From contig NZ_AP021884.1 of assembly GCF_009938015.1 (NCBI RefSeq), positions 372,001-436,000 on the forward strand: a stretch of DNA of 64,000 bases, in the 5' to 3' direction. The translations under genes and the position numbers were made by a program. This document shows positions 1-64,000 of this stretch, one piece after another. The DNA is from Sulfuriferula plumbiphila. Its GTDB lineage: Bacteria > Pseudomonadota > Gammaproteobacteria > Burkholderiales > Sulfuriferulaceae. Under the pieces are notes generated by a model. It had not been told where the DNA came from, did no database searches, and saw only the letters and a list, made by a program, of their open reading frames with translations. Each line of letters starts with the position of its first letter. The first letter of the stretch is position 1.

Positions 1-1008
1 CAGTGGCTGCAACAGCTCATGACCTACGGCTTGCTCAATGGCGCGTTTCGCCCGGCCGACGCGGTGTGCGCATTGCGCTCGCTGTGGCGCCAGCGCGGGA
101 TGCTCCTGTGCAGCCAGGGGCGGCATGTGCAACACATGCAAAAGGCGCTCACCCAGATGAACATCCAGCTTGCCAACGTCATCTCTGACGTGGTGGGCGA
201 GACCGGCCAGAAGATATTGCGTGCCATCGTCAATGGCGAGCGCGACGGTCAGGTGCTGGCCGCGATGAAGAACGTGCGCATTCGTGCCAGTCAGGACGAG
301 ATCGCCAAGAGCCTCTCAGGCAACTGGCGCGCCGAGCATCTGTTTGCGCTGAAGCAGGCGTTGGCCATGTTCGACTTCATTGTCACGCAACTGGCCGAGT
401 GCGACCGGGAGATCGAGCAACAGTTGCAAAGCCTGCAAGCTCATGACGGTGAACCGGCGAAGGGAAAAAAGCGTGGCCGCGCCCGCAACGCACCGAAGTT
501 TGATCTGCGCACGCAACTGTTCAGGATGTGCGGGGTTGACCTGACACGCATCGACGGCATCGACGTGACCACCGCGCTCGCGGTGATCTCCGAGACTGGC
601 GCGGACATGTCACGCTTCGCCACGGTCGGGCACTTCACCAGTTGGCTGGGGCTGTGCCCGGGCACCAAGATCACCGGCGGCAAGGTGATGAGCGGCAAGA
701 CCAGTCGCGTCGCCAACCGTGCGGCCCAGGCTTTGAGATTGGCTGCGGCGGCGCTGCGCAGCAGCCAATCGGCGCTGGGCGCGTACTTCCGTCGAATGTG
801 TTCACGCATGGACAAGCCCAAGGCCGTAACTGCGGCTGCGCACAAGTTGGCGCGGCTGATCTACACCATGCTTACCAAGGGCGAGGAATACACCGACCAA
901 GGTCAGGACTACTACGAGGAACGCTACCGCCAACGGGTGCTGCGGCAACTGGCCCAGCGCGCCGAAAAAATGGGCATGAAACTCGTCGCCACTGAACAGC
1001 CAGCCTGA
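1..1008 (+). CDS. IS110-family transposase, 5' end outside window
   Basis: The reading frame is open from base 1 and ends at a TGA at 1006-1008, so the start codon and probably the N-terminal DEDD catalytic part lie upstream of the window. What remains is the long helical middle and the C-terminal Transposase_20-type domain, with the stretch DLTRIDGIDVTTALAVISE and a following PGTKITGGK...SGKTSR segment. Families of this type recombine through a Holliday-junction-like mechanism guided by a bridge RNA encoded in a non-coding end of the element. The 169 bases after the stop could hold one element end, but I could not define it. The visible frame has no stop or frameshift. Confidence 0.9.
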   Translation, partial: QWLQQLMTYGLLNGAFRPADAVCALRSLWRQRGMLLCSQGRHVQHMQKALTQMNIQLANVISDVVGETGQKILRAIVNGERDGQVLAAMKNVRIRASQDEIAKSLSGNWRAEHLFALKQALAMFDFIVTQLAECDREIEQQLQSLQAHDGEPAKGKKRGRARNAPKFDLRTQLFRMCGVDLTRIDGIDVTTALAVISETGADMSRFATVGHFTSWLGLCPGTKITGGKVMSGKTSRVANRAAQALRLAAAALRSSQSALGAYFRRMCSRMDKPKAVTAAAHKLARLIYTMLTKGEEYTDQGQDYYEERYRQRVLRQLAQRAEKMGMKLVATEQPA

Positions 1009-1177
1009 AAACATCATTTATAACCAGTTACTTGGGACGTGTTTCTTGAGAGCTTGATCACTTTATTGCGATTTTTCGTGACAACGATGAAGATGCTGAA
1101 GTTGAGGTCAAGATCGGGACTAACTCCTGGATACATACAAGAGATCGTAGCCATTCAAAACTTCAGAGGCATCAATC

Positions 1178-1792
1178 ATGGCCAGTTGCTGCGAGGATAA
1201 AAGTTGTGAGGTGAGCGCACTGCGGGAGAGTCATGGCCGTGTGCTGTGGATCGTTTTGTCCATCAACGCCGCGATGTTTGTTTTCGAAGGCGGGGCGGGC
1301 CTATTCGCTCATTCCACGGCGCTGCTTGCGGATGCCCTGGATATGCTGGGTGATGCGCTCGTGTATGGATTCAGTCTGTTCGTGCTCGCGCGTTCCGCGC
1401 GCTGGCAGGTAGGTGCGGCGCTGGCGAAGGGCAGTTTCATGCTGCTATTTGGCCTGGGCGTGCTTGCTGAAGCCGTGTACAAAATATTGCACCCGGTCAT
1501 GCCCAGGGCGGAAATAATGGGCGTGGTGGGCGCAATCGCCTTGGCCGCAAACCTGATTTGCTTCTTTTTGCTGTATCGCCATCGCGCAGACAACCTGAAT
1601 ATGTCTTCGACCTGGCTTTGTTCGCGGAATGACTTGATCGCCAACGCCGGGGTGCTGGCCGCAGCAGGTGGAAGTTATATGCTTACTTCCCGATGGCCGG
1701 ACATTGGGGTTGGCGTCATGATCGCTGGCCTTTTCTTGATCTCAGCATTCAGTGTCATTCGGCAATCTTTCAGTGCGCTGCGGGTTAGTTAG
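1178..1792 (+). CDS. Short cation diffusion facilitator (CDF) family transporter
   Basis: This 204-residue membrane protein has the CDF signature of TM2, HSTALLADALDMLGDAL (about residues 46-62), with its two metal-binding Asp positions. About five or six hydrophobic helices follow. The TM5 equivalent reads CSRNDLIANAGVL, so the usual HxxxD pair is altered. The cytoplasmic C-terminal domain of ordinary CDF proteins (about 300 residues) is absent. The N-terminus is cysteine-rich (CCEDKSC), which could bind metal. The family exports Zn, Cd, Co or Fe in exchange for protons. GAGG lies 8 nt before the ATG. The gene ends tail-to-tail with the flgB-like gene, overlapping by a few bases. Confidence 0.75.
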   Translation: MASCCEDKSCEVSALRESHGRVLWIVLSINAAMFVFEGGAGLFAHSTALLADALDMLGDALVYGFSLFVLARSARWQVGAALAKGSFMLLFGLGVLAEAVYKILHPVMPRAEIMGVVGAIALAANLICFFLLYRHRADNLNMSSTWLCSRNDLIANAGVLAAAGGSYMLTSRWPDIGVGVMIAGLFLISAFSVIRQSFSALRVS

Positions 1793-2385
1793 TAAGGAGT
1801 GCTTTTGAGCAGATCATCCATGTCCTTGTAATGGCCTTTAACTCTGTCCACTTCATATTCATACATAATCGCGTTTTCCGTAAATTTTGCCCGTTCGCTA
1901 TCCATATCCACGGTGTTCCCATCCACACTCCCTTGGCTTGGAACAGCGTATTTTATGTCCACTGATTGGGGCGTCTTTCCTGTGCGCAGCGCTTCTTGAA
2001 TGTCAATGTCTACCGCCTTGTAGCCCGGCGTATCGGCATTCGCTATATTTGACGCAAGTAATTGCTGCCGGTAAGCACGCAATCCCAGTGCCCGTTCGTG
2101 GAAGCTATCTTCTCCAGCCTCATTCTGCGAAGCGCGCAATGAAAAATGGCTAGGTAGTACGCTAGACGACAATAGTGAGCCTGGGGCAGGTAACGAAGTG
2201 GTTAGGGATGCATTGCTCCCTGCCGGGTGCAGCGGTGGGGTAATGCTTGCCACAGCCTTCTCTTTAACCTGAGCTAAGGCTTCGGCGAAAGAGCCGCCAA
2301 CAGGCGTTAAGAGTTTCATCTCACCTTTTGTGGAGGAGTCCGTGCTATTCAACGGTAGCACTGAGGGCCCTAGAATGTTTGCCAT
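1789..2385 (-). CDS. Orphan FlgB-like protein with long N-terminal extension (copy 1)
   Basis: Residues 95-198 match the flagellar proximal-rod protein FlgB: FHERALGLRAYRQQLLASNIANADTPGYKAVDID followed by a helical C-terminus. Ordinary FlgB is about 130 residues; here about 90 residues of Ser/Pro/Leu-rich sequence precede the core. No other flagellar gene is in the window. A second copy lies at 60522-61118 on the opposite strand. I count about nine differences in 198 residues, eight of them in the extension, while the FlgB core is identical until the fourth-last residue. Both copies have GGAGGTAA before the ATG. Whether it serves flagella or something else cannot be told from sequence. Confidence 0.8.
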   Translation of the reverse strand: MANILGPSVLPLNSTDSSTKGEMKLLTPVGGSFAEALAQVKEKAVASITPPLHPAGSNASLTTSLPAPGSLLSSSVLPSHFSLRASQNEAGEDSFHERALGLRAYRQQLLASNIANADTPGYKAVDIDIQEALRTGKTPQSVDIKYAVPSQGSVDGNTVDMDSERAKFTENAIMYEYEVDRVKGHYKDMDDLLKSTPY

Positions 2386-2652
2386 GTATTTACCTCCATT
2401 GAATTAAGAAATTTATAGACCGCATTGATTTTCTCAACGCAACCGTACAAAAAATTGTCAGAGTCAATCCAAAGTCAATCTGACTGAGATGGTTAACTAT
2501 CCTGTCTTGATCTTCGTGTTCCATTTGTGGCAGTGGAATAGATAAACCTGGTCGCTTTTGCGCTGCCATGATCTTCTTAACTCACAGCTGCATTTTCTAT
2601 TAAAAATGTTAGTTGTTAAGTGAATAAATACCATTCTGACTCTTCGCGTACA

Positions 2653-4974
2653 TTACTCTTTGTATGCCAGTAAACGTAACGCGTTAATCACAACCACCAG
2701 GGTTGAGCCCTCGTGTATCAATACTGCCACGCCGATCCCGGCCCAGCCAAACAGGGTGGCGGGGATCAGCAGCGCCACCACGCCCAGCGACACCCACAGA
2801 TTCTGGCGAATGATGCGCCTTGATGCACGGCTCAAGGCCACCGCAAAGGGCAGCTTGGAGAGATCGTCGGCCATCAGCGCCACGTCCGCGGTTTCCAGCG
2901 CCACATCGGTTCCCGCGCCGCCCATGGCGATGCCCACCGTGGCGCGCGCCATGGCGGGGGCGTCGTTGACGCCGTCGCCGACCATGGCCACTTGGCCGTA
3001 GCGCTGTCCGAGCTCTTCCATGGCCTTGACCTTGTCTTCCGGCAACAGGCCCGCTTTCACTTCGTCCAGGCCAATTGTGTTGGCGATAGCGCGGCCCACG
3101 CCTTCGTTGTCCCCAGTGAGCATGATGGTTTTGCGGATGCCGAGTTGATGCAGGCGCTCCAGCACCCCGCGCACCCCCTCGCGCGGCGTGTCAGCCAAGG
3201 CCACGACGCCGAGGAACTGCCCGTCCACCTGGATCAGCATGATGGTTTTGCCTTCCGCCTGGAGGCGCAATACATGCTGCTGAATCACCTCAGGGAGGGA
3301 TTCGCCATCAAACAACTTGGCGTTGCCGATGGCTACCTTTTGCCCCTCAAATTCGGCGCGCACGCCTTTTCCGGTAACGGCTTCAACCTCCCCGGCCTCA
3401 CGCCAGCTTAAACCGCGCCCCTTCGCCTCCGTCACCACCGCCTGCGCCAGGGGATGGGCGCTGCGGTTTTCCACAGCAGCGGCAATGGTCAGCAGGCGCT
3501 CCTCGTTTCCGGTAACGGCGACGACATCGGTCAGTTTGGGCTTGCCGATGGTCAGGGTGCCGGTCTTGTCAAAGGCGATGGCCGTTAGCACGCCGAGATT
3601 TTCCAGATGCGCGCCGCCCTTGATCAGCACGCCGCCGCGCGCGGCGCGTGCGATGCCGGACAGCACTGCCGACGGGGTGGCGATGGCGAGCGCGCAGGGC
3701 GAGGCCGCCACCAGTACCGCCATCGCGCGGTAAAAGGATTCGGCGAAAGGGAAACCAAATAGCGGCGGCAGCACGATGAGCAACCCGACCCCCACCAGCA
3801 CGGCCGGGACAAAAATCCGCTCGAAGCGGTCAGTGAAGCGCTGGGTGGGCGATTTCTGCGTCTGCGCCTCAGCCACCATCGTGACCATGCGCGCCAGCGT
3901 GCTCTCCTGCGCCAGCCGAGTCACCTCGACCATGAGCGCGCCCTCGCCGTTGACCGTGCCGGCGAACACCTTGTCACCGGACTGCTTGTCCACCGGCATC
4001 GATTCGCCGGTGATCGGAGCCTGGTCCACCGCTGAATTGCCCGAGGCCACCTGGCCGTCGGCGGGAATGCGCTGGCCGGGTTTGACGACCACCCGGTCAC
4101 CGCGCTGCAAGGCTTCGACCCGCACTTCGATCTCAGCACCGTCCCGCTGCACGATGGCGGTCTTGGGCGCCAGTTCCGCCAGCGCCTCGATGGCCTTGCG
4201 CGCCCGGTCCATGGCCATGTGTTCCAGCGCATGACCCAGGCTGAACAGGAACAGCAGCAGCGCGCCTTCTACCCAGGCGCCGAGCGCCGCCGCCCCGGCC
4301 GCCGCGACGATCATCAGGGTATCGATGTCGAAGCGGCGGCTGCGCAAACTCTGCCAGGCGTCGCGCAAAGTATAAAAGCCGCCGGCGGCGTAGGCGCCCA
4401 GCAACAGGCCGAGCTCCAGGCCGCGCGGTGCGTCGGCGAGACCCGCCAGCCAGCCGGCCAGCAACAGCAAGCCGGCAACGCCGCTCAAAATAAGCTCGCG
4501 ATGCTCGGCGAACCATCCGGCTTCATGGCCTTCTTCCCGCACGGTATAACCCAGCGCCTGGATGCGCCGGACAATCGCCAGACGCTCAATTTTCTCGCTG
4601 TCGTACTCCAGGCGCAGCCGTTCTGCGGCGTAGCTCACGGAGGCTTCCAGCACGCCGTCCATGCGCGACAGCGCGTGCTCGATCACCGTGGCGCAGGTAG
4701 GGCAGTCCATGCCGTCGATACGCAGGCTCTCGTGACGATAGTGGTTGCCGAGCTTGGCCCCGGCCGCTTGCGCCAGCTCGCGCACCCGGCTCACGCTGAA
4801 CTGCTGCGGGTCGTAGTGCAGGCAAAGGCGGGTGCCGCCGTCTTCGCTGACCAGGTGTACCTTTTCCAAGCCCTCGGCCTGCAGCAATCTAGTCAGCCGC
4901 CCTACGCAAGCGTCGCGCTCATCAGCGACATCCGGCAAGACCAGGGACAAGTCCAGTTTAAGTTTTTCGGTCAT
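2653..4974 (-). CDS. P1B-4-type heavy-metal P-type ATPase
   Basis: A 773-residue P1B ATPase. The N-terminus carries a degenerate ferredoxin-like domain and then an HMA domain with GMDCPTC (about residue 88). The phosphorylation motif DKTGTLT, TGES, and the hinge GDGVNDAP are intact. The transmembrane metal motif is SPC (AASPCALAIATPS), and the last helix reads HEGSTLVVVINALRLL; this SPC/HEGS combination is known from subgroup P1B-4 (Co2+, Zn2+, Cd2+ or Fe2+ export). I place the start at the ATG at 4974, which has GAGGAG 7 nt upstream, rather than an upstream TTG. It is the last gene of the leftward czc-type run. Confidence 0.93.
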   Translation of the reverse strand: MTEKLKLDLSLVLPDVADERDACVGRLTRLLQAEGLEKVHLVSEDGGTRLCLHYDPQQFSVSRVRELAQAAGAKLGNHYRHESLRIDGMDCPTCATVIEHALSRMDGVLEASVSYAAERLRLEYDSEKIERLAIVRRIQALGYTVREEGHEAGWFAEHRELILSGVAGLLLLAGWLAGLADAPRGLELGLLLGAYAAGGFYTLRDAWQSLRSRRFDIDTLMIVAAAGAAALGAWVEGALLLFLFSLGHALEHMAMDRARKAIEALAELAPKTAIVQRDGAEIEVRVEALQRGDRVVVKPGQRIPADGQVASGNSAVDQAPITGESMPVDKQSGDKVFAGTVNGEGALMVEVTRLAQESTLARMVTMVAEAQTQKSPTQRFTDRFERIFVPAVLVGVGLLIVLPPLFGFPFAESFYRAMAVLVAASPCALAIATPSAVLSGIARAARGGVLIKGGAHLENLGVLTAIAFDKTGTLTIGKPKLTDVVAVTGNEERLLTIAAAVENRSAHPLAQAVVTEAKGRGLSWREAGEVEAVTGKGVRAEFEGQKVAIGNAKLFDGESLPEVIQQHVLRLQAEGKTIMLIQVDGQFLGVVALADTPREGVRGVLERLHQLGIRKTIMLTGDNEGVGRAIANTIGLDEVKAGLLPEDKVKAMEELGQRYGQVAMVGDGVNDAPAMARATVGIAMGGAGTDVALETADVALMADDLSKLPFAVALSRASRRIIRQNLWVSLGVVALLIPATLFGWAGIGVAVLIHEGSTLVVVINALRLLAYKE

Positions 4975-5022
4975 GATGCTGCTCCTCAAGAATCAAATGA
5001 CTACAGCGGGGTATGCGCTGCG

Positions 5023-5340
5023 TTACTGCTGGGGTTTGCCGCACTGGCCGCAAAACTGGGTGCCCGCCGGCAGTTCCGCGCCGCAGCCGGAACATTTACC
5101 GGCCGACAGGGAAGTGCCGCATTGCTGGCAAAAGCGCGCATCGCCCGCATTGGCGCTGCCGCACTTGGGGCAGGGATTGCCGGGATTGCTACCACTTGGG
5201 TTAGTGCCCTGCGGATAGCCTGGATAACCACCGTAGCCGCCATGTTTGGAGCCGCCGTGATGACCGCCTTGATAACCACCATGGCCGCCTCCGAATCTGC
5301 CGCTCATTAAATTGCCCAACATCCGTTCAAACAATCCCAT
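5023..5340 (-). CDS. Double zinc-ribbon protein with Gly/His-rich N-terminus (copy 1)
   Basis: A 105-residue protein that starts MGLFERMLGNL. A Gly/His/Tyr-rich stretch follows (GGHGGYQGGHHGGSKHGGYGGYP), then two zinc-ribbon units with CPKCG...CQQCG and CSGCG...CGQCG. The His-rich part and eight Cys suggest metal binding; the function is not known. A near-identical paralogue lies at 6644-6976, with mgtC and a membrane gene between them, so this looks like a local tandem duplication. AGGAG lies 7 nt before the ATG. Confidence 0.8.
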   Translation of the reverse strand: MGLFERMLGNLMSGRFGGGHGGYQGGHHGGSKHGGYGGYPGYPQGTNPSGSNPGNPCPKCGSANAGDARFCQQCGTSLSAGKCSGCGAELPAGTQFCGQCGKPQQ

Positions 5341-5405
5341 GATTTACTCCTTTGCAGTTGATCTAAAGATGACAAAAATTGTCCATGCTAATTGACGACA
5401 CCTGC

Positions 5406-5858
5406 TTACTCGGGATGGTCTTGGTTGCCAGGTTTTCGGCTGAGCCGCTTCCAGCCGGGTAGGTGATGAAGCGCGAGGGTTGCAAAAATCAGCCCTCCCG
5501 TGACGATCGCCAGCACGTACATCCCGAAAGCGCTGGCCATGCCCACTGCGGCTGTCGCCCAGAGTGTTGCGGCGGTCGTTAGCCCTGCCACGCCCCCCTT
5601 ATCCTGGAAAATGACGCCTGCCCCGATAAAGCCTATGCCGGTGACGACTTGTGCCGCGATACGGGTCGGATCATTGGCCACATGGGCGGATATCAGGCTG
5701 AATGCGCACGCCCCTATAGCGATCGCCATGTAAGTCCGAATGCCCGCGTCGCTCGCATGGCGTTCTCTTTCCCAGCCGATCAAGCCTCCTATCAGCGCAG
5801 CGACCATCATGCGCGAGGCATAAAGAAGTTCAGTTCCGATATCCATTTTTTTGTTCAT
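5406..5858 (-). CDS. mgtC: MgtC/SapB-family membrane protein
   Basis: A 150-residue protein with four to five hydrophobic helices and the MgtC hallmarks GGLIGWERERHASDAGIRTYM, VVTGIGFIGAGVIF and GLTTAATLWATAAVGMA. MgtC proteins sit in the inner membrane and are linked to growth at low Mg2+ and to control of the F-type ATPase. The long cytoplasmic C-terminal domain of some MgtC proteins is missing, so this is the short SapB-like form. It lies within the leftward metal-resistance run, between a membrane gene and zinc-ribbon copy 1, which suggests a role in divalent cation balance. Confidence 0.88.
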   Translation of the reverse strand: MNKKMDIGTELLYASRMMVAALIGGLIGWERERHASDAGIRTYMAIAIGACAFSLISAHVANDPTRIAAQVVTGIGFIGAGVIFQDKGGVAGLTTAATLWATAAVGMASAFGMYVLAIVTGGLIFATLALHHLPGWKRLSRKPGNQDHPE

Positions 5859-5867
5859 CTCCTCTTC

Positions 5868-6599
5868 CTATACAACGGCCACAAGGACCAGCGCTGCGCC
5901 ATACCCTGATAAAAAGCTTGCAGCCAAGGCGCGCGGCTCACTGCCCTTGTCCAAACCGGCAAGCAACTGGTGGACTGCCATATACAGGGCCGCACCGAAT
6001 CCCGAAGCAAGGCTGGCGACAAGGCCTGCCCCGGTTAATCCTTCCGCAAGCGCCATGCCCACCATTAGGCCAAGCAGCACGATAACGGCGAGCGCCAATC
6101 CCATCGTGGCGCGTGCAGCAAACTTCACGGCTGGGGTTGCAAGCGCGAAGGCGAGCCAAAAGAGCTGCACGGCGAGGGAGAGCATCACGGCCATGGACTC
6201 GGCGATCTTCGCGGAATACGCGACACCGATGCAAAAGGCGACGAGCAGCACGGCTAAAATGGTATTTGCGACACGTTCTTCCTCGTTCCGTACCTCCCGT
6301 ACCTCCCGACGACTGCCTCGCAGGTTCGCCAGATTCCGGGGCCATAAGAATTCCGTCAACGCGTAAACGGCGATGCCTGCGACGCATCCCAAAGTGAGAC
6401 CCAGCAATAAGGCGAAGGCAGGCTTGGTCCCCGTCATGGCAGGAAGCAGGCTCGCCCCGGCGGCGGCGAACACCGCGCCCGCGGCAAACCATCCCCCATA
6501 CTGCCTGGTGCGCAGTTGCCCTACGCCGATCCCTGCCAGCACAGCGCCGGCCAGGGGAACAAGCGCGAGAATCAACAACATCTTCCCCGAGGGAATCAA
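5868..6599 (-). CDS. Polytopic membrane protein, possibly ZIP-like
   Basis: A 243-residue protein with about seven hydrophobic segments and a charged loop near residue 100 (RGSRREVREVRNEEERV). Its size and its charged central loop recall ZIP metal transporters, but the His-rich HNxxD and HExPHE motifs of that family are not visible, so I do not assign it. Translation may begin at the TTG at 6599, which has GAGG 8 nt upstream; an ATG six codons further in is the alternative. It is 9 nt from mgtC and probably cotranscribed. Confidence 0.6.
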   Translation of the reverse strand: MIPSGKMLLILALVPLAGAVLAGIGVGQLRTRQYGGWFAAGAVFAAAGASLLPAMTGTKPAFALLLGLTLGCVAGIAVYALTEFLWPRNLANLRGSRREVREVRNEEERVANTILAVLLVAFCIGVAYSAKIAESMAVMLSLAVQLFWLAFALATPAVKFAARATMGLALAVIVLLGLMVGMALAEGLTGAGLVASLASGFGAALYMAVHQLLAGLDKGSEPRALAASFLSGYGAALVLVAVV

Positions 6600-6643
6600 G
6601 GAGTATTCCTCACCCTAACACTGGGATGGCTGCGTCAAGGATG

Positions 6644-6976
6644 CTAAGCCCCGGCATCGCGCGCCGGCGTTCCGCACTGGCCGCAAAACCTGGTACCCGC
6701 CGGCAGCTCGGCACCGCAGCCGGAACATTTACCGGCCGACAGGGAAGTGCCGCATTGCTGGCAAAAGCGCGCATCGCCCGCATTGGCGCTGCCGCACTTG
6801 GGGCAGGGATTACCGGGATTGCCGCCGCCTGGGCCGCTGCCCTGCGGATAGCCTGGATAAGCACCGTAGCCGCCGTGTCTGGAACCGCTGCTATGGTGGC
6901 CGCCTTGGTAGCCGCCGTGGTGGCCGCCGAATTTGCCGCCCCTCAAATTGCCCAGCATCCGTTCAAACAATCCCAT
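6644..6976 (-). CDS. Double zinc-ribbon protein with Gly/His-rich N-terminus (copy 2)
   Basis: A paralogue of the protein at 5023-5340. Start (MGLFERMLGNL), Gly/His-rich linker and both zinc ribbons (CPKCG/CQQCG and CSGCG/CGQCG) are conserved, and the C-terminus is slightly longer. I choose the ATG at 6976, which has AGGAG 7 nt upstream, over an upstream in-frame start. The nucleotide match with copy 1 is very strong over the ribbon region, so the duplication is recent or kept alike by gene conversion. Confidence 0.8.
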   Translation of the reverse strand: MGLFERMLGNLRGGKFGGHHGGYQGGHHSSGSRHGGYGAYPGYPQGSGPGGGNPGNPCPKCGSANAGDARFCQQCGTSLSAGKCSGCGAELPAGTRFCGQCGTPARDAGA

Positions 6977-7033
6977 GATTTGCTCCTTTCCAAAAAACGT
7001 GGTCTCCCGCAAAAAATTGCACCTTGTTCATTC

Positions 7034-7378
7034 CTACAACCAGCGTATGGCTGCCGCGCTGACGATGTCGGTCACATAAATCCAGCCTGCCTCGGCTTGG
7101 CCGGTGCGGGCGGCGTGCCCGATGATGGTCACCAGCTCGTCCACCTGGTTATCCTCGCAAACCAGTTCCAGCTTCGATTCGTTGATGACTACCTCGGCCA
7201 ATTCGATGGAATAGTGCTGTTCCTGGGTATCCATCGCCTTGAGCAGGATTTTTACCGGGATGACGGCAAGATTGCGGCAGCCAGGCGTTCCGTCCGTGTT
7301 GCACAGTCCTGACTCCTTCAGGGCGCGAATCACGTCGGCGATGCGGTGGTTGTGGATATAAGCCTTGATTTCTTTCAT
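7034..7378 (-). CDS. PII-like signalling protein of the PII-NG type
   Basis: A 114-residue protein with the PII/GlnB ferredoxin-like fold: an N-terminal MKEIKAYIHNHRIADVIRALKESG and a C-terminal ...AARTGQAEAGWIYVTDI corresponding to the PII C-terminal signature. The T-loop lacks the uridylylated Tyr motif of GlnB. A PII subgroup named PII-NG is known to be linked to heavy-metal RND genes, and this gene directly follows czcA, as in that group. It may sense a small molecule and adjust metal efflux; no ligand is proven. AGGAG lies 8 nt before the ATG. Confidence 0.8.
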   Translation of the reverse strand: MKEIKAYIHNHRIADVIRALKESGLCNTDGTPGCRNLAVIPVKILLKAMDTQEQHYSIELAEVVINESKLELVCEDNQVDELVTIIGHAARTGQAEAGWIYVTDIVSAAAIRWL

Positions 7379-7434
7379 GCGGATTCTCCTGTTGGGTAAT
7401 TGGGTGCGGCCCGGTCAGGCCGCACGCTGCTGGT

Positions 7435-10400
7435 TTATTTCGCTTGTTTGCGTTCGCGGCGGTTCTCCACCCACTCGTACATCAGCGGCAACAGCAGCAA
7501 GGTCAGCGCAGTGGAGGTGAACAATCCGCCCACCACCACGGTTGCCAACGGACGCTGGGTTTCCGCTCCTACCCCGCTGGACAGCAGCATCGGCACCAGG
7601 CCGAAGATGGCGATGGAGGCCGTCATCAGCACCGGCCGCAGGCGCAGCGCAGCGCCTTGCTTGACCGCTTCCCTGACCGACAGCCCTTGCCGTCGCTGAT
7701 CATTGAGGAACGACACCAGCACGATGCCGTTCAGCATCGCCACCCCGAACACGGCGATGAAACCGATAGCCGACGGCACCGACAGGTACTGGCCGGTGAC
7801 CGCGAGCCCGATTACCCCGCCGATGGTGGCGAACGGCACGTTGGCGATGATCAGCGTGGCGTAGGTGAGCGAGTTGAACGCGGTGTAGAGCAGGATGAAG
7901 ATCAGCCCGATGGTCAGCGGCACGATCAGCGCCAGCTTGGCCATGGCGCGCTGCTGGTTCTCGAACGCGCCGCCCCATTCGATCCAGTAGCCGGCCGGCA
8001 GCTTCACCTGCTGCTTGATCCTTGCGCCGGCTTCCTTCACGAAGCTGTCCACGTCGCGCCCTTTCACGTCCATCTGGATCACGGCGTAACGTTGCAGCTG
8101 TTCGCGTCGGATGAAGGAATAACCTTCGTCCAGTTCCACCGTGGCGACTCTGGAAAGGGGAATCAGCGCGCCGCTCTGGGTACGGATCGGGATGTTGTTG
8201 ATGGCTTCCACGCTGTTGCGGAAATCGGGTGCGAGCCAGACCTGGATGTCGAAGCGCTTGACGCCGTCGATCAGCGTACTCACCGCCTTGCCGCCGATGC
8301 CGGCCTGCACCACCTCGAGGATTTCGTCGGCGTTGATGCCGTAGCGCGCAGCCTCATCCCGGTTCACCTTGACCACCATCTGCGGCTTGCCTTTGTTCGC
8401 TTCCAGCGACAGGTCCGCGACGCCAGGCACTTTCTCCAGGGCGGACTTAAGCTCACCGGACAGGCGGTCAAGGGTGGTCAAGTCTTCGCCGTAGAGTTTT
8501 AGCGCGAGCGTGGCGCGCACCCCGGAAATCAACTCCTCGACGCGCATCTGGATCGGCTGGGTAGCCGAAATCACCGAGGTCGGCACGACCTGTTCCAGCT
8601 TATCCTGCATCGCCCTGGAGAGATCGGGGAAGGAAATGGCTTTGGGCCACTGGTCACGTGGTTTGAGATTCACCAGGATTTCCATGTAGTTCACGTCCGC
8701 GGTTTCGCCCTTTTCCGCGCGCCCGATCATGGCTATGGCCGAAGTGGTTTGCGGGAAGGTTTTCAGTGCGGTTTCGAGGCGCTCGGAGATACGGATGGAT
8801 TCGTCGAGCGAGGTGGAAGGAATACTGGTCACTCGGAACATGATGCCGCCTTCCTGCAAAGTGGGCATGAATTCCTTACCAAGAAAGGGAATCACCGCGA
8901 CGGACGCCACCAGCAGCACCAGCGCACCGGAAAACACTTTTTTCTTGTTCTCCAGCGCCCAGTCGAGCAAGGGCAAATAAAGTTTTTTCGCCCACTTGAC
9001 GATGAAGGTGTCTTTCTCCTCCTTCGGCTTCAGGATGAGCGCCGACATGACCGGCACCAGCGTCATGGTCAGCAACAGGGAACCCACCATCGCGAAGGTG
9101 ATGGTGAGCGCCATCGGCTTGAACAGCTTACCTTCCAACCCGGTGAGGGAAAATAGCGGCAGAAACACCACAATGATGATCAGGATCGCGAACGCGGTCG
9201 GATTGATCACCTCGCGCGCCGCTTCCAGGATAACGTGCGTCTTGTTCACCGCCTTGCCGGCCTGATGCGAGAGCAGGCGGAAGCCGTTCTCCACCATCAC
9301 CACGGCGCCATCCACCATCATCCCGATCCCCACCGCCAGACCCGCCAGCGACATCAGGTTGGCCGACAACCCCCACTGCTGCATCAGGATGAAGCTGATC
9401 AGCATGGCGAGCGGCAGGGCGATGATGACCACCACTGCGGAACGGATCTCTCCCAGAAACAGGAACAAGATGATGACCACCAGGATGGAGCCCTCGACCA
9501 GGGCGTTTTCCGCGGTCTTGACCGCCTTCTCCACCAGTTCCGTACGGTCGTAGACCGTATTGATGGCAACGCCAGCCGGCAGCGCCTGCTGTACGGTCTT
9601 GAGCTTTGCCTTCACGGCGTCCACCACGTTCTTGGCGTTCTCGCCGATACGCTGCAACGCTATCCCCAGCACGACTTCCTTGCCGTCCTTGGTCACCGCG
9701 CCGGAGCGCAGGGACGGTGCCTCCTTGACTTCAGCCACATCGCGCACATAGACCGGCGTCCCCTCGCGGGTGGCCAACACCACATTGCCGATATCCCGCA
9801 CGTTGCCGACCAAGCCAAGGCCGCGCACCAGATACTGCTCCTGCCCGATATCGAGATATTGCCCGCCGACCTGACGGTTGTTGGCGGTGAGGGTCTCCAT
9901 CACGGTCTTGAAGCTCAGGCCATATTTGATCAGCTTTTGCGGATTGATCAGCACCTGATATTGCTTTTCCTGTCCGCCCCATGACATCACGTCGTCGACA
10001 CCCGGTGCGGTTCTCAGCACCAGGCGAACGTTCCAGTCCTGCAGGGTGCGCAGGTCCATTTCAGATAATTTCTTGTCGGCGCTTTCGATGGTGTACCAGA
10101 ACACCTGCCCCAACCCCGAACTATTGGCACCGAGCACAGGCTCCCCATAGCCTTCCGGAATGCGGCCCTTGACTTCCTGTAGCTTCTCACCCACCAGCCG
10201 GCGGGCGAAGTAGATGTCCACATTGTCCTTGAAGTACACGCTGACATAAGACAGTCCAAACAAGGAAACCGAGCGTATTTCCTCCACTCCAGGCAGGCCG
10301 GCCATGACACCTTCCACTGGAAAGGTCAGCAGCTTTTCCACATCCTCGGCCGCAAGCCCAGACGCCTCCGTATAAATGTTCACCTGTACAGGTGTCACGT

Positions 10401-10521
10401 CGGGGAAGGCATCCACCGGCACTTCGCGCCAGGCTTTCACGCCCAGCAACACCACCAGCAGGAACGCCACCAGCACCAGCACCTTGTAGCGCAAGGATAG
10501 ATCAACAATATGATTTAACAT
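7435..10521 (-). CDS. czcA: Heavy-metal efflux RND pump, CzcA family
   Basis: A 1028-residue RND permease with the usual 12-helix layout and two large periplasmic loops. The N-terminal DAFPDVTPVQVNI is typical of CzcA/CnrA/NccA rather than CusA. The proton-relay helix TM4 reads GLAVGIGMMVDGAVVMVEN, with a single Asp and no second acidic residue. This variant resembles HME-RND pumps for divalent cations more than the Cu/Ag group (which has GAMVDAAVVMIEN). It drives metal from cytoplasm or periplasm through CzcB and CzcC. Substrate is inferred to be Zn/Cd/Co. The next gene upstream, czcB, is 9 nt away. Confidence 0.95.
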   Translation of the reverse strand: MLNHIVDLSLRYKVLVLVAFLLVVLLGVKAWREVPVDAFPDVTPVQVNIYTEASGLAAEDVEKLLTFPVEGVMAGLPGVEEIRSVSLFGLSYVSVYFKDNVDIYFARRLVGEKLQEVKGRIPEGYGEPVLGANSSGLGQVFWYTIESADKKLSEMDLRTLQDWNVRLVLRTAPGVDDVMSWGGQEKQYQVLINPQKLIKYGLSFKTVMETLTANNRQVGGQYLDIGQEQYLVRGLGLVGNVRDIGNVVLATREGTPVYVRDVAEVKEAPSLRSGAVTKDGKEVVLGIALQRIGENAKNVVDAVKAKLKTVQQALPAGVAINTVYDRTELVEKAVKTAENALVEGSILVVIILFLFLGEIRSAVVVIIALPLAMLISFILMQQWGLSANLMSLAGLAVGIGMMVDGAVVMVENGFRLLSHQAGKAVNKTHVILEAAREVINPTAFAILIIIVVFLPLFSLTGLEGKLFKPMALTITFAMVGSLLLTMTLVPVMSALILKPKEEKDTFIVKWAKKLYLPLLDWALENKKKVFSGALVLLVASVAVIPFLGKEFMPTLQEGGIMFRVTSIPSTSLDESIRISERLETALKTFPQTTSAIAMIGRAEKGETADVNYMEILVNLKPRDQWPKAISFPDLSRAMQDKLEQVVPTSVISATQPIQMRVEELISGVRATLALKLYGEDLTTLDRLSGELKSALEKVPGVADLSLEANKGKPQMVVKVNRDEAARYGINADEILEVVQAGIGGKAVSTLIDGVKRFDIQVWLAPDFRNSVEAINNIPIRTQSGALIPLSRVATVELDEGYSFIRREQLQRYAVIQMDVKGRDVDSFVKEAGARIKQQVKLPAGYWIEWGGAFENQQRAMAKLALIVPLTIGLIFILLYTAFNSLTYATLIIANVPFATIGGVIGLAVTGQYLSVPSAIGFIAVFGVAMLNGIVLVSFLNDQRRQGLSVREAVKQGAALRLRPVLMTASIAIFGLVPMLLSSGVGAETQRPLATVVVGGLFTSTALTLLLLPLMYEWVENRRERKQAK

Positions 10522-10530
10522 GGCCGTCCC

Positions 10531-11760
10531 CTATTCCGCGCCGATTTGCGATTTGAGCAATCGGGCTTTGAGCGCGTAGGCACCGCTCACCACCACGCTC
10601 TCACCCGCTGCCACGCCGGATTTCAGCACGGCATATCCCTGTGCACGTTCGCCCACTTCCACGGCGCGCGGCTCGAATCCACCGCTTTCGGCGACAAATA
10701 CCGTCGGTTGCCCCTGCAACAGCAACACGGCGTCTTCCGGCACGATCAGCGCTTTGGCGCTCGCCCCGGTGGTGTTGATCGCCGCACTAGCGAACATTTC
10801 CGGTTTCAGCCTGCCGTCGGGGTTCGGCACTTCCACCCGCGCCTTGGCCGTACGGGTTTCCTTGTTCATCGTGCTGCTGATGTAGGTGAGCCGCCCCTTG
10901 AACACCTCGCCCGGATAGGCGGATACAGTGACCGTGGCCTGGGCGCCGACGCGGACCTTGCCAAGGTCTTTCTCGAACAGATCGCTTTCGATCCACAGGG
11001 TGGACAGATCGGCCACGGTAAACAGGGATTGGTCCGGTTGGACGAGTTCCCCCAGTACCGCCTTTTTCTCGATGATGGTGCCGGCAAACGGGGCGGACAG
11101 CGGAAACACCGAGCTGGACGATTTCTCCGGGGCGACCCCCATCATGCGCAGCTTGTCACCGGCGGCACGCAGGGTGACCCGGGCCTTTTCGTGTTCGGCG
11201 CGGGCGCGCAGGTAGTCCTTCTCGGGAATGATATTGTCGGCATTCAGCCGCTGGGCACGCTCGAAATTGGCCTGGGCCAGCGCTGCTTCGCTCGCCGCTT
11301 GCAGATAAGCGGAACGTGCCTCGCCCAGATCAATGCTGTCCAACACCGCCAGCGCCTGCCCCGGTTTCACCCGGTCGCCCAGGCTGGCATTCACCTTGAC
11401 GACACGCCCCGGCACACGCGGGCCTACGTGCGCCAATTTATCCTGGTTAGCCTGAATGGTCGCCGTGACCACGACCTGTTCGGCTTTTTGCTGCAATTCC
11501 AGTTTCTGCACCTTGATGCCGGCTGTTTGGGCTTCTTCGGCGCTCAGGGCGAGCAATTTCCCGGCGCCCTGTTTTTCCGGTGCGGGTGCTGTCCCGTCTT
11601 TGCCTGCCGGTTCCGTTTGCTTGGGCTGCGCTGCGTCATTTTCTGGTGTTTTGGGTTTGTCGCCGCACCCTGCCAGAAGACTTGCAGACAAACTGCCGGC
11701 CAGTAACCAAGCGGACCATCGCCCCAGGGCATTTTTTTGTTGGCTGCGTGAGTTTTTCAT
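10531..11760 (-). CDS. czcB: RND efflux periplasmic adaptor, CzcB family lipoprotein
   Basis: A 409-residue membrane-fusion protein. The N-terminus is a lipoprotein signal with the lipobox LLAGC (residues about 23-27), then a Pro/Lys-rich linker. The barrel-sandwich hybrid (VGPRVPGRVVKVNASLGDRVKPGQALAVLDS), a long alpha-hairpin, and the beta-barrel (PFAGTIIEKKAVLGELVQPDQSLFTVADLSTLWI) follow in order. I place the start at the ATG at 11760, with AAGGAA upstream; the longer open frame reaches back into czcC. It links CzcA to CzcC across the periplasm. Confidence 0.93.
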   Translation of the reverse strand: MKNSRSQQKNALGRWSAWLLAGSLSASLLAGCGDKPKTPENDAAQPKQTEPAGKDGTAPAPEKQGAGKLLALSAEEAQTAGIKVQKLELQQKAEQVVVTATIQANQDKLAHVGPRVPGRVVKVNASLGDRVKPGQALAVLDSIDLGEARSAYLQAASEAALAQANFERAQRLNADNIIPEKDYLRARAEHEKARVTLRAAGDKLRMMGVAPEKSSSSVFPLSAPFAGTIIEKKAVLGELVQPDQSLFTVADLSTLWIESDLFEKDLGKVRVGAQATVTVSAYPGEVFKGRLTYISSTMNKETRTAKARVEVPNPDGRLKPEMFASAAINTTGASAKALIVPEDAVLLLQGQPTVFVAESGGFEPRAVEVGERAQGYAVLKSGVAAGESVVVSGAYALKARLLKSQIGAE

Positions 11761-11789
11761 GTCATGAATTCCTTGATATTCGATTATGT

Positions 11790-13097
11790 TCAGCGTGCTT
11801 CGCGCGCAGACTGCCAGCCCGCTGCCGCTTCCAGAGTCACTTGGGTCAAGCGCAAATCGGTTCGGGCGTCGAGCAGGTCGCGCTGCCCGTCCAGTACCTG
11901 GCGGTTGACCAACAGCAATTGCAGCAGCCCGATCTCGCCGGCGCGAAAGGAAACGGAGGACAGGTGCTGGTTTTCCTGCAGGCTCGGCAGCACCGATTCG
12001 CTCAGCCGTTTGACGCGCGTTTTCAGATTCTCCCAGCGCTCCCACAGCGCCAGCACCTGAGCGCGCGCGTCGCGTTGCACGGCCTGTTGCTGCACCTGCG
12101 CCTGGGTCAACTCGGTGGTCGCGCGCCCGATTCCGGTGGCGTTACGGCGAAACAGCGGCAGCGGCAGGGTGATGCTCAAACCAGTGATCCTGTCCTGGGG
12201 ATTGGCCGGACCTTCGCGCGCGCTGGAGAGGCCCAGTGTCACGTCCGGATAAACCGCCGCGCGCTCCAGATCGAGCCGGCTTCTGGCGGCTTTTTCCCGA
12301 TAGTCGAACGCGCGTAGCAGCGGGCGGTTGGCGGCCGAAGCCAGCAGTTCCTGCAAGGTATACGAAGCCGATGAGGGATCGAGATATCCGCCGACTTCGG
12401 GCAAGTTATCGGCCGGCAGTTGCAGCAAGGTGGCCAGCTCGGCCCGTGCCTGGACCAGTTGCTCCCGCAACACAGACACCTGGTTTTGTGCGCGCTCCGC
12501 TTCCACTTTGGCGAGATTGCCATCGAGGCGGCTGTCTTCACCCGCCGCGACGCGTTTTCTGACCGCCGTCGCTGCCTCCTGGATGAGCTTGAGCGTCCGC
12601 TCTTCCATTTGAATGCGCAGTTGCAGGCTGAGCACTTGCACGAAGCGTTGCTCCACTTCCGCGCGCAACTGGCGCCGGGTTTCCGTGATCACCTCTTGCG
12701 TCGCGGCAAGAGACTGCTCCGCTGCGCTGCGGCGCTTGTCCTGTTGTCCGGCTATTTCGAAAGTCTGCGCCAGCCCCACTGTCCACTCGCGGTTGCTCCG
12801 GGCGGGATCTGTCGTTTGAGGAATAGTGCGCTTGCGCCACTCCGTAGCGAGTTGTGGATTGTTCCACAGCGGCGCACGGGCGTCGGTGAGCTCGCCCTGC
12901 GCCGCGGCAAGATTCGCCTGGCTTGCGCGCAGTGCGGGGTTGGCCTGTTCAGCCTGTTGCCAGGCTTGCTCCAGAGTAAGCGGAGCCGACAGGGCTGAAA
13001 GTGGATAAAGTGATGCGAGCAACAATGGCACGCCGATAAGGCGGCACATTAGCCGCATCCGGCTGCGCAGGCTGCGGTAAATAGGGACGAATTGCAC
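11790..13097 (-). CDS. czcC: Outer-membrane efflux protein, CzcC/TolC family
   Basis: A 435-residue outer-membrane factor with a Sec signal (LIGVPLLLASLYPLSALSA) and two repeated OEP domains of long coiled-coil helices, for example LTLEQAWQQAEQANPALRASQANLAAAQGELTDA. I start it at the GTG at 13097, which has AGGAG 5 nt upstream; the open frame extends further without a ribosome site. It forms the exit duct of the CzcCBA complex. It lies 29 nt before czcB and 85 nt after the czcI-like gene. Confidence 0.9.
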   Translation of the reverse strand: MQFVPIYRSLRSRMRLMCRLIGVPLLLASLYPLSALSAPLTLEQAWQQAEQANPALRASQANLAAAQGELTDARAPLWNNPQLATEWRKRTIPQTTDPARSNREWTVGLAQTFEIAGQQDKRRSAAEQSLAATQEVITETRRQLRAEVEQRFVQVLSLQLRIQMEERTLKLIQEAATAVRKRVAAGEDSRLDGNLAKVEAERAQNQVSVLREQLVQARAELATLLQLPADNLPEVGGYLDPSSASYTLQELLASAANRPLLRAFDYREKAARSRLDLERAAVYPDVTLGLSSAREGPANPQDRITGLSITLPLPLFRRNATGIGRATTELTQAQVQQQAVQRDARAQVLALWERWENLKTRVKRLSESVLPSLQENQHLSSVSFRAGEIGLLQLLLVNRQVLDGQRDLLDARTDLRLTQVTLEAAAGWQSAREAR

Positions 13098-13182
13098 GAT
13101 AACTCCTTCTGATGCATGCACAGCAGCTCGCTTGAGGCGAGCGTGCACTCAAGACAAAATCACAACATGATTTGAATCAGAT

Positions 13183-13536
13183 TTAGGAGAACAGACGCGG
13201 GGGCCGATAGCGGCCTTCGGGAAGAGCGGGAGGAACGATGCTATGCAAAAAGACGAAGTAATCCTCAGGCGTCGCCGCCTGGAGGATCGGATGCAGCGGA
13301 AAAATTCCAACAAAATGATCCACGGCGTGGCACCAGTGGTTGCACACCACGCCCTTGAGGCTGGGTTTTCCATCGCTGGACTGCTCAGTGGACGATTCAT
13401 CATCGGCCAGTGCCGTTTGCGACGCCTCCATGAGGAACGCGTCGGCCACGGCTTCGCGATTGAACGTCCAGCCGCCCCCATTGATCACTAAGGTGATCAG
13501 CAGGAACTGAACAATTCGTCGGAACGCGGCAGACAT
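13183..13536 (-). CDS. Small exported protein, CzcI-like
   Basis: A 117-residue protein with an N-terminal hydrophobic signal (RRIVQFLLITLVINGGGWTFNREAVA). The second half contains VCNHWCHAVDHFVGIFPLHPIL and ends GRYRPPRLFS. In other bacteria a small periplasmic protein called CzcI heads czcCBA operons and has a similar signal, His/Cys content and RPPR-like tail; that is the basis for the call, since sequence similarity is weak. It is the first gene after the MerR-type promoter at 13576-13606 and so heads the czc run. Confidence 0.55.
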   Translation of the reverse strand: MSAAFRRIVQFLLITLVINGGGWTFNREAVADAFLMEASQTALADDESSTEQSSDGKPSLKGVVCNHWCHAVDHFVGIFPLHPILQAATPEDYFVFLHSIVPPALPEGRYRPPRLFS

Positions 13537-13575
13537 AGTTGGGTATTTAACTTGATCTGTGAGTAAGATACAAGG

Positions 13576-13606
13576 ACTTTAAACCCTGTAGCGACTTCAT
13601 GGTCAA
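13576..13606 (-). promoter_or_regulatory. MerR-type promoter/operator driving the czc run
   Basis: On the minus strand a -35 box TTGACC (13606-13601) and a -10 box TAAAGT (13581-13576) are 19 bp apart, the stretched spacing typical of MerR-activated promoters. Within the spacer is a dyad, 13583-13603, with half-sites ACCCTGTAG and CTTCATGGT (7 of 9 bases pair). It points toward the czcI-like gene, and cadR starts 38 nt away on the other strand, so CadR is the likely regulator. Confidence 0.75.
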
Positions 13607-13643
13607 GTGATTAAAATGATCGGATTATTATGGGGAGGGATTT

Positions 13644-14108
13644 ATGCGCATTGGTGAATTGGCAAAAATTACTGGCATCGAGGTTGAAACACTGCGCTAC
13701 TACGAACGCGTGGGGCTGGTGCAGCTACCAGCCCGCCAAACCAATGGTTACAGGGCCTATGGCCAGGATGCAATTGAACGGGCAAATTTTATCCGGCATT
13801 GCCGCACGCTGGACATGGGGTTGGGAGACATCAAGCGCCTGCTCGATTTTACATCGAAACCCGACGCCGACTGCTTAGACGTAAATCACTTGCTCGATGA
13901 GCATCTTGCTCGCGTGCGCGCCAAGCTTCAATCTCTCCGAACGCTGGAAAAGCAACTCGCTCGGCTTCGTACCCAATGCGACACCGGCCACCGGGCGGCA
14001 GATTGTGGGATTTTGCAAGACTTGGTTGCAGCTGCCCATGGCGAGGCGTGCGCGTGCCACCCGTCCGACGCCAACACCGGCTTGTCTAAACGAAAGGCGC
14101 ACGAGTGA
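13644..14108 (+). CDS. cadR: Cd(II)/Pb(II)-responsive MerR-family regulator
   Basis: A 154-residue MerR regulator. The winged-helix part ([26 protein letters not shown]) is at residues 1-70 and the dimerisation helix follows. The metal-site Cys pattern of CadR/PbrR is present: one Cys near residue 76 (DADCLDV) and a pair in [13 protein letters not shown]. The tail CACHPSD adds further Cys and His, as in CadR. GGGAGGGA precedes the ATG. It is divergent from the czc run and probably activates the promoter at 13576-13606. Its stop overlaps the GTG start of ynfA. Confidence 0.92.
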
Positions 14109-14431
14109 TCACGGAGCTAGCTAAAACGACGGCGTTGTTCATCGCCACCGCCGTCGCCGAAATTGTAGGCTGTTACTTGCCCTGGCTTTGGCTCAAGCAG
14201 GGCAAGCCCGGGTGGCTGCTGTTACCGGCAGCGGTGAGCCTGGCACTGTTCGCCTGGCTGCTCACGTTGCATCCCAGCGCTGCTGGTCGCACCTATGCGG
14301 CCTACGGCGGGGCCTATATTGCCGTTGCGCTGATTTGGCTGTGGCAGGTGGACGGCGTAACGCCTACGCGCTGGGATTTACTTGGCGCGGGGATCGCGAT
14401 CATCGTGCTGCAACCTCCATTGCACCGCTAG
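14105..14431 (+). CDS. ynfA: YnfA/UPF0060-family membrane protein
   Basis: A 108-residue protein of four hydrophobic helices, with the family features [31 protein letters not shown] and a final [12 protein letters not shown]. The family is of SMR-like size and structure; its substrate is not firmly known. It starts with GTG in a GTGA overlap with the cadR stop, so the two are translationally coupled. Confidence 0.9.
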
Positions 14432-14476
14432 CGACAAGGATTTCCCGGTTCATTTTCATGACGGGCACTAGAGCGC

Positions 14477-14728
14477 CTAACCTCGTTTCAGATCGTCGCG
14501 CTTCTGCAAGTACTCCTCGCGATCGATTTCTCCCCGAGCATATCGTTCTTCCAGGACGGACAGCGCGTCGGGCTTTTTCTCGCCATCCGTGCTGTTCGAG
14601 CGGCGATTACCCATCAGGTACTTCACTGCCGCCAGCACCAGTAGTATCGGAATCAGCCAGAAAAATGCCATCCCTAGCTGCCCCAACCAATGCCAGCCCA
14701 TGCCGTAGCCGTCATAATTCATCCACAT
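14477..14728 (-). CDS. Small membrane protein with SHOCT domain
   Basis: An 83-residue protein with one transmembrane helix (GMAFFWLIPILLVLAAVKYLM) and a C-terminal SHOCT motif, LEERYARGEIDREEYLQKRDDL. SHOCT is a short oligomerisation-type module of unclear function. Start is the ATG at 14728 with AAGGAG 7 nt upstream. The N-terminus is rich in Tyr, Trp, Gly and His. It is the last gene of the leftward run from arsR. Confidence 0.8.
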   Translation of the reverse strand: MWMNYDGYGMGWHWLGQLGMAFFWLIPILLVLAAVKYLMGNRRSNSTDGEKKPDALSVLEERYARGEIDREEYLQKRDDLKRG

Positions 14729-14795
14729 TCTGCGCTCCTTCAATATAGGTACTGAGCAGCCTGCCTCGATAAAATGCTATCGCGTGGTAACCCTC

Positions 14796-15284
14796 CTATT
14801 TAGCGGCATTAGCCTGCATATATCCGAGAATTACTTGCAACTCCTCTGGAGTCGGTGCGGCAATTGCCATGCCGCTGTTTTGCTTCATCCATTGCATGCG
14901 CGCATTCATGCGTCCTACCACCGGCGCCCATCCGGGGGTACTGTGCAGAGCAGGCGTGGGAAGGCCATGGCACTGCGTACAGTACTGATTGACCAGTCGC
15001 GCCCCTGCCGATTGAGGTTCCGGCAACTGCGCCGGATCTACGCCACGCGGCATTTCTCCTCCCATCATCATGCCTTCCATCATTCCGCCGCATCGCCCTT
15101 CCATCATGCCACCCCAGCGGCTGCCGCACATGCCTTGCGCCAGTTTCTGGCCAGCTGCGCCACCCTTCTGAAAAGTCTGCATCTCGAATGGATTTCCGTC
15201 AGCCCGGGCCACATGGACTGTAGAAAGACAAAGTGCAACCGCTGCGCCGGCAGCCACGTTTGAAACAGTTTTGCTTTTTCCCAT
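14796..15284 (-). CDS. Exported Met-rich c-type cytochrome
   Basis: A 162-residue protein with a Sec signal (VAAGAAVALCLSTVHVARA). A Met/Gly-rich section (WGGMMEGRCGGMMEGMMMGGEMPRG) follows, then one haem-binding CxxCH (NQYCTQCHGLP) near residue 104. The helix ...PEELQVILGYMQ closes the cytochrome c fold. Met-rich stretches are common in periplasmic Cu-binding proteins. A redox role linked to the neighbouring metal genes is inferred. Confidence 0.75.
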   Translation of the reverse strand: MGKSKTVSNVAAGAAVALCLSTVHVARADGNPFEMQTFQKGGAAGQKLAQGMCGSRWGGMMEGRCGGMMEGMMMGGEMPRGVDPAQLPEPQSAGARLVNQYCTQCHGLPTPALHSTPGWAPVVGRMNARMQWMKQNSGMAIAAPTPEELQVILGYMQANAAK

Positions 15285-15505
15285 GATTCACCTCCGTTGC
15301 CATACGTTTAAGAAGAAATGCTTGCCTCGCAAAAATATCAACAGAGCCCGCGATACACACTCCGGCTTTTGCCGAACCTCGTCGGCCAACTGAGTGATTT
15401 CTGCCTTGTTAACCTTTTAGCTTGGACACCTAACAAAACACATTCCTTGATGAAACCGCCATGGATCGTGCGGCGGCTCTGTCGTAATGTCTTTCAGCCA
15501 GCGGT

Positions 15506-16066
15506 TCACAATTCCCGGACTTCCACCTCGGTCATCTCCATGCCGAGTCGCGCCGTTTTCACAAGCTTAAGCGCAATGCGACTGTTTCCCTTGGCGTAGA
15601 CATGGGTCTCTTCCGTGGGGGAGGCGGCAGTTACTTCTTTGGTGAATCCCCGCGTCGCCATCTCGCGGGCGTAAAACGCGATGACCTCGGCGAAACCGGT
15701 CTCGCCCTTATAGGTCACATGTCGTTTTTGCTCCTGGATAGCGAAGGCGACTCGTACCATGCCGGGAAAACGCGGGATGCCCGTGATGTCCTCGCCGCCT
15801 ACGTCCTGCCTGGGCAGGGCCGCGCCCGGCACCCACTCTTCGACCTTTTGCCCCAGCTCTGGCGGCACGAGCGCCTTAACTCGCTCCTTGAGTCCGGGCA
15901 ACATCTCTTCGGCCTTTTGCATGGGCTGCGCGGCGATTTGTTTGCCGCCGGCGAGCCACTGGGGCAACCTGTCCGTGACAAGACCGACGCCGGTGATAAC
16001 CCCCCAGACGAGGAGTACCAGTAAAATCACCAAGCCCAGACCGCCGATCCAGAACCATCTGCTCAT
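15506..16066 (-). CDS. Hypothetical membrane-anchored protein
   Basis: A 186-residue protein with one N-terminal transmembrane helix (FWIGGLGLVILLVLLVWGVITGVGLV), a helical linker, and a C-terminal alpha/beta-like domain (HVTYKGETGFAEVIAFYAREM...). I do not recognise the family. It sits 9 nt downstream of the zf-TFIIB gene, so it is probably cotranscribed with it. Confidence 0.6.
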   Translation of the reverse strand: MSRWFWIGGLGLVILLVLLVWGVITGVGLVTDRLPQWLAGGKQIAAQPMQKAEEMLPGLKERVKALVPPELGQKVEEWVPGAALPRQDVGGEDITGIPRFPGMVRVAFAIQEQKRHVTYKGETGFAEVIAFYAREMATRGFTKEVTAASPTEETHVYAKGNSRIALKLVKTARLGMEMTEVEVREL

Positions 16067-16075
16067 ATCCGCCCC

Positions 16076-16336
16076 TCAGTCAAACAAATCGCGCAGGAAG
16101 GACTTGCGCGGCTTGCCCCGGTACTCGTCATCGCGGTAGTGACGCTCAGGTTCGCGCGCCTGGCCGAGGGGATCGCCACGCGGCCGGTCGCCGGCCTGAC
16201 GCTCCGCATGCTCGATGAACTTGTCCAGCTCACCGCGATCCAGCCACACGCCGCGACATTCTGGGCAGTAGTCGATCTCGATTCCTTGGCGCTCAGTCAT
16301 TACCAGATTCGTTTCTTTGCATACCGGGCATTTCAT
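16076..16336 (-). CDS. zf-TFIIB-domain protein
   Basis: An 86-residue protein that begins MKCPVCKETNLVMTERQGIEIDYCPECRGVWLDRGELDKFIE, which is the zf-TFIIB zinc-finger signature with two CxxC pairs. The C-terminal half is charged and disordered-looking. The family is widespread and poorly characterised. AGGAG precedes the ATG. Confidence 0.85.
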   Translation of the reverse strand: MKCPVCKETNLVMTERQGIEIDYCPECRGVWLDRGELDKFIEHAERQAGDRPRGDPLGQAREPERHYRDDEYRGKPRKSFLRDLFD

Positions 16337-16393
16337 GGTCTTTCTCCTATTATTCTGTGAAGTCAGCGCCTGTCCTGGACGCGAACAGGATGC

Positions 16394-16858
16394 TTATTTC
16401 TGCATTGGCATGGACTCCTGCTGACCCTGGTGTTCCATCATTTGGTCCATCATCATCTGCATCATCTCCATGTGCTTTTCCATCATGTCGCCTCCCATCA
16501 TTCCACTTTTCATATCTCCGCCCATCATGCCGCCACCCTCTTCCATGTCGTCACACATACCGCGCATCGTCTTCATGCCTTCGCGCATGCTTTGCATATG
16601 CTGCCGCATGAGTTTCTGGCGTTCCTCGGGGTCCGTGGTTTTGCGGATTTCTTCCATCTGCGCTTGCATTTTTGTCATCTGCTCCTGCATCTGGCCCATT
16701 TGCATATCGGTTTGTTTGTCTGCGATACCCGCAGTCTTGCTTGATTTGGCTGGCGCGGCTTTTTTATCCTGCTTCGGGTGGTGCGCCTCATCGGCAAATG
16801 CAAGAGGCGCGGATAACGCGACCGTCGCGAGCGCGGTAAATAAAATCGAATTTTTCAT
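16394..16858 (-). CDS. Exported Met-rich protein
   Basis: A 154-residue protein with a Sec signal (FTALATVALSAPLAFA) and a long Met/Gln/Glu-rich helical region. It includes TDPEERQKLMRQHMQSMREGMKTMRGMCDDM and clusters such as GGGMMGGDMKSGMMGGDMMEKHMEMMQMMMDQMM. About a quarter of the mature protein is Met, which suggests periplasmic Cu(I) or Ag(I) binding. The central segment resembles the C-terminal tail of the DUF302 protein at 17194-17799, so the two share an ancestral module. Confidence 0.7.
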   Translation of the reverse strand: MKNSILFTALATVALSAPLAFADEAHHPKQDKKAAPAKSSKTAGIADKQTDMQMGQMQEQMTKMQAQMEEIRKTTDPEERQKLMRQHMQSMREGMKTMRGMCDDMEEGGGMMGGDMKSGMMGGDMMEKHMEMMQMMMDQMMEHQGQQESMPMQK

Positions 16859-16951
16859 GATGTATTTCCTTTTAAGCTAATGTGAAAAAATGACGGCTGT
16901 TTTAAGCGATTACACTTTACTTATGTCTTTAACTACAGTTTGCATGTCTTG

Positions 16952-17179
16952 CTAATTCAGGCTCAGCAAGACTCTAATCTGTCCCTCCATCAGGCCATCC
17001 ACGGGGATGACGCGCGCCTCATCAATAATCAGCACGGGGCAATGACGAACCTGGAAACGCTCCACGAGTTCGGGGTGCTCTTCGGCGTAGCAACGCTCAT
17101 ATGCGAGTCCTAGATCCCGCAACTCCTGCTCGATGCTACTGCAGTGGCAGGTCCGGGTGATAAGCAGTTTGATGTCCAT
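16952..17179 (-). CDS. Small thioredoxin/glutaredoxin-like protein
   Basis: A 75-residue protein with the order beta-strand (MDIKLLITRT), CHC motif, helix (IEQELRDLGLAYERCYAEEHPELVERFQVRHCP), cis-Pro-like VLIID, then a last helix. This is a minimal thioredoxin fold in which CHC replaces CxxC. GGAGG lies upstream of the chosen ATG at 17179. A second, more diverged member is at 62367-62597. It follows the DUF302 gene closely and may handle thiol-bound metal. Confidence 0.65.
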   Translation of the reverse strand: MDIKLLITRTCHCSSIEQELRDLGLAYERCYAEEHPELVERFQVRHCPVLIIDEARVIPVDGLMEGQIRVLLSLN

Positions 17180-17193
17180 GGTGACCTCCGTCT

Positions 17194-17799
17194 TTAATGA
17201 CCGCAGCACATGCATTTACCATGCATCTCGCCACCCATCATGTGCATGGTCTCGCGCATTTGCTGCATGTGTTCCCGCATAAGCCGCTGCTGTTCCTGTG
17301 GATCCTGGGCTTGATGGATTTTTTCCATGTTCGCTTGCATCTGCTGCATATCCACCTTCACCTTCGCCATGGTCTCGTCGGATTGCGCGCTGCGTGCTTC
17401 TTCAGTCCCGCCTACCGCGACGGACACCCGCTCCAGCCGTTGCCTGACTTCGCTTGCCAACGCAGTAATCTCGGGTTTGTTCACCAGTTCCAGCACCGCA
17501 TTCGGGTCCATGAATTCCACATGAACCGCGCCAGCCTCGTCCTGCCGCACTACCACATTGCAGGGCAGCAGCAGGCCGATCGAGGGCTCGGTGACGAGCG
17601 CCCGGTGTGCCAGCGGCGGATTGCACGCGCCGAGGATGCGGTAAGGCGGCATGTCCTCATTGAGCTTCTTCTTCAGGGTCGCCGCCACGTCGATATCGGC
17701 AAGTATGCCAAATCCCTCTCCCTGGAGTGCTTGAGTCACATGCACAATCGCATCGTCGAACGACATGTCGACGGTTGTTCCGAAGCCATACTTGGTCAT
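17194..17799 (-). CDS. DUF302 protein with Met/His-rich C-terminal tail
   Basis: A 201-residue protein. Residues 1-125 are a DUF302 domain (YGFGTTVDMSFDDAIVHVTQALQGEGFGILADIDVAATLKKKL...PYRILGACNPPLAHRAL...LLLPCNVVVRQ). The tail from about residue 145 is Met/Gln-rich (VDMQQMQANMEKIHQAQDPQEQQRLMREHMQQM) and ends HGKCMCCGH. The tail resembles the separate exported Met-rich protein at 16394-16858. No signal peptide is seen, so the tail would be cytoplasmic unless exported otherwise. Confidence 0.78.
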   Translation of the reverse strand: MTKYGFGTTVDMSFDDAIVHVTQALQGEGFGILADIDVAATLKKKLNEDMPPYRILGACNPPLAHRALVTEPSIGLLLPCNVVVRQDEAGAVHVEFMDPNAVLELVNKPEITALASEVRQRLERVSVAVGGTEEARSAQSDETMAKVKVDMQQMQANMEKIHQAQDPQEQQRLMREHMQQMRETMHMMGGEMHGKCMCCGH

Positions 17800-17834
17800 T
17801 TTCGATTCCTTTCGTCAAATGAAAATAAAGCGCA

Positions 17835-19748
17835 TCAGGACCGCAACATACGCAACCCGCTCGCGATCACCACAAACTCGCTGATCTCGTGGGCCAAGAC
17901 GGCTATCGGCAGGGTGAAGACCCCCGCGATGGCCCCTGCAACCAAGCCGCCGATGACGACGGCGGAAAGCCCGAGGTTCTGCCCGATCACCCGCCGGTTC
18001 CGGCGGCTGAGCGTCACGGCGTAGGCAAGCCGGGACAGGTCATCCCCCATCAGGGCCATATCGGCGGTCTCCAGCGCCACGTCGGTGCCCGCCGCACCCA
18101 TGGCGATCCCGACTTCGGCTGCCGCCAGCGCCGGGGCGTCGTTGACGCCGTCCCCTACCATCGCCACATGGCCGTAACGCCGCTGCAATTCCGCCACCAC
18201 ACGTGTCTTGTCCTCGGGCGAAAGCTCGGCATGCACCTCGTCCACGCCTGCCTGCAGGGCGATGGCATGGGCGGCAGCCGGGTTGTCTCCCGTGAGCATG
18301 ACGATCCGCTCGATCCCTGCCTGCCTGAGCGCAGCCACTGCGGCGGCTGCGCCGGGTCTCAGCGGATCCGCAACCGCAAGGATCCCTACTGCCCGTTGCG
18401 CCGTTCCTACCAGCACCACGGTCTTTCCCTCGCCCTGCAGGCGCGCGATTTCGTCCTCAATCGCTGATAGCGGCGTTCCGAGCTCCCTGAACAGCTTCGG
18501 GCTGCCGATGTGCCACTCACTGCCTTGGACACGCCCCTTGACCCCCATCCCGGTAAGCGACTGGAAATCCTCGACCGGCAACGCGCCGATTCCCAGCGAT
18601 GCGGCGTGTTCGGCCACCGCGCGCGCCAACGGGTGCTGCGAGCGGCTTTCCAGCGCGGCGGCAACAGCAAGAACCTGCTCCGCATCGCTCCCGTTCAGTG
18701 GAATGATCTCGGTCACCTGAGGACGCCCCATGGTCAGGGTACCAGTCTTGTCCATGGCAATCACCCGTACCTTGGCGAGGTTTTCCAGATGCACCCCACC
18801 CTTGATCAGTAATCCGTTGCGGCCCGCCGTACCAATTGCAGCCACCAAGGTGATGGGGATCGAGATCACCAGCGCGCACGGCGCGGCGGCGACGATGAAG
18901 ACGGTGGCACGGGTCAGCCACTCCTGCCAAGGCAACCCGAATAGCGGTGGCAACACAGCAATAAGTACGCCCACCGCAAGCACAGCTGGGCTGTAGCGTT
19001 TACCGAAACGCTCGATGAAGCGCTGACTGCGCCCCTTCGCCTGCTGCGCCTGCTCCACCAGTTGGATAATGCGGGCGATGGTGTTGTTGGCGAAGGTCTT
19101 GGTGGCGCGCACGGTGAGCGCCCCTTCGCCGTTGAGCGTGGCGGCGAAAACCTTGGTGCCGGGCGATTTTTCCACCGGCACCGATTCGCCGGTTACAGGC
19201 GCCTGGTTAACGCTGGAGCGTCCTTCGATCACTTCGCCGTCGGTGGCGAGCGCCTCACCGGGCAGCGCAATGAAGACATCCCCGACGCGCAATTCCTCCA
19301 CGGGAATCCGCATTTCTTGACCCCCACGCCGAACCAGGGCGGTCTTTGGCGTGAGGTCCATCAGCGACCGAATGGCATAACGGGCGCGCTCGGCCGTGTA
19401 GCCCTCCGCCGCCTCGGAAATCGAATAAAGAAACACCAGCGTGGCTGCTTCGGCCCACTGGCCCATGACACCCGCTACGATGGCGGCCACCGACATCAGC
19501 AGTTCAATGCCGATCTCGCGCTCTTTGACGAGTTCTTCCAGCGCCTCGCGCCCGAAAAAGTAGCCGCCAATGAGCACGGCGGAAACATACAGCAATGTCG
19601 CAAGCGAAGCCGGCAGGCCCGCCAGGGCACCGAAAAAGCCGACCGCCAGCAATGCGCCGGAGACGGCGGACGTCACTACCTTGAGATTTCGCCAGGGGGG
19701 CGGCATAGGCGATGACTGGGCAGCGGAGCCGCAGGACGAGCAGGCCAT
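17835..19748 (-). CDS. P1B-type heavy-metal ATPase with APC motif
   Basis: A 637-residue P1B ATPase without an HMA domain; the N-terminus is MACSSCGSAAQSS. TGES, DKTGTLT and GDGVNDAP are intact. The membrane metal motif is APC (AAAPCALVISIP) in place of CPC or SPC, and the last helix has HEISEFVVIASGLRML. These features are close to the Cd/Zn/Co group, but the subgroup is unusual. The ATG at 19748 overlaps the arsR stop as TGATG and has a GGAGGGGGAG site, so synthesis is coupled to the regulator. An ArsR-controlled Zn/Cd/Pb exporter is the likely role. Confidence 0.9.
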   Translation of the reverse strand: MACSSCGSAAQSSPMPPPWRNLKVVTSAVSGALLAVGFFGALAGLPASLATLLYVSAVLIGGYFFGREALEELVKEREIGIELLMSVAAIVAGVMGQWAEAATLVFLYSISEAAEGYTAERARYAIRSLMDLTPKTALVRRGGQEMRIPVEELRVGDVFIALPGEALATDGEVIEGRSSVNQAPVTGESVPVEKSPGTKVFAATLNGEGALTVRATKTFANNTIARIIQLVEQAQQAKGRSQRFIERFGKRYSPAVLAVGVLIAVLPPLFGLPWQEWLTRATVFIVAAAPCALVISIPITLVAAIGTAGRNGLLIKGGVHLENLAKVRVIAMDKTGTLTMGRPQVTEIIPLNGSDAEQVLAVAAALESRSQHPLARAVAEHAASLGIGALPVEDFQSLTGMGVKGRVQGSEWHIGSPKLFRELGTPLSAIEDEIARLQGEGKTVVLVGTAQRAVGILAVADPLRPGAAAAVAALRQAGIERIVMLTGDNPAAAHAIALQAGVDEVHAELSPEDKTRVVAELQRRYGHVAMVGDGVNDAPALAAAEVGIAMGAAGTDVALETADMALMGDDLSRLAYAVTLSRRNRRVIGQNLGLSAVVIGGLVAGAIAGVFTLPIAVLAHEISEFVVIASGLRMLRS

Positions 19749-20149
19749 CACTCCCCCTCCACGGCGAGCGTCCGGGTCTGGATCCCCAGCCGACAGCGCC
19801 CGCCCTCGCGCAGGCACATGCGGTTCTGGAAATTTGCCAGATCAGTCGCGAACAGGCTATCGCTGTCCGGCAACGCCTTGAGCATGTCGAACAAGCGGTC
19901 GAGATGCGGCACGCCCTGCACCAACCGGTGGTACACCCAGCGGCCATCCTTGACGGCGGACAGCAGGCCAGCCTGGCGCAGGACCTTGAGATGGCGCGAC
20001 AGCTTGTACTGTGGCTCCATGAGGCTGTCCACCAGCTCGCAAAGGCACGCTTCCTCCCCCGTCTGGGCCAGAAGGCGGGCAATTCGAATCCTAGTCGGAT
20101 CCGCGAGGGCTTGAAAGATTTCCTGTGGTTTAATATTTATTGAATGCAT
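19748..20149 (-). CDS. ArsR/SmtB-family metal-responsive repressor
   Basis: A 133-residue winged-helix repressor with the ArsR pattern IFQALADPTRIRIARLLAQ and recognition helix QYKLSRHLKVLRQAGLL. ACLCEL places a CxC pair on helix alpha3, as in As/Cd-sensing ArsR proteins. The tail NRMCLREGGRCRLG has two more Cys. I start it at the ATG at 20149; an upstream TTG lies inside the palindrome at 20149-20170. It heads the ATPase/DUF302/Met-rich run and probably represses its own promoter. Confidence 0.88.
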   Translation of the reverse strand: MHSINIKPQEIFQALADPTRIRIARLLAQTGEEACLCELVDSLMEPQYKLSRHLKVLRQAGLLSAVKDGRWVYHRLVQGVPHLDRLFDMLKALPDSDSLFATDLANFQNRMCLREGGRCRLGIQTRTLAVEGE

Positions 20150-20170
20150 ACTTGCATTATAATGCAAGTA
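20149..20170 (-). promoter_or_regulatory. Perfect 22-bp palindrome at the arsR start
   Basis: Half-site TACTTGCATTA is followed directly by its exact reverse complement TAATGCAAGTA. The palindrome touches the first base of the arsR ATG. A bound dimer here would block transcription or initiation of the arsR-ATPase run. There is no clear ribosome site upstream of the ATG, because the palindrome occupies that position. Confidence 0.7.
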
Positions 20171-20218
20171 TTCAACAATGCAATCTTAAGGAACCAAGGA
20201 TTGCAGTAGTCAAAAGGC

Positions 20219-22198
20219 TCAAGCCGCTGAAGGCGTACGTTTCCCTCGCCGCAGCCAGAACGTTACAGCCAAGGCAAGCAGTGCCAAGGCCACCAACGCT
20301 GTTTGGGCTGCGAGGCTTTGCAGGCTCGGATAGATTCCAAGAAGTTCGATGCGGGGAAAACTCACAGCTGTAACCGCCATCACGCCGGCCTCTTGCAGGG
20401 CTACAACGCCCTTGCCGGCGAACACCACCGCCAGCCCATAGAGGAGCGCGGAACTGGCTGCGAAAAGCTGACGCAGCGGCAGGCGGATACCCAGCCGGAA
20501 AATCGCCCACCCCAGCACGCCCAACGACGCCACGCCTGCAACCACCCCCAACACGATCATGGTGCTGCCATTGGGCCCCGTCTGCGCCCAGAGCGCCTGG
20601 AAGAACAGAACAGTCTCGAACACCTCGCGGTAGACGGCGAAGAAGGCCACCGCCGCCAGCACCCACAAAGTGCGGCCGCTCAACGCCCCCCGCACCTTGC
20701 TCTCGATGAAATGCTTCCAGCGCTCGACGTGGAGCTTGTTGATGAGCCAGAAGCTCACGTAGAGCAAAATCCCCATTGCCAGAAGCGCGGTCACGCCTTC
20801 TGTCAATTCCCGGCTTGCTCCACTGATGGCAACCAAATAGGAGGCTGCAAACCACGTGGCGAAGCCGGCCCCCAGCGCACCAATCCATCCGGCGTGAATA
20901 TAGGGAAGCGCATCGCGGCGGCCTGTTTTGGTGAGAAACGCGATGATCGCCGCGATGATCAGAATCGCCTCCAGCCCTTCCCGGGCAAGGATGCCGAAGG
21001 CGCTGAAGAAGCTCACTTCAGGAGCAATTTCCGGTCCTCTCAGGCGCTCGTCCGCCTTACGCAGCAGGTCCAGCAGGGTATCATGCTGCGCGGTCACGAG
21101 TTGCACGGCGGCCCGTTCCCGAACCAAGCTACGAAACTTCATCATGTCCTGTTCGATTGTGGTGCGCAGAGCCGGATCCACTGTCTTCAGTCCTGTCTCG
21201 GCCAGTTCGAAGCCGTCCAGGTAAGCCGCGACCGCATCCTGGTAAGCACCATCGGTGTCGCCCCGACGATATTTGTTCAAGCTCTGGCCGAGCATACGAA
21301 CACTGAAGCCGATGGGTGAGCCATGGGCCGCACCGACAGCCTGCGGGTTAGTCCGCAGGAACGCAAGAGTCGCAGCCGCGTCCTCCCCGCCTTCACGCCG
21401 CGCCTGCTGCATCGTGGTCATGGTGATACTGTTGAGGTCCACGAAACGATCTTTCCCGCCCCCCTTTTCCCAGAGCGCCTGCCCTTGTCGACGCTCGGCG
21501 TCGCTGGCTGCAAGCGTGCTCACGTAAAAGGCCAGCACCCAGCGTTGTGCGTCGCTCATATCCTTGAAGGCCGGCATGCCGGTTCCTGGAACGCCTAGCG
21601 TGATGGTGTTGTATAGCCCGAAAACACTGCGCTGAGCCTGACGTCCCGCATCATGGAAATTGGCTGGTTTAGGTTCCAGGCCGGCGGCCAGCGGCCCGTC
21701 ACCTCTTCCCTGGGCGCCATGGCAAGCGGCACAGCGCTGCTGAAATAGCGGAGCCGCACCGCTCAGGTCAATCGTGCCCTTCGGCACCGTGGAAACGGGA
21801 AAATTCTTCATGAGCAGCGCCCTCATGTCGGCGGTAGCCGATTCGACACCGGCAGGATCCCCTTTCCTCCCGATCAGATCGACAAGCCGGTCTGCGCCGG
21901 TCACCAGCGCGCCTTTGGCTTCGCTCGGCGGCAACTGAGCGGCCAACTCCCGAATGTGGCCGGCAAACTCAATCTGCTCTGCATATTCCGAGGCATTGAC
22001 CACCTTGCTGCCAGCTACCGTGCCACTATAATCGACTGCCACATAATCGAGCAATTGCAACAGTCGTTCGGGTTCCCCTGCGGCGAAAGCAGCCCCGCTC
22101 ATGAAGGTCAGCGCTAAGAAGAATAAGGCTCCTAGCGCTGACATATACATATACTTAGCCAGTCCCTTATTTCCCGGTAAGGAGTTAAAGTGCGCCAT
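20219..22198 (-). CDS. FTR1-family iron permease fused to cytochrome c
   Basis: A 659-residue protein. Signal peptide and a periplasmic helical part come first, then a c-type haem domain with CAACH (about residues 155-160). A second helical part follows, then an FTR1 permease of seven helices with REGLE (about residue 405) and a second REVFE motif. FTR1 carries iron in through Glu residues of REGLE/RExxE after oxidation of Fe2+. Here the fused haem domain may pass electrons for that oxidation, with no separate oxidase. The gene lies downstream of the ApbE/FMN-binding genes. A weak AATGATAA half-site lies at 22214-22230. Confidence 0.9.
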   Translation of the reverse strand: MAHFNSLPGNKGLAKYMYMSALGALFFLALTFMSGAAFAAGEPERLLQLLDYVAVDYSGTVAGSKVVNASEYAEQIEFAGHIRELAAQLPPSEAKGALVTGADRLVDLIGRKGDPAGVESATADMRALLMKNFPVSTVPKGTIDLSGAAPLFQQRCAACHGAQGRGDGPLAAGLEPKPANFHDAGRQAQRSVFGLYNTITLGVPGTGMPAFKDMSDAQRWVLAFYVSTLAASDAERRQGQALWEKGGGKDRFVDLNSITMTTMQQARREGGEDAAATLAFLRTNPQAVGAAHGSPIGFSVRMLGQSLNKYRRGDTDGAYQDAVAAYLDGFELAETGLKTVDPALRTTIEQDMMKFRSLVRERAAVQLVTAQHDTLLDLLRKADERLRGPEIAPEVSFFSAFGILAREGLEAILIIAAIIAFLTKTGRRDALPYIHAGWIGALGAGFATWFAASYLVAISGASRELTEGVTALLAMGILLYVSFWLINKLHVERWKHFIESKVRGALSGRTLWVLAAVAFFAVYREVFETVLFFQALWAQTGPNGSTMIVLGVVAGVASLGVLGWAIFRLGIRLPLRQLFAASSALLYGLAVVFAGKGVVALQEAGVMAVTAVSFPRIELLGIYPSLQSLAAQTALVALALLALAVTFWLRRGKRTPSAA

Positions 22199-22293
22199 TA
22201 AAATTTCCTCTATAAAATGATAACATTCGGGCCAGCAGGCTTTCGCGCTCGGAGGCAGAAAGGATCGAGCGACGGGGGCGTGGGTGTTTCACG

Positions 22294-22785
22294 TCATGCC
22301 GTCACGCGTTCGGTGCTCGAGCCAAGCGCCGTTGCGCTCATTGGCGCGGCTGAGCGTGCTATCCGTCTATGCCCAAGCCAGATATGCACCGGTATGGTTA
22401 TTGTAGCGATGATGCCGACCCCAATATGCGCCCATCGCACCCAGTCGCGCCACTCCTCACCGCCATAGTAAAGCAGTAAGCCCGTGCCCCCGAGTAGAGC
22501 CATCACTGACAGTGAAACGACGCCAGAGGCCAGATTGCGCCGAATGCGCCATGCGAGCCGGATATGTAACGGCAACAGGCCGCCGACCACCACCAGCGAG
22601 ACGGCCGTAGCTATGCCGTGCGCAGTGAGCAGGCGGCGCTCAGTGAGCATCCAGCCCCACTGCAGGACATCGTGCAGCAGACTCGACAGGAGTCCACTGA
22701 CAGCTACCGCTGAAAGTGCCAAGTAGGTGGCCCAGCGCTGCATGTTCGGCAAGCGAATGCTGAACAGGTGATGATATGTCGTCAT
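22294..22785 (-). CDS. Four-helix membrane protein (cytochrome b-like size)
   Basis: A 163-residue protein with four hydrophobic helices and His residues inside or beside them (SSLLHDVLQW, LTAHGIATAVS, LPLHIRLAW, WAHIGVGIIATITIPVHIWLGH). The His spacing would suit haem ligands in a small b-type membrane cytochrome, but I cannot name the family. Its ATG overlaps the apbE stop as ATGA, so translation is coupled to the flavin module. Confidence 0.65.
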   Translation of the reverse strand: MTTYHHLFSIRLPNMQRWATYLALSAVAVSGLLSSLLHDVLQWGWMLTERRLLTAHGIATAVSLVVVGGLLPLHIRLAWRIRRNLASGVVSLSVMALLGGTGLLLYYGGEEWRDWVRWAHIGVGIIATITIPVHIWLGHRRIARSAAPMSATALGSSTERVTA

Positions 22786-23630
22786 AGTGTCACGATCCTG
22801 GCATGTGCGTGTCTGGCGAAATGGGCGGGGAGTCGCCCCTTGAGGATAGCGATCTTGGTCAGCGCGTCGGCCAGCATGCAGGTCTGGGCGATCACGGAGA
22901 CGCTGCTGGTCATCGAGACGCGGCGGCCACATGTGGTATCCACGATCGCGCTCGCCGTTGCCTCGCCAGGGCGGCTTGTGCCGGTGTAATAGGATGCAGA
23001 AGTCGCCACTGCGCCGTTCGTGAGCGCCCCAATCATCTGAACCCGAGTCGGGTCTTCGGGACGACGCACCCACACGGGCTGCGAATCGCTTCCAAAGACA
23101 CGCAAATCCCCGCCGGCATTGACCAGGCCGCACTTCACGCCATGAGAGAGGAGGGCCTCCACGGCCTTATCGACGGCAAATCCCTTGGCGATGCCACCGA
23201 GGTCCAGCGCCACGCGCGTATTCAGTCTGACTGTTCGGTTATGGCGAAGATGGATGGCCGCCGCACAGGGACGGTGGCGGCGGCATACGTAACCGCCAGT
23301 CGCTTTAGGCAGCAAGCCGGAACGCATCAACGGCACACCGACATTGCAATCGAACGCACCACCGCTCCAGTGCCAGAGCCGCTGTGCTTCGCGCAGCACC
23401 TGGTAAGTCCAGCTATGCACGCGCAGGCACGCACCTGGCCGCGCGCGATTCAAGCGCCCGATATCACTACTGCGCCGATGAAAACTCATCAGCCGATTCA
23501 CGCGACTAATGGCGCGGAAAGCGCACTCTACCGCCGACTCGACATGCGCCTGCGTGATGTCAGCAGTGGCTTCCACGCGAATCGTCACGAACGTACCCAG
23601 CAAGGGGCGCATGCGTTCAACGACCGACAC
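22782..23630 (-). CDS. apbE: ApbE family FAD:protein FMN transferase
   Basis: A 282-residue protein with the ApbE marks MRPLLGTFVTIRV, LMSFHRRSSDIGRLN, ALDLGGIAKGFAVDKAVE, LVNAGGDLRVFG and a later ADALTK. ApbE attaches FMN covalently to a Thr/Ser of a partner protein in the periplasm. No clear Sec signal or lipobox is seen. The neighbour at 23617-24153 has an FMN-binding domain and is the probable substrate. The reading frames overlap by 14 nt. Confidence 0.9.
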   Translation of the reverse strand: MSVVERMRPLLGTFVTIRVEATADITQAHVESAVECAFRAISRVNRLMSFHRRSSDIGRLNRARPGACLRVHSWTYQVLREAQRLWHWSGGAFDCNVGVPLMRSGLLPKATGGYVCRRHRPCAAAIHLRHNRTVRLNTRVALDLGGIAKGFAVDKAVEALLSHGVKCGLVNAGGDLRVFGSDSQPVWVRRPEDPTRVQMIGALTNGAVATSASYYTGTSRPGEATASAIVDTTCGRRVSMTSSVSVIAQTCMLADALTKIAILKGRLPAHFARHAHARIVTL

Positions 23631-24153
23631 TCGGCAGCCCCTTCAGAACCATATCGTACAAGGCCAGCACGCGGCGCACGCCATCAGTGAGGTGCTTGGA
23701 AGAAAGTGTCGCGCCGGCGATGTTGGTGATGTCCTTGTTCAGCTTGACCGGGGAGGCTGCCGTTTTGCCGACGAACTGCTTGCGCCAAGCGGGATCGCGA
23801 ATCTCGTAGCCATAGGTTTCGCGGTATTCGAGGATTTCGACTTGCTTGACGCTGCCGTCGCGGTTGATACCAACGGCATAGGTGATCATTTCGTGCTTGC
23901 CGACCACCTGATCGATGACGAAGAATCCGTGGCCCTCGACCGCCCACGCTCGGTTTTCCTGAAAGGGTTCATAGACACCGGAACGGGTACGTAACGCATC
24001 GCGCTGCTCCTGGGTTAACGCCAAGCCCACCTGGGTGAATTTGGCACCCGGGAACATGGCCTGCTGCGCCTGCTCTGTGGAGAAGTAAACATTGCCCCAA
24101 CTGGCCGTCGAGATGAAGACAAGCGGGGCGGCAAGAATCGGTTCCCAGCGCAT
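23617..24153 (-). CDS. FMN-binding domain protein, probable ApbE substrate
   Basis: A 178-residue exported protein with a signal peptide (ILAAPLVFISTASWG). The FMN_bind motif is near the end: NIAGATLSSKHLTDGVRR, where the Thr of the AGAT motif (usually S/T-GAT) would carry the flavin. Next to apbE, a membrane protein with His pairs, and an FTR1-cytochrome fusion, it probably forms part of an electron path for iron reduction or oxidation at the cell surface. Confidence 0.85.
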   Translation of the reverse strand: MRWEPILAAPLVFISTASWGNVYFSTEQAQQAMFPGAKFTQVGLALTQEQRDALRTRSGVYEPFQENRAWAVEGHGFFVIDQVVGKHEMITYAVGINRDGSVKQVEILEYRETYGYEIRDPAWRKQFVGKTAASPVKLNKDITNIAGATLSSKHLTDGVRRVLALYDMVLKGLPSVGR

Positions 24154-24155
24154 GA

Positions 24156-25046
24156 TTAGAACGGCACCCCAACTTTGACCATGAACTCGTTACGGGCGTG
24201 CTCCCCACCGTAGATGCGTCCGTTCTGGATCACTGCGCGCTGCTCATCGGTGAAGCCGCTGGCCTGCTTCAGCTGGGACCGCCACGCCCCCGTTACCCAC
24301 CACGCCTTAGTGGCGTAATGCACGTTCGGGCCAATGAACCAGGCGGAGTGGTCTGGCTGTCCAAAACCATAGCCCGTGAACTCCCGGTGATTGCGCGCTT
24401 CCATCCCGGCCGACCAGTTGTTGCGGAAGCGATAGGACAAGCCGGTAAGCACATCGACCGGGGTAGCCCGCTCGACCTCGCCGGTTGCGCTCTTCGTCCT
24501 TTCAACCGAGACGTTCAGGTTCGTTGCCCAAATGAGGCGGTCGTCCAGAAAGTTCTTCTGCAGGATAAATTTTGATTCAAGCTCCCAGCCACGCGGCCCG
24601 ATCGACGGCTCGAAGTAAATCGCCATTCCGATCGGATCGGTGTAAGGGTTGGAGAGGCGGTACAGGTTCTCCATCGAGACAGACTCGAAGCGGAATTTAC
24701 TGTAGCGGGACATCGGATCGAAGCCGCTCGGTGCATCCACATCCGGACCGCCAGTGGTGCCATCGATGCCGTTGCGGTAGGCATTCACGTAGCGCTGGTT
24801 GTAATAGAGCGCGATCTGGTAGTTGTCGCTGACGCCGTACTCGAACTCGCTGCGCAGCAGTGTGTTCGTGTAGTCACCTTGGGACTGGCCGCGCTGTGTC
24901 TCGATCCACTGCTCAAACTCCTTCTTGCCCTTGGGATGGGTATCGGTGGTATATATCCAACCGAAGGGCGATTCGCCAGCCGTAGCAGGTTGGGCCAGCA
25001 CGCTTGCCAGGGCTGCAATGGCGGTGAGGGACATGATAATCCTCAT
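24156..25046 (-). CDS. Outer-membrane beta-barrel-like protein (DUF6662-like)
   Basis: A 296-residue exported protein. The signal is MRIIMSLTAIAALASVLAQPATA. The mature part has alternating polar and aromatic strands (ESPFGWIYTTDTHPKGKKEFEQWIETQRG..., NYQIALYYNQRYVNAYRN, MAIYFEPSIGPRGWELESKFILQ) and ends in Phe, typical of an outer-membrane barrel. The match to DUF6662 is from memory and tentative. GGAG precedes the chosen ATG at 25046. It is the first gene after the Fur-box-like site. Confidence 0.7.
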   Translation of the reverse strand: MRIIMSLTAIAALASVLAQPATAGESPFGWIYTTDTHPKGKKEFEQWIETQRGQSQGDYTNTLLRSEFEYGVSDNYQIALYYNQRYVNAYRNGIDGTTGGPDVDAPSGFDPMSRYSKFRFESVSMENLYRLSNPYTDPIGMAIYFEPSIGPRGWELESKFILQKNFLDDRLIWATNLNVSVERTKSATGEVERATPVDVLTGLSYRFRNNWSAGMEARNHREFTGYGFGQPDHSAWFIGPNVHYATKAWWVTGAWRSQLKQASGFTDEQRAVIQNGRIYGGEHARNEFMVKVGVPF

Positions 25047-25067
25047 GGCAGTTCTCCATAAATTATT

Positions 25068-25089
25068 AATACGAATCGTTATCATTACG
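25068..25089 (-). promoter_or_regulatory. Fur-box-like site upstream of iron module
   Basis: On the minus strand the segment includes AATGATAACGATTCGTATT, which matches the left half of the Fur consensus well (TGATAA) and the right half partly. It lies about 25 nt before the start of the first iron-module gene. Iron-dependent repression of the outer-membrane protein, FMN-binding protein and ApbE is inferred. Confidence 0.6.
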
Positions 25090-25235
25090 TATTTTCTCAT
25101 CAGTGTCAAATTCCAAAGTTATTGCGACATTCGCGCCGACCGACTCAGGGCACGCGCCCTTGCGCTTTGCAATGGCTCAAAAGTCGTTGCATAACTTATG
25201 TTGCAGAATAGGTTTCTTCGATAAGGATTTGAGAC

Positions 25236-25382
25236 ATGAGAATCGGCTATGCCCGCGTATAAACCGACGATCAAATTCTGAACTTGCAGCGGGACGCTCT
25301 GAAGCAGACGAACTGCCCCTAACTCTCCGAAGAGCACGCGAGTGGCAAGAATACGGCGCGGCCGCAATATGACTGCCTTTTG
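25236..25382 (+). pseudogene. Serine resolvase N-terminal remnant
   Basis: Read from the ATG at 25236, the frame gives MRIGYARV-stop-TDDQILNLQRDALKQTNCP-stop-LSEEHASGKNTARPQYD. This is the start of a Tn3-type resolvase, whose catalytic Ser after MRIGYARV is replaced by a stop, with a second stop further on. The remnant runs in the same frame into the helicase gene at about 25380. A C-terminal resolvase remnant lies at 55836-56063 on the other strand. Confidence 0.85.
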
Positions 25383-28300
25383 TCGGCACCCGGGCAAGCA
25401 GTACTCGATGCGCTGGCCGAAGGCGGACAGATATTCCTGGATCCGGCCTGCAATGGATGGAAAACAGCCGACGAGTATTTGTCCGGCAATGTGAAGGACA
25501 AATTCAAGCAGGCGATTGCTTCAGGGACAGCGTTCCAACGCAACATCGAAGCGCTCGAAAAGGTGCAGCCGGAGGATTTGCCGCCGGCGTCGATCGAACC
25601 GCGCCTGGGTGCTGTCTGGATTCCAGCCGTCGACGTCGAAGGGTTCATTCACGAAGTCCTTGAACTCAAGGATTGCGAGGTGGGCTATTCGGCGCAGGCC
25701 GGTGCGTGGTCGATCCACTACCAGGAATATGCCGCTCGTCAGAACATCAAAGTAACGCAGGAGTTCGGCACGTCGCGCATGAACGCAATTGAGCTGGTGC
25801 AGTGCGCGCTCAATGTCCAGGTTCCGACCATCCGGGATCGCGATCCGGTTACCGATCGCTACTTCGTCAACTCGGACGAAACCTTGGCGGCGCGCGAAAA
25901 GCTTGGGCTGATCAAAGAGCGATTCGCCCGCTGGGCCTTCGACGATACGGCACGACGCGAGAAGCTGTGCCGGATCTACAACGATCTGTTCAACGCCACG
26001 CGGCCGCGTCGATTCGATGGCGCACAACTGAAGCTGCCGGGGTTCTCCCGCTGCTTCGAATTGCATCCGCATCAAAAGGATGCCATCTGGCGCGTGGTGC
26101 AGACCGGCAACACCGGGCTGTTCCATGTGGTCGGTGCCGGCAAGATGGCGGTATGCGTCGCCAGCAGCATGGAGCTTCGGCGCTTGGGGTTCGTCAACAA
26201 GCCCTGTCACGTCGTGCCGAATCACATGTTGGCCCAGTACACGGCCGAATTCGTGCGGCTCTATCCGAACGCGTCGGTGCTGATGGCGACGAAAGACGAT
26301 CTCGAAGGCGAGCGCCGCCGGGAACTCGTCTCCCGCATCGGCACCGGCGACTGGGACGCGGTGGTCATCACGCATTCGAGCTTCGAGCGCATCAAGATGT
26401 CCCCGCATTTTACCGAAGTGTTCATCAAGGACATCATCCGTGAAATCGAGATGGCAGTGCGCGCCGAGAAGCGAAACGACCGATCCAACCGGATCGTCAA
26501 GCAACTCGAGATGATGAAAAAGAATTGGGCGGCGCGACTGGAAAAGCTGCTCGCAGACAAGAAGAAGGACGATCTGCTCACGTGGGAGCTGCTGGGCATC
26601 GACTGCCTGTTCGTCGATGAAGCCCACCTCTTCAAGAACCTCTACCGGTTCACGAAGATGACCCGCGTCGCCGGCTTGCCGCTCACCAGCTCCGAACGCG
26701 CCTTCGATCTTTTCCTGAAGACGCGCTACACGATGCAGGTGCATGGCCATGCGCATCGCGGCGTCGTGTTTGCCACCGCAACACCGGTGGCAAACACGAT
26801 GGCAGAGATTCACACGATGATGCGCTACCTGCAGCCTAACCGGTTGGAGGAACTGGGCCTGCAGCAGTTCGACGCCTGGGCTGCGACCTTCGGCGAGAGC
26901 GTCACGGCGCTGGAAATTGCCCCCGACGGCAGCGGTTACCGGATGAACTCCAGGTTCGCCCGCTTCATCAATGTCCCGGAGTTGATGAACATCTTCGGCG
27001 AGGTGGCCGACATTCGCACCGCCGAGATGCTGAACCTGCCCGTACCCAGGCTGAAGGGCGGCAAGGCGCGCATCATCGCCTGCCCGGCGAGCAGTGCGCT
27101 CAAGGCCTTCGTCCAGACCCTGGTGATGCGTGCGGTGGCGATCCGCAACGGCGAGGTCAAGCCTCAAGAAGACAACATGCTGGCGATCACCACGGATGGC
27201 CGCAAGGCCGCGCTGGATTTCCGGCTGGTAGCGCCACACGCCGCGTTCGACGAGGACGGCAAGATCGGCGCATGCGTGCGGGAAGTGGTTGACATCTGGC
27301 AGCGGACCGCATCGTTTCGCGGCGCACAGATTGTCTTCTGCGACCTGTCGTCACCGAAGGGCGGCAAGTCGTTCAGCGTCTATGACGACCTGCGCGATCG
27401 GTTGCTCGCCGGAGGTATTCCCGAAAAGGAAATCGCCTTCATCCACGATGCCGACACGGATGTCCAGAAAGCCACGCTGTTCAAGGCGGTGCGCGAAGGG
27501 CGGGTGCGGGTGCTGCTCGGGTCCACCGCAAAGATGGGTATCGGCACCAACGTGCAAACCCGACTGTATGCGCTGCATCACCTCGATGCACCGTGGCGGC
27601 CCTGCGACGTCGAGCAGCGCGAAGGGCGCATCTTGCGCCAGGGCTCGACGTGCGATGAGGTGGAGATTTTCCGCTATGTCACGGAAGGCAGTTTTGACGC
27701 CTATCTGTGGCAGACCCTGGAAACCAAGGCCCGCTTCATCGCCCAGGTGATGAAGGGCGACCAAGGTATCCGGTCGCTGGAGGATGTGGAGCTGGCAGCG
27801 TTGTCGTACGCCGAGGTCAAGGCCCTGGCGTCCGGCAATCCGATGGTGATCGAGAAAGCCGGGGTCGATGCGGAAGTCGCCAAACTCTCGACGCTGTTCT
27901 CGGTGTGGCGCAATCAGCGCTACGCCAACGAGAGTGAAGTCGGGCGTCTGCCCATGACCATCGAAGCGCTTGAGCGGAAAATCGATCTGTACGCGAAAGA
28001 TTGCGAGCGGATCGAACCGCAGACCATGCAAGGCATCGTGCTTGAATTGTCGGGTCGGCGCGTTGTTGGCGCCGATGCCGTTGGCGATGCACTTCGTCCG
28101 AGCATCCGTTCGGCGAAAGAGGATTTGCGCACAGCAAGCCGCGCGATCGAACGGATCATCGGCCGCTTCGCCGGTTTCGAGCTGGGCGTGCAGTCCTCGC
28201 GCGGCGCGGAGTCACCGAATCTGTATCTCGCCGGGGGCTGCATCTATCACGCCGATCCGTATCAAACCGGGCCTGGCTTGGTGGCAGCGTTGCTCGCGGT

Positions 28301-28526
28301 ACTGGAGTCGATTCCCCAGCATCATGCCAATGCTGTCACCCAGTTGGAGATGAAGCGCAAACGCCTGGAGGATATCCAACGTGAGTTGGATCGTCCGTTC
28401 GAGTATGAAAACCGGCTGGTCGAGTTGATCGCAAGACAGCGCGAGCTTCTCAAGTTGCTTGATCTGGATAAGGACGAAGTTGGTACCGCCAGGATGGGCG
28501 CTGAAGAAATAAAACAAGCTGCTTAA
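25380..28526 (+). CDS. N-terminally truncated ICE/phage-type SF2 helicase
   Basis: A frame of 1048 residues from a TTG at 25380. Helicase motifs are VVGAGKMAV (Walker A, with Met where Thr is usual), VDEAH, FATATPVANTMAE and the C-terminal LLGSTAKMGIGTNVQ...LDAPWRPCDVEQREGRILRQG. Proteins like this on integrative elements are usually much longer and start with a DNA-methylase-like part; here the frame instead begins in a resolvase remnant. Start codon and expression are uncertain because of the fusion. A strong terminator follows at 28533. Confidence 0.8.
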   Translation: MSAPGQAVLDALAEGGQIFLDPACNGWKTADEYLSGNVKDKFKQAIASGTAFQRNIEALEKVQPEDLPPASIEPRLGAVWIPAVDVEGFIHEVLELKDCEVGYSAQAGAWSIHYQEYAARQNIKVTQEFGTSRMNAIELVQCALNVQVPTIRDRDPVTDRYFVNSDETLAAREKLGLIKERFARWAFDDTARREKLCRIYNDLFNATRPRRFDGAQLKLPGFSRCFELHPHQKDAIWRVVQTGNTGLFHVVGAGKMAVCVASSMELRRLGFVNKPCHVVPNHMLAQYTAEFVRLYPNASVLMATKDDLEGERRRELVSRIGTGDWDAVVITHSSFERIKMSPHFTEVFIKDIIREIEMAVRAEKRNDRSNRIVKQLEMMKKNWAARLEKLLADKKKDDLLTWELLGIDCLFVDEAHLFKNLYRFTKMTRVAGLPLTSSERAFDLFLKTRYTMQVHGHAHRGVVFATATPVANTMAEIHTMMRYLQPNRLEELGLQQFDAWAATFGESVTALEIAPDGSGYRMNSRFARFINVPELMNIFGEVADIRTAEMLNLPVPRLKGGKARIIACPASSALKAFVQTLVMRAVAIRNGEVKPQEDNMLAITTDGRKAALDFRLVAPHAAFDEDGKIGACVREVVDIWQRTASFRGAQIVFCDLSSPKGGKSFSVYDDLRDRLLAGGIPEKEIAFIHDADTDVQKATLFKAVREGRVRVLLGSTAKMGIGTNVQTRLYALHHLDAPWRPCDVEQREGRILRQGSTCDEVEIFRYVTEGSFDAYLWQTLETKARFIAQVMKGDQGIRSLEDVELAALSYAEVKALASGNPMVIEKAGVDAEVAKLSTLFSVWRNQRYANESEVGRLPMTIEALERKIDLYAKDCERIEPQTMQGIVLELSGRRVVGADAVGDALRPSIRSAKEDLRTASRAIERIIGRFAGFELGVQSSRGAESPNLYLAGGCIYHADPYQTGPGLVAALLAVLESIPQHHANAVTQLEMKRKRLEDIQRELDRPFEYENRLVELIARQRELLKLLDLDKDEVGTARMGAEEIKQAA

Positions 28527-28532
28527 ATACTT

Positions 28533-28563
28533 AACCCGCTACCGAAAGGTGGCGGGTTTTTTT
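28533..28563 (+). terminator. Rho-independent terminator after the helicase gene
   Basis: The arms AACCCGCTACC and GGTGGCGGGTT flank a GAAA tetraloop (one wobble pair), followed by a run of T. It lies 6 nt after the helicase stop codon. Confidence 0.9.
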
Positions 28564-28728
28564 CGTCAAGCATGGCGCACATGAATATGCTCGGTGTTCG
28601 ATGGTCATACCGGACCGATCCTTGTTTGTAGAGCAGATGGCATCGCGCCGAAGGACAACCATCGTGCCACGGCAAGGGAATAGTTGCCCTCGCGCGACAT
28701 CCTTTCCTGCCGTCTGGACAAGTCCAGA

Positions 28729-28887
28729 AGACGCCTTATCCATGTCGATGTACGAATGGACGGTGAAATGGTGTGGCTGACATAGAAACAGATCGCCCAA
28801 TTGTTCGAGCGTGAACTGCCGGAAGAAAGCAATGTGTAAATTTTGCACATTGCTCATTCCGATGAACCAAGCCAGTTGTACTCCGAC
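28729..28887 (+). pseudogene. RhuM-family protein remnant
   Basis: The frame reads RRLIHVDVRMDGEMVWLT-stop-KQIAQLFERELPEESNV-stop-ILHIAHSDEPSQLYSD. RhuM-type proteins have VRLDGETVWLTQ.QMAELF, a DNA-binding helix, then EGELDE.SNVQ.LHIANSD. Both stops stand where Gln codons are expected, and the helix between LFE and RELPEE is deleted. Most of the rest of the interval 28564-28991 holds nothing I recognise. Confidence 0.6.
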
Positions 28888-28929
28888 TTTGGAAGCAGGA
28901 AGGCAAAGGCTGGCGGCAATGCAGTTGCA

Positions 28930-28965
28930 TTGACATGGCAAGGCGTTTGCATTACTATTTATAGT
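28930..28965 (+). promoter_or_regulatory. prlF promoter and operator-like dyad
   Basis: A perfect -35 TTGACA (28930-28935) and a -10 TACTAT (28953-28958) are 17 bp apart. A dyad with arms ACTAT and ATAGT (28954-28965) covers the -10, a fitting site for autoregulation by the PrlF antitoxin. Confidence 0.6.
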
Positions 28966-28991
28966 ATCTACCAATTTGACCGGAGCGAGCC

Positions 28992-29321
28992 ATGGCTGCC
29001 ACCCTCGAAGTCGAATCCACCCTGACAGACCGCTACCAGACCACGGTGCCGGAAACTGTTCGCCGCGCCCTTAAACTGGGCAAGCGGGACAAAATTCACT
29101 ACACGATCCGTCCCGGTGGTGAGGTCGTGCTCACCCGCGTTGATGCCTCCGAGGAAGACGACCCGGTGCTCGGGCAGTTCTTGGGTTTCTTGGCTCGCGA
29201 CATTGCCAGTCATCCGGAACGGCTCCAGGCCGTCGACGCCAGCCTCGTGCAGCGCATCCATTCATTGGTCGGTGGCATTGAAGTCGATCTCGACGCTGTC
29301 CTGTCGGCAGACGATGAATGA
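28992..29321 (+). CDS. prlF: PrlF-type antitoxin (AbrB/SpoVT fold)
   Basis: A 109-residue protein that starts with an AbrB swapped-hairpin domain (LTDRYQTTVPETVRRALKLGKRDKIHYTIRPGGEVVLTRV), then a helical part with DPVLGQFLGFLARDIASHPERLQAVDASLVQRI as in PrlF (SohA). It neutralises the YhaV toxin and represses the pair. Its stop overlaps the toxin ATG as ATGA. Confidence 0.9.
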   Translation: MAATLEVESTLTDRYQTTVPETVRRALKLGKRDKIHYTIRPGGEVVLTRVDASEEDDPVLGQFLGFLARDIASHPERLQAVDASLVQRIHSLVGGIEVDLDAVLSADDE

Positions 29322-29833
29322 GCGGGAGTGAGCCCGCGCCATTGGTGGTTAACAGATGGACGATCTTTGCCCACCCCCTGTTCCTCGCCCAACTTGAAGT
29401 GCTTACCCGGCAGGTCGAAGGGCTCAAGCAAAAAGACCCGGCCGGATTCACCAAAAAGAACGCAACCAAGCGGCTGGCAGCGATTGCCAAGCTGGTGTTC
29501 GAGGTGATTCCGCAAGATCCGTCGCGGGCTGAATATAGGCAGGGCAGCACGCTCGGCGAAGATCGCAAGCACTGGTTCCGCGCCAAGTTCTTCCAGCAGT
29601 ACCGGCTGTTCTTCCGCTACCATGCGTCGAGCAAAGTGATTGTGTTTGCTTGGATGAACGATGACGATACGAAGCGCGCCTTTGAAAGTAGCGACGACGC
29701 CTACCGGGTTTTCAAAAAAATGCTGGAAAGTGGTCATCCGCCCGATGACTGGGATCATCTGCTGGCAGAGGCTCAATCCGCCACAAGGCGCTTGAAAACG
29801 AGCGTCGACTTGCTCAAGGGAATGGAACCGTGA
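29318..29833 (+). CDS. yhaV: YhaV-type toxin, RNase of type II TA pair
   Basis: A 171-residue protein with the YhaV marks NRWTIFAHPLFLAQLEVLTRQVEGLK, KLVFEVIPQDPSRAEYRQGSTLGEDRKHWFRAKFFQQYRLFFRYH and VIVFAWMNDDDTKRAFESSDDAYRVFKKML. YhaV is a ribosome-dependent RNase of RelE type. The full length and overlap with prlF suggest a working pair, which may stabilise the mobile segment. Confidence 0.92.
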   Translation: MSGSEPAPLVVNRWTIFAHPLFLAQLEVLTRQVEGLKQKDPAGFTKKNATKRLAAIAKLVFEVIPQDPSRAEYRQGSTLGEDRKHWFRAKFFQQYRLFFRYHASSKVIVFAWMNDDDTKRAFESSDDAYRVFKKMLESGHPPDDWDHLLAEAQSATRRLKTSVDLLKGMEP

Positions 29834-30013
29834 GTACTGGCAATTCTGGATTCCGACCGGTTTGGTGGCGTCCGCCGTTGATTCTGTGTGCTCGCCGCAA
29901 GACAAAGCAAAATGCGGAAAGAAGTGCTTGGCTTCTAACGCAAACAGCGTTGGAATTGGTAAGCTCGGCGGAGATAAACAGACAGATTTAGACTTATTCG
30001 AAAGGAATATCAA

Positions 30014-30181
30014 TTGAGCACAAATAAACGGCCCGCCGCTGTACTTCCAAATTTCCCTGCTAGTACAGCATATGCGACCGAACGCGGGCTAATGCTTCAT
30101 GGCCTCGCAGAAGATGTGCTGAAACATAAAGATTTGGATGCAATTCGGGGTAGGGTTCAGCTTATATTTACATCACCGTAA
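30014..30181 (+). pseudogene. N-terminal fragment of a DNA methyltransferase
   Basis: A 55-codon frame begins with TTG at 30014, after AAGGA. The peptide ends AIRGRVQLIFTSP and stops there. DNA methyltransferases of the N4/N6 type have QLIFTSPPY at this point as catalytic motif IV. The cut falls after TSP, so the enzyme is broken at its active site. The AlpA gene begins 60 nt later in the opposite direction, so a junction lies here. Confidence 0.6.
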
Positions 30182-30243
30182 TCAATGCGCCAGCCATCCA
30201 CGTCGCCCGATGTACTACTTGACGCGTGTCAAACCAATTCCAG

Positions 30244-30459
30244 TCAGGTCTGCGCCCCTTGCTCCACAATCCAGCGCCGCACGTCTTCAACACGCCAAAC
30301 AGTCACTCGCGGTGAAAGCTTCACCGGTGCCGGGAATGTCCCGGCCACCACGCGCCGCCACAAGGTGGACTTGGATATGGGAACGAAGGTCAATACCTGC
30401 GGTTGCCGCAGAAAGCCAGTTTGAGGAAGAGTTACATTGGTTGAAAGCGTTGTTGACAT
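30244..30459 (-). CDS. AlpA-family DNA-binding regulator
   Basis: A 71-residue protein with an excisionase-like winged helix: GFLRQPQVLTFVPISKSTLWRRVVAGTFPAPVKLSPRVTVWRVEDVRRWI. AlpA proteins control or help excision of integrated elements. I use the ATG at 30459, which has GAGG 7 nt upstream. No integrase gene is in the window, so its partner is missing here. Confidence 0.85.
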   Translation of the reverse strand: MSTTLSTNVTLPQTGFLRQPQVLTFVPISKSTLWRRVVAGTFPAPVKLSPRVTVWRVEDVRRWIVEQGAQT

Positions 30460-30481
30460 GATCTGACCTCTCACCGGCACG

Positions 30482-31011
30482 CGCCGGATGGAAGAAGGTG
30501 ACCCGCTCTGTCGCGACCATGCTAGGCCAGTTTCGCAGGGTCGGTAGGGATTTCAAAGCTCGACAACACACCACGGCAGTCCCGGCCGATCGGTGTGGAT
30601 TGGAAATCGCGTTTGCGCTCGCGTGCACGAAAAAGCACACGAACGACACGATCAATAACAAAAACACTCAGGGAATTTGGCCGCGATCTCCGACCTGTAC
30701 CCGCTTAGGAACAGCTTGGATCGGACGCGAATGGAAGGGCAGGTATCGACTGCGACGCCGCCGCGCCTAATGCGACGGGTTCAGCGCTCTTCGAGCACTG
30801 CGGCCGCAACGTTGTGCGACCTAATGAAACCGTAAATCAGATGCAAAACAAATTCAAGAGCCGCAACAGACAGCGCTCGGTGCGATAGCGAAAACGCTTC
30901 TGGCTTGGAAGAATTTCGGTTGGCATATCGCGCGCCGGACTTGGACTGCTGCAAACATCTTCGTCCAAAAGCTGCCTACTCCAGCGTTCGCGGCGAAGTC
31001 GCTTGGGGGGC
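30482..31011. other. Intergenic stretch with no recognised gene
   Basis: Between the alpA upstream region and the end of the AcaB-like gene, only short frames without ribosome sites are present, and I recognise no protein family, RNA or terminator in them. Confidence 0.5.
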
Positions 31012-31851
31012 CTAACTCTCAGTTCCTTCGACAGCTTCACGCTGAGCCAGCGGCGCTGACGTTTTCCGACGAGGTTTTTTCTCTTCGGCCACTTTTTCCG
31101 TGGACGCCTCTGCGTCGGCTGCCTCGTGCGGCAGGACGGGTAACTGCTCCTTGCCATCATCCAGTTCCTCACCTCCGGCCAAGCTCGCTTCCTCTTCAGC
31201 CGATTCCATTTTCCCGTCGCTCGTCGCTGCCTTCAAGCGCTCATGCTCGGCTTCCTTGGCCGAGAATTCATTCATGCGCCGTCTCAACCCGGTGGCCAGA
31301 TTGCGAGCTGTTCCTGCTACACTGCGGATCGCCCGCTTGAAGCCAGCGCGCTGAATGTCTGCATCGCGCGACGTAATCACTTCATGGATCTCAAGCGTCT
31401 GGAGCAACGGCATCAATTGATCCAGCTTGTTCAAGACCTCGAAATAGCGCCTTCCGCTCGACGAGATGATGCCCACTTCGAGTTCAAGCGGCATGGTATC
31501 GTAGGTTGCAAAGCTGGTAATGCCGTTATTCTTGAACAGCGCCTCGGCCCCGTCGATCGCCTTGTTCAGATCGTCGGTCACCGATTCGAGTCGTTCTCGC
31601 AGCGCGGCTTCGACGCGCTCGACGTCCTCGTGTTTGAGCTTGGTACGGGCGATGACCGATACGAAATGGGCGTTGAGTTGCAAGGTGCTGAAAAACCGCA
31701 CGAACAGCCGCTTCGCTTCGGCGCTCGTGAAATGCGTCATCATCTTCACGCTCGCCGCTTCGACACGACGAAAATCCGTCTTGACTTCCTTGGCCAGGAT
31801 GCGATCGTTCACTGCGCCCTGATCCACTTTCACAATTTGGGTGTCTGCCAT
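31012..31851 (-). CDS. AcaB/DUF1845-like ICE regulatory protein
   Basis: A 279-residue protein. The N-terminal 190 residues are helical with a central beta part (AKEVKTDFRRVEAASVKMMTHFTSAEAKRLFVRFFSTLQLNAHFVSVIARTKLKHEDVERVEAALRER...). The C-terminal 80 residues are acidic and Lys-rich with a tail KKPRRKTSAPLAQR. The head resembles the DUF1845/PFL_4669 group, in which AcaB of IncC plasmids is a regulator; this is a family-level guess. GGAG lies 7 nt before the ATG at 31851. Confidence 0.6.
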   Translation of the reverse strand: MADTQIVKVDQGAVNDRILAKEVKTDFRRVEAASVKMMTHFTSAEAKRLFVRFFSTLQLNAHFVSVIARTKLKHEDVERVEAALRERLESVTDDLNKAIDGAEALFKNNGITSFATYDTMPLELEVGIISSSGRRYFEVLNKLDQLMPLLQTLEIHEVITSRDADIQRAGFKRAIRSVAGTARNLATGLRRRMNEFSAKEAEHERLKAATSDGKMESAEEEASLAGGEELDDGKEQLPVLPHEAADAEASTEKVAEEKKPRRKTSAPLAQREAVEGTES

Positions 31852-32153
31852 GTTCGAGCTCCGCCGGGTAACCATGATCGAACCCAATCTTCGGGGTTGT
31901 CACCCGCACTCGCCACAAGAAAAGGCGCATCGGCAGGGGGCTTTTCGGCACCAGCCCGGGATTTGCGCGGAAACGGTGTTGACTTCGCCTGCGCTGCGAA
32001 TTAAATTCACATCATGCAGCAGCTAGCCCTGCAAGCAGTCGGGCAAGCCCCAGAGTCTCCCGTGTATCCACACGCCTTGTCGGCACGCCATCTGCGGTGC
32101 CTGTCTTGCGCCGCCATCGAAGATCTCTTTCGAGGCGGGAATCCCATCTCGCG
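31852..32153. other. Divergent intergenic region, AcaB-like to hypothetical gene
   Basis: No gene is supported. It holds the upstream region of the leftward AcaB-like gene and the start of the leader of the rightward gene at 32323, which contains hairpins including the conserved one at 32154-32190. Confidence 0.5.
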
Positions 32154-32190
32154 CCGAAAGCTTTCTCCGATCGGTAGCTGGCACACCGGT
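32154..32190 (+). promoter_or_regulatory. Conserved ICE leader hairpin, copy 1
   Basis: GAAAG/CTTTC is followed by a stem with CGGT and ACCG closing a 9-nt loop AGCTGGCAC. The stem extends to GATCGGT/ACCGGTC with one wobble. A second small hairpin (GCGGT-TCGT-ACCGC) comes next. The same arrangement recurs at 35247 and 36646, with the outermost core pair changed from C-G to A-T and T-A. It lies in the leader of the gene at 32323. Confidence 0.6.
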
Positions 32191-32322
32191 CAAGCGGTTC
32201 GTACCGCCATGTAGTCAAGCCAGTCCCATTAGCGCCGGTCTTTACACCGGTCGTTCATCACCCTGCGGGGGCAATTGCCCCTGCCCGTGGTGCGCATTGC
32301 CTCCTTTTTTCTGGAGGCAATG

Positions 32323-32901
32323 ATGCTGAACCCAAGTTCATCCCAAACTCAATCGATAGCCGCATTCCCCGATGCCTTTTTCTGGGAAACCATTTCCGGT
32401 AGCGGCCAATCGGCCATGTTGAGGGCTATCTGGCCCGCCCCCGAGGCCACTGTCACGTTCGACGCTCTCGACGACGACACAGCCGTCGAATGGAGCGAAG
32501 AAGACATCGTGTTTCTTCACTGGCGCCTGCTCAAGGAAGTAGGCGATCTCCGTGATCCGGAAACACCACTCGAAGAAAAGCTCGACACCTTGCGCTGGGT
32601 CTTTACCGAGCGCGACAAAGAGAGCCTGCCGTTCTCGTTCGCCAATTGCCTGAAAGTCGTCGGTTGCAGCCCCCTGTCGCCAACACCCTACTTCGGGCTC
32701 GTGGACGCCGAGGAGATTCGTGACTCGATCCGATATCAGGTCAAGGCGTGGTTGAACGCCACGCTCGAACGCTATCCCTGCTGGGTGCGCGAAGCCGTCC
32801 TCAAGAATCCCGACTGGGTCGAAAGCCGCCTGGCAAAAAATCCGCAATGGATCAACGAGCAGGTCAAGAAACATACCGTGCAAGGCGATTTGTTCGCCTG
32901 A
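32323..32901 (+). CDS. Hypothetical ICE protein
   Basis: A 192-residue acidic protein (MLNPSSSQTQSIAAFPDAFFWETISGSG...). A Trp/Glu-rich middle (AVEWSEEDIVFLHWRLLKEVGDLRDPETPLEEKLDTLRWVFTERD) is followed by helices with KAWLNATLERYPCWVREAVLKNPDWVESRLAKNPQWI. I do not recognise the family. Of two adjacent ATGs I prefer 32323, 5 nt after GGAGG. A terminator-like hairpin follows. Confidence 0.65.
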   Translation: MLNPSSSQTQSIAAFPDAFFWETISGSGQSAMLRAIWPAPEATVTFDALDDDTAVEWSEEDIVFLHWRLLKEVGDLRDPETPLEEKLDTLRWVFTERDKESLPFSFANCLKVVGCSPLSPTPYFGLVDAEEIRDSIRYQVKAWLNATLERYPCWVREAVLKNPDWVESRLAKNPQWINEQVKKHTVQGDLFA

Positions 32902-32911
32902 CTCATTCACG

Positions 32912-32936
32912 CGAGCCCTGAAAGGGCTCGTTTTTT
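32912..32936 (+). terminator. Hairpin with T-run before the next small gene
   Basis: Arms CGAGCCCT and AGGGCTCG close a GAA loop and are followed by six T. It lies 10 nt after the stop of the preceding gene and 14 nt before the ATG of the next one, so it may act as terminator or as leader hairpin. Confidence 0.75.
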
Positions 32937-32949
32937 CAAGGAGTACAGC

Positions 32950-33198
32950 ATGTCCACGATCAAGACCATTTTGTCGCTGCTGGCCATTCTCTGCGCCTAC
33001 GGCGTGGTGGGCCGCATGGATTACGACGATGCCGTGATGATGGAAAACGCGCAAAAGCAGGCGGCCCATCCGGACTGCCTGAGGGTGGCTTCTGCCTCGT
33101 CGACACGCCAGACCCAACCGGTGCAAACCGGTCTGGCAGACATTTCCGACGAATCGGCGAGCAAGCCTGCCGATCCTTGCAGCGCCCTGGTTTACTGA
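32950..33198 (+). CDS. Small exported or membrane ICE protein
   Basis: An 82-residue protein with an N-terminal hydrophobic segment (STIKTILSLLAILCAYGVVGRM) and a polar Ser/Gln/Ala-rich remainder. Unknown family. AAGGAG precedes the ATG. It lies 10 nt before the next gene, with which it is probably cotranscribed. Confidence 0.55.
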   Translation: MSTIKTILSLLAILCAYGVVGRMDYDDAVMMENAQKQAAHPDCLRVASASSTRQTQPVQTGLADISDESASKPADPCSALVY

Positions 33199-33208
33199 GG
33201 AGATCGCC

Positions 33209-33520
33209 ATGATCACCGCAATCCACCACGGCCAGAAGTTTGACACGATGCTCCCGGTGCGTGCGCCCGGAGACATCGAATACCTGGTGAAGGAAAGCGA
33301 GGTCATCACCGGCCGACCCGGACGCAAGTTCGTCATTTCGGGCGCCGATCGTCTCGTCTATCGGATCCAATGGCACCCCATCGGCTACAAGGTCCAACGT
33401 CTCGACGACGCTGACAATCCCACCTGCACGCTGTACATGCTCCCTGGCGAGTTCCACATGCACAGTCTGGGCGAAGCGCTGCGTGCGGGACAGTTGTTCT
33501 CACCACCGGTCAGCCGCTGA
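33209..33520 (+). CDS. Small hypothetical ICE protein
   Basis: A 103-residue protein with mixed alpha/beta character (ITAIHHGQKFDTMLPVRAPGDIEYLVKESEVITGRPGRKFVISGADRLVYRIQWHPIGYK). Unknown family and function. GAGGAG lies upstream of the ATG. Confidence 0.6.
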   Translation: MITAIHHGQKFDTMLPVRAPGDIEYLVKESEVITGRPGRKFVISGADRLVYRIQWHPIGYKVQRLDDADNPTCTLYMLPGEFHMHSLGEALRAGQLFSPPVSR

Positions 33521-33600
33521 GGCTGTCCTTATTTCCAACCCCTGGCGGGCCATTGCTCCGCTCGGGGCGGTGTTCCGCCCGCACTCATGGAGCACTCAAA

Positions 33601-35186
33601 TGCAGATACAGGTTCGCATCAACGAAGAGGGCGCGCTGCGCAATCAGCGCTATGCCTTCACCGACAAGTTCACGCTCATCTCCGAGCTGATGCAAAACGC
33701 CCGGCGTGCCGGCGCGCGGCGCATCGAGATTTCGTATGACGAGACATCCAAAATCCTTCGGGTCGTCGACGATGGCTGCGGCATCAGTGACTTTCAGAAG
33801 TTGCTGACATTTAACGAGTCCGGCTGGGACAAGGATACATGCGACGAGGAGCGCCCGTTCGGGATCGGCTTTTCAAAGTGCTTGTATTCCGCGTCTCGCT
33901 GCATTGTCGCGTCGCGCAACCGGAAGATCGACTTTCTGACCGAGGAAGCGCTCAGTCGAAGGCCTATCGATGTTGTTGATATCGAGCACCATCCCCATAC
34001 CGTCATCGAACTCCACGATGTTCAATTGCCGGGCTTGAAGAATCACCTGGAAACGATGTGCAGCGGCTTTCCAGTTGCCGTCTGGCTCAACGGCATCGAG
34101 TTGCCGCGAATTCACGCGATCGGTCATCTTCCATTCGTGTCAGCGAACATCGGGCACGTCTACTTGACCGGCACACGTGACGGCAAGCACGCATCGGATA
34201 CGCTGGTCTTCCTGCAAGGCTTCTGCGTGATGCGATCATCCTATTTCGATGCTGCTCAAGTCAACGTCGTGCATCTGGACTCGAAGGAATTTGTTGCGCG
34301 TCTACCAGACCGTGACAAACTCATCGACGAAGACGATCAGCGCAAGCGCATCGATGCGTGCCTGAAGTCTCTCTGGCGGCAGGCGCTGCTCGAAGCAAAG
34401 GCGGGGATGGAAGCTGAAGCGTTTGTCGACACTTTCTTCGAGGCGATGCGCCGGTGGGGTCATCTCGATCTCCTCAATGCCATTCCGCTATTGCCCAAGT
34501 GCCTGTGCGAGCGCATCGTCGGCTACCCGATTCAGGAGGGGTACGAAGATTGCGACTACCTGGAGACAGTGCAGCGTTTCCTGACGCGAAGCGATATTGA
34601 AGAAGGTAGCGTCGTCCTGGTCGAGCTCGACAACATGAGTGACGAAAGCGCTGCCTGCTGGATGGTTGCAAGGACGAAGGGTTACATCGTCATCTCGTCG
34701 ACTTCCTTGCATCACGATCACTGGGTTCAGCGCTACGTGCGCACCATCGATGAACAGGCGGCCCGTGTCGAAGCAGTCGGCGAACACTGCCGGGCAACGC
34801 TCGAAGGGCGTTGGATCTGGCCGCAGGTGATTCTGTGCGATGCCGTCTCAGTAACGATTGGCGATGATCGCGTCGACCTCACCGAGGATGGCGTTTATCA
34901 CGACGGTTCGCTCTTCATTCCGTCCGGCGAGTGTTCCGGCGAGCCGGTACGCCAGGCGTCAAGCTTCATCGATGAGCACGATCAGTTTCTCGAGGATCAA
35001 TGCGATGCGGACCGCGACGCGCTGGTCGATCTCATACGCCGGCTGCGTTCGGTCGATCCCAAGGCGACGCTCGATTCGCTGTTGCAGGAATTGAAGCTTG
35101 AAAAATACCCGCTGTTGCAGGGCAAGACTTTCCAGTTGCGGGTTGGTCAAAACTGCGGCGAGCATGCGGTCGAACTGATTGGCTGA
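33601..35186 (+). CDS. GHKL (HSP90-like) ATPase of the ICE
   Basis: A 528-residue protein. The N-terminal 150 residues have the GHKL motifs: N-box LISELMQNARRAGA, G1 VVDDGCGISD and G2 RPFGIGFSKCLYSAS. The rest is of unknown family and ends in helices. Such HSP90/MutL-like ATPases occur on integrative elements with no known task. I use the ATG at 33601 with GGAG 8 nt upstream. A GC hairpin (GGGCGG/CCGCCC near 33565-33580) lies in the leader. Confidence 0.8.
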
Positions 35187-35515
35187 TGTTTTCGAGGGGA
35201 GGGAGCGCATTGCTTCCTTTCCAGAGTGCCCGCCTCGCGAGCGTTCTGGAAAGCTTTCCCCCCAGGTAGCTGACAAACCTGGAATCCGCATCCTGCGAAT
35301 TCGCAAGTCAGCCCCGTAGTCATAGCGTGCCCGGCGTCGGCTCCTATAGGGATCGCCGTCAGCTCGCGTTGTATGCCACCGCGAACGCGGGCGGCTGCAT
35401 TGCAGTCTCGCAACCGTCCCTTTCGCATTCCCCCATAGAGCGCAGCCGAGCGTCGCGGTGTCCGCACCGTGAGGCCTTGCCTCGTGGGTAACGCAGTAGC
35501 GACCGAAAGGAGATC
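35187..35515. other. Structured leader of the primase gene
   Basis: No gene is supported in these 329 bases. They hold the conserved hairpin at 35247-35282, a 12-bp palindrome TGCGAATTCGCA directly after it, and several weaker hairpins. A long untranslated leader is likely. Confidence 0.5.
35247..35282 (+). promoter_or_regulatory. Conserved ICE leader hairpin, copy 2
   Basis: GAAAGCTTTC precedes the stem CCAGGT/ACCTGG with a 9-nt loop AGCTGACAA. Relative to copy 1 the pair C-G outside GGT/ACC has become A-T, which keeps pairing. It lies about 240 nt before the primase ATG. Confidence 0.6.
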
Positions 35516-36535
35516 ATGATGGAAAGCTATGAGTTCGAAGCGCGCGTCGAGGAAATCAAGCGACGCGCGCATGGTCGGTGGACCGAGATGCTACGCACGC
35601 TCGGCATCGACGAGAATATCCTCAACAAGCGCAACCAGCCTTGCCCGCTGTGCGGCGGAACCGACCGGTTCCAGTACACCGACAAGTATGGAGAAGGGAA
35701 CTACCATTGCCGCGGCTGCGGTCCCGGTGGCGGTCTCAAGCTGTTACAGGGGATACAGGGCTGGGATTTCGGCACAGTTCTGAAGCGTATCGAGGGGTGT
35801 GTCGGCAGTGTAGCGCCCATACACGTCCAATCGCGCAGCCGGTCGAACGAACCGTCTGCGGACAGGATGAAGAAGCTGGCAAAACGGATATGGGACGAAG
35901 CTCAACCCGTGACCCAAGGCGACGAAGTCGATCGCTATCTTTGCAATCGCGGCTTGTCACTGACCGAGTATCCCAGGGTGTTGCGGTTTCATCCAGCCCT
36001 TGGATATTACGAAAAGGACGACGCGGGCAAGTCGCGGAAAGCCGCCGAGTATCCGGCCATGCTGGCCTGCATTCAAGGGGCCGATGGGCACGCGGTAACG
36101 CTCCATCGAACTTACCTGAAGGATGGTCAGAAGGCGCTGCAACGCGACGCGAAGAAAGTGTTGTCGGCCGGCATCAACGGTGCTGCGGTCAGGCTGTTCG
36201 AAGCGACCGAAGAATTGGCGATCGCGGAAGGAATCGAAACCGCGCTCGCCATTCATCTGAGTACCGGCAAGCCGGTGTGGGCCGCCATCAATGCCGGCAA
36301 CATGGAGAAGCTGTGGCTCCCGGAAACGGTGCGCCGCATCTGCATCTATGCCGACAACGACGCCAACACCGAGTACGACGGCCAGGCCTGCGCGTTTGTC
36401 CTCGCCCGGCGCTTGAAGAAAGAGGAGAAAAAAATCGGTCCCCGGCGTGTCGAGGTTTTTGTACCGCGACATGCAGGAACCGACTGGGCCGATGTCTGGT
36501 GTTCGCGTGTTGAAAACGTGAGTCAGGCGACATAG
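35516..36535 (+). CDS. Zinc-finger/Toprim DNA primase-like protein
   Basis: A 339-residue protein with an N-terminal zinc finger (CPLCGG...YHCRGCGPGGG), as in phage P4-type and plasmid primases. A middle region follows, then a Toprim domain with EELAIAEGIETALA and ICIYADND. There is no helicase part. It would make primers during element replication or transfer. Two ATGs are adjacent; the second (35519) is better spaced from AGGAG. Confidence 0.88.
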   Translation: MMESYEFEARVEEIKRRAHGRWTEMLRTLGIDENILNKRNQPCPLCGGTDRFQYTDKYGEGNYHCRGCGPGGGLKLLQGIQGWDFGTVLKRIEGCVGSVAPIHVQSRSRSNEPSADRMKKLAKRIWDEAQPVTQGDEVDRYLCNRGLSLTEYPRVLRFHPALGYYEKDDAGKSRKAAEYPAMLACIQGADGHAVTLHRTYLKDGQKALQRDAKKVLSAGINGAAVRLFEATEELAIAEGIETALAIHLSTGKPVWAAINAGNMEKLWLPETVRRICIYADNDANTEYDGQACAFVLARRLKKEEKKIGPRRVEVFVPRHAGTDWADVWCSRVENVSQAT

Positions 36536-36542
36536 TTTCTTG

Positions 36543-36573
36543 GGGTGCGATAGTCATATCGCACCCGCTTTTT
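36543..36573 (+). terminator. Terminator after the primase gene
   Basis: Perfect 10-bp stem GGGTGCGATA/TATCGCACCC with loop GTCA, followed by GC and five T. It starts 8 nt after the stop codon. Confidence 0.92.
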
Positions 36574-36645
36574 AGCTTTAGTCGCTGCGCTCACGTTAGC
36601 CAACGCAGAAACTTCGTTTTCAGCGGGACTTCAACCGAGGTGCCG

Positions 36646-36681
36646 GCGAAAAGGTTTCCCACTGGTAGCTGTCGCACCAGG
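36646..36681 (+). promoter_or_regulatory. Conserved ICE leader hairpin, copy 3
   Basis: GAAAAGGTTTC precedes the stem CTGGT/ACCAG with a 9-nt loop AGCTGTCGC. The pair outside GGT/ACC is now T-A, a second compensatory change. A perfect second hairpin (ATGCGCGC-TCT-GCGCGCAT) follows at once. Further hairpins (TGACCCCA...TGGGGTCA) fill the rest of the leader of the DUF932 gene. Confidence 0.6.
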
Positions 36682-36841
36682 ATGCGCGCTCTGCGCGCAT
36701 CGAAGGCAGCACTTGAATCATCACGCGATATCAGTCGCGCTCAGTTGACTCGGAATTTCCGAGTCAGTCATTGACCCCAGCGGGGACGTGCATCCCCGTC
36801 ATGGGGTCATGCCGTCCCCGCTTTTCTTTGGAGTATTTACT

Positions 36842-37906
36842 ATGAAAAGCGGACGTTCTCTCGTAAATCTGGCGCAAGAACTCGAGCGGCAACTCGTGAC
36901 CAAGCAGGACATGGTCGTGCCCTCGTCCCTGATGCGCTGCCATACCGACGAGGTCGGCAGTTGCAAAATGATGATCGAAGAAACTGGCGGTGTCGGGAAA
37001 TACGGCATCACCAACCTCGCACGCCGCCAACTGGCTGAAAAGTTGAAGATTCCGTTCGCGTACTTCGAACGCATGCGGGTTGAACAACCCGCGCTGCTCG
37101 ACCGCAACGTCAACACGTGGCTGCAGACCGACAACGAGCGCCGGATGATTCGCACGCTGGACGGTCAGGTGCGCGCAGTGCTGTCGGACCGCTATCGCCG
37201 CCTGGACAATTTCGATCTGGCGGAGAACGTGCTGCCGATCCTGCAAAGGCTTCCGGATGCACGGTTCGAGTCGGTCGAACTGACCGAAACGAAGATGTAC
37301 ATCAAACTCGTCACGCCCCGTCTTCAGTACGAAATGACACCGGGTGACGTGGTACAAGCGGGTATCGTGATTACGAACTCCGAAGTCGGCCACGGCACGC
37401 TGTCGGTGCAGCCGCTGGTTTACCGCCTGGTGTGCAGCAACGGGTTGATTGCCTCTGACCGGGCATTGCGCAAGACGCATGTCGGACGCATCCTGCAATC
37501 GGACGACGAAGCGATCACCGTGTTCCGGGACGATACGCTTGCTGCGGACGACAAGGCCTTCTTCCTGAAGGTACGAGACGTCGTCGAAGCTGCGGTTTCC
37601 GAAGCGACCTTCCGTCAGGTCGTGGAGAAGATGAAGAAGACGCTCGACATCAAGCTCACGGGTGATCCCGTGAAAACCGTCGAGGTGCTCGCCAACCGTT
37701 ACACCCTCAACGAAATTGAGCGTATCGGCGTGCTCCGTCACCTGATTGTCGAAGGTGATCTGTCCGGCTATGGGTTGGTCAACGCCGTCACGCATTACTC
37801 GCATGATGTCGAGGATTACGACCGGGCGACTGAGTTCGAAGCGCTGGGCGGCAAGCTGATCGAACTGCCTGCCAGCGAGTGGAAAGGGCTTGCGGAAGCA
37901 GCCTAG
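36842..37906 (+). CDS. DUF932 protein of the mobile element
   Basis: A 354-residue protein with the DUF932 features NVNTWLQTDNERRMIRTLDGQVRAVLSDRYRRLDNFDLAE and VITNSEVGHGTLSVQPLVYRLVCSNGL. DUF932 proteins are frequent on plasmids, phages and ICEs; no function is established. GGAG lies 8 nt before the ATG. A terminator-like hairpin follows at 37948. Confidence 0.88.
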   Translation: MKSGRSLVNLAQELERQLVTKQDMVVPSSLMRCHTDEVGSCKMMIEETGGVGKYGITNLARRQLAEKLKIPFAYFERMRVEQPALLDRNVNTWLQTDNERRMIRTLDGQVRAVLSDRYRRLDNFDLAENVLPILQRLPDARFESVELTETKMYIKLVTPRLQYEMTPGDVVQAGIVITNSEVGHGTLSVQPLVYRLVCSNGLIASDRALRKTHVGRILQSDDEAITVFRDDTLAADDKAFFLKVRDVVEAAVSEATFRQVVEKMKKTLDIKLTGDPVKTVEVLANRYTLNEIERIGVLRHLIVEGDLSGYGLVNAVTHYSHDVEDYDRATEFEALGGKLIELPASEWKGLAEAA

Positions 37907-37947
37907 AAACTTCGACCGCATTCTTTGTCAGGAGCATCAGCCCCCTT

Positions 37948-37975
37948 TGACCGTCCGCCAGGATGGTCACTTTTT
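37948..37975 (+). terminator. Terminator after the DUF932 gene
   Basis: Arms TGACCGTCC and GGATGGTCA (one wobble) close a GCCA loop and are followed by C and five T. Confidence 0.8.
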
Positions 37976-38077
37976 CGGTGCGGCCAACACAAGGCGGCAC
38001 CGAAAATTATTCTTCGCCACGTTGGAACATACGTCCGTCATTGGGGCCGCAGAAAACAGAAAAAATCATACGCTATA

Positions 38078-39193
38078 GACTCGGCACGAATTATCCGTGA
38101 ACTTTAAGGTTTGTAACGTGCCTCACCGCGCATGGAAAAAGAAGACGCCCGCAAGCAGTCGCGAGAAGTACTGCACGAGAGACGAAAACAAGTCATCCGC
38201 CTGCACCGCAAAGGGATGCCGGTGATGCAGATTGTTGAGCACAGCGGCCTCAGCTGGTATGCCGTGAACACTGCGATCACCGCTTATTCGACTGCGGGAG
38301 CGGCGGCACTCAAGCCTGCTGCGCGCGGCAAGAAACAGGGCAGTGGACGCATGTTGAGCGAATCGCAAGAGAGCGCTGTTCGGCAAATCATCTGCGACAA
38401 GCGCCCCGAACAGATGAAGATGGAATTTGCACTATGGAATCGCGCCGCCGTCATGCAGTTGGTTGAACGCGAATGCGGAATCAAGTTGTCTGTGCGCGGC
38501 GTTGGCAACTACCTCAAGCGTTGGGGATTCACCCCGCAAAAGCCGATCAAGAAGGCGTATGAGCAACGCCCGGAGGCTGTGCAGGCATGGCTGGACAACG
38601 AATATCCGGCAATCGAACAACGCGCCAAGTCCGAAGGTGCCGAGATTCACTGGGGCGACGAAACGGCGGTCGTGAATACCGACGTGCGTGGCCGGTGTTA
38701 CGCACCGGCGGGTAAAACACCAGTGACCTTTGCGGTAGGCGGCACGCGCCAGAAACTGTCGATGATCGCCACTGTCACCAATCAGGGCAAGACACGCTGG
38801 ATGATCATTGATGAGTCATTCAACTCGGACAAGCTGATTGAGTTCCTGCAAGCCTTGATCCGGGACGCGGACAAGAAAGTGTTTCTGATCCTCGATAACC
38901 TGCGCGTCCATCACAGCAAGCCGGTCAAGGCCTGGGTTGAGGCGCGTAAAGACAAGATCGAGTTGTTCTATCTGCCCAGCTACAGCCCGGAGCTCAATCC
39001 GGAAGAGCGGCTCAATGCCGATTTGAAGCAGGCGCTTTATACCAAGGTTCCGGTACGCACCAAGGTCAAGTTGAAAGCCGCTGCAACCGAGCACATGCAG
39101 GCGTTGGAGAAATCGCCCGAGCGGGTGAGAAAGTTCTTCCAGGATGCACGCGTAAAATATGCAGCGTGATTCACGGATAAATCAGGCCGGATC
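38078..39193 (+). mobile_element. IS630-family insertion sequence, complete
   Basis: The ends are imperfect inverted repeats of about 24 bp that start GACTCGGC (left) and GATCCGGC (right, complement) and share the inner part TATCCGTGAA. The 1.1-kb size fits the family. It separates the DUF932 gene from the higBA-like pair. The exact TA target duplication could not be fixed by eye. Confidence 0.8.
38132..39169 (+). CDS. IS630-family transposase
   Basis: A 345-residue DDE transposase. An N-terminal helix-turn-helix (VIRLHRKGMPVMQIVEHSGLSWYAVNTAITAY) and a winged-helix part lead to the catalytic residues: WGDET (D), ILDNLRVHHS (D) and SYSPELNPEE (E). Intact and full length, so the element may still move. 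Confidence 0.93.
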   Translation: MEKEDARKQSREVLHERRKQVIRLHRKGMPVMQIVEHSGLSWYAVNTAITAYSTAGAAALKPAARGKKQGSGRMLSESQESAVRQIICDKRPEQMKMEFALWNRAAVMQLVERECGIKLSVRGVGNYLKRWGFTPQKPIKKAYEQRPEAVQAWLDNEYPAIEQRAKSEGAEIHWGDETAVVNTDVRGRCYAPAGKTPVTFAVGGTRQKLSMIATVTNQGKTRWMIIDESFNSDKLIEFLQALIRDADKKVFLILDNLRVHHSKPVKAWVEARKDKIELFYLPSYSPELNPEERLNADLKQALYTKVPVRTKVKLKAAATEHMQALEKSPERVRKFFQDARVKYAA

Positions 39194-39201
39194 AATAACA
39201 A

Positions 39202-39230
39202 TTGAGCTATCCGCCAATGGCGGATATAAT
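39202..39230 (+). promoter_or_regulatory. Promoter with 19-bp palindrome for the higBA-like pair
   Basis: TTGAGC and a perfect TATAAT are 17 bp apart. The spacer is the perfect palindrome TATCCGCCAATGGCGGATA (39208-39226), which runs into the -10. The expected transcription start (about 39237) falls next to the toxin ATG at 39238, so the toxin message would be leaderless. Confidence 0.75.
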
Positions 39231-39237
39231 GGGTTTT

Positions 39238-39549
39238 ATGGAATTCATCGAGACCCCAACCTTCACCCGCATGGTCACGGCACTGCTATCCGATGATGAG
39301 TACCGAGAATTGCAAAACGAACTGGTGGAAGACCCGGAGCGCGGCGATCTCATCAAGGGTGGTGGCGGTATCCGCAAGCTGCGCTATGCCATGCAAGGGC
39401 GCGGCAAGAGCGGCGGGGTTCGGTTGATTTACTACTGGGTCAAGGACAACCACCAGATTTACATGCTGGTAGTGTATCCGAAGTCAAAAAAGGACGATCT
39501 GACCGATCAGGAAACTGCCATCCTGCGCAACTATGTGAAGGAGCTATGA
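39238..39549 (+). CDS. RelE/HigB-like toxin of a type II TA pair
   Basis: A 103-residue protein that starts MEFIETPTFTRMVTALLSDDEYRELQNELVEDPERGDLIKGGGGIRKLRYAMQGRGKSGGVRLIYYWV, the usual pattern of HigB/RelE toxins paired with NadS-type antitoxins. I prefer the ATG at 39238 over the upstream in-frame start at 39202, since that lies in the promoter. The gene order is toxin first. The stop overlaps the antitoxin ATG as ATGA. Confidence 0.88.
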   Translation: MEFIETPTFTRMVTALLSDDEYRELQNELVEDPERGDLIKGGGGIRKLRYAMQGRGKSGGVRLIYYWVKDNHQIYMLVVYPKSKKDDLTDQETAILRNYVKEL

Positions 39550-39842
39550 ACATGGAAAAAACACTGTTTGATGATCTGGTGCAAAGCCTGAAAGAAGCCG
39601 ATGCCATCACCAAAGGCAAAACCAAAGCTTCGCGCCGATTCGATGTCACGCCGCCCGATGTCAAGGCGGTGCGCGAGCAAATTGGGCTATCGCAAAGCGA
39701 GTTTGCCCGGCTGATGCGGGTCAGCATCAAAACGCTACAGAATTGGGAGCAGCACCGCCGCAATCCGACCGGCCCCGCTGCCGCACTGCTCAAGATCGTA
39801 TCAACTGCCCCGGAAGTGGCGCTCAAGTCGTTACACGCCTGA
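39546..39842 (+). CDS. HigA/NadS-like XRE antitoxin
   Basis: A 98-residue protein with an XRE helix-turn-helix (VKAVREQIGLSQSEFARLMRVSIKTLQNWEQHRRNPTGPAAALLKI) after an N-terminal arm (FDDLVQSLKEADAITKGKTKASRRF) that would bind the toxin. It is expected to bind the palindrome at 39208-39226. Confidence 0.9.
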   Translation: MNMEKTLFDDLVQSLKEADAITKGKTKASRRFDVTPPDVKAVREQIGLSQSEFARLMRVSIKTLQNWEQHRRNPTGPAAALLKIVSTAPEVALKSLHA

Positions 39843-40019
39843 TCTTCTCGAAACTCAACGGCGTGACTGGCTGTACACGGCCACGTTTCGAGAGTGCATT
39901 TCGACAATATGAGCCGCGCCTATTTCGGCTCTTGGGCCGACAACTCGTTCAGCGGCAAATACGCTTTTCGGCACAGAACATACCGACGCTATCTGCCGTG
40001 ATATTTCCGATGGGCGCGA

Positions 40020-40754
40020 TCAATTCGCTCCCCAGAACTTTGCAATGCCGATGCGTCCTCGAACTTTCCCCATCACCTTCAAACCCATTCGTTTTGCTGC
40101 AACCGCGTCCTTCACCACGCACTCCTTGTACTTGCGGTTCTCGCAGCCCAGCACCAGCCCCTCTCCGATACGGCTTTCCACGGTTCGTACCATGACGCGC
40201 CCGTCGTACTCGACTACATAGATACCGTTCCCGGCAACATTTTGCGTCCCATAGTCGACAAACATCATGTCGCCATCGTGGATGATTGGATCCATATCAT
40301 CGCCTGACATCCTCATCGGTTCGCAACCCGCCACCTCATACGCCAGATCTCGGACAATGGCCGCAATCCATGCTGCCGCGGCAGAGGAATCGGTGGCCGA
40401 TTCCCGATCCTCCGCGCGAGCGCCTTCACGCACCATTGCATACCGGGTGTTTGCCAATCCAAGGAACCAGTTCGCATCGCTGTGAAATCCTATGCACAAC
40501 AGCGCAAATGACTCCAGGTCTGGAAGACCCGGCTTGATCGGGTCGATCCATCGTCTCGAAGTCTGGTGGACACGTCCTGTCATCGCTGACAAGTGGGCCA
40601 GTCTTGCCTCTTTAGGTACCCTGGCCTTATCCATCTTCTCTATCAACCTATCTCGAAACCCCGGGGCCAAATCCAACTCGATGATCTTCGGGGTCGGCTT
40701 CTCGCCCCGTGTTTGAACACGTCGCTTGGTCGATGACTGGTTACCTGTATTCAT
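40020..40754 (-). CDS. CI/SetR-like repressor with altered S24 active site
   Basis: A 244-residue protein. An N-terminal helical DNA-binding part (ELDLAPGFRDRLIEKMDKARVPKEARLAHLSAMTGRVHQTSRRWID) is joined to an S24 peptidase-like domain. The catalytic Ser position reads GDDMDP instead of GDSMxP, and the Lys position reads VMVRTVE with Arg instead of Lys, so self-cleavage looks impossible. It faces the FlhD/FlhC-like genes, as SetR and similar repressors face or control setDC. The chosen ATG is at 40754. Confidence 0.82.
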   Translation of the reverse strand: MNTGNQSSTKRRVQTRGEKPTPKIIELDLAPGFRDRLIEKMDKARVPKEARLAHLSAMTGRVHQTSRRWIDPIKPGLPDLESFALLCIGFHSDANWFLGLANTRYAMVREGARAEDRESATDSSAAAAWIAAIVRDLAYEVAGCEPMRMSGDDMDPIIHDGDMMFVDYGTQNVAGNGIYVVEYDGRVMVRTVESRIGEGLVLGCENRKYKECVVKDAVAAKRMGLKVMGKVRGRIGIAKFWGAN

Positions 40755-40786
40755 TTTTCCGCCTGTTCCTAAAGAAGTCTGAACGA

Positions 40787-40878
40787 CCCAATTTTTGGGC
40801 ATTTCATCGTGCCCGAAAAAACGCCCCCAAATTGGAGCATTTGCTCGTGGCGATATGTGGTTATGCGAACATTTGCTC
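40787..40878. promoter_or_regulatory. Operator cluster between repressor and flhD-like gene
   Basis: The interval holds a dyad CCCAATTTTTGGG (40787-40799), a related site CCCCCAAATTGGAG (40824-40837), and two near-identical 12-mers: GAGCATTTGCTC (40835-40846) and GAACATTTGCTC (40867-40878). The two 12-mers are 32 bp apart, about three helical turns. They are candidate sites for the CI-like repressor and for the FlhDC-type activator. Confidence 0.55.
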
Positions 40879-41037
40879 TTGACCGAATTGTCGGTCTAAA
40901 GATACGCTCAAGAAGCATGTGTGCAACCAAGATCGCGCCCTGATACCTATAAAGAATTCGCCTGCATCGATCGTTTTCGGGTTCCCGCATTTGCGAAGCA
41001 ACCACGCCCCTTCAGGGCTTACCGAAAAGGAAAGATT

Positions 41038-41373
41038 ATGGGCAATGTTCAGTTTTCCGATGTGCAACTCATTAACCTGTCGATGCTAATAACGATCAGG
41101 GACAACATCAAGCATGACCTCGTGTCCGCTTGCTGCGAGTTCGGATTGCGCGCGGATCAAGCCAGTTTCTTCGGCGATCTATCGATCAATCAGATCCTCG
41201 TCATCGTCGCCAATGTCGGCCAGGAGTGCCTGTTTCCACCAAGACAAGACATTCTTTCTTTGCTCAAACTGCCGCTGCCTCTCTCAGGCCTGATTACCTC
41301 AGTCCATCCCCCACACAAGGCAGTGTCATCTCCGCCGCAGGAATCATTTTGTCAACGCACGCAATCGCGTTGA
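41038..41373 (+). CDS. FlhD-like transcription activator subunit (AcaD/SetD type)
   Basis: A 111-residue protein: VQLINLSMLITIRDNIKHDLVSACCEFGLRADQASFFGDLSINQILVIVANVGQECLFPPRQDILSLLKLP. This matches FlhD in the INLSYL...LGI...A..L..LS..Q...LA pattern. With the FlhC-like gene just downstream and a repressor facing it, it fits the AcaDC/SetDC pairs that switch on transfer genes of IncC plasmids and SXT elements. AGGAAAG precedes the ATG. Confidence 0.78.
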   Translation: MGNVQFSDVQLINLSMLITIRDNIKHDLVSACCEFGLRADQASFFGDLSINQILVIVANVGQECLFPPRQDILSLLKLPLPLSGLITSVHPPHKAVSSPPQESFCQRTQSR

Positions 41374-41392
41374 AAGCTGAAAATCCGCGGCG

Positions 41393-42007
41393 ATGGATAC
41401 CAGTTATGCCGAGCGCCATATCCGCGCTCTCGGACTGGCCAAGGAATGTGCCGCACTCGGCGCACGTATCCGCACCATGGAATACGTGACTGGTTTGACC
41501 CGCGGCCAACTCGCCCGCCTGTTTTTCGCTGATCGCAAGTCCGCGCCGCGTGGCCGGCCGCCGGACTCCCCAGACTGGTATCACAGTGCAAATTTGCTCA
41601 ACCGTACCGAAGCATCGATCTTCGTGTCGACCTATCGGCGTATTCGGGAGCTCGGTTTTGGCCCCGCCGAAGCGCTCGTGTCCGGTTACAAGCACTATCT
41701 AGCGGTTTGCCGCGTACATCCACGCATCAGTTTCGATCGAGCCTTCGACCTGGCGTCCCATATGGACGGGCTCTGGATCGTGAGAGCACCGAATTTCTCG
41801 CTCCTCACCTGCCCGGTCTGCGCCAGTCAATACGTCACATCAGTCTGCGCTCATCCGGTCACGAATCACGAGTGCCCGTTTTGTAAACTAGTCAACCGTT
41901 ACCCACGGGATCCGCGCATCCAAATGTCTTTCCCGGTAAGCGCACTACCCGACGTCACCGCCATTCAGCTGGGTGTGATCGCCTTGTCGAAGCGCATGAG
42001 CGGTTAG
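41393..42007 (+). CDS. FlhC-like transcription activator subunit (AcaC/SetC type)
   Basis: A 204-residue protein with the FlhC pattern ALGARIRTMEYVTGLTRGQLARLFFADRKSAPRGRPPDSPDWYHSANLLNRTEASIFVSTYRRI. The C-terminal zinc site has CPVCASQY...CAHPVTNHECPFC. It would act as a hetero-oligomer with the FlhD-like protein to activate ICE promoters. No flagellar operon is near, apart from the two orphan flgB-like genes. Confidence 0.85.
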   Translation: MDTSYAERHIRALGLAKECAALGARIRTMEYVTGLTRGQLARLFFADRKSAPRGRPPDSPDWYHSANLLNRTEASIFVSTYRRIRELGFGPAEALVSGYKHYLAVCRVHPRISFDRAFDLASHMDGLWIVRAPNFSLLTCPVCASQYVTSVCAHPVTNHECPFCKLVNRYPRDPRIQMSFPVSALPDVTAIQLGVIALSKRMSG

Positions 42008-42108
42008 ATGGCTAATGTCGAAAGCGGCCTTCCAGGCGGCCCATTTCAATTGGACGCAGGCACCCTCCAGCGCAAGAATCGAACGTCCCATCAGATTCCG
42101 GTACCCTC

Positions 42109-43908
42109 ATGCGCGGCTTCGGTCATATCCTGGGCGGCCTCGGTCTGCAACGTTCGTCCGTGCCTCCCGTCGCGGACTCCGATCCGCCAAGCTCCCCGGA
42201 CAAGCGGGGAAACGCGCTCGCCTACCCGCCGGTCGACCCCGGCATTCCCGCTCTGCCCATCGAAGAAGTGCTCGGCGCGCACCAGGACCTGATCGACCGG
42301 ATCAAGGTGTGCTACGGCGTGGATCGCCAGACTTTTGAGCATGAACTGCTTTCTCTGATTCGCCGTTACGCCGAATTCGTACACCTGCTTCCCGCCACGC
42401 CGGACAATTACTTCAACGCGCCGGGCGGACTGCTGCGCATGGGCCTCGAGGTGGCCTTCTTCAGCTTGCAAGGCACAGATGGCCATATCTTTTCCGGTCG
42501 GTCCACGATCACCACGCGCCGCCACCTCGAGCCGCGCTGGCGGCATGCTACTTTCATTGCGGGGCTGTGCTGCGAGATTCATCGCACCCTCTGCCATGTC
42601 ATCGTCACCAACGAAAACGGCGACGAATGGCAGCCTTACCTGCTGCCGTTGTCGAGCTGGCTTACCCGGCACCACGTCGCGCGCTTTTTTCTGAAGTGGC
42701 TGCCCAATGTCCACGAAAGCCGCACCCTGGGCATATTCGTCTTACCCCATGTGATTCCGGCCGAGGTGTTACAGCACCTTGCCACCGGCAATTCCATCAT
42801 CGTGCCGCACATGATGGCCAGCATTTCCGGCATGCCGGTCTACCGGGAACACAATATCCTGGACGACCTGGTGCGGCGCTCGGTCGCACTCGTCATCGAT
42901 CGTTACCTGCGGGCGAGCGCGGACCGCTACGGCAAACCGCAACTTGGCTCGCATCTGGAGCGCTACCTGGTCGACGCGCTACGCCGACTGGTCAGTTCCA
43001 ACTCCGCCTGGAATCCCAACGCCGAAAAGTCGAGGGTGTGGTTCGGCGCCGATGGCCTTTTCATTGTCTGGCCCAACGCTGCTACGGAAATCCGCAAACT
43101 GCTCGAGTCCGACCAGTTGCCGGGGATTCCCAAGGCGCCCGAAACGATGCTGGAGATTCTGGTCGCGGCCGGGGTTTTCGAACCGCAGGATTCCTCTCTA
43201 GCCACCTGGCAGATCGTTCCACCCGAAAGCAAAACAGCCATCGAGGCAGTCAAGCTATCGTCGCCCGCAATCCTGTTCGCCGGCATCGATTCGGCCCCCA
43301 AGCCGCTTTCAATCGCGCTGGTTCGCGCCCCCACTGACTCGAGCACGCCGCTTCCGGGTCCACCCGCTCCGGCCGCCCCCCCAGCCACAACCGGCAAGAG
43401 ATTCCCCGTTGCGCAGCAGCTCCCGCTGCCGATTGAAACGGAGCCGGTTGCGGTAGATCAAGTCGCCTCTGCGTCGCCAGCACGCACCGCTGAAGACGTC
43501 GTGGTACCCATACCCGCTCCGAATGATTCTGTGCCGGCCAAGCCTGCGTTAGTGGTTATGCCGGCGTTCAAGCTCGAAGCGCCGATGCGTTTGAATCCCG
43601 CCGTGCGAGACGCGCTTGCACAGATTGTCGACACGCTGAACCGCGATGGATCCGATGTGGCCGCGTGCACGGTCGCGTCGGGACTATTCATTCCTCTCGC
43701 TGAATTCGAGCGCAGGAAAATCGAACCTTCGCTGGCTCTGCGCGCACTGACTGAAGTCAAGATGCTGGTGCAAGCTGCGGGCACCAAATCGCAAACTTTG
43801 GCGCGCGACTTTGGCGGCGAGCAAAAGGTGGGCCTGGTGCTCAGTCCCCACTTCGTTGCGGGTCTCGAAGCCGACAACTTCGACGTCCCGGATATCGGCA
43901 GGGATTGA
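42109..43908 (+). CDS. traI: TraI-type relaxase (TraI_2/MOBH domain) with altered HD motif
   Basis: A 599-residue protein. Residues 40-260 are a TraI_2 domain (YFNAPGGLLRMGLEVAFFS, RWRHATFIAGLCCEIHRTL, PLSSWLTRHHVARFFLKWLP). A Pro/Ala-rich linker and a C-terminal winged-helix-like part (DALAQIVDTLNRDGSDVAACTVASGLFIPLAEF) follow. MOBH relaxases have GLLxHxLEV and LLHDxGK metal ligands; here they are Met and Cys-Glu. The position before traD and DUF4400 is as in SXT. The start has no good ribosome site and is provisional. Confidence 0.8.
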   Translation: MRGFGHILGGLGLQRSSVPPVADSDPPSSPDKRGNALAYPPVDPGIPALPIEEVLGAHQDLIDRIKVCYGVDRQTFEHELLSLIRRYAEFVHLLPATPDNYFNAPGGLLRMGLEVAFFSLQGTDGHIFSGRSTITTRRHLEPRWRHATFIAGLCCEIHRTLCHVIVTNENGDEWQPYLLPLSSWLTRHHVARFFLKWLPNVHESRTLGIFVLPHVIPAEVLQHLATGNSIIVPHMMASISGMPVYREHNILDDLVRRSVALVIDRYLRASADRYGKPQLGSHLERYLVDALRRLVSSNSAWNPNAEKSRVWFGADGLFIVWPNAATEIRKLLESDQLPGIPKAPETMLEILVAAGVFEPQDSSLATWQIVPPESKTAIEAVKLSSPAILFAGIDSAPKPLSIALVRAPTDSSTPLPGPPAPAAPPATTGKRFPVAQQLPLPIETEPVAVDQVASASPARTAEDVVVPIPAPNDSVPAKPALVVMPAFKLEAPMRLNPAVRDALAQIVDTLNRDGSDVAACTVASGLFIPLAEFERRKIEPSLALRALTEVKMLVQAAGTKSQTLARDFGGEQKVGLVLSPHFVAGLEADNFDVPDIGRD

Positions 43909-43909
43909 C

Positions 43910-45811
43910 GTGCTGATCCGCAAGTACGAGATGCCCTGGCGCCGCGCGTATGAGTCCTACGCCGGCATCGCATGGTGCGTGGCCTTGATCTCCTTCGTCA
44001 CCATCTCAGTCCGGGAAGAATTGCCGTGGCGATTCACCGGCCCACTTGCGGTGGTGTGCCTGTGGATGGCGGTTCTGCGCATGGGCCAGGCGCTTCGAAT
44101 ACTGGTCGTGCGCGCCTCGCTTTCCGGCCGGGCGATGCAGATCGTCACCACGAAGGAATTAGGCAAGCTGTGCAAGAACCCCGAGCATGTTTTCCTCGGC
44201 TTCGGCTTCGAGTGGCTGCCTGTCCACTCGCAGCGTTTGTATGAGCTCGCCAAGGTGAATTTCCGCGACTATGCCGTGTCTCCCTCGTTGCTGCGATGGC
44301 TGGGTTACGAAGTCAGCCCGCAACCCGATAGCGAGATCGGCCTGCCGTACATCCACGGCGTGGAACCCAGGGAACAAGCGCTGTACCGTCCGTTGCAGAA
44401 TTTCGAGGGCGGCACGCTGCTGGTCGGTACCACCCAGTCCGGCAAGGGTGTTGCGCTGGCCAGTCTCATCACGCAGGCGGTCCGGCGCGGTGACGTCGTT
44501 ATCATCGTCGACCCCAAGAACAGCCATCGGCTGAAACGCGCTGCTATCCGAGCCTGCGAAGACTACCGGGAGCGTGACACCTTCATCGAGTTTCATCCCG
44601 CATTTCCCGAGACAGGGGTACGCCTGGACTTCACCTTCAACTGGCAAAAGCCGACCGAGATCGCATCGCGCATTCAGTCGATCATGGCGCCGGACACTGC
44701 CGGGGCTTTTTCGGCATTCGGCTGGGACGCGGTCAATGTCGTGGTTCAGGGACTGGTCGATCTGGAAGAGCGACCGAACCTGATGAAGCTGACCAAGTAC
44801 ATTGAAGGGGGTATCGAACCGGTACTGGAAGCCTCACTGCGGCGCTTTTTCGACACCATCCTGGGCCCGACGTGGCGCGATCAGCCGGACATGAAGAAAT
44901 TGCTGAATGATGCGCAGCGCGGCAACCTCAAACGCCCGTCGGAAGCGGCCAGCACCGATCTACTCGCCTTCGTTGCCTTCTATGAACACCATGTGCCGCA
45001 GAACCAGCGTAACAAGGTCATCGATTCGCAAGTTCGCACGTTCCGGCACAACCGCGAGCACTACCAGAAAATCACCGCCAACCTGCTGCCGATCCTGTCG
45101 ATGCTGACCTCGGGGGATCTGGGCCTGAGCCTCTCTCCCGACCCCTTCGACGCCGACGATGTCCGGGCGATCATGAACTTCGAGAAGATCGAGCGCGGCG
45201 GCCATGTCCTGTACATGTGCCTCGACTCGCTGCCCGATCCATCGGTGGCCTCGGCCATTGGCGCGCTGTCGCTGGCAGACCTGGCCGCACGTGCGGGCAT
45301 GCGTTACAACCTGGGCGGTTACCGGCGGATTTCGCTATTCGTCGACGAAGTGTCGAACGTCATCAACCAGCCGCTGATCGAGATTCTCAACAAGGGCGCC
45401 GAGGGCGGCATTTTCACGACTTGCGCGATGCAGACGCTGGCCGATCTTGCCAAACGACTCGGCAGCGAAGATGCCGCGCGCATGGCGCTGGGCAACCTCA
45501 ACAACTTGATCGCTCTTCGTTCCAAGGATCGCCCCACGCAAGACTTCATCGTCGAAACCTTCGGCAAGACGGCGATTCATACATTGCGTGTCGGCCTGAA
45601 CAATGCATCGGATGCTCACCTCGGGGACTTCACCTCGGCGTACTCGTCGCAACTCACCGAAAGCATGGAAGAACTCATTCCGGCGGACATCCTCGGAAAA
45701 CTGCCTAACCTGCAATATTTCGCATCAGTGTCTGGCGGCCGGATTATCAAGGGACGCTTCCCCATCCTGAACCCCGATTACGACCGCCCCGCTTCGGAAG
45801 CGCCGACATGA
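43910..45811 (+). CDS. traD: Conjugative coupling protein TraD (SXT type)
   Basis: A 633-residue type IV coupling ATPase. Two N-terminal transmembrane helices (YAGIAWCVALISFVTIS; FTGPLAVVCLWMAVL) are followed by Walker A GTTQSGKG (about residue 173) and Walker B ISLFVDE (about 475), with a final part LPNLQYFASVSGGRIIKGRFPIL. It would bring the relaxase-DNA complex to a secretion channel, which is absent here. The start is a GTG 2 nt after the traI stop. Confidence 0.9.
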   Translation: MLIRKYEMPWRRAYESYAGIAWCVALISFVTISVREELPWRFTGPLAVVCLWMAVLRMGQALRILVVRASLSGRAMQIVTTKELGKLCKNPEHVFLGFGFEWLPVHSQRLYELAKVNFRDYAVSPSLLRWLGYEVSPQPDSEIGLPYIHGVEPREQALYRPLQNFEGGTLLVGTTQSGKGVALASLITQAVRRGDVVIIVDPKNSHRLKRAAIRACEDYRERDTFIEFHPAFPETGVRLDFTFNWQKPTEIASRIQSIMAPDTAGAFSAFGWDAVNVVVQGLVDLEERPNLMKLTKYIEGGIEPVLEASLRRFFDTILGPTWRDQPDMKKLLNDAQRGNLKRPSEAASTDLLAFVAFYEHHVPQNQRNKVIDSQVRTFRHNREHYQKITANLLPILSMLTSGDLGLSLSPDPFDADDVRAIMNFEKIERGGHVLYMCLDSLPDPSVASAIGALSLADLAARAGMRYNLGGYRRISLFVDEVSNVINQPLIEILNKGAEGGIFTTCAMQTLADLAKRLGSEDAARMALGNLNNLIALRSKDRPTQDFIVETFGKTAIHTLRVGLNNASDAHLGDFTSAYSSQLTESMEELIPADILGKLPNLQYFASVSGGRIIKGRFPILNPDYDRPASEAPT

Positions 45812-46431
45812 TCAGCTTCGTGTCGACGGCTTCACTGCTGGCACTTCTCGTCCTGGTGCTGTATCTGCCATCCGCTTACCCGCCGGAAAGCTTCATCAAT
45901 CAATTGCGTACCGAGCACGAATTGGCCGTCGATTTCTGGGGACACGATCATGCAATGCGCATCCTGTCGCGCATGCTCGATCTCCAGGCAACGGCGCAAC
46001 AGGCCAGCCCGGTGCCATCCCTGGCCAACGCGCCTGCGCCGAACCCGGTCGATCTCGCAGTGGCCAAGCAGATGTCCGAAGTCAACACCCGTCTTTTCAA
46101 CAACCCGTACTTCCGGTCTATTGACACGTTGCTGGCGTTGGCTACTTACCGCTTCTCCGCATTTGTCGAGTGGTTGCCGGTTCTGCTGGTGTTCATGGTG
46201 GCCGCCTTGTTCGATGGTTTTCTGCTGCGTATCATCAAGTCCAAGGAGTTTCTCCAGCACAGCCCCGAGATGTATGCGCTGCATGCCTGTGCGGCGATTG
46301 TGACCGTATGCGCAACGGTCGTTGCGTTTGTTCTGCCTGTCACGCTCCCCCCGCTGGTTTTCTCGATCGTGCCAGTGGCTGTCAGCGTCCTTGCCAGTCG
46401 CGCGCTCGCCAACTTTCATCGTCGTGGCTAG
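45808..46431 (+). CDS. DUF4400 conjugation protein
   Basis: A 207-residue protein with one N-terminal and three further membrane helices and the motif FSAFVEWLPVLLVFMVAALFDGFLLRIIKSKEF. In SXT-like elements a DUF4400 gene directly follows traD; here it overlaps the traD stop. After this gene the transfer region breaks off: traL, traE, traK, traB, traV and the rest are not in the window. Confidence 0.82.
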   Translation: MISFVSTASLLALLVLVLYLPSAYPPESFINQLRTEHELAVDFWGHDHAMRILSRMLDLQATAQQASPVPSLANAPAPNPVDLAVAKQMSEVNTRLFNNPYFRSIDTLLALATYRFSAFVEWLPVLLVFMVAALFDGFLLRIIKSKEFLQHSPEMYALHACAAIVTVCATVVAFVLPVTLPPLVFSIVPVAVSVLASRALANFHRRG

Positions 46432-46577
46432 TAACGACCACCACTCGCCAGCTTGATGCGATTCGCATTCGTCGACACACGTAACCAGCCGCATTTGCCC
46501 CAGACCTCAGTCGTCTCGTTTCAGTGTGGAGGTTAGATGTTCCATCGAGTTGCATGAGCAGGAAGGGGGATTCCATC

Positions 46578-46590
46578 CCCTATAATAGGG
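46578..46590 (+). promoter_or_regulatory. Palindromic -10 before the RpoN-box/GIY-YIG gene
   Basis: The palindrome CCCTAT-A-ATAGGG contains a consensus TATAAT (46581-46586). No convincing -35 was found at the usual distance. It could be a promoter under control of a dimeric regulator, perhaps the encoded protein itself. Confidence 0.45.
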
Positions 46591-46630
46591 AACCTTTAAG
46601 AACAAAAACGTTTTGTCGGCGTAATATCCT

Positions 46631-47866
46631 TTGCAACACCATAACAATAAGATTGACGCCGCACTGCTCGGTAAAATCGTGCTCGCCCGCTTTCTGGAGT
46701 TGCCGCTGCGGGCGGTAGACCGTCTCGCGGCCCAGATGGAGTCCTCCGCCGGCTTTACCGCCCTGCGTCCCTGGGTGAGCGTGGGTCGGTTGGAAGGCGC
46801 GCGGGTGGCGCATGATGCGGCCGACATCCCCCAAACCCGGGCACCCCCGATTCTGGGGGAGGTTCACGAGGCGGGCCGGGGCCTGATGTTCCTCTACCAC
46901 CGCGACAGCTACGTGCGGGAATACCGGTTCGATGAGGAGGGGGTGAACCGCCTGATGGCGCGCCCGGACCTCCCGGCGGAACTGGCAGGCGTAGTGAGCC
47001 GGTTGCGCCTCATCAATACCCGGAACCGTCTCACCCATGCCCTGATGCAGGCGGTACTGGCATCGCAGGCGGCATATCTGCGTTCCGGGCAGGTCTTGAC
47101 GCTCCTGCCTTTGACCCAGGCGGCAATTTCCGCCCGGCTGCGGTCGGAGTCGAATCTTGCCGTGGTGGCGGATGCGGGCCGCATCTCCCGGCTGGTGCGT
47201 GGGCTGTCGATCATGCTGCCAAACGGGAAAGCGGTGCCGTTAAACACCCTGTTCCCGAAGCCGCGGCAGGTGCATTGCCATTTCGTGGATTATATGATAA
47301 AAGAAGAAAAAACATGGATGGCAGAAGGGCTATTGCGGGGACCGCTGACGGACGAGGCTGTCGCCGCCATCCTTAAGCGGGAACATGGCATCCGCTTGTC
47401 GCGGCGCACAGTGGCCAATATCCGCCATGGTCTGGCGATTCCCGATTACAAGAGCCGCAGCCAGCGCACGGATTACCTGGCCGCTACCGAGGGATTTTCC
47501 GCCTTGGTGCCGCTGACCGCTCAAGCACTGCGCACTGCGGTTCCGGCCCATTCCGGTGTGTACGAGATCCGGACGGCTTTCACTTTCCGCCTCGGTGAAG
47601 AAAAGGCCTGGCCCGGGAAAAGTGTGCCGCCAGTGCCGCACGGCGTGGTCTACATCGGCTCGGCCGGTGATTTGCGCAAGCGCTTGGGCGATCACCTGCG
47701 CGGCAGCAGCGCTAATGCGCTGCTGTATCGCCACGTGGCCGATGGCGCCGCGCGGGTGCGGTTTCGCCTGATCAGTACAGACTGGCGCGTGGTGGAGCGG
47801 GAGTTGTACCAGGTATTTTGCGAGACCTTCGGCGTGTCCCCGCCGTGTAACCGCATGAGCCCTTAA
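46631..47866 (+). CDS. Sigma-54-like DNA-binding protein fused to a GIY-YIG nuclease
   Basis: An open frame of 411 residues. Residues 120-210 resemble the RpoN core-binding part (LRLINTRNRLTHALMQAVLASQAAYLRSG...GRISRLVRGLSIMLPNGKAVPLNTLFP). Residues 215-275 resemble the RpoN DNA-binding domain with an RpoN box SRRTVANIRH (257-266; usual ARRTVAKYRE). The Gln-rich activator region I of sigma-54 is absent. Residues 309-409 are a GIY-YIG domain: GVYEI, VVYIGSAGDLRKRLGDHL, ERELYQVF and CNR, keeping the Tyr, Arg, Glu and Asn of the active site. I know of no studied protein with this pairing. The start is uncertain (TTG at 46631 or GTG at 46678). Confidence 0.8.
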   Translation: MQHHNNKIDAALLGKIVLARFLELPLRAVDRLAAQMESSAGFTALRPWVSVGRLEGARVAHDAADIPQTRAPPILGEVHEAGRGLMFLYHRDSYVREYRFDEEGVNRLMARPDLPAELAGVVSRLRLINTRNRLTHALMQAVLASQAAYLRSGQVLTLLPLTQAAISARLRSESNLAVVADAGRISRLVRGLSIMLPNGKAVPLNTLFPKPRQVHCHFVDYMIKEEKTWMAEGLLRGPLTDEAVAAILKREHGIRLSRRTVANIRHGLAIPDYKSRSQRTDYLAATEGFSALVPLTAQALRTAVPAHSGVYEIRTAFTFRLGEEKAWPGKSVPPVPHGVVYIGSAGDLRKRLGDHLRGSSANALLYRHVADGAARVRFRLISTDWRVVERELYQVFCETFGVSPPCNRMSP

Positions 47867-47952
47867 GAAAGCGCGCAACCCGCCGATATACCGATATATC
47901 ATATACACTATCCGGTACATTACCCGAGCCGATTTCGGGCACTAAATAAAGC

Positions 47953-48084
47953 ATGAACAAGAACAACTATAAGGTTCGGCGGCGTGACATGGAAGAAATC
48001 TTGCGCAAGCAAGCAAGCAAGCAAGCTAGCTTGACGGCAGCTTCATCTCCCTTTCTTGGCTTACGGCGAGGTCCGGCAATATGA
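47953..48084 (+). CDS. Small upstream ORF coupled to the globin-GGDEF-EAL gene
   Basis: A 43-codon frame, MNKNNYKVRRRDMEEILRKQ..., ends in ATATGA, so its stop overlaps the ATG of the next gene. It contains the CAAG repeat at 48006. Loss or gain of one repeat unit would shift the frame and end it early or elsewhere, which could change translation of the downstream gene. The protein itself is too short to classify. Confidence 0.45.
   Translation: MNKNNYKVRRRDMEEILRKQASKQASLTAASSPFLGLRRGPAI
48006..48033 (+). repeat. Tetranucleotide repeat (CAAG)5 with adjoining palindrome
   Basis: Five CAAG units (48006-48025) are followed by C and flow into the 12-bp palindrome CAAGCTAGCTTG (48022-48033). Tetranucleotide tracts of this kind can change length by slippage. 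It lies 48 nt before the start of the globin-coupled GGDEF-EAL gene. Confidence 0.85.
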
Positions 48085-50717
48085 AGTCTCTGGATGAGAC
48101 CGTCGAGGCCGTGATGCGGACGCTGGGACTGGACGATGCCGCGGTCGTCCGGCGCAAGGCCTTTCTGGAATTCACCGATGACGACGTCGCGCGGTTGCGG
48201 ACCCTGCACGCAGCCCTGCAAGATCTGGCGCCGGATTTCGTCGACGCCTTTTACACCCATCTCCTGGCCTTCGAGGAAACACGGGCGCTGCTGCCCCACG
48301 CGCAAACGCTGGAACGTTTGAAGCGTACCCAGGCGGCGTATTTCGACAACCTCACCGCGGGCGACTACGGGCCGGATTACATCCTCCACCGCCTGCGCGT
48401 GGGAGCGGCCCACCAGCGCGCCGGTCTTGCGCCGGCATGGTATCTGGGGGGCTACAGTAAATATCTGGCGGGGTTGTTCCCCGAACTCTGGCAGCGGCTC
48501 GGGAAAGACCCCGAGGCCTTTGTCGCCACCTGCCAGGCGCTGATCAAGATCGTCCTGCTGGACATGGGGCTGGCCATCGACACCTATATCCAGGCTGACC
48601 GGCAAACCATCCTGACGCTGAAAGAGTATGCCGACATCGTGTTCGCCAGCATCCCCGACGGACTGCTGGTGCTCTCGCCCGACCTCACCGTTTTGTCCGC
48701 CAACCGGGCCTTCCTGGAGCGGTTGGGGCTCACTGAGGAGGCCGTGCGCGGCCGCTATCTGATGGAAGTGCTCGCGGCCGACGGATTGCGCGGACGGGCC
48801 CTGGAAGTTCTGGCCACCGGCGTCGCCCAGCATGACGTGCTTTTCAGCATGGGGCCGGCGGGCAGCGATGAGCGCAAACCGGTGCGCGTGACGCTGACTG
48901 GAATCCGGCTTGCGGAAGAAGAAGAAGAAGAAGAAGCCCGGCTCCTTTTGATCGTGGAGGACCTGACCGAAGAGCAGGCATTGCGTGCCGCCGCGCTGGA
49001 ATCCGAACGCCGTTTCCGGGATTTGGCGGAAACCGCACACGACGGAATCATCATGACCGATCCCCAGGGGAAAATCGCCTATTTCAACCGGGCGGCAGAA
49101 CGCATGTTCGGCTATCGCCGCAACCAGGCGCTGCAGCGGTCGATCGGAACGGTGCTGCCGGAACCGCTGTCCTGCCAACTGGATGAAGGATTGCAGCATA
49201 CCCCGGTGTGGGAAACCCAGGGGCGCCGTCAGGATGGCACGTTTTTCATGGTAGAGGGTTCCAGCAGCGTGTTCGAAGGTTCCGCGGGGCGTTTCATCAC
49301 CTACGTGCTGCGCGACCTGACCGAGCGCAAGCAGTTCGAGCGCCAGTTGATACACTTGGCCAATCACGATCCGCTGACCCATCTTCCCAACCGCAAGTTC
49401 TTCCAGGATCGCCTCGGCATCAGCCTGGACGAGGCGGCGTTGAACGAGGAGCAGCTGGCGGTGTTGTTTCTCGACCTGGACCGCTTCAAGCTGATCAACG
49501 ACACCTTTGGCCATGCGCTGGGCGACAAGCTGCTGCTGATGGTGGCCGAGCGGCTCGCCGGCTGCTTTCGCAAGGGCGACATGCTGGCCCGCCTGGGGGG
49601 CGATGAATTCGTAGTGCTGCTGCGAGGGCTTTCCGGGAAGCAGGATGCCACCCTCGTCGCCCAGAAAATCATGGATGGCTTCGCTCACGCCTTCCAACTG
49701 GAAGCGCATGAAGCCTTCGTCTCCGCCAGCATCGGCATCGCTTTCTATCCCTCGGACGCCATCGATGCGGACAACCTCATCCGGTGCGCCGATAGCGCCA
49801 TGTACCAGGCCAAGGAACAAGGCCTGGGGTATCAGTTCTACCGGCTCGATCTGGAAAATCTGTCGTCAGAGCGGCTCACCCTGGAGAACAGTTTGCGCAG
49901 GGCCTTGGAACGTGACGAGTTGCGGCTTTACTACCAGCCCAAGGTGGATCTCGCGAGCGGGGCCGTGATCGGGCTGGAGGCGCTGCTGCGCTGGGCACAT
50001 CCGGTCAGAGGCATGATCCCGCCCGACCAGTTTGTTCCCCTGGCGGAGGAAACCGGCCTGATCGTCCCGATCGGCGAATGGGTCTTGCGCACGGCGTGTT
50101 TGCAGATCAAGGCCTGGCAAGGGGAAGGGATGCCCCTTCTCCCGGTGGCGGTGAACCTGTCGGCGCGTCAGTTCAGGCAACCCTCGGCCAGCGGTGAAAC
50201 CGAGGGGAGACCGCTCTCGGATGAAGCGGCCGGAGTGCACGACTTGGTTGAAACCATCGAGCGCGTGCTGGGGGAAACGGGGGTGGATCCATCCTGCCTG
50301 GAATTGGAGATTACCGAAAGCATTCTGATGCAAAACCTGTCGACGGCAGCCAATATCCTGCAGGCGCTGAGTGCCAAGGGAATGCGCATCTTCATCGACG
50401 ATTTCGGCACCGGTTATTCGAGCTTAAGCTATCTCAAGCGCCTGCCCATCGACACCATCAAGATCGACAAATCCTTCGTGGGGGATATTACGACCGATCA
50501 GGATGACGCAGCGATCGTGGCCGCCATCATCGCCATGGCCCACAGCCTGCGCCTCAAGGTAGTGGCCGAAGGGGTGGAAACGCAGGAGCAGTTCGACTTC
50601 CTGCTCGAACGCGGCTGCGACGCCATGCAAGGTTATTTTTACAGCAAACCGCTGCCGGCGGAGGAAATTCTCCCGCTACTGCGAAGTACACGGAATTCCA
50701 GTTCCGGTCGCGACTGA
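48081..50717 (+). CDS. Globin-coupled sensor with PAS, GGDEF and EAL domains
   Basis: An 878-residue protein. A protoglobin sensor (residues 1-180) has a proximal His in RVGAAHQRAGL (H111). Two PAS-like parts follow (about 190-300 and 310-420), then GGDEF with intact GGDEF near residue 506 and an RxxD inhibition site just before it (RKGDMLARLGGDEF). EAL comes last, with EALLRW near residue 632, NLSARQF, ELEITES and DDFGTGYSS, so both activities could work. Oxygen or NO binding at the haem would set c-di-GMP turnover. A (GAA)7 tract at 48915-48935 codes for a Glu run between sensor parts. Confidence 0.93.
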   Translation: MKSLDETVEAVMRTLGLDDAAVVRRKAFLEFTDDDVARLRTLHAALQDLAPDFVDAFYTHLLAFEETRALLPHAQTLERLKRTQAAYFDNLTAGDYGPDYILHRLRVGAAHQRAGLAPAWYLGGYSKYLAGLFPELWQRLGKDPEAFVATCQALIKIVLLDMGLAIDTYIQADRQTILTLKEYADIVFASIPDGLLVLSPDLTVLSANRAFLERLGLTEEAVRGRYLMEVLAADGLRGRALEVLATGVAQHDVLFSMGPAGSDERKPVRVTLTGIRLAEEEEEEEARLLLIVEDLTEEQALRAAALESERRFRDLAETAHDGIIMTDPQGKIAYFNRAAERMFGYRRNQALQRSIGTVLPEPLSCQLDEGLQHTPVWETQGRRQDGTFFMVEGSSSVFEGSAGRFITYVLRDLTERKQFERQLIHLANHDPLTHLPNRKFFQDRLGISLDEAALNEEQLAVLFLDLDRFKLINDTFGHALGDKLLLMVAERLAGCFRKGDMLARLGGDEFVVLLRGLSGKQDATLVAQKIMDGFAHAFQLEAHEAFVSASIGIAFYPSDAIDADNLIRCADSAMYQAKEQGLGYQFYRLDLENLSSERLTLENSLRRALERDELRLYYQPKVDLASGAVIGLEALLRWAHPVRGMIPPDQFVPLAEETGLIVPIGEWVLRTACLQIKAWQGEGMPLLPVAVNLSARQFRQPSASGETEGRPLSDEAAGVHDLVETIERVLGETGVDPSCLELEITESILMQNLSTAANILQALSAKGMRIFIDDFGTGYSSLSYLKRLPIDTIKIDKSFVGDITTDQDDAAIVAAIIAMAHSLRLKVVAEGVETQEQFDFLLERGCDAMQGYFYSKPLPAEEILPLLRSTRNSSSGRD

Positions 50718-51001
50718 CCTAAAGGCCATCCTCGATGGGATCCTGCCGCCTGACTTGACGCTGTTCGATCTTGCAGTCGATCCGCCAGTGCTGGAGGAGT
50801 AATCCTAAAAACGGCTATCGGACGCAGATGATTCAACTCGTTGATGCGCGTAACGCCGTGTTGATTTACGTGCAGGTTTGGGCCATGAATTTGCATGTTC
50901 ATCTGACCCGGACTTGGGCTTGGAAACCAACGGGATGCCCCGACTTTGCGAATGACAGCATGAGTCAGGGCTCCAGGCAAATGGCGGGTTAGCATGGCGC
51001 G
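50718..51001. other. Intergenic stretch with an unassigned C-terminal piece
   Basis: Right after the GGDEF-EAL stop, a short frame reads DLKAILDGILPPDLTLFDLAVDPPVLEE and stops at about 50803. It looks like the end of a lost gene, but I cannot name it. The rest has no recognised feature. Confidence 0.35.
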
Positions 51002-51091
51002 CAATTCAACACAGTGCTCTCCAACTCCTTCGCATTCGGCGGCAGCAATGCCGTGCCCATTGTGCGTCGGTGTGAGAAATGTGCCCGTTGA
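51002..51091 (+). pseudogene. C-terminal remnant of a beta-ketoacyl synthase
   Basis: The frame reads QFNTVLSNSFAFGGSNAVPIVRRCEKCAR and stops. Condensing enzymes (FabB/FabF type) end with LSNSFGFGGTNASLVLRR, so this is the last part of such a gene, cut off from its body. From 51092 to glgC at 51316 nothing else is recognised. Confidence 0.6.
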
Positions 51092-51315
51092 TTTTAGATG
51101 GTGAGCGGGCTAGCGATTTTTTGTGTTTAAAGCCGTCTTTTATTCAGCGTTCGGTAACTGCCGTCAATCGACGACTTCGTGGAATGATGTGGAAGAAATT
51201 GTCACCTCTTTCATAGAGTAGAAGGCTCATCACACCCGACGAAGTAAAAATCACAACCGTTTCTGATGGGGAAATTCGGCCCGGAAATCACTGGAAAATG
51301 GGGTTTTCTACAGCA

Positions 51316-52596
51316 TCAACGTATCCGGTGTGAGTTTTGGCCGAGCATATCGGGCGTAATCAGCGTAATGCCGTTCTCGGTCACATGAAAACGCCGTTCA
51401 TCCTCCTTGCGGTCCACGCCCACCACCATGCGTTCGGGGATCTTGCAGCCCTTGTCAATCACACAGCGGCGCAGGTAGGCATGGCGCCCGATATCCACCT
51501 CCGGGAGCACCACGGCGTCTTCCACCATGGCGAAGCTGTGGACCTGGACATTGGAAAACAACACTGAGTGCCGCACCGTGGCACCACTGATCAGGCAGCC
51601 ACCCGACACCGTAGAGCCCACCGCAAGGCCGCGCCGTTCTTTGTCATCGAACACAAACTTGGCCGGCGGTAATTGCTCCTGGTGGGTCCAGATCGGCCAT
51701 TGCTTATCGTACAAATTAAGCTCCGGCGTGATGTTGGCCAGATCCAGATTGGCCGCCCAATAGGCATCCACCGTCCCCACATCGCGCCAGTAGGGTTCCC
51801 CACCGGGCAGAGTGTTGACACAGCTGTCCTTGAAGCGGTGGGCGTAGACGCGATAGCGCGAAATCAAATGGGGGATGATGTCTTTGCCGAAATCGTGTTC
51901 GGAATTGGGGTCATCCGCGTCGCGAATCAGTTGTCCGTAGAGGAAGCTGGCATTGAACACATACACGCCCATGGACACCAGCGCACGCTCCGGGTTATCT
52001 GAAATGGGCGTAGGGTGCTCGGGTTTCTCGGCAAAATCCACCACGCGCTCGTCGCCGTCCACGGTCATCACGCCAAACGCGCACGCCTCTTCAATCGGCA
52101 CCTCGATACACGCCACCGTTATGTCGGCCGCGTAGCGCACGTGGCAGGCCAGCATTTCGCCGTAGTCCATTTTGTAAATGTGATCGCCCGCCAGAATCAG
52201 CACATAGTCGGGTTCGTAATTACGCACGATGTCCATGTTCTGGAACACCGCATCTGCGGTACCCTTGTACCAGTCCAGTTCGGAGATACGCTGCTGCGCA
52301 GGCAACAGCTCGATGAACTCATTGAACTCGCCGCGCAAAAACCCCCAACCACGCTGGATGTGCTTGATCATCGAGTGCGCCTTGTACTGCGTCAACACGC
52401 CCACCCGACGGATGCCGGAATTCATGCAATTGGACAGCGGAAAATCGATGATGCGGAACTTGCCGCCAAATGGCACAGCGGGCTTGGCGCGCCAGTTGGT
52501 TAATTGCTTGAGTCGGGAACCGCGGCCACCGGCAAGAATCAGCGCCACGGTATTTTTGGTGAGACGACTGACGAAGCGCGGCAAATCTTTTTGCAA
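51316..52596 (-). CDS. glgC: Glucose-1-phosphate adenylyltransferase (ADP-glucose pyrophosphorylase)
   Basis: A 426-residue enzyme with the nucleotide-binding [46 protein letters not shown], the GTADAVFQN segment and [19 protein letters not shown]. The C-terminal part is a left-handed beta-helix ([34 protein letters not shown]). It makes ADP-glucose for glycogen. Translation starts with TTG at 52596, with AGGAG 6 nt upstream. A chromosomal housekeeping gene among IS remnants, without other glg genes nearby. Confidence 0.96.
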
Positions 52597-52746
52597 GACA
52601 GGCTCCTTTTTTGCGGTTCTGCCGCATTATCCGCGGGAAAGCGGGTTTTGGGCGAGTGATTATGCCCGCACTCGAAACTGGGCGGATTGATCCTGCCAGC
52701 GCGTAAACCTGGTCGGCAAAAGACAGCCGCTTTCTTGCCCAACGAG

Positions 52747-53084
52747 CATCTGACCTTTGCGGATCGTGTGCATGAGTTCAATGCCAGTCAAGATGCTTCG
52801 GTTGAGTGAAGGGCTTTAAAACCGAGCATTGGTTGAGTGTGGTGCGTTTCACTGCGCGATGGTCTGGCTCAACAATGTTGTTGAGATACTGTTAATAGAA
52901 AATCGACAGTCCGGCTTTGCTTGTCAACGGCGCGAAAAAGGTATTTCCAGACGCCCTTTACCTTGATATGAGTCTCGTCCATCCGCACGCTTTTACCACC
53001 CAGCCGCTTGCGTATGCGGAAGACGGCTTCAGGTAATGGAAGAAACCTGATTGCCCAGCGATTGATTGATGAGTGGTCGACAAA
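52747..53084 (-). pseudogene. IS6-family transposase remnant with internal deletion
   Basis: On the minus strand the first part reads FVDHSSINRWAIRFLPLPEAVFRIRKR and RMDETHIKVKGVWKYLFRAVDKQ, the first-Asp region of an IS6/IS26-like transposase. It jumps within a few codons to YLNNIVEPDHRAVKRTT and, after frameshifts, to LTGIELMHTIRKGQM, the C-terminus. The middle with the second catalytic Asp is gone. Confidence 0.8.
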
Positions 53085-53757
53085 CACGCCGCTTTTCTCT
53101 GCGGTCTTCGGGGTGGGCGGCCAGCCACTGGCGAAGCTGGGCGGCGTCGGTTTGCAGGCGGGTGATGCGTTGGATTTCTTTCTGTCTGAGCTCGGCTTCG
53201 ATGGGCTTCTGGTCTGCTTCGCGATGGCGTTCGAGCATGACGCGGGCAGCGGCTTCGAGTTTGGCGGCCTGGTGTTCGAAGTCGGCACGGGTGCCGCTCT
53301 TTTGCTTGCTGGCGTTGCCCGGCAGTTTGACGCCATCAATGGCGAACATCTCGCGCCCGATCAGCCCCTGCCGGTCGCACAGGTAGAGGATCTGGGTGAA
53401 GAGGCGGGCGATGTCGTCGGTGAGGTTCGAGACAAATCCGGCAATCGTGGTGAAGTGGGGCTGGGTGTCGCCGGACAGGGCGATGAAGGTGACGTGGTCG
53501 CAGCACACGCGCTCGATGCCACGGCTGGATACGATGCCCTGGCTGTAGGCGAACAGAACGACCTTCAGGAGCATGGCGGGCGGATAGGCGGCCGCGCCGG
53601 TTTCATCATTCTTGAACCGGGCATCGAAGCTGGATAGATCCAGCTCAAAGTTGATGAGGTGGTTGAGGGCGTGCTCGAAGGTGCCGGGCAGCAGTTGGCG
53701 TTGAAGGTCAACGGCAAGAAATCGGGGGCTGGTGTCGATGGGTTTGTAGCGTGCCAT
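53085..53757 (-). pseudogene. IS1182-family transposase, truncated
   Basis: The frame starts MARYKPIDTSPRFLAVDLQRQLLPGTFEHALNHLINFELDLSSFDARFKNDETGAAAYPPAMLLKVVLFAYSQGIVSSRGIE, the N-terminus of an IS1182 transposase. It is intact for about 224 residues and then runs into the IS6 remnant, so the C-terminal catalytic part is missing. The fused frame continues to 53029 without meaning. Confidence 0.85.
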
Positions 53758-53850
53758 GCGCTGTCTTCTCCCCTTGTTGATGGGTCAGGCGTTCGAGGCT
53801 TGATGGGGCGCTTTGTTCCGGGTAGGCTGGGGTTTTTCTACAGCCTCGAT

Positions 53851-54270
53851 ATGCCGCTGCTTGCAGAATTTAAACAACGTGCGCGTCGCCTGAAGGCAGA
53901 AACCTTTGCCCTCTATCTCGCTGCGCGCCATCCCGAAACACCCTGGTACGCGAAGCTTCTCATTGCGACCATTGTAGCCTATGCCTTCAGTCCCATTGAT
54001 CTCATCCCTGATTTCATACCGATTTTGGGTTACCTGGATGATCTTATCCTCATTCCCATAGGCATCGCCTTCGCCATTAAAATGGTACCGCCTTCCGTTC
54101 TGGCCGAATGCAGGGCGAGGGCGCAAGAAGTTGCATTGAATGGCAAACCTGTGAGCCGTATTGCGGGAGCTGCCGTTGTCATTATTTGGCTGACGTTAGC
54201 AGTACTGTGCATAGTATGGACCTATGAAGCATTTATGCCCACATCCGCCCCGGCACTGCAAGGGCGATGA
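53851..54270 (+). CDS. YkvA/DUF1232 membrane protein
   Basis: A 139-residue protein. The DUF1232 core YLAARHPETPWYAKLLIATIVAYAFSPIDLIPDFIPILGYLDDLILIPIGI has two membrane segments, and another helix lies near the end (IAGAAVVIIWLTLAVLCIVW). Function unknown. The start at 53851 is chosen because upstream sequence belongs to the IS1182 end; no strong ribosome site is seen. Confidence 0.8.
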   Translation: MPLLAEFKQRARRLKAETFALYLAARHPETPWYAKLLIATIVAYAFSPIDLIPDFIPILGYLDDLILIPIGIAFAIKMVPPSVLAECRARAQEVALNGKPVSRIAGAAVVIIWLTLAVLCIVWTYEAFMPTSAPALQGR

Positions 54271-54315
54271 TTGCCCTGTCGCTCCAGCCAGCGGACCACC
54301 CCGAACTCCGACCAC

Positions 54316-54921
54316 ATGGACAATAGCTACGTGCCAACGGCGCGCCTCCTGCTAACAGCGGCACCCGACGTTTTCGCCAACGACATTTTTGCGATGAAGG
54401 GCGGCACGGCGATCAATCTTTTCGTTCAGGGCATGCCGCGACTGTCCGTCGACATCGATGCCGTCTACCTTCCCTGGTCGACTCCGCGCGATGAAGCATT
54501 GCAGGCCATCGCCGATGAACTGGATGCCATCGCCCGGCGTCTGGAGAAACTTGATCTGAGCAGCAGAAGAATCGCCAGTAAAGGGCGCGGCGACACGAAG
54601 CTCATCGTTGAAGATGCTGAAAATCAGGTGAAGATCGAGGTCAATGTCGTGTTTCGAGGGACGCTCCTGCCGCCCGAACGTCGAGCCCTTTGCGCCAACA
54701 CTGCCGAGATGTTCAGCGCAGAACTCGAGCTGCCGATCCTCGCGCCCGATGAGCTCTATGGCAGCAAGCTCGTGGCCGCCATGGACAGACAACATCCTCG
54801 CGACCTGTTCGACGTGTGGAATTTGTATCAGTCCGGCGGACTGTCGACCGAAATGATCGAGTACTTCGTCACCTACCTTGCCGGCCATTTGCATTGTGAG
54901 TGTTGGTATGTCGCAGAGTAA
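54316..54921 (+). CDS. AbiEii-like nucleotidyltransferase toxin, C-terminally truncated
   Basis: A 201-residue protein. The N-terminal part has GGTAINLF and RLSVDIDAVY, the nucleotidyltransferase motif of AbiEii/AbiGii toxins, then KIEVNVVFRG and LPILAPDELYGSKLVAAMDRQHPRDLFDVW. The family is usually near 300 residues; here the end is HLHCECWYVAE, apparently cut. The AbiEi antitoxin gene, normally just upstream, is missing. It is probably inactive. Confidence 0.75.
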   Translation: MDNSYVPTARLLLTAAPDVFANDIFAMKGGTAINLFVQGMPRLSVDIDAVYLPWSTPRDEALQAIADELDAIARRLEKLDLSSRRIASKGRGDTKLIVEDAENQVKIEVNVVFRGTLLPPERRALCANTAEMFSAELELPILAPDELYGSKLVAAMDRQHPRDLFDVWNLYQSGGLSTEMIEYFVTYLAGHLHCECWYVAE

Positions 54922-54928
54922 AAAGAGA

Positions 54929-55237
54929 TTACGCAAGCAAGTGCGGTGGTTTCAGGAGTAAGCGATCAACGCGCTCCCGAAGTGGCTTGCCGGCCTTGAA
55001 GTGAGGGACCCACTTTTCAGGTACCGATACCGATTCCCCTGTCTTTGGGTTACGCCCAGTGCGAGGAGAACGGTAGTTCAGGGCAAAGGTGCCGAAACCG
55101 CGAATTTCAACACGGTTACCCTGCGCTAAAGTCATCTGAATAGCGTCGAGTATCTCCGCTACTACCAACTCGGTATCCTTCCGGATCAGTTGAGGATAGC
55201 GGCTGGTCAAGCGGGCAATGAGTTCGGATCGGGTCAT
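54929..55237 (-). CDS. ihfB: Integration host factor beta-like DNA-bending protein
   Basis: A 102-residue protein of the HU/IHF family: [33 protein letters not shown] and the arm [45 protein letters not shown], where [17 protein letters not shown] is typical of the beta subunit. It has a longer C-terminal tail ([12 protein letters not shown]) than usual. It may be a second copy carried with mobile DNA, since the housekeeping ihfB usually follows rpsA. Confidence 0.85.
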
Positions 55238-55674
55238 ATCGATATTCTACCGTGCTGGCGGGTTTTGGAGCGAGTGCCAGTGCCGTGCTTTGGTCACATT
55301 CTGAAAATATCGGCAAGGCCATTGCCAGACAAACGAACCCGCGAGAAATGGACACCGTTTACTTTTCAGTCAGGCCGCAGGTGTGGGCACAATAGACCGA
55401 CTGATGCTGCCAAGGTGCGTAAAGCGAAATCCCGCTGAATACTTAAGCCCGTAACCAAGCACGTGGTCAAAGCCGATGTGAGCGCACCAGATGACGCCCG
55501 CGCTTGATAAGGATGGGTACTGTAAAAAAGAAGCCAGTTCCCATATTGGGAAAAAAACTGAGGGCGGAACGGATGCCGCAAGCAACCTTCTGATGCACCA
55601 TCTCAATCGTCGCAGCACCATATCAAGAAATGCAGTGGTGGCACCGAGTGCCAAAAGGTGCTTGTGTAGGGCTT
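55238..55674. other. Intergenic stretch, possibly part of a shortened group II intron
   Basis: No gene is supported. The sequence from about 55381 (GTGTGGGCAC, a possible 5' splice-site-like start) to the clear domain V at 55675 could be the reduced body of an ORF-less group II intron, but I could not confirm domain I elements. Confidence 0.35.
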
Positions 55675-55741
55675 GAGCCGGATGAGGGGAAACTCTCAAG
55701 TCCGGTTCTTAGGGGGATGGCGCAGCAATGCGCTATCCGAC
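55675..55741 (+). ncRNA. Group II intron domains V and VI (remnant)
   Basis: The 34-nt segment 55675-55708 starts GAGCCGGATGAGG, has a GAAA tetraloop and ends CAAGTCCGGTTC, the pattern of domain V with its AGC triad. It is followed by a domain VI-like hairpin and the end CTATCCGAC at 55741, a typical intron 3' end. No reverse transcriptase frame is present, so it is a remnant or an ORF-less form. Confidence 0.75.
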
Positions 55742-55835
55742 CAAGGTTCGGCCAGCGATTGCAGGTCGCCAACTCAGCGATCCAAGCGCTGGCACTCGTT
55801 TCGTGGCTGACGGAGGTCAAGCCCCAGGCACTGGC

Positions 55836-56063
55836 TCATGAAGGTCTACCCGCGTAGCGGTAAATCGTCGAACGCGAGATGCCGAACTGCTGGGCAATGG
55901 TCACGTCGCCAAATTTCAGTAATACCTTGATCGTTCTCAAGTCCTTCGGCGACAGCTTCTTTGGATGCGCGCCCTTGCGCCCTCGTGCGCGAGCAGCCTT
56001 CCGCCCGGCCATCGTCCGCTCGCGAATCAGGCTGCGCTCGAACTCGGCCAACGCGCCAAACAT
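55836..56063 (-). pseudogene. Serine resolvase C-terminal remnant
   Basis: The frame MFGALAEFERSLIRERTMAGRKAARARGRKGAHPKKLSPKDLRTIKVLLKFGDVTIAQQFGISRSTIYRYAGRPS is the end of a Tn3-type resolvase with its helix-turn-helix. The catalytic N-terminus is missing, replaced by an IS4 remnant. It points inward, as does the N-terminal remnant at 25236. Confidence 0.85.
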
Positions 56064-56077
56064 GCGGATGGGTGCTG

Positions 56078-56323
56078 GCGCACTATGAGGTGCGCTGGCT
56101 GATCCATCAAGCAGCAACGGCGCATCGCCGACCCGATCAACGCTTATCGTTCACGGCGAATGTACCGACCGTTGCTGCGCCGCGCTCAACCTCTTTCCGG
56201 CGCATTTCCCCCCAGAAGCAGCCAAGAAAACGCAAACCCTGGTTTGACCAATTGCTGGCAGAAGCTGCTTCATTGCGCTGTGCCAGCTGTAAAGAACGCT
56301 GTAACCAGCACATTCTCAAGTAG
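56078..56323 (+). pseudogene. IS4-family transposase C-terminal remnant
   Basis: The frame reads AHYEVRWLIHQAATAHRRPDQRLSFTANVPTVAAPRSTSFRRI and KPWFDQLLAEAASLR, like the end of IS4-family transposases (HxAVRxLMHEAAxxxxxDPDRLSF). It is joined head-on to the resolvase remnant at about 56065. From 56324 to 56488 nothing is recognised. Confidence 0.6.
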
Positions 56324-56488
56324 CGCCACTCGCCCTAATGCTACCCATAACCGTAACTTGCCGCGCAATTGTCTATACCATTTCTCATCACAATTGCTCG
56401 CGCCTTTCCCTTTGACGCAAAGGAAAATCCAGAGGGAATCTATCTAAACGAACAGTATTGACTCAGGACACTAATTATTAAAAATGTC

Positions 56489-57916
56489 CTAATACAAGAC
56501 GCGACCTTGAGGTTCCACGGGAAACGCCAATTCAAATATCGTCTCCCCATTCAAACCGCTGTTCACCCGCACTGCACCGCCGTGCAATACCATTACCGCC
56601 TTGACAATGGACAACCCCAGCCCGGAGGCAGCCCCGGAATCCGCACGGGCGCTGTCCACCCGATAGAAACGGTCAAATAACCGGCCCAGGTGTTCGGGAG
56701 CAATACCCGCGCCGGGATTGGCGACCTGGATGCCATAGCCTCCGTCTGGGCGAGGCCGGGCGCTGACCCGGATCGTCGCACCGCGCGGGGTGTAACGTAT
56801 GGCATTGGCGATCAGATTGCTCAAGGCCCGGTTGAGCAGTACCGGATCGGCGTTGAGCGTACCCGCGGCGCTCACCTCCAACACTATCCCTTCCTCATCA
56901 ATCACCCCCTCAAAGTATTCCGCAATACGGCGCAGTTCGCGCCCCATGTCCAGGTTTTCCCGACGCAGCGCGATCTGTGCGTTGTCGGCCCGCGCCAGGA
57001 ACAGCATGCTCTCCGCCATCCGTGCCAGGCGCTCGTACTCCTCGATATTGGAGGCCAGCAGCGCCTGGTATTCCTCCACGGAACGAGGGCGCGCCAGAAT
57101 CACCTGGCTCTCAACCATTAAGTTGCTGATCGGCGTACGCAGGTCATGGGCCAGATCGGCAGAAAATTGGCTCAGCCGCTCATAGCCTTCCTGCAGGCGA
57201 TCCAACATGTGATTGAAGGCGCGCGCCAGATCGGCGATTTCCGCCGGCGCCTTGGCGATGTCGAGACGCTGATCCATCCGGTTCGGGCTAATGCTGCCTG
57301 CCGCAGCGGTGACCCGGCCCAGCGGCGCCAGGCCGCGCCGCACCACGAGGAAACCGAGCAGCGCCATGGCCGCCACGCCGCCACCCAGCGCAATCAGCAG
57401 TCTGGTTCGGTAGTTCTGCAGTAAGGCCATGCGCTGCGGACTTTCCTGCGCCAGCACCACCAGAACCGCGGAATCCTGAGCATTCGCTCCGAGATGCGCC
57501 CACGCCGCCAGCACGCGCCCGTGGCCGCCATCGTTCATGCGCCAGTCGCGTATCGCGTCTGGCGTAGGCATGCCCGCCGCCGTGACCGCCGACAAGGACA
57601 GGCTCGGCACGTCTCCCACACCTGCCACCATCCGGCCATCTTCATCCAGGATACGCAGGCGCAGCCCCTCAGTGCCAATGGCCACATCGCGGAAACGGTG
57701 GGGATCAGCTCGGATTGCCGCCACATCCGGCACTTCCGACAGCAGATGGCGCAGTTGCTGCACCTTGCCGAGCAGTTCCACGTCGTTGCGGATTTCCAGT
57801 TGCCGGGCCAGCGCCTGATACAGGTAGAAACCGGTGGCGGCAAATACCAGGGCGGTCACCCCGGCGAACAGCAGGGTCAGCCGCTGGGTCAGGGAAATGC
57901 CTCGCCGCAACGTCAT
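56489..57916 (-). CDS. cusS: Heavy-metal sensor histidine kinase, CusS/CopS type
   Basis: A 475-residue kinase. Two membrane helices ([41 protein letters not shown]) flank a periplasmic sensor of about 140 residues. HAMP, an H-box [17 protein letters not shown]-box NLIANAIRY and G-boxes ([27 protein letters not shown]) follow. The ATG at 57916 overlaps the regulator stop as ATGA. It senses periplasmic Cu/Ag in known relatives. Confidence 0.92.
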
Positions 57917-58584
57917 GGCCGGGTTTCCAGCACGTAGCCCATGCCGCGCAGGGTGTGGATCAGCTTGTGCGGATAGGGGTCGTCCACCTTGGCACGCAGC
58001 CGCCGTATCGCCACATCGACCACGTTGGTGTCGCTGTCGAAATTCATGTCCCACATCTGGGAGGCAATCAGCGAACGCGACAGCACTTCGCCCTGCCGCT
58101 CCATCAGCAGTTGCAGCAGCAGAAATTCCTTGGCGGTGAGATCGATACGCTGGCCGTCCCGGTTCACGCGGCGCTTGATGCGATCCAGTTCCAGGTCGGC
58201 CACGCGCAGCGTCTGCGGCACCTGCCGTACGCCGCGCCGCAACAGGCTGCGGATGCGCGCCAGCAGTTCGGCGAAGGCAAACGGCTTGGGCAGGTAATCG
58301 TCGGCGCCCAGTTCCAGCCCGCGCACCCGGTCCTCCACCGTATCGCGCGCGCTCAGGAACAGCACCGGCACCGGTTTGGTCCTGCGAATGCTTTGCAGCA
58401 CCTGCCAGCCGTCCATGCCCGGCAGCATCACGTCCAGCACAATGAGGTCATACTCATCGGACAGCGCAAATAGTTCGCCGTCGGTCCCGGTGCGCGCCAG
58501 CTCCACGGTGAAACCGGATTCGGTGAGGCCTTTGCGCAGGTAATCACCAGTTTTCGGTTCGTCCTCGACCACCAGAATTTTCAT
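57913..58584 (-). CDS. cusR: Copper-type response regulator, CusR/CopR family
   Basis: A 223-residue OmpR-type regulator. The receiver has LVVEDE, the phosphoacceptor Asp in [14 protein letters not shown], and LSARD / KPFAFAEL. The C-terminal winged helix ([33 protein letters not shown]...[16 protein letters not shown]) is typical of CusR/CopR. It is divergent from the multicopper oxidase, with the box at 58640 between them. Confidence 0.94.
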
Positions 58585-58639
58585 CGCACCCCCAACATAT
58601 GTTTTTAATTATGACCTCTAGCTAGCGCATGAATGCGAC

Positions 58640-58655
58640 ATTACAAAAATGTAAT
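58640..58655. promoter_or_regulatory. CopR/CusR-type box
   Basis: A perfect inverted repeat ATTACA-AAAA-TGTAAT, which matches the CopR-type box pattern TTACAnnnnTGTAA. It lies 56 nt from the cusR ATG and 75 nt from the oxidase ATG, so it may control both directions. Confidence 0.8.
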
Positions 58656-58730
58656 CCAGCTGTCACGCTGGTGTTATGGTCAGCGGTCTACTCTGGCTTT
58701 AGGCAAACGCCTTCCTAGGGAGAAACCGGC

Positions 58731-60356
58731 ATGCAAAGACGCAAATTTCTCCAATATGCCGCAGCCTCCGGGCTGGGCATATTGGGTGGCGGTTATCTGT
58801 ATCAATACGCGACGAACACCCGTCAGAATAACTTTCTAGGCAGCGCAGCGGCACGCAACATGGCGGACAGCACGCCATTATTCATCCCCGGCGATAGTGG
58901 CCCGCTCGGCGTCCTCGATATGACGGATGCCCCGATGACACTCAACGCCCGAGCCGCGACGCTGCCGTTGATTCAGGGCAAGCCGTCGCCATTTCTGATC
59001 TACAACGCACAATACGCTAACCAGACTTATCAAAATCCAATCATTCGCATCCAACGCGGCAGCCAGTTCAATGCCCGCCTTCAAAATGATTTAAACGAAC
59101 CGACGATTATTCACTGGCATGGTCTGCACGTGCCGGGCGCGATGGACGGCCACCCGCGCACAACGATTGCCGCCGGCGCACACTATGACTATACGTTCCC
59201 GGTGACCAATCGCGGCGGCATGTACTGGTATCACACGCACGCCCACAATCTCACCGCCAAACAAGCCTATTTCGGTCTGGCGGGCCTGTTCATGGTCGAA
59301 GACGAAGATGAGGCGGCGTTGCGTAACACACTCCAACTCGCGCCCGGCGTAACCGAACTACCGCTGCTGATCCAGGACAAGCAATTCAACAGCGCGGGCA
59401 AACTCACCTACGCAGACAATCCGATGCAGCAGATGATGGGCCAGCTTGGCGACACGATCCTGGTCAACCTTACGCCGCAGCCGCAACTGGACATCGCCAA
59501 TCGCCTGTACCGGTTGCGCATTCTGAACGGCTCGAATTCGCGTATTTACAAGCTCGCCTTCATTCACCGCGGAAAAATGCTGCCGTATGCAATCATCGGC
59601 ACCGATGCCGGTTTGCTGGAACGGCCGTACACCGCGCAAGAAGTCTTTTTAGCCCCGGCCGAACGGGTAGATATCTTGTTCGATGCCAGCCAGTTGCGCG
59701 CCGGTGAGGAAGTTTTGCTCAAGAGTCTCGCCTTCGATGCGATGCAGGGCGGAATGATGCCCGGCATGGGCGGGATGATGGGAGGTATGTCCGGCATGGG
59801 GGGAATGGGTGGCGCCAGCCTCGCGCTCGGCGCCGAATTCGAGATCATGAAACTCGCAGTCACCCGTCAGGGCCCGGCCACGCCATCCGTGCCGCCGCGC
59901 CAGCTGTCGACCATTGCGCGCATTGATACGCGCGGCGCAGCAGTACGCAACATCAGTCTGACGATGCAACGCATGCGCTGGTTGATTAACGGCGAAAGCT
60001 TCAACATGGACAGCTATCCGATCCAGAGCCGCAGCAACACCGTCGAGCTATGGGACATCCAGAACGCAAAAATGAGCATGCCACACCCGATGCATATGCA
60101 TGGCTTTTCGTTCCAGGTCGTCAGCCGTCAGAACAGCCCGGGGCAGGTGCGCAAGCTGGCCCAGGACGCGAGCGGACGCCTGATTACCGATCTGGGGTGG
60201 AAAGACACGATTCTGGTGTGGCCCGGAGAGACCGTCCGCATCGCGATTGATTTTACCAATGAGTTTAAAGGCGATCAGCTATACCTATTCCACTGCCATA
60301 ATCTGGAGCACGAAGACCAGGGCATGATGGTGAACCATCGCGTCACTGCGGTGTAA
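58731..60356 (+). CDS. Periplasmic multicopper oxidase (CueO/CopA-like)
   Basis: A 541-residue oxidase with a Tat-like N-terminus (MQRRKFLQYAAASGLGILGGGYL). The copper ligands are all present: HWHGLH, YWYHTHAH, HPMHMHGF and FHCHNLEHEDQGMM. A Met-rich insert (MMPGMGGMMGGMSGMGGMGG) near residues 341-360 recalls the CueO substrate loop. It would oxidise Cu(I) in the periplasm. Controlled by the CopR-type box upstream. Confidence 0.95.
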   Translation: MQRRKFLQYAAASGLGILGGGYLYQYATNTRQNNFLGSAAARNMADSTPLFIPGDSGPLGVLDMTDAPMTLNARAATLPLIQGKPSPFLIYNAQYANQTYQNPIIRIQRGSQFNARLQNDLNEPTIIHWHGLHVPGAMDGHPRTTIAAGAHYDYTFPVTNRGGMYWYHTHAHNLTAKQAYFGLAGLFMVEDEDEAALRNTLQLAPGVTELPLLIQDKQFNSAGKLTYADNPMQQMMGQLGDTILVNLTPQPQLDIANRLYRLRILNGSNSRIYKLAFIHRGKMLPYAIIGTDAGLLERPYTAQEVFLAPAERVDILFDASQLRAGEEVLLKSLAFDAMQGGMMPGMGGMMGGMSGMGGMGGASLALGAEFEIMKLAVTRQGPATPSVPPRQLSTIARIDTRGAAVRNISLTMQRMRWLINGESFNMDSYPIQSRSNTVELWDIQNAKMSMPHPMHMHGFSFQVVSRQNSPGQVRKLAQDASGRLITDLGWKDTILVWPGETVRIAIDFTNEFKGDQLYLFHCHNLEHEDQGMMVNHRVTAV

Positions 60357-60521
60357 TGCAGGTGAAGATGAGTGTTCATATCGAGGGCAGCCCGAAACCG
60401 GGGGCGTCTTTCTAAGTAGATAGCACCAATGCCACTCAGATTAACTTGGGATGTGACCGCGACATTTTTTATAAGAAAATCAATACCATTTATTAGTTGA
60501 CTGATTCAATGGAGGTAATGC

Positions 60522-61118
60522 ATGGCAAACATCCTAGGACCCTCAGTGCTACCTTTGAATAGCACGGACTCCTCCACAAAAGGGGAGCTGAAACTCTTAA
60601 CGCCTGTTGGCGGCTCTTTCGCCGAAGCCTTAGCTCAGGTTAAAGGGAAGGCTGTGGCAACCATTGCCCCACCGCTGCAAATGGCAGGGAGCAATGCATC
60701 CCTAACCACTTCGTTACCTGTCCCAGGCTCACTATCGTCGTCTAGTGTACTACCTAGCCATTTTTCATTGCGCGCTTCGCAGAATGAGGCTGGAGAAGAT
60801 AGCTTCCACGAACGGGCACTGGGACTGCGCGCTTACCGGCAGCAATTACTTGCGTCAAATATAGCGAATGCCGATACACCGGGCTACAAGGCGGTAGACA
60901 TTGACATTCAAGAAGCGCTGCGCACAGGAAAGACGCCCCAATCAGTGGACATAAAATACGCTGTTCCAAGCCAAGGGAGTGTGGATGGGAATACCGTGGA
61001 TATGGATAGCGAGCGGGCAAAATTTACGGAAAACGCGATTATGTATGAATATGAAGTGGACAGAGTTAAAGGTCATTACAAGGATATGGATGATCTGCTC
61101 AAAGGCACTCCTTACTAA
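60522..61118 (+). CDS. Orphan FlgB-like protein with long N-terminal extension (copy 2)
   Basis: Near-identical to the protein at 1789-2385 but on the opposite strand. Differences lie almost all in the N-terminal extension (for example KGKAVATIAPPLQMAG against KEKAVASITPPLHPAG); the FlgB core from FHERALGLRAYRQQLL is the same apart from one residue near the end. The homology begins about 20 nt before the ATG and ends at the stop codon, so the repeat is bounded by the gene itself. Confidence 0.8.
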   Translation: MANILGPSVLPLNSTDSSTKGELKLLTPVGGSFAEALAQVKGKAVATIAPPLQMAGSNASLTTSLPVPGSLSSSSVLPSHFSLRASQNEAGEDSFHERALGLRAYRQQLLASNIANADTPGYKAVDIDIQEALRTGKTPQSVDIKYAVPSQGSVDGNTVDMDSERAKFTENAIMYEYEVDRVKGHYKDMDDLLKGTPY

Positions 61119-61351
61119 TCTGTGAAAAATTCATGAATATTTAAGATATCTGCTCATGCAAGCGCACTGGCATATGCAGACCATAAAGAAGGGAGAAATG
61201 ATGTGCGATGATACAAAAAGTGGCCAGAACACGCCTAAAGAAACAAAAAAAACGGCGAAAATAGGAATAACAGTGTAAACAATACGGTCAGTGTCACTTG
61301 TTCTATTCACAGACATCAATCAATCCCACATATTACAAGGAGATTAATCTC

Positions 61352-61570
61352 ATGAACGCAACAACTAAAACAGCCCTCGTCATCGCATTTTCTATCGTCA
61401 TAGTGTTGCTTTTGCTGTTCGTTGGCGGCGCGATGACAGGGGCAACGCTGAGCGGCGGGATGATGGGGAACGGAGCGATGGGTGGAATCAATTGGATGTG
61501 GATTCCTACTTTACTTATGCTCGGTCTCGGTGCCCTGCTCGTTTGGGCCATCTTTGGGCAGAAGAAGTGA
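61352..61570 (+). CDS. Small two-helix Met/Gly membrane protein
   Basis: A 72-residue protein with two membrane helices (TALVIAFSIVIVLLLLFVGGAMTGA and WIPTLLMLGLGALLVWAIFG) and a Gly/Met loop (GGMMGNGAMGGINWMW). Unknown function. AAGGAG lies before the ATG at 61352. Similar small membrane proteins occur with copper genes. Confidence 0.7.
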   Translation: MNATTKTALVIAFSIVIVLLLLFVGGAMTGATLSGGMMGNGAMGGINWMWIPTLLMLGLGALLVWAIFGQKK

Positions 61571-61901
61571 GCGACCTGAAAAGATGAATCGCCAAGCAGA
61601 TTTGCAAGCAGTGCGTGGACATTTGCGACGGGTGCGCGAAGCAAGGCGATGTGGATGGCATGGAGCAATGTAGGCGCTGGCCGAGGCTTGCAGCCAGATG
61701 GCTGGCTGATTAGGAAACCCCACCATGGCAAGGGGAATACAAAATCGCAGTATAGATATATTCAGTAACAAAGAACGAATTGAGGCGGTCACGTTTGTAT
61801 ACAAACAGCTTTAACAATTTACTGCTGACACGTGTGACAACCTGAATGTGAATGCAGTGGCAAAAAACCAGGGGATGTCCCCGCTAACCAAGGAGCGAAT
61901 C
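61571..61901. other. Intergenic stretch with no recognised gene
   Basis: These 331 bases between two small Met-rich genes show only short frames without good ribosome sites; no RNA or terminator was recognised. Confidence 0.45.
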
Positions 61902-62318
61902 ATGAAACATTCAGTTATAGGAAAAGTTGGCACGTTATTACTGATCGCAGGCACCGCATTCTCGGTTCCGGTCTTTGCAGAAAACCATGCCGGGCAGGGA
62001 GGAATGATGCCCGGCATGGGGGGAATGACGGGGGACAAGGGCGAGTCCGGCGCGCATCAAATGTCAGGGCTGATGAACGACATGTCGAGTGAGATGAAAG
62101 ATATGTCCGGCATGATAGAAAGCGGCAGCATGAATCCGGACACGATGAAGAAGATGTCAAGGCAGATGAAGCAAATGGGCGGCATGATGAACAACATGTC
62201 GGGCATGATGAACAAGGATATGGCGATGGACGCCGGTACGCAGAAGAAGATGGGCCAGATGCGCAAACAGATGGACCGGATGCACAAGGACATGCCTGCC
62301 ACACCCGCAAAGATGTGA
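61902..62318 (+). CDS. Exported Met-rich protein
   Basis: A 138-residue protein with a signal peptide (VGTLLLIAGTAFSVPVFA) and a mature part made almost wholly of Met-containing repeats (MMPGMGGMTGDKG, GLMNDMSSEMKDMSGMIESGSMNPDTMKKMSRQMKQMGGMMNNMSGMMNKDM). It resembles the left-arm protein at 16394-16858 in style. A periplasmic Cu(I)/Ag(I) buffer is the likely role. AAGGAG precedes the ATG at 61902. Confidence 0.72.
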   Translation: MKHSVIGKVGTLLLIAGTAFSVPVFAENHAGQGGMMPGMGGMTGDKGESGAHQMSGLMNDMSSEMKDMSGMIESGSMNPDTMKKMSRQMKQMGGMMNNMSGMMNKDMAMDAGTQKKMGQMRKQMDRMHKDMPATPAKM

Positions 62319-62366
62319 GCGCGTTAAACCAGGCGGTCAAGCCGCCTGGCTTTCTTGGAGGCAACC

Positions 62367-62597
62367 ATGGATGTCATGATCATCGCCACGAAAGCCTGCA
62401 CGCATCGCAAGAACCTGGAAAAGGAACTCGAATGCTTGCGGATTCCGTACCGCGTGTGTTTCGTCGAAGATTGCGCCGACCTTGTCCAAAAGTTCGGCAT
62501 CCGGCATTCGCCGAATCTGGTGGTGGACGATGAAGTCGTGTTCCGGAAACAGCCGACGGAAGTGGAACTGCACGCCTATTTCGACACCAAGAAATAA
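62367..62597 (+). CDS. Small thioredoxin/glutaredoxin-like protein
   Basis: A 76-residue protein: MDVMIIATKACTHRKNLEKELECLRIPYRVCFVEDCADLVQKFGIRHSPNLVVDDEVVFRKQP. The fold is a minimal thioredoxin, with CTH in place of CxxC and SPNLVVDD giving the cis-Pro. It is a homologue of the protein at 16952-17179. GGAGG lies upstream of the ATG. Confidence 0.72.
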   Translation: MDVMIIATKACTHRKNLEKELECLRIPYRVCFVEDCADLVQKFGIRHSPNLVVDDEVVFRKQPTEVELHAYFDTKK

Positions 62598-62848
62598 AGC
62601 CGGCCCGGGCATCCGGGTTTATCACCAATAGAATTTTAGGAGGGCCTCATCAAGTCGACACTTATCCTTTCGAACTACGAAGGCAGTGTAGTCAGCGGTA
62701 TTCAGGCGGTGATGCTGTAGCTCAACCACTCCTGTCATCCCGTCTCATCGCTATGCATCGGGTACCCGCGTATCGTCGGCGAGGATACAACGACTTGAAG
62801 GCGTATTGGCGTGTAGTTTTTATCAACCCTTCGGAAAGAGGCATCACT

Positions 62849-63103
62849 ATGCAAACTGAACTTTTAAAAGTAACGGGAATGACTTGCGGCGGCTGCACCA
62901 GCAACGTAACGCACGCGCTGAAGGCGATTCCCGGGGTCGGCGAGGTAAAAGTGTCGCTCTCGGCCGGCGAAGCCACGGTGCAATACGACGAGCGGCTGAC
63001 CTCGACCGATCAACTGAAATCGGCCGTGAAAGGCGCGGGCTATGGCGTGGATACCACCAACACTGCTCAGAAACCTCAAGGCAAGGGTGGCTGCTGCAGT
63101 TAA
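62849..63103 (+). CDS. Copper-chaperone-like HMA protein
   Basis: An 84-residue protein with the HMA motif GMTCGGCTSNVTHALKAIPGVGEVKVSLSAGEATVQYDE and a tail GKGGCCS with two more Cys. It would bind Cu(I) in the cytoplasm through CGGC and hand it to an ATPase. GAGG precedes the ATG at 62849; upstream in-frame sequence lacks a ribosome site. Confidence 0.9.
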   Translation: MQTELLKVTGMTCGGCTSNVTHALKAIPGVGEVKVSLSAGEATVQYDERLTSTDQLKSAVKGAGYGVDTTNTAQKPQGKGGCCS

Positions 63104-63166
63104 CTCGAACTGATATCCATCAGTGAAATCGCCATTTTTTTGTTTAATTGAGTAGAGGAGCGAATC

Positions 63167-63337
63167 ATGGAATGGTTTTCACAAAACTGGGTTTGGGTGC
63201 TGTTCTTCGCCGGGATGATCGCGATGCATATGTTCGGCCACGGCGGTGGGAGTGGCGGCGGCCATAAAGACCCCAAGCCCTCAAGCAAAGACAGAGAGCA
63301 ACGTGCTTCGAAACAAGGGCCGGATCATCAACATTGA
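63167..63337 (+). CDS. Small DUF2933-like membrane protein
   Basis: A 56-residue protein, MEWFSQNWVWVLFFAGMIAMHMFGHG then a Gly/His linker and a charged tail ending PDHQH. One membrane helix. Similar short proteins (DUF2933) accompany copper genes in many bacteria. GAGGAG lies 6 nt before the ATG. Confidence 0.7.
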   Translation: MEWFSQNWVWVLFFAGMIAMHMFGHGGGSGGGHKDPKPSSKDREQRASKQGPDHQH

Positions 63338-63374
63338 CCCGCTAGATATTGGTTTTTAAACAGGGGGCGACGAT

Positions 63375-63635
63375 ATGCTGAATATAAAAGTCGTGACTTG
63401 GTCATTGGCGATTTGGACCACGTTTACGTTCGTGTTTTGTGTCGTCTACGGCCTGCTGACGCCGTCAAGCGTGCACATGGTTGCGTTTCTCGAGCAAGTA
63501 TTGCCGGGATTCGAATGGCTCAGTTGGCGGGGCTTTCTCGTTGGGTTGATTCAGAGTTTCCTCTATGGCGCATACGCGGGTCTCGTCTACGTGCCCATTT
63601 ACAATTTTCTGCATCGCAAGTGGATAAGACAATAG
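63375..63635 (+). CDS. DUF5676-like membrane protein
   Basis: An 86-residue protein with two membrane segments (VVTWSLAIWTTFTFVFCVVYGLL and WRGFLVGLIQSFLYGAYAGLVYVPIYNFL). This matches the DUF5676 pattern of a short membrane protein found next to heavy-metal genes. Its stop is directly followed by the ppk2 ATG. Confidence 0.78.
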   Translation: MLNIKVVTWSLAIWTTFTFVFCVVYGLLTPSSVHMVAFLEQVLPGFEWLSWRGFLVGLIQSFLYGAYAGLVYVPIYNFLHRKWIRQ

Positions 63636-64000
63636 ATGAATAAGAAAGCCAATGAAAAAGAATCGAGTGGACCCGCGCCCTCAATTTCAAAAAAGTCCTA
63701 CAAGGACAGCCTGCACAAGCTCCAGATCGAACTGGTTAAGCTGCAGCGGCATTTCATTCAGTGCGACGACAAAATCCTGATCATCTTTGAAGGCCGGGAC
63801 GCCGCCGGGAAGGACGGCACGATCAAGCGCATCGTTGAGCATTTGAGTCCGCGCGAAACACGCGTTGTGGCCCTCGGCAAGCCCTCGGATCGAGACCGTA
63901 CATCGTGGTACTTCCAGCGTTATGTTCCATATTTGCCGGCGGCTCAGGAACTCGTGCTGTTTAACCGCAGTTGGTACAACCGGGCGGGGGTGGAGCGGGT
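63636..64000 (+). CDS. ppk2: Polyphosphate kinase 2, 3' end outside window
   Basis: The frame is open to the window end (121 codons). After a short polar N-terminus it reads YKDSLHKLQIELVKLQRHFIQC, then Walker A FEGRDAAGKDGTIKRI, RVVALGKPSDRD and WYFQRYVPYLPAAQE, all PPK2 features. The enzyme uses polyphosphate to phosphorylate nucleotides. Polyphosphate can bind metals, which fits the neighbourhood. Confidence 0.93.
   Translation, partial: MNKKANEKESSGPAPSISKKSYKDSLHKLQIELVKLQRHFIQCDDKILIIFEGRDAAGKDGTIKRIVEHLSPRETRVVALGKPSDRDRTSWYFQRYVPYLPAAQELVLFNRSWYNRAGVER

Follow-up and report, generated by a model that had tools for sequence, protein, structure and literature searches.

A single reading frame in the window, by which we mean the whole stretch of 64,000 nucleotides from Sulfuriferula plumbiphila analysed here, joins a DNA-binding region of the sigma-54 type to a GIY-YIG nuclease domain. 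The question that this locus raises is which DNA such a protein would be aimed at and what it would do there. The results given below point to two short sites in the region of the adjacent gene, both of them next to a microsatellite (Table 1), and raise the possibility that the protein changes these repeats and, through them, cyclic-di-GMP signalling.

Table 1. Features of the cassette, with positions counted from the first nucleotide of the window
Feature	Position	Strand	Description
Nuclease gene	46631..47866	+	411 aa, TTG start
Nuclease, N-terminal region	residues 1-125		without assignment
Nuclease, DNA-binding region	residues 126-276		sigma-54-type HTH and RpoN box
Nuclease, C-terminal region	residues 309-411		GIY-YIG domain, preceded by linker
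Leader reading frame	47989..48084	+	31 aa; ATG overlaps TGG of site A
Site A, TGG-N8-TTGC	47990..48004	+	sigma-54 -24/-12 core spacing
(CAAG)5 microsatellite	48006..48025	+	n = 3 to 31 in relatives
Protoglobin-PAS-PAS-GGDEF-EAL gene	48081..50717	+	878 aa; constant partner
Site B, TGG-N8-TTGC	48899..48913	+	within partner coding sequence, PAS-domain loop
(GAA)7 microsatellite	48915..48935	+	Glu run; n = 6 to 12 in full-length-nuclease relatives

The fusion is real. A sequence-only reading had described one frame that joins the two regions, and both the frame and the RpoN box (SRRTVANIRH, residues 257-266) are as it claimed. The likeness to sigma-54 on which it relied held up in profile searches: Sigma54_DBD of Pfam matches residues 126-276 with an E-value of 4.9e-8 and 33.3 bits, above the cut-off of 22.8, and in a profile-profile comparison residues 127-277 align to 20 RpoN proteins with 94.8% probability. 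Moreover, the profile of the nuclease family matches a solved RpoN at 4.1e-10, and all 21 aligned family members match Sigma54_DBD at E ≤ 0.01. In sigma-54, the part composed of the HTH and the RpoN box reads the -24 and -12 elements. Invariant in the aligned family are the two RpoN-box arginines and the one aligned with the RpoN HTH, and we take the equivalent arginines of RpoN to be those that contact the -24 and -12 elements. Taken alone, the window protein scores 17.7 bits for GIY-YIG, under the Pfam cut-off of 22.6, and PF01541 (GIY-YIG) is matched at E ≤ 0.01 by 20 of the 21 family members, the best at 9.9e-6. The active-site residues had been said to be kept, and GVY, YIG and the candidate catalytic Arg, Glu and Asn, whose catalytic role in this family we assume, are invariant in all 21 aligned homologues, which suggests selection for nuclease activity.

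Region I of sigma-54 had been called missing, and this also proved correct. PF00309 has no match in the window protein at E ≤ 1 in Pfam, and the profile comparison gave no meaningful alignment of the nuclease family to region I, so a region I hidden in the N-terminus was not borne out. Neither Pfam nor the profile comparison found a core-binding-domain match in residues 1-130; the profile alignment of the family to 5ui5 starts at residue 77. Support for the TTG start comes from the homologues, most of which start at the same place with TTG, the one in L019 with GTG. Structure prediction gave a weak model (mean pLDDT 63, pTM 0.45), and when it was submitted to Foldseek the best match was the sigma-54 structure 5nsr at E 0.05, with T4 EndoII at E 1.9 and a probability of 0.20; the model carries no weight in what follows. 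Synonymous conservation at the start of the gene is within the range of the remaining gene, and an over-conserved cis-acting end at this position was rejected.

The nuclease gene comes after transfer genes of the TraI_2, TraG/TrwB and DUF4400 types. The sequence-only reading had it lie where the ICE transfer genes break off and saw in this a fit to a selfish or defence element. The position is right, but its relevance looks incidental because the plasmid copies described below have other upstream neighbours. A defence element is not supported: PADLOC gave no match at E ≤ 0.01 for the nuclease or the partner protein, and the gene that constantly accompanies the nuclease codes for an enzyme of cyclic-di-GMP signalling. 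A defence or phage origin was discarded on the lack of PADLOC and PHROG matches; in addition, phage records gave no match at E ≤ 0.01, and viral contigs yielded nothing by the site B pattern, the site A repeat pattern or the family profile. Upstream of the nuclease gene, a GGGG..CCCC palindrome at 46561-46590 runs into TATAATAGGG; among the upstream regions viewed, only that of L030, a paralogue, clearly shares it, L020 showing a fainter resemblance, and palindrome and TATAATAGGG may together form a promoter and its operator.

Related loci number 22 in genome contigs, and 18 of them span residues 1 or 2 to 411. The window's genome carries a second full copy of the nuclease and two fragments, besides a normal rpoN gene, and further copies lie on the plasmids pDCB1 (Diaphorobacter) and pSTJ2 (Sulfuricystis). 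The nuclease family is rare and the cassette patchy in distribution. Scores above 350 bits were obtained in 6 of 300 genomes of the order, one of these being a fragment, and the class survey found the family in 3 of 369 genomes at E ≤ 1e-10, where one of the three matches spans only residues 129-285 and its frame reads as an RpoN protein; 18 further weak matches in the 300 genomes look by their position like ordinary RpoN. The cassette looks mobile, since it is present on two plasmids and since one genome has it twice in full and twice as a fragment. No pair of inverted repeats of at least 14 bases was found at the cassette ends, and a transposon with such termini was set aside. The two full copies in the window's genome are alike for about 115 bp beyond the GGDEF-EAL stop (window 50718-50831), and the end of this likeness, near CGGCTATCGGACGCAGATG, is possibly the right border of the cassette.

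The partner gene is constant. In 26 of the 27 loci with a full-length nuclease, a gene related to the GGDEF-EAL gene of the window lies downstream on the same strand. This set is without L016, L020, L021 and L022, which end inside the nuclease; in the 27th locus, L010, the contig stops too early to show the partner. The GGDEF part is visible in 24 loci, the contigs of L007 and L008 stopping before it. The plasmid copies resemble the window in that an EAL-domain gene directly follows the nuclease, and in some loci small unassigned frames stand between nuclease and partner (118 aa in L006 and L007). The first of two downstream genes in L015 and L017 is a GGDEF gene without the matching EAL part, and the partner of L112 reads in two frames. 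The sensor ahead of GGDEF differs by locus and includes protoglobin, PilJ-HAMP and others.

The spacing of TGG-N8-TTGC equals GG-N10-GC, the spacing of the sigma-54 -24/-12 promoter consensus, and is an exact match to its core. Site A is present in the spacer ahead of the partner gene, as GG-N8-TTGC-G-(CAAG)n, in 26 of the 27 full-length-nuclease loci and in the TGG form in 24, the base before GG being G in L011 and A in L018; the deepest relative, L036, is without it. Site B, as TGG-N8-TTGC-R-(GAA)n, occurs in all 25 readable loci (all except L008 and L010). At two separate sites, two different repeat units begin 0-1 base after TTGC. When arrays were picked out of 35 records by repeat alone, all 29 GAA arrays of at least 4 copies, and 33 CAAG arrays, adjoined TGG-N8-TTGC; of the coding-strand CAAG arrays only those of L011 and L018 and the L192 repeats past the gap in their array did not, and no such site stands beside 11 other arrays, each of a trinucleotide in 4-5 copies. 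The earlier idea of a nuclease steered to -24/-12 sequences gains from these two conserved GG-N10-GC sites as far as targeting is concerned, which is well supported, and the protein very probably reads TGG-N8-TTGC beside both repeats, whereas its cleavage of the DNA and the change of the repeats are steps that we infer.

The TTGC of site A runs into its own inverse, CTTGCGCAAG (window 48000-48009), and each CAAG unit restores TTGC on the opposite strand; with this inverse and the CAAG units, the protein could perhaps bind either way round. Each of the tandem GGDEF genes of L015 and L017 has its own site A and CAAG repeat, and the first is without site B.

Site B is conserved at the DNA level. 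The codons were counted in 25 loci for which the Glu run was the sole selection criterion; these loci are related and fall by eye into about seven lineages, so that the counts are not independent. The T of TGG is the third base of a codon that reads ACT in 22 loci and GCT in 3, as against 8.7% of Thr and 8.8% of Ala codons in the partner genes as background; the Leu codon behind TTGC reads CTT in all 25 (background 11.8% of Leu codons), and the Glu run uses GAA in 200 of 200 codons (background 51% of Glu codons). The Gly and Arg codons between TGG and TTGC vary in their third bases (GGA, GGC, GGT; CGG, CGT, CGC). In L036 the residues are changed (TGMYLA vs TGIRLA) and the TGG-N8-TTGC pattern of the DNA is retained.

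We also compared the distribution of the nuclease with that of the sites. The site B pattern was found in 21 of 24 genomes or records with nuclease loci, the nuclease contig stopping within or shortly after the nuclease in the three misses, and the site A pattern in 25 of 27 nuclease-bearing records, the misses being G185 (L036) and G447 (L022, cut). Among the 300 genomes of the order, the 6 that carry the nuclease are also those with site A, and the 5 whose nuclease is full-length are those with site B, a co-occurrence that is partly plain linkage because nuclease and sites sit in one cassette; read backwards, the site patterns gave 0 matches in these genomes. As a control, a sequence related to residues 1-300 of the partner occurs in 30 of the 300 genomes, and neither site pattern is present in any of the 24 without the nuclease. 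The control is weaker than it appears, since the match crosses the position of site B (past residue 290) in only 4 of the 24 and one of these four, L107, keeps TGG-N8-TTGC. In L107 this site is followed by 3 GAA, below the pattern minimum of 4; the locus has no site A, and no nuclease was found in its genome.

The repeats differ in length among close relatives. The window has 7 GAA and L030 has 8, L013 and L017 have 9 and 7, and L006 and L007 have 8 vs 9 GAA and 6 vs 5 CAAG. L007 and L122 come from one assembly as overlapping contigs with the same flanks and have 9 vs 7 GAA, a difference that may be population variety or an assembly effect. An assembly gap inside the CAAG array of L108 makes its n a lower bound. 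In G451, CAAG arrays of 31 and 28 copies stand at two cassettes (L112/L191 and L188), far longer than at other cassettes. The leader starts at an NTG that overlaps TGG, except in L011 and L018. Among 26 loci, it ends directly 3' of the repeats in 13 and later in 6; in 4 (window, L005, L018, L029) it ends at an ATGA over the enzyme start, the TGA stop overlapping the ATG of the next gene in the window at n = 5; it is fused to the enzyme in 2 (L003, L121) and unreadable in 1 (L108). Early, later, coupled and fused phases of the leader all occur among the loci, and leader and (CAAG)n together have, judged by their sequences, the anatomy of a phase switch.

Cassettes without an adjoining intact nuclease, L107 with its 3 GAA among them, give a pattern that is suggestive but mixed. 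L031 and L032, in the window's genome, are decayed cassettes in which the nuclease genes are broken and the GGDEF-EAL genes are open; the GAA run is lost in L031, site B was not found in L032, and both keep (CAAG)5. In L110, where the match to the partner breaks off at residue 191, short of site B, site A is retained with 6 CAAG, and in L189 a nuclease remnant is accompanied by 5 CAAG. L188 has 28 CAAG and 9 GAA with an adjoining nuclease remnant, and a full nuclease elsewhere in the genome, and L190 is present in two copies, with 8 and 7, in a genome whose nuclease is cut by a contig end (L020).

We propose that the cassette may be a built-in mutation switch for cyclic-di-GMP signalling that works via nuclease breaks at two repeats, and we regard the case for it as evenly balanced. 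The nuclease would bind the two GG-N10-GC sites in the neighbouring gene region through its sigma-54-type HTH and RpoN box, its GIY-YIG domain would cut or nick near the site, and repair of the break in the adjoining microsatellite would gain or lose units. At site A, four-base units would shift the leader frame among three phases, with an early stop, a later stop, or a stop that overlaps the enzyme start or an in-frame fusion; at site B, three-base units would alter the length of the Glu run in the PAS loop and leave the frame intact. The presumed outcome is changed cyclic-di-GMP signalling. That the protein acts at both repeats as a repeat-changing nuclease likewise has, in our view, an even chance. 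One point against the switch is geometric: the C-terminus is found on the -24 side in sigma-54 complexes, which would require the nuclease domain to extend backwards over its linker of about 30 residues. Several observations also speak against it: the deepest relative, L036, has no site A; L107 keeps the core of the site although no nuclease was found in its genome; the decayed copies L031, L032 and L188 are mixed; L011 and L018 have site A without the usual start codon; and microsatellites vary without any dedicated enzyme.

Other explanations have to be weighed against the switch. The protein could be a DNA-binding regulator or roadblock on GGDEF-EAL transcription, its GIY-YIG domain acting rarely or elsewhere and the repeats changing by ordinary slippage in replication. 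The sites are suitably placed for this, one before the GGDEF-EAL gene and one within it, and slippage, which passages of the 2025 review PMC11868660 name among the mechanisms, can by itself account for variable microsatellites. We consider the roadblock unlikely, however, given that the GIY-YIG motif residues do not vary in any of the 21 aligned homologues and that regulation alone leaves unexplained why both sites abut microsatellites, with different units. Sites A and B could also be ordinary sigma-54 promoters of the host RpoN, at which the fusion protein competes or cuts. The exact GG-N10-GC spacing and the normal rpoN gene of the window's genome would fit such promoters; the CAC(G) part of the sigma-54 consensus is absent, and we consider this reading very improbable. 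The leader start overlaps the -24 element in most loci, so under this reading the leader would depend on a transcript with a start farther upstream.

Breaks near A and B could instead serve module exchange or spread, in that a second copy supplies replacements for cassette parts (sensor, output half or nuclease gene), the repeats being scars left by repair. Segment comparisons of 24 loci show that the cassettes are mosaic. L002 and L004 agree at.90 in the nuclease,.89 up to site B and.60 after it, with the change point 99 bp past the GAA run; the output half after site B is exchanged in L002 and L012 relative to L004, L014 has a different sensor between A and B, and the window is closer to L002 in its nuclease and to L019 in its enzyme, the change falling at the nuclease stop. 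The copies on two plasmids and the two intact ones in one genome agree with exchange as well. Yet the change points, taken from chosen discordant pairs only, lie 84 to 293 bp off the sites and not within them, and they may reflect selection for domain boundaries. Moreover, a homing target is normally destroyed by its element, whereas the sites here are intact within the cassette. Exchange or spread as the explanation is unlikely in our estimate, but mosaics with change points near the sites mean that breaks there may drive module exchange in addition to a switch.

Returning to the switch, the cassette would then encode a dedicated site-specific mutator, in which the promoter reader of a sigma factor aims a nuclease at two microsatellites; this remains tentative, its chance a little short of even. 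If it is true, the cell could raise mutation only at two repeats, flip a translational phase switch and tune a sensor protein of cyclic-di-GMP signalling in the same cassette. To our knowledge, phase variation by simple repeats is held to depend on passive slippage; it would then be enzyme-driven, as is already the case for invertible DNA. Repeat mutation rates would be genetically encoded, regulated and transferable between species, and the promoter reader of a sigma factor would have been redeployed as an aiming device. The cassette would further offer a simple bacterial model of nuclease-driven repeat change, GAA repeats included, and a natural tool for local hypermutation.

Among known systems, contingency loci share with the cassette a tetranucleotide repeat in a leader frame, an in-frame triplet repeat and copy numbers that vary in relatives, and a further feature of theirs is present here, namely a reading frame with a repeat unit that is not a multiple of three and with phases that differ among natural loci. 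The cases known to us are attributed to general slippage. In the cassette, unlike in contingency loci, each repeat adjoins a conserved binding-type site and a DNA-binding nuclease is carried along. A search of the open-licence literature by title found no GIY-YIG/sigma-54 fusion and no phase-variation system with nuclease-driven repeats. PMC11868660 names slippage, recombination and methylation as mechanisms of phase variation, and its main text has no word starting with 'nuclease' ('endonuclease' falls outside that check). The genes pdcB and pdcC of Clostridioides difficile, as covered in passages of the same article, likewise place phase variation on cyclic-di-GMP enzymes, but by promoter inversion, with no repeats or GIY-YIG nuclease in those passages (PMC11868660). 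With sigma-54 (RpoN), the fusion protein shares the HTH and RpoN box region and the apparent GG-N10-GC targets; it differs in having a nuclease domain and in being without region I or a recognised core-binding domain. GIY-YIG endonucleases include homing enzymes such as I-TevI, restriction enzymes and T4 EndoII. The cassette protein resembles them in its motif residues and in the joining of a nuclease to a separate DNA-binding domain, but it owes this DNA-binding domain to a sigma factor, and its apparent targets lie beside repeats in the protein's own cassette, where, unlike the target of a homing endonuclease, they stay intact within the element.
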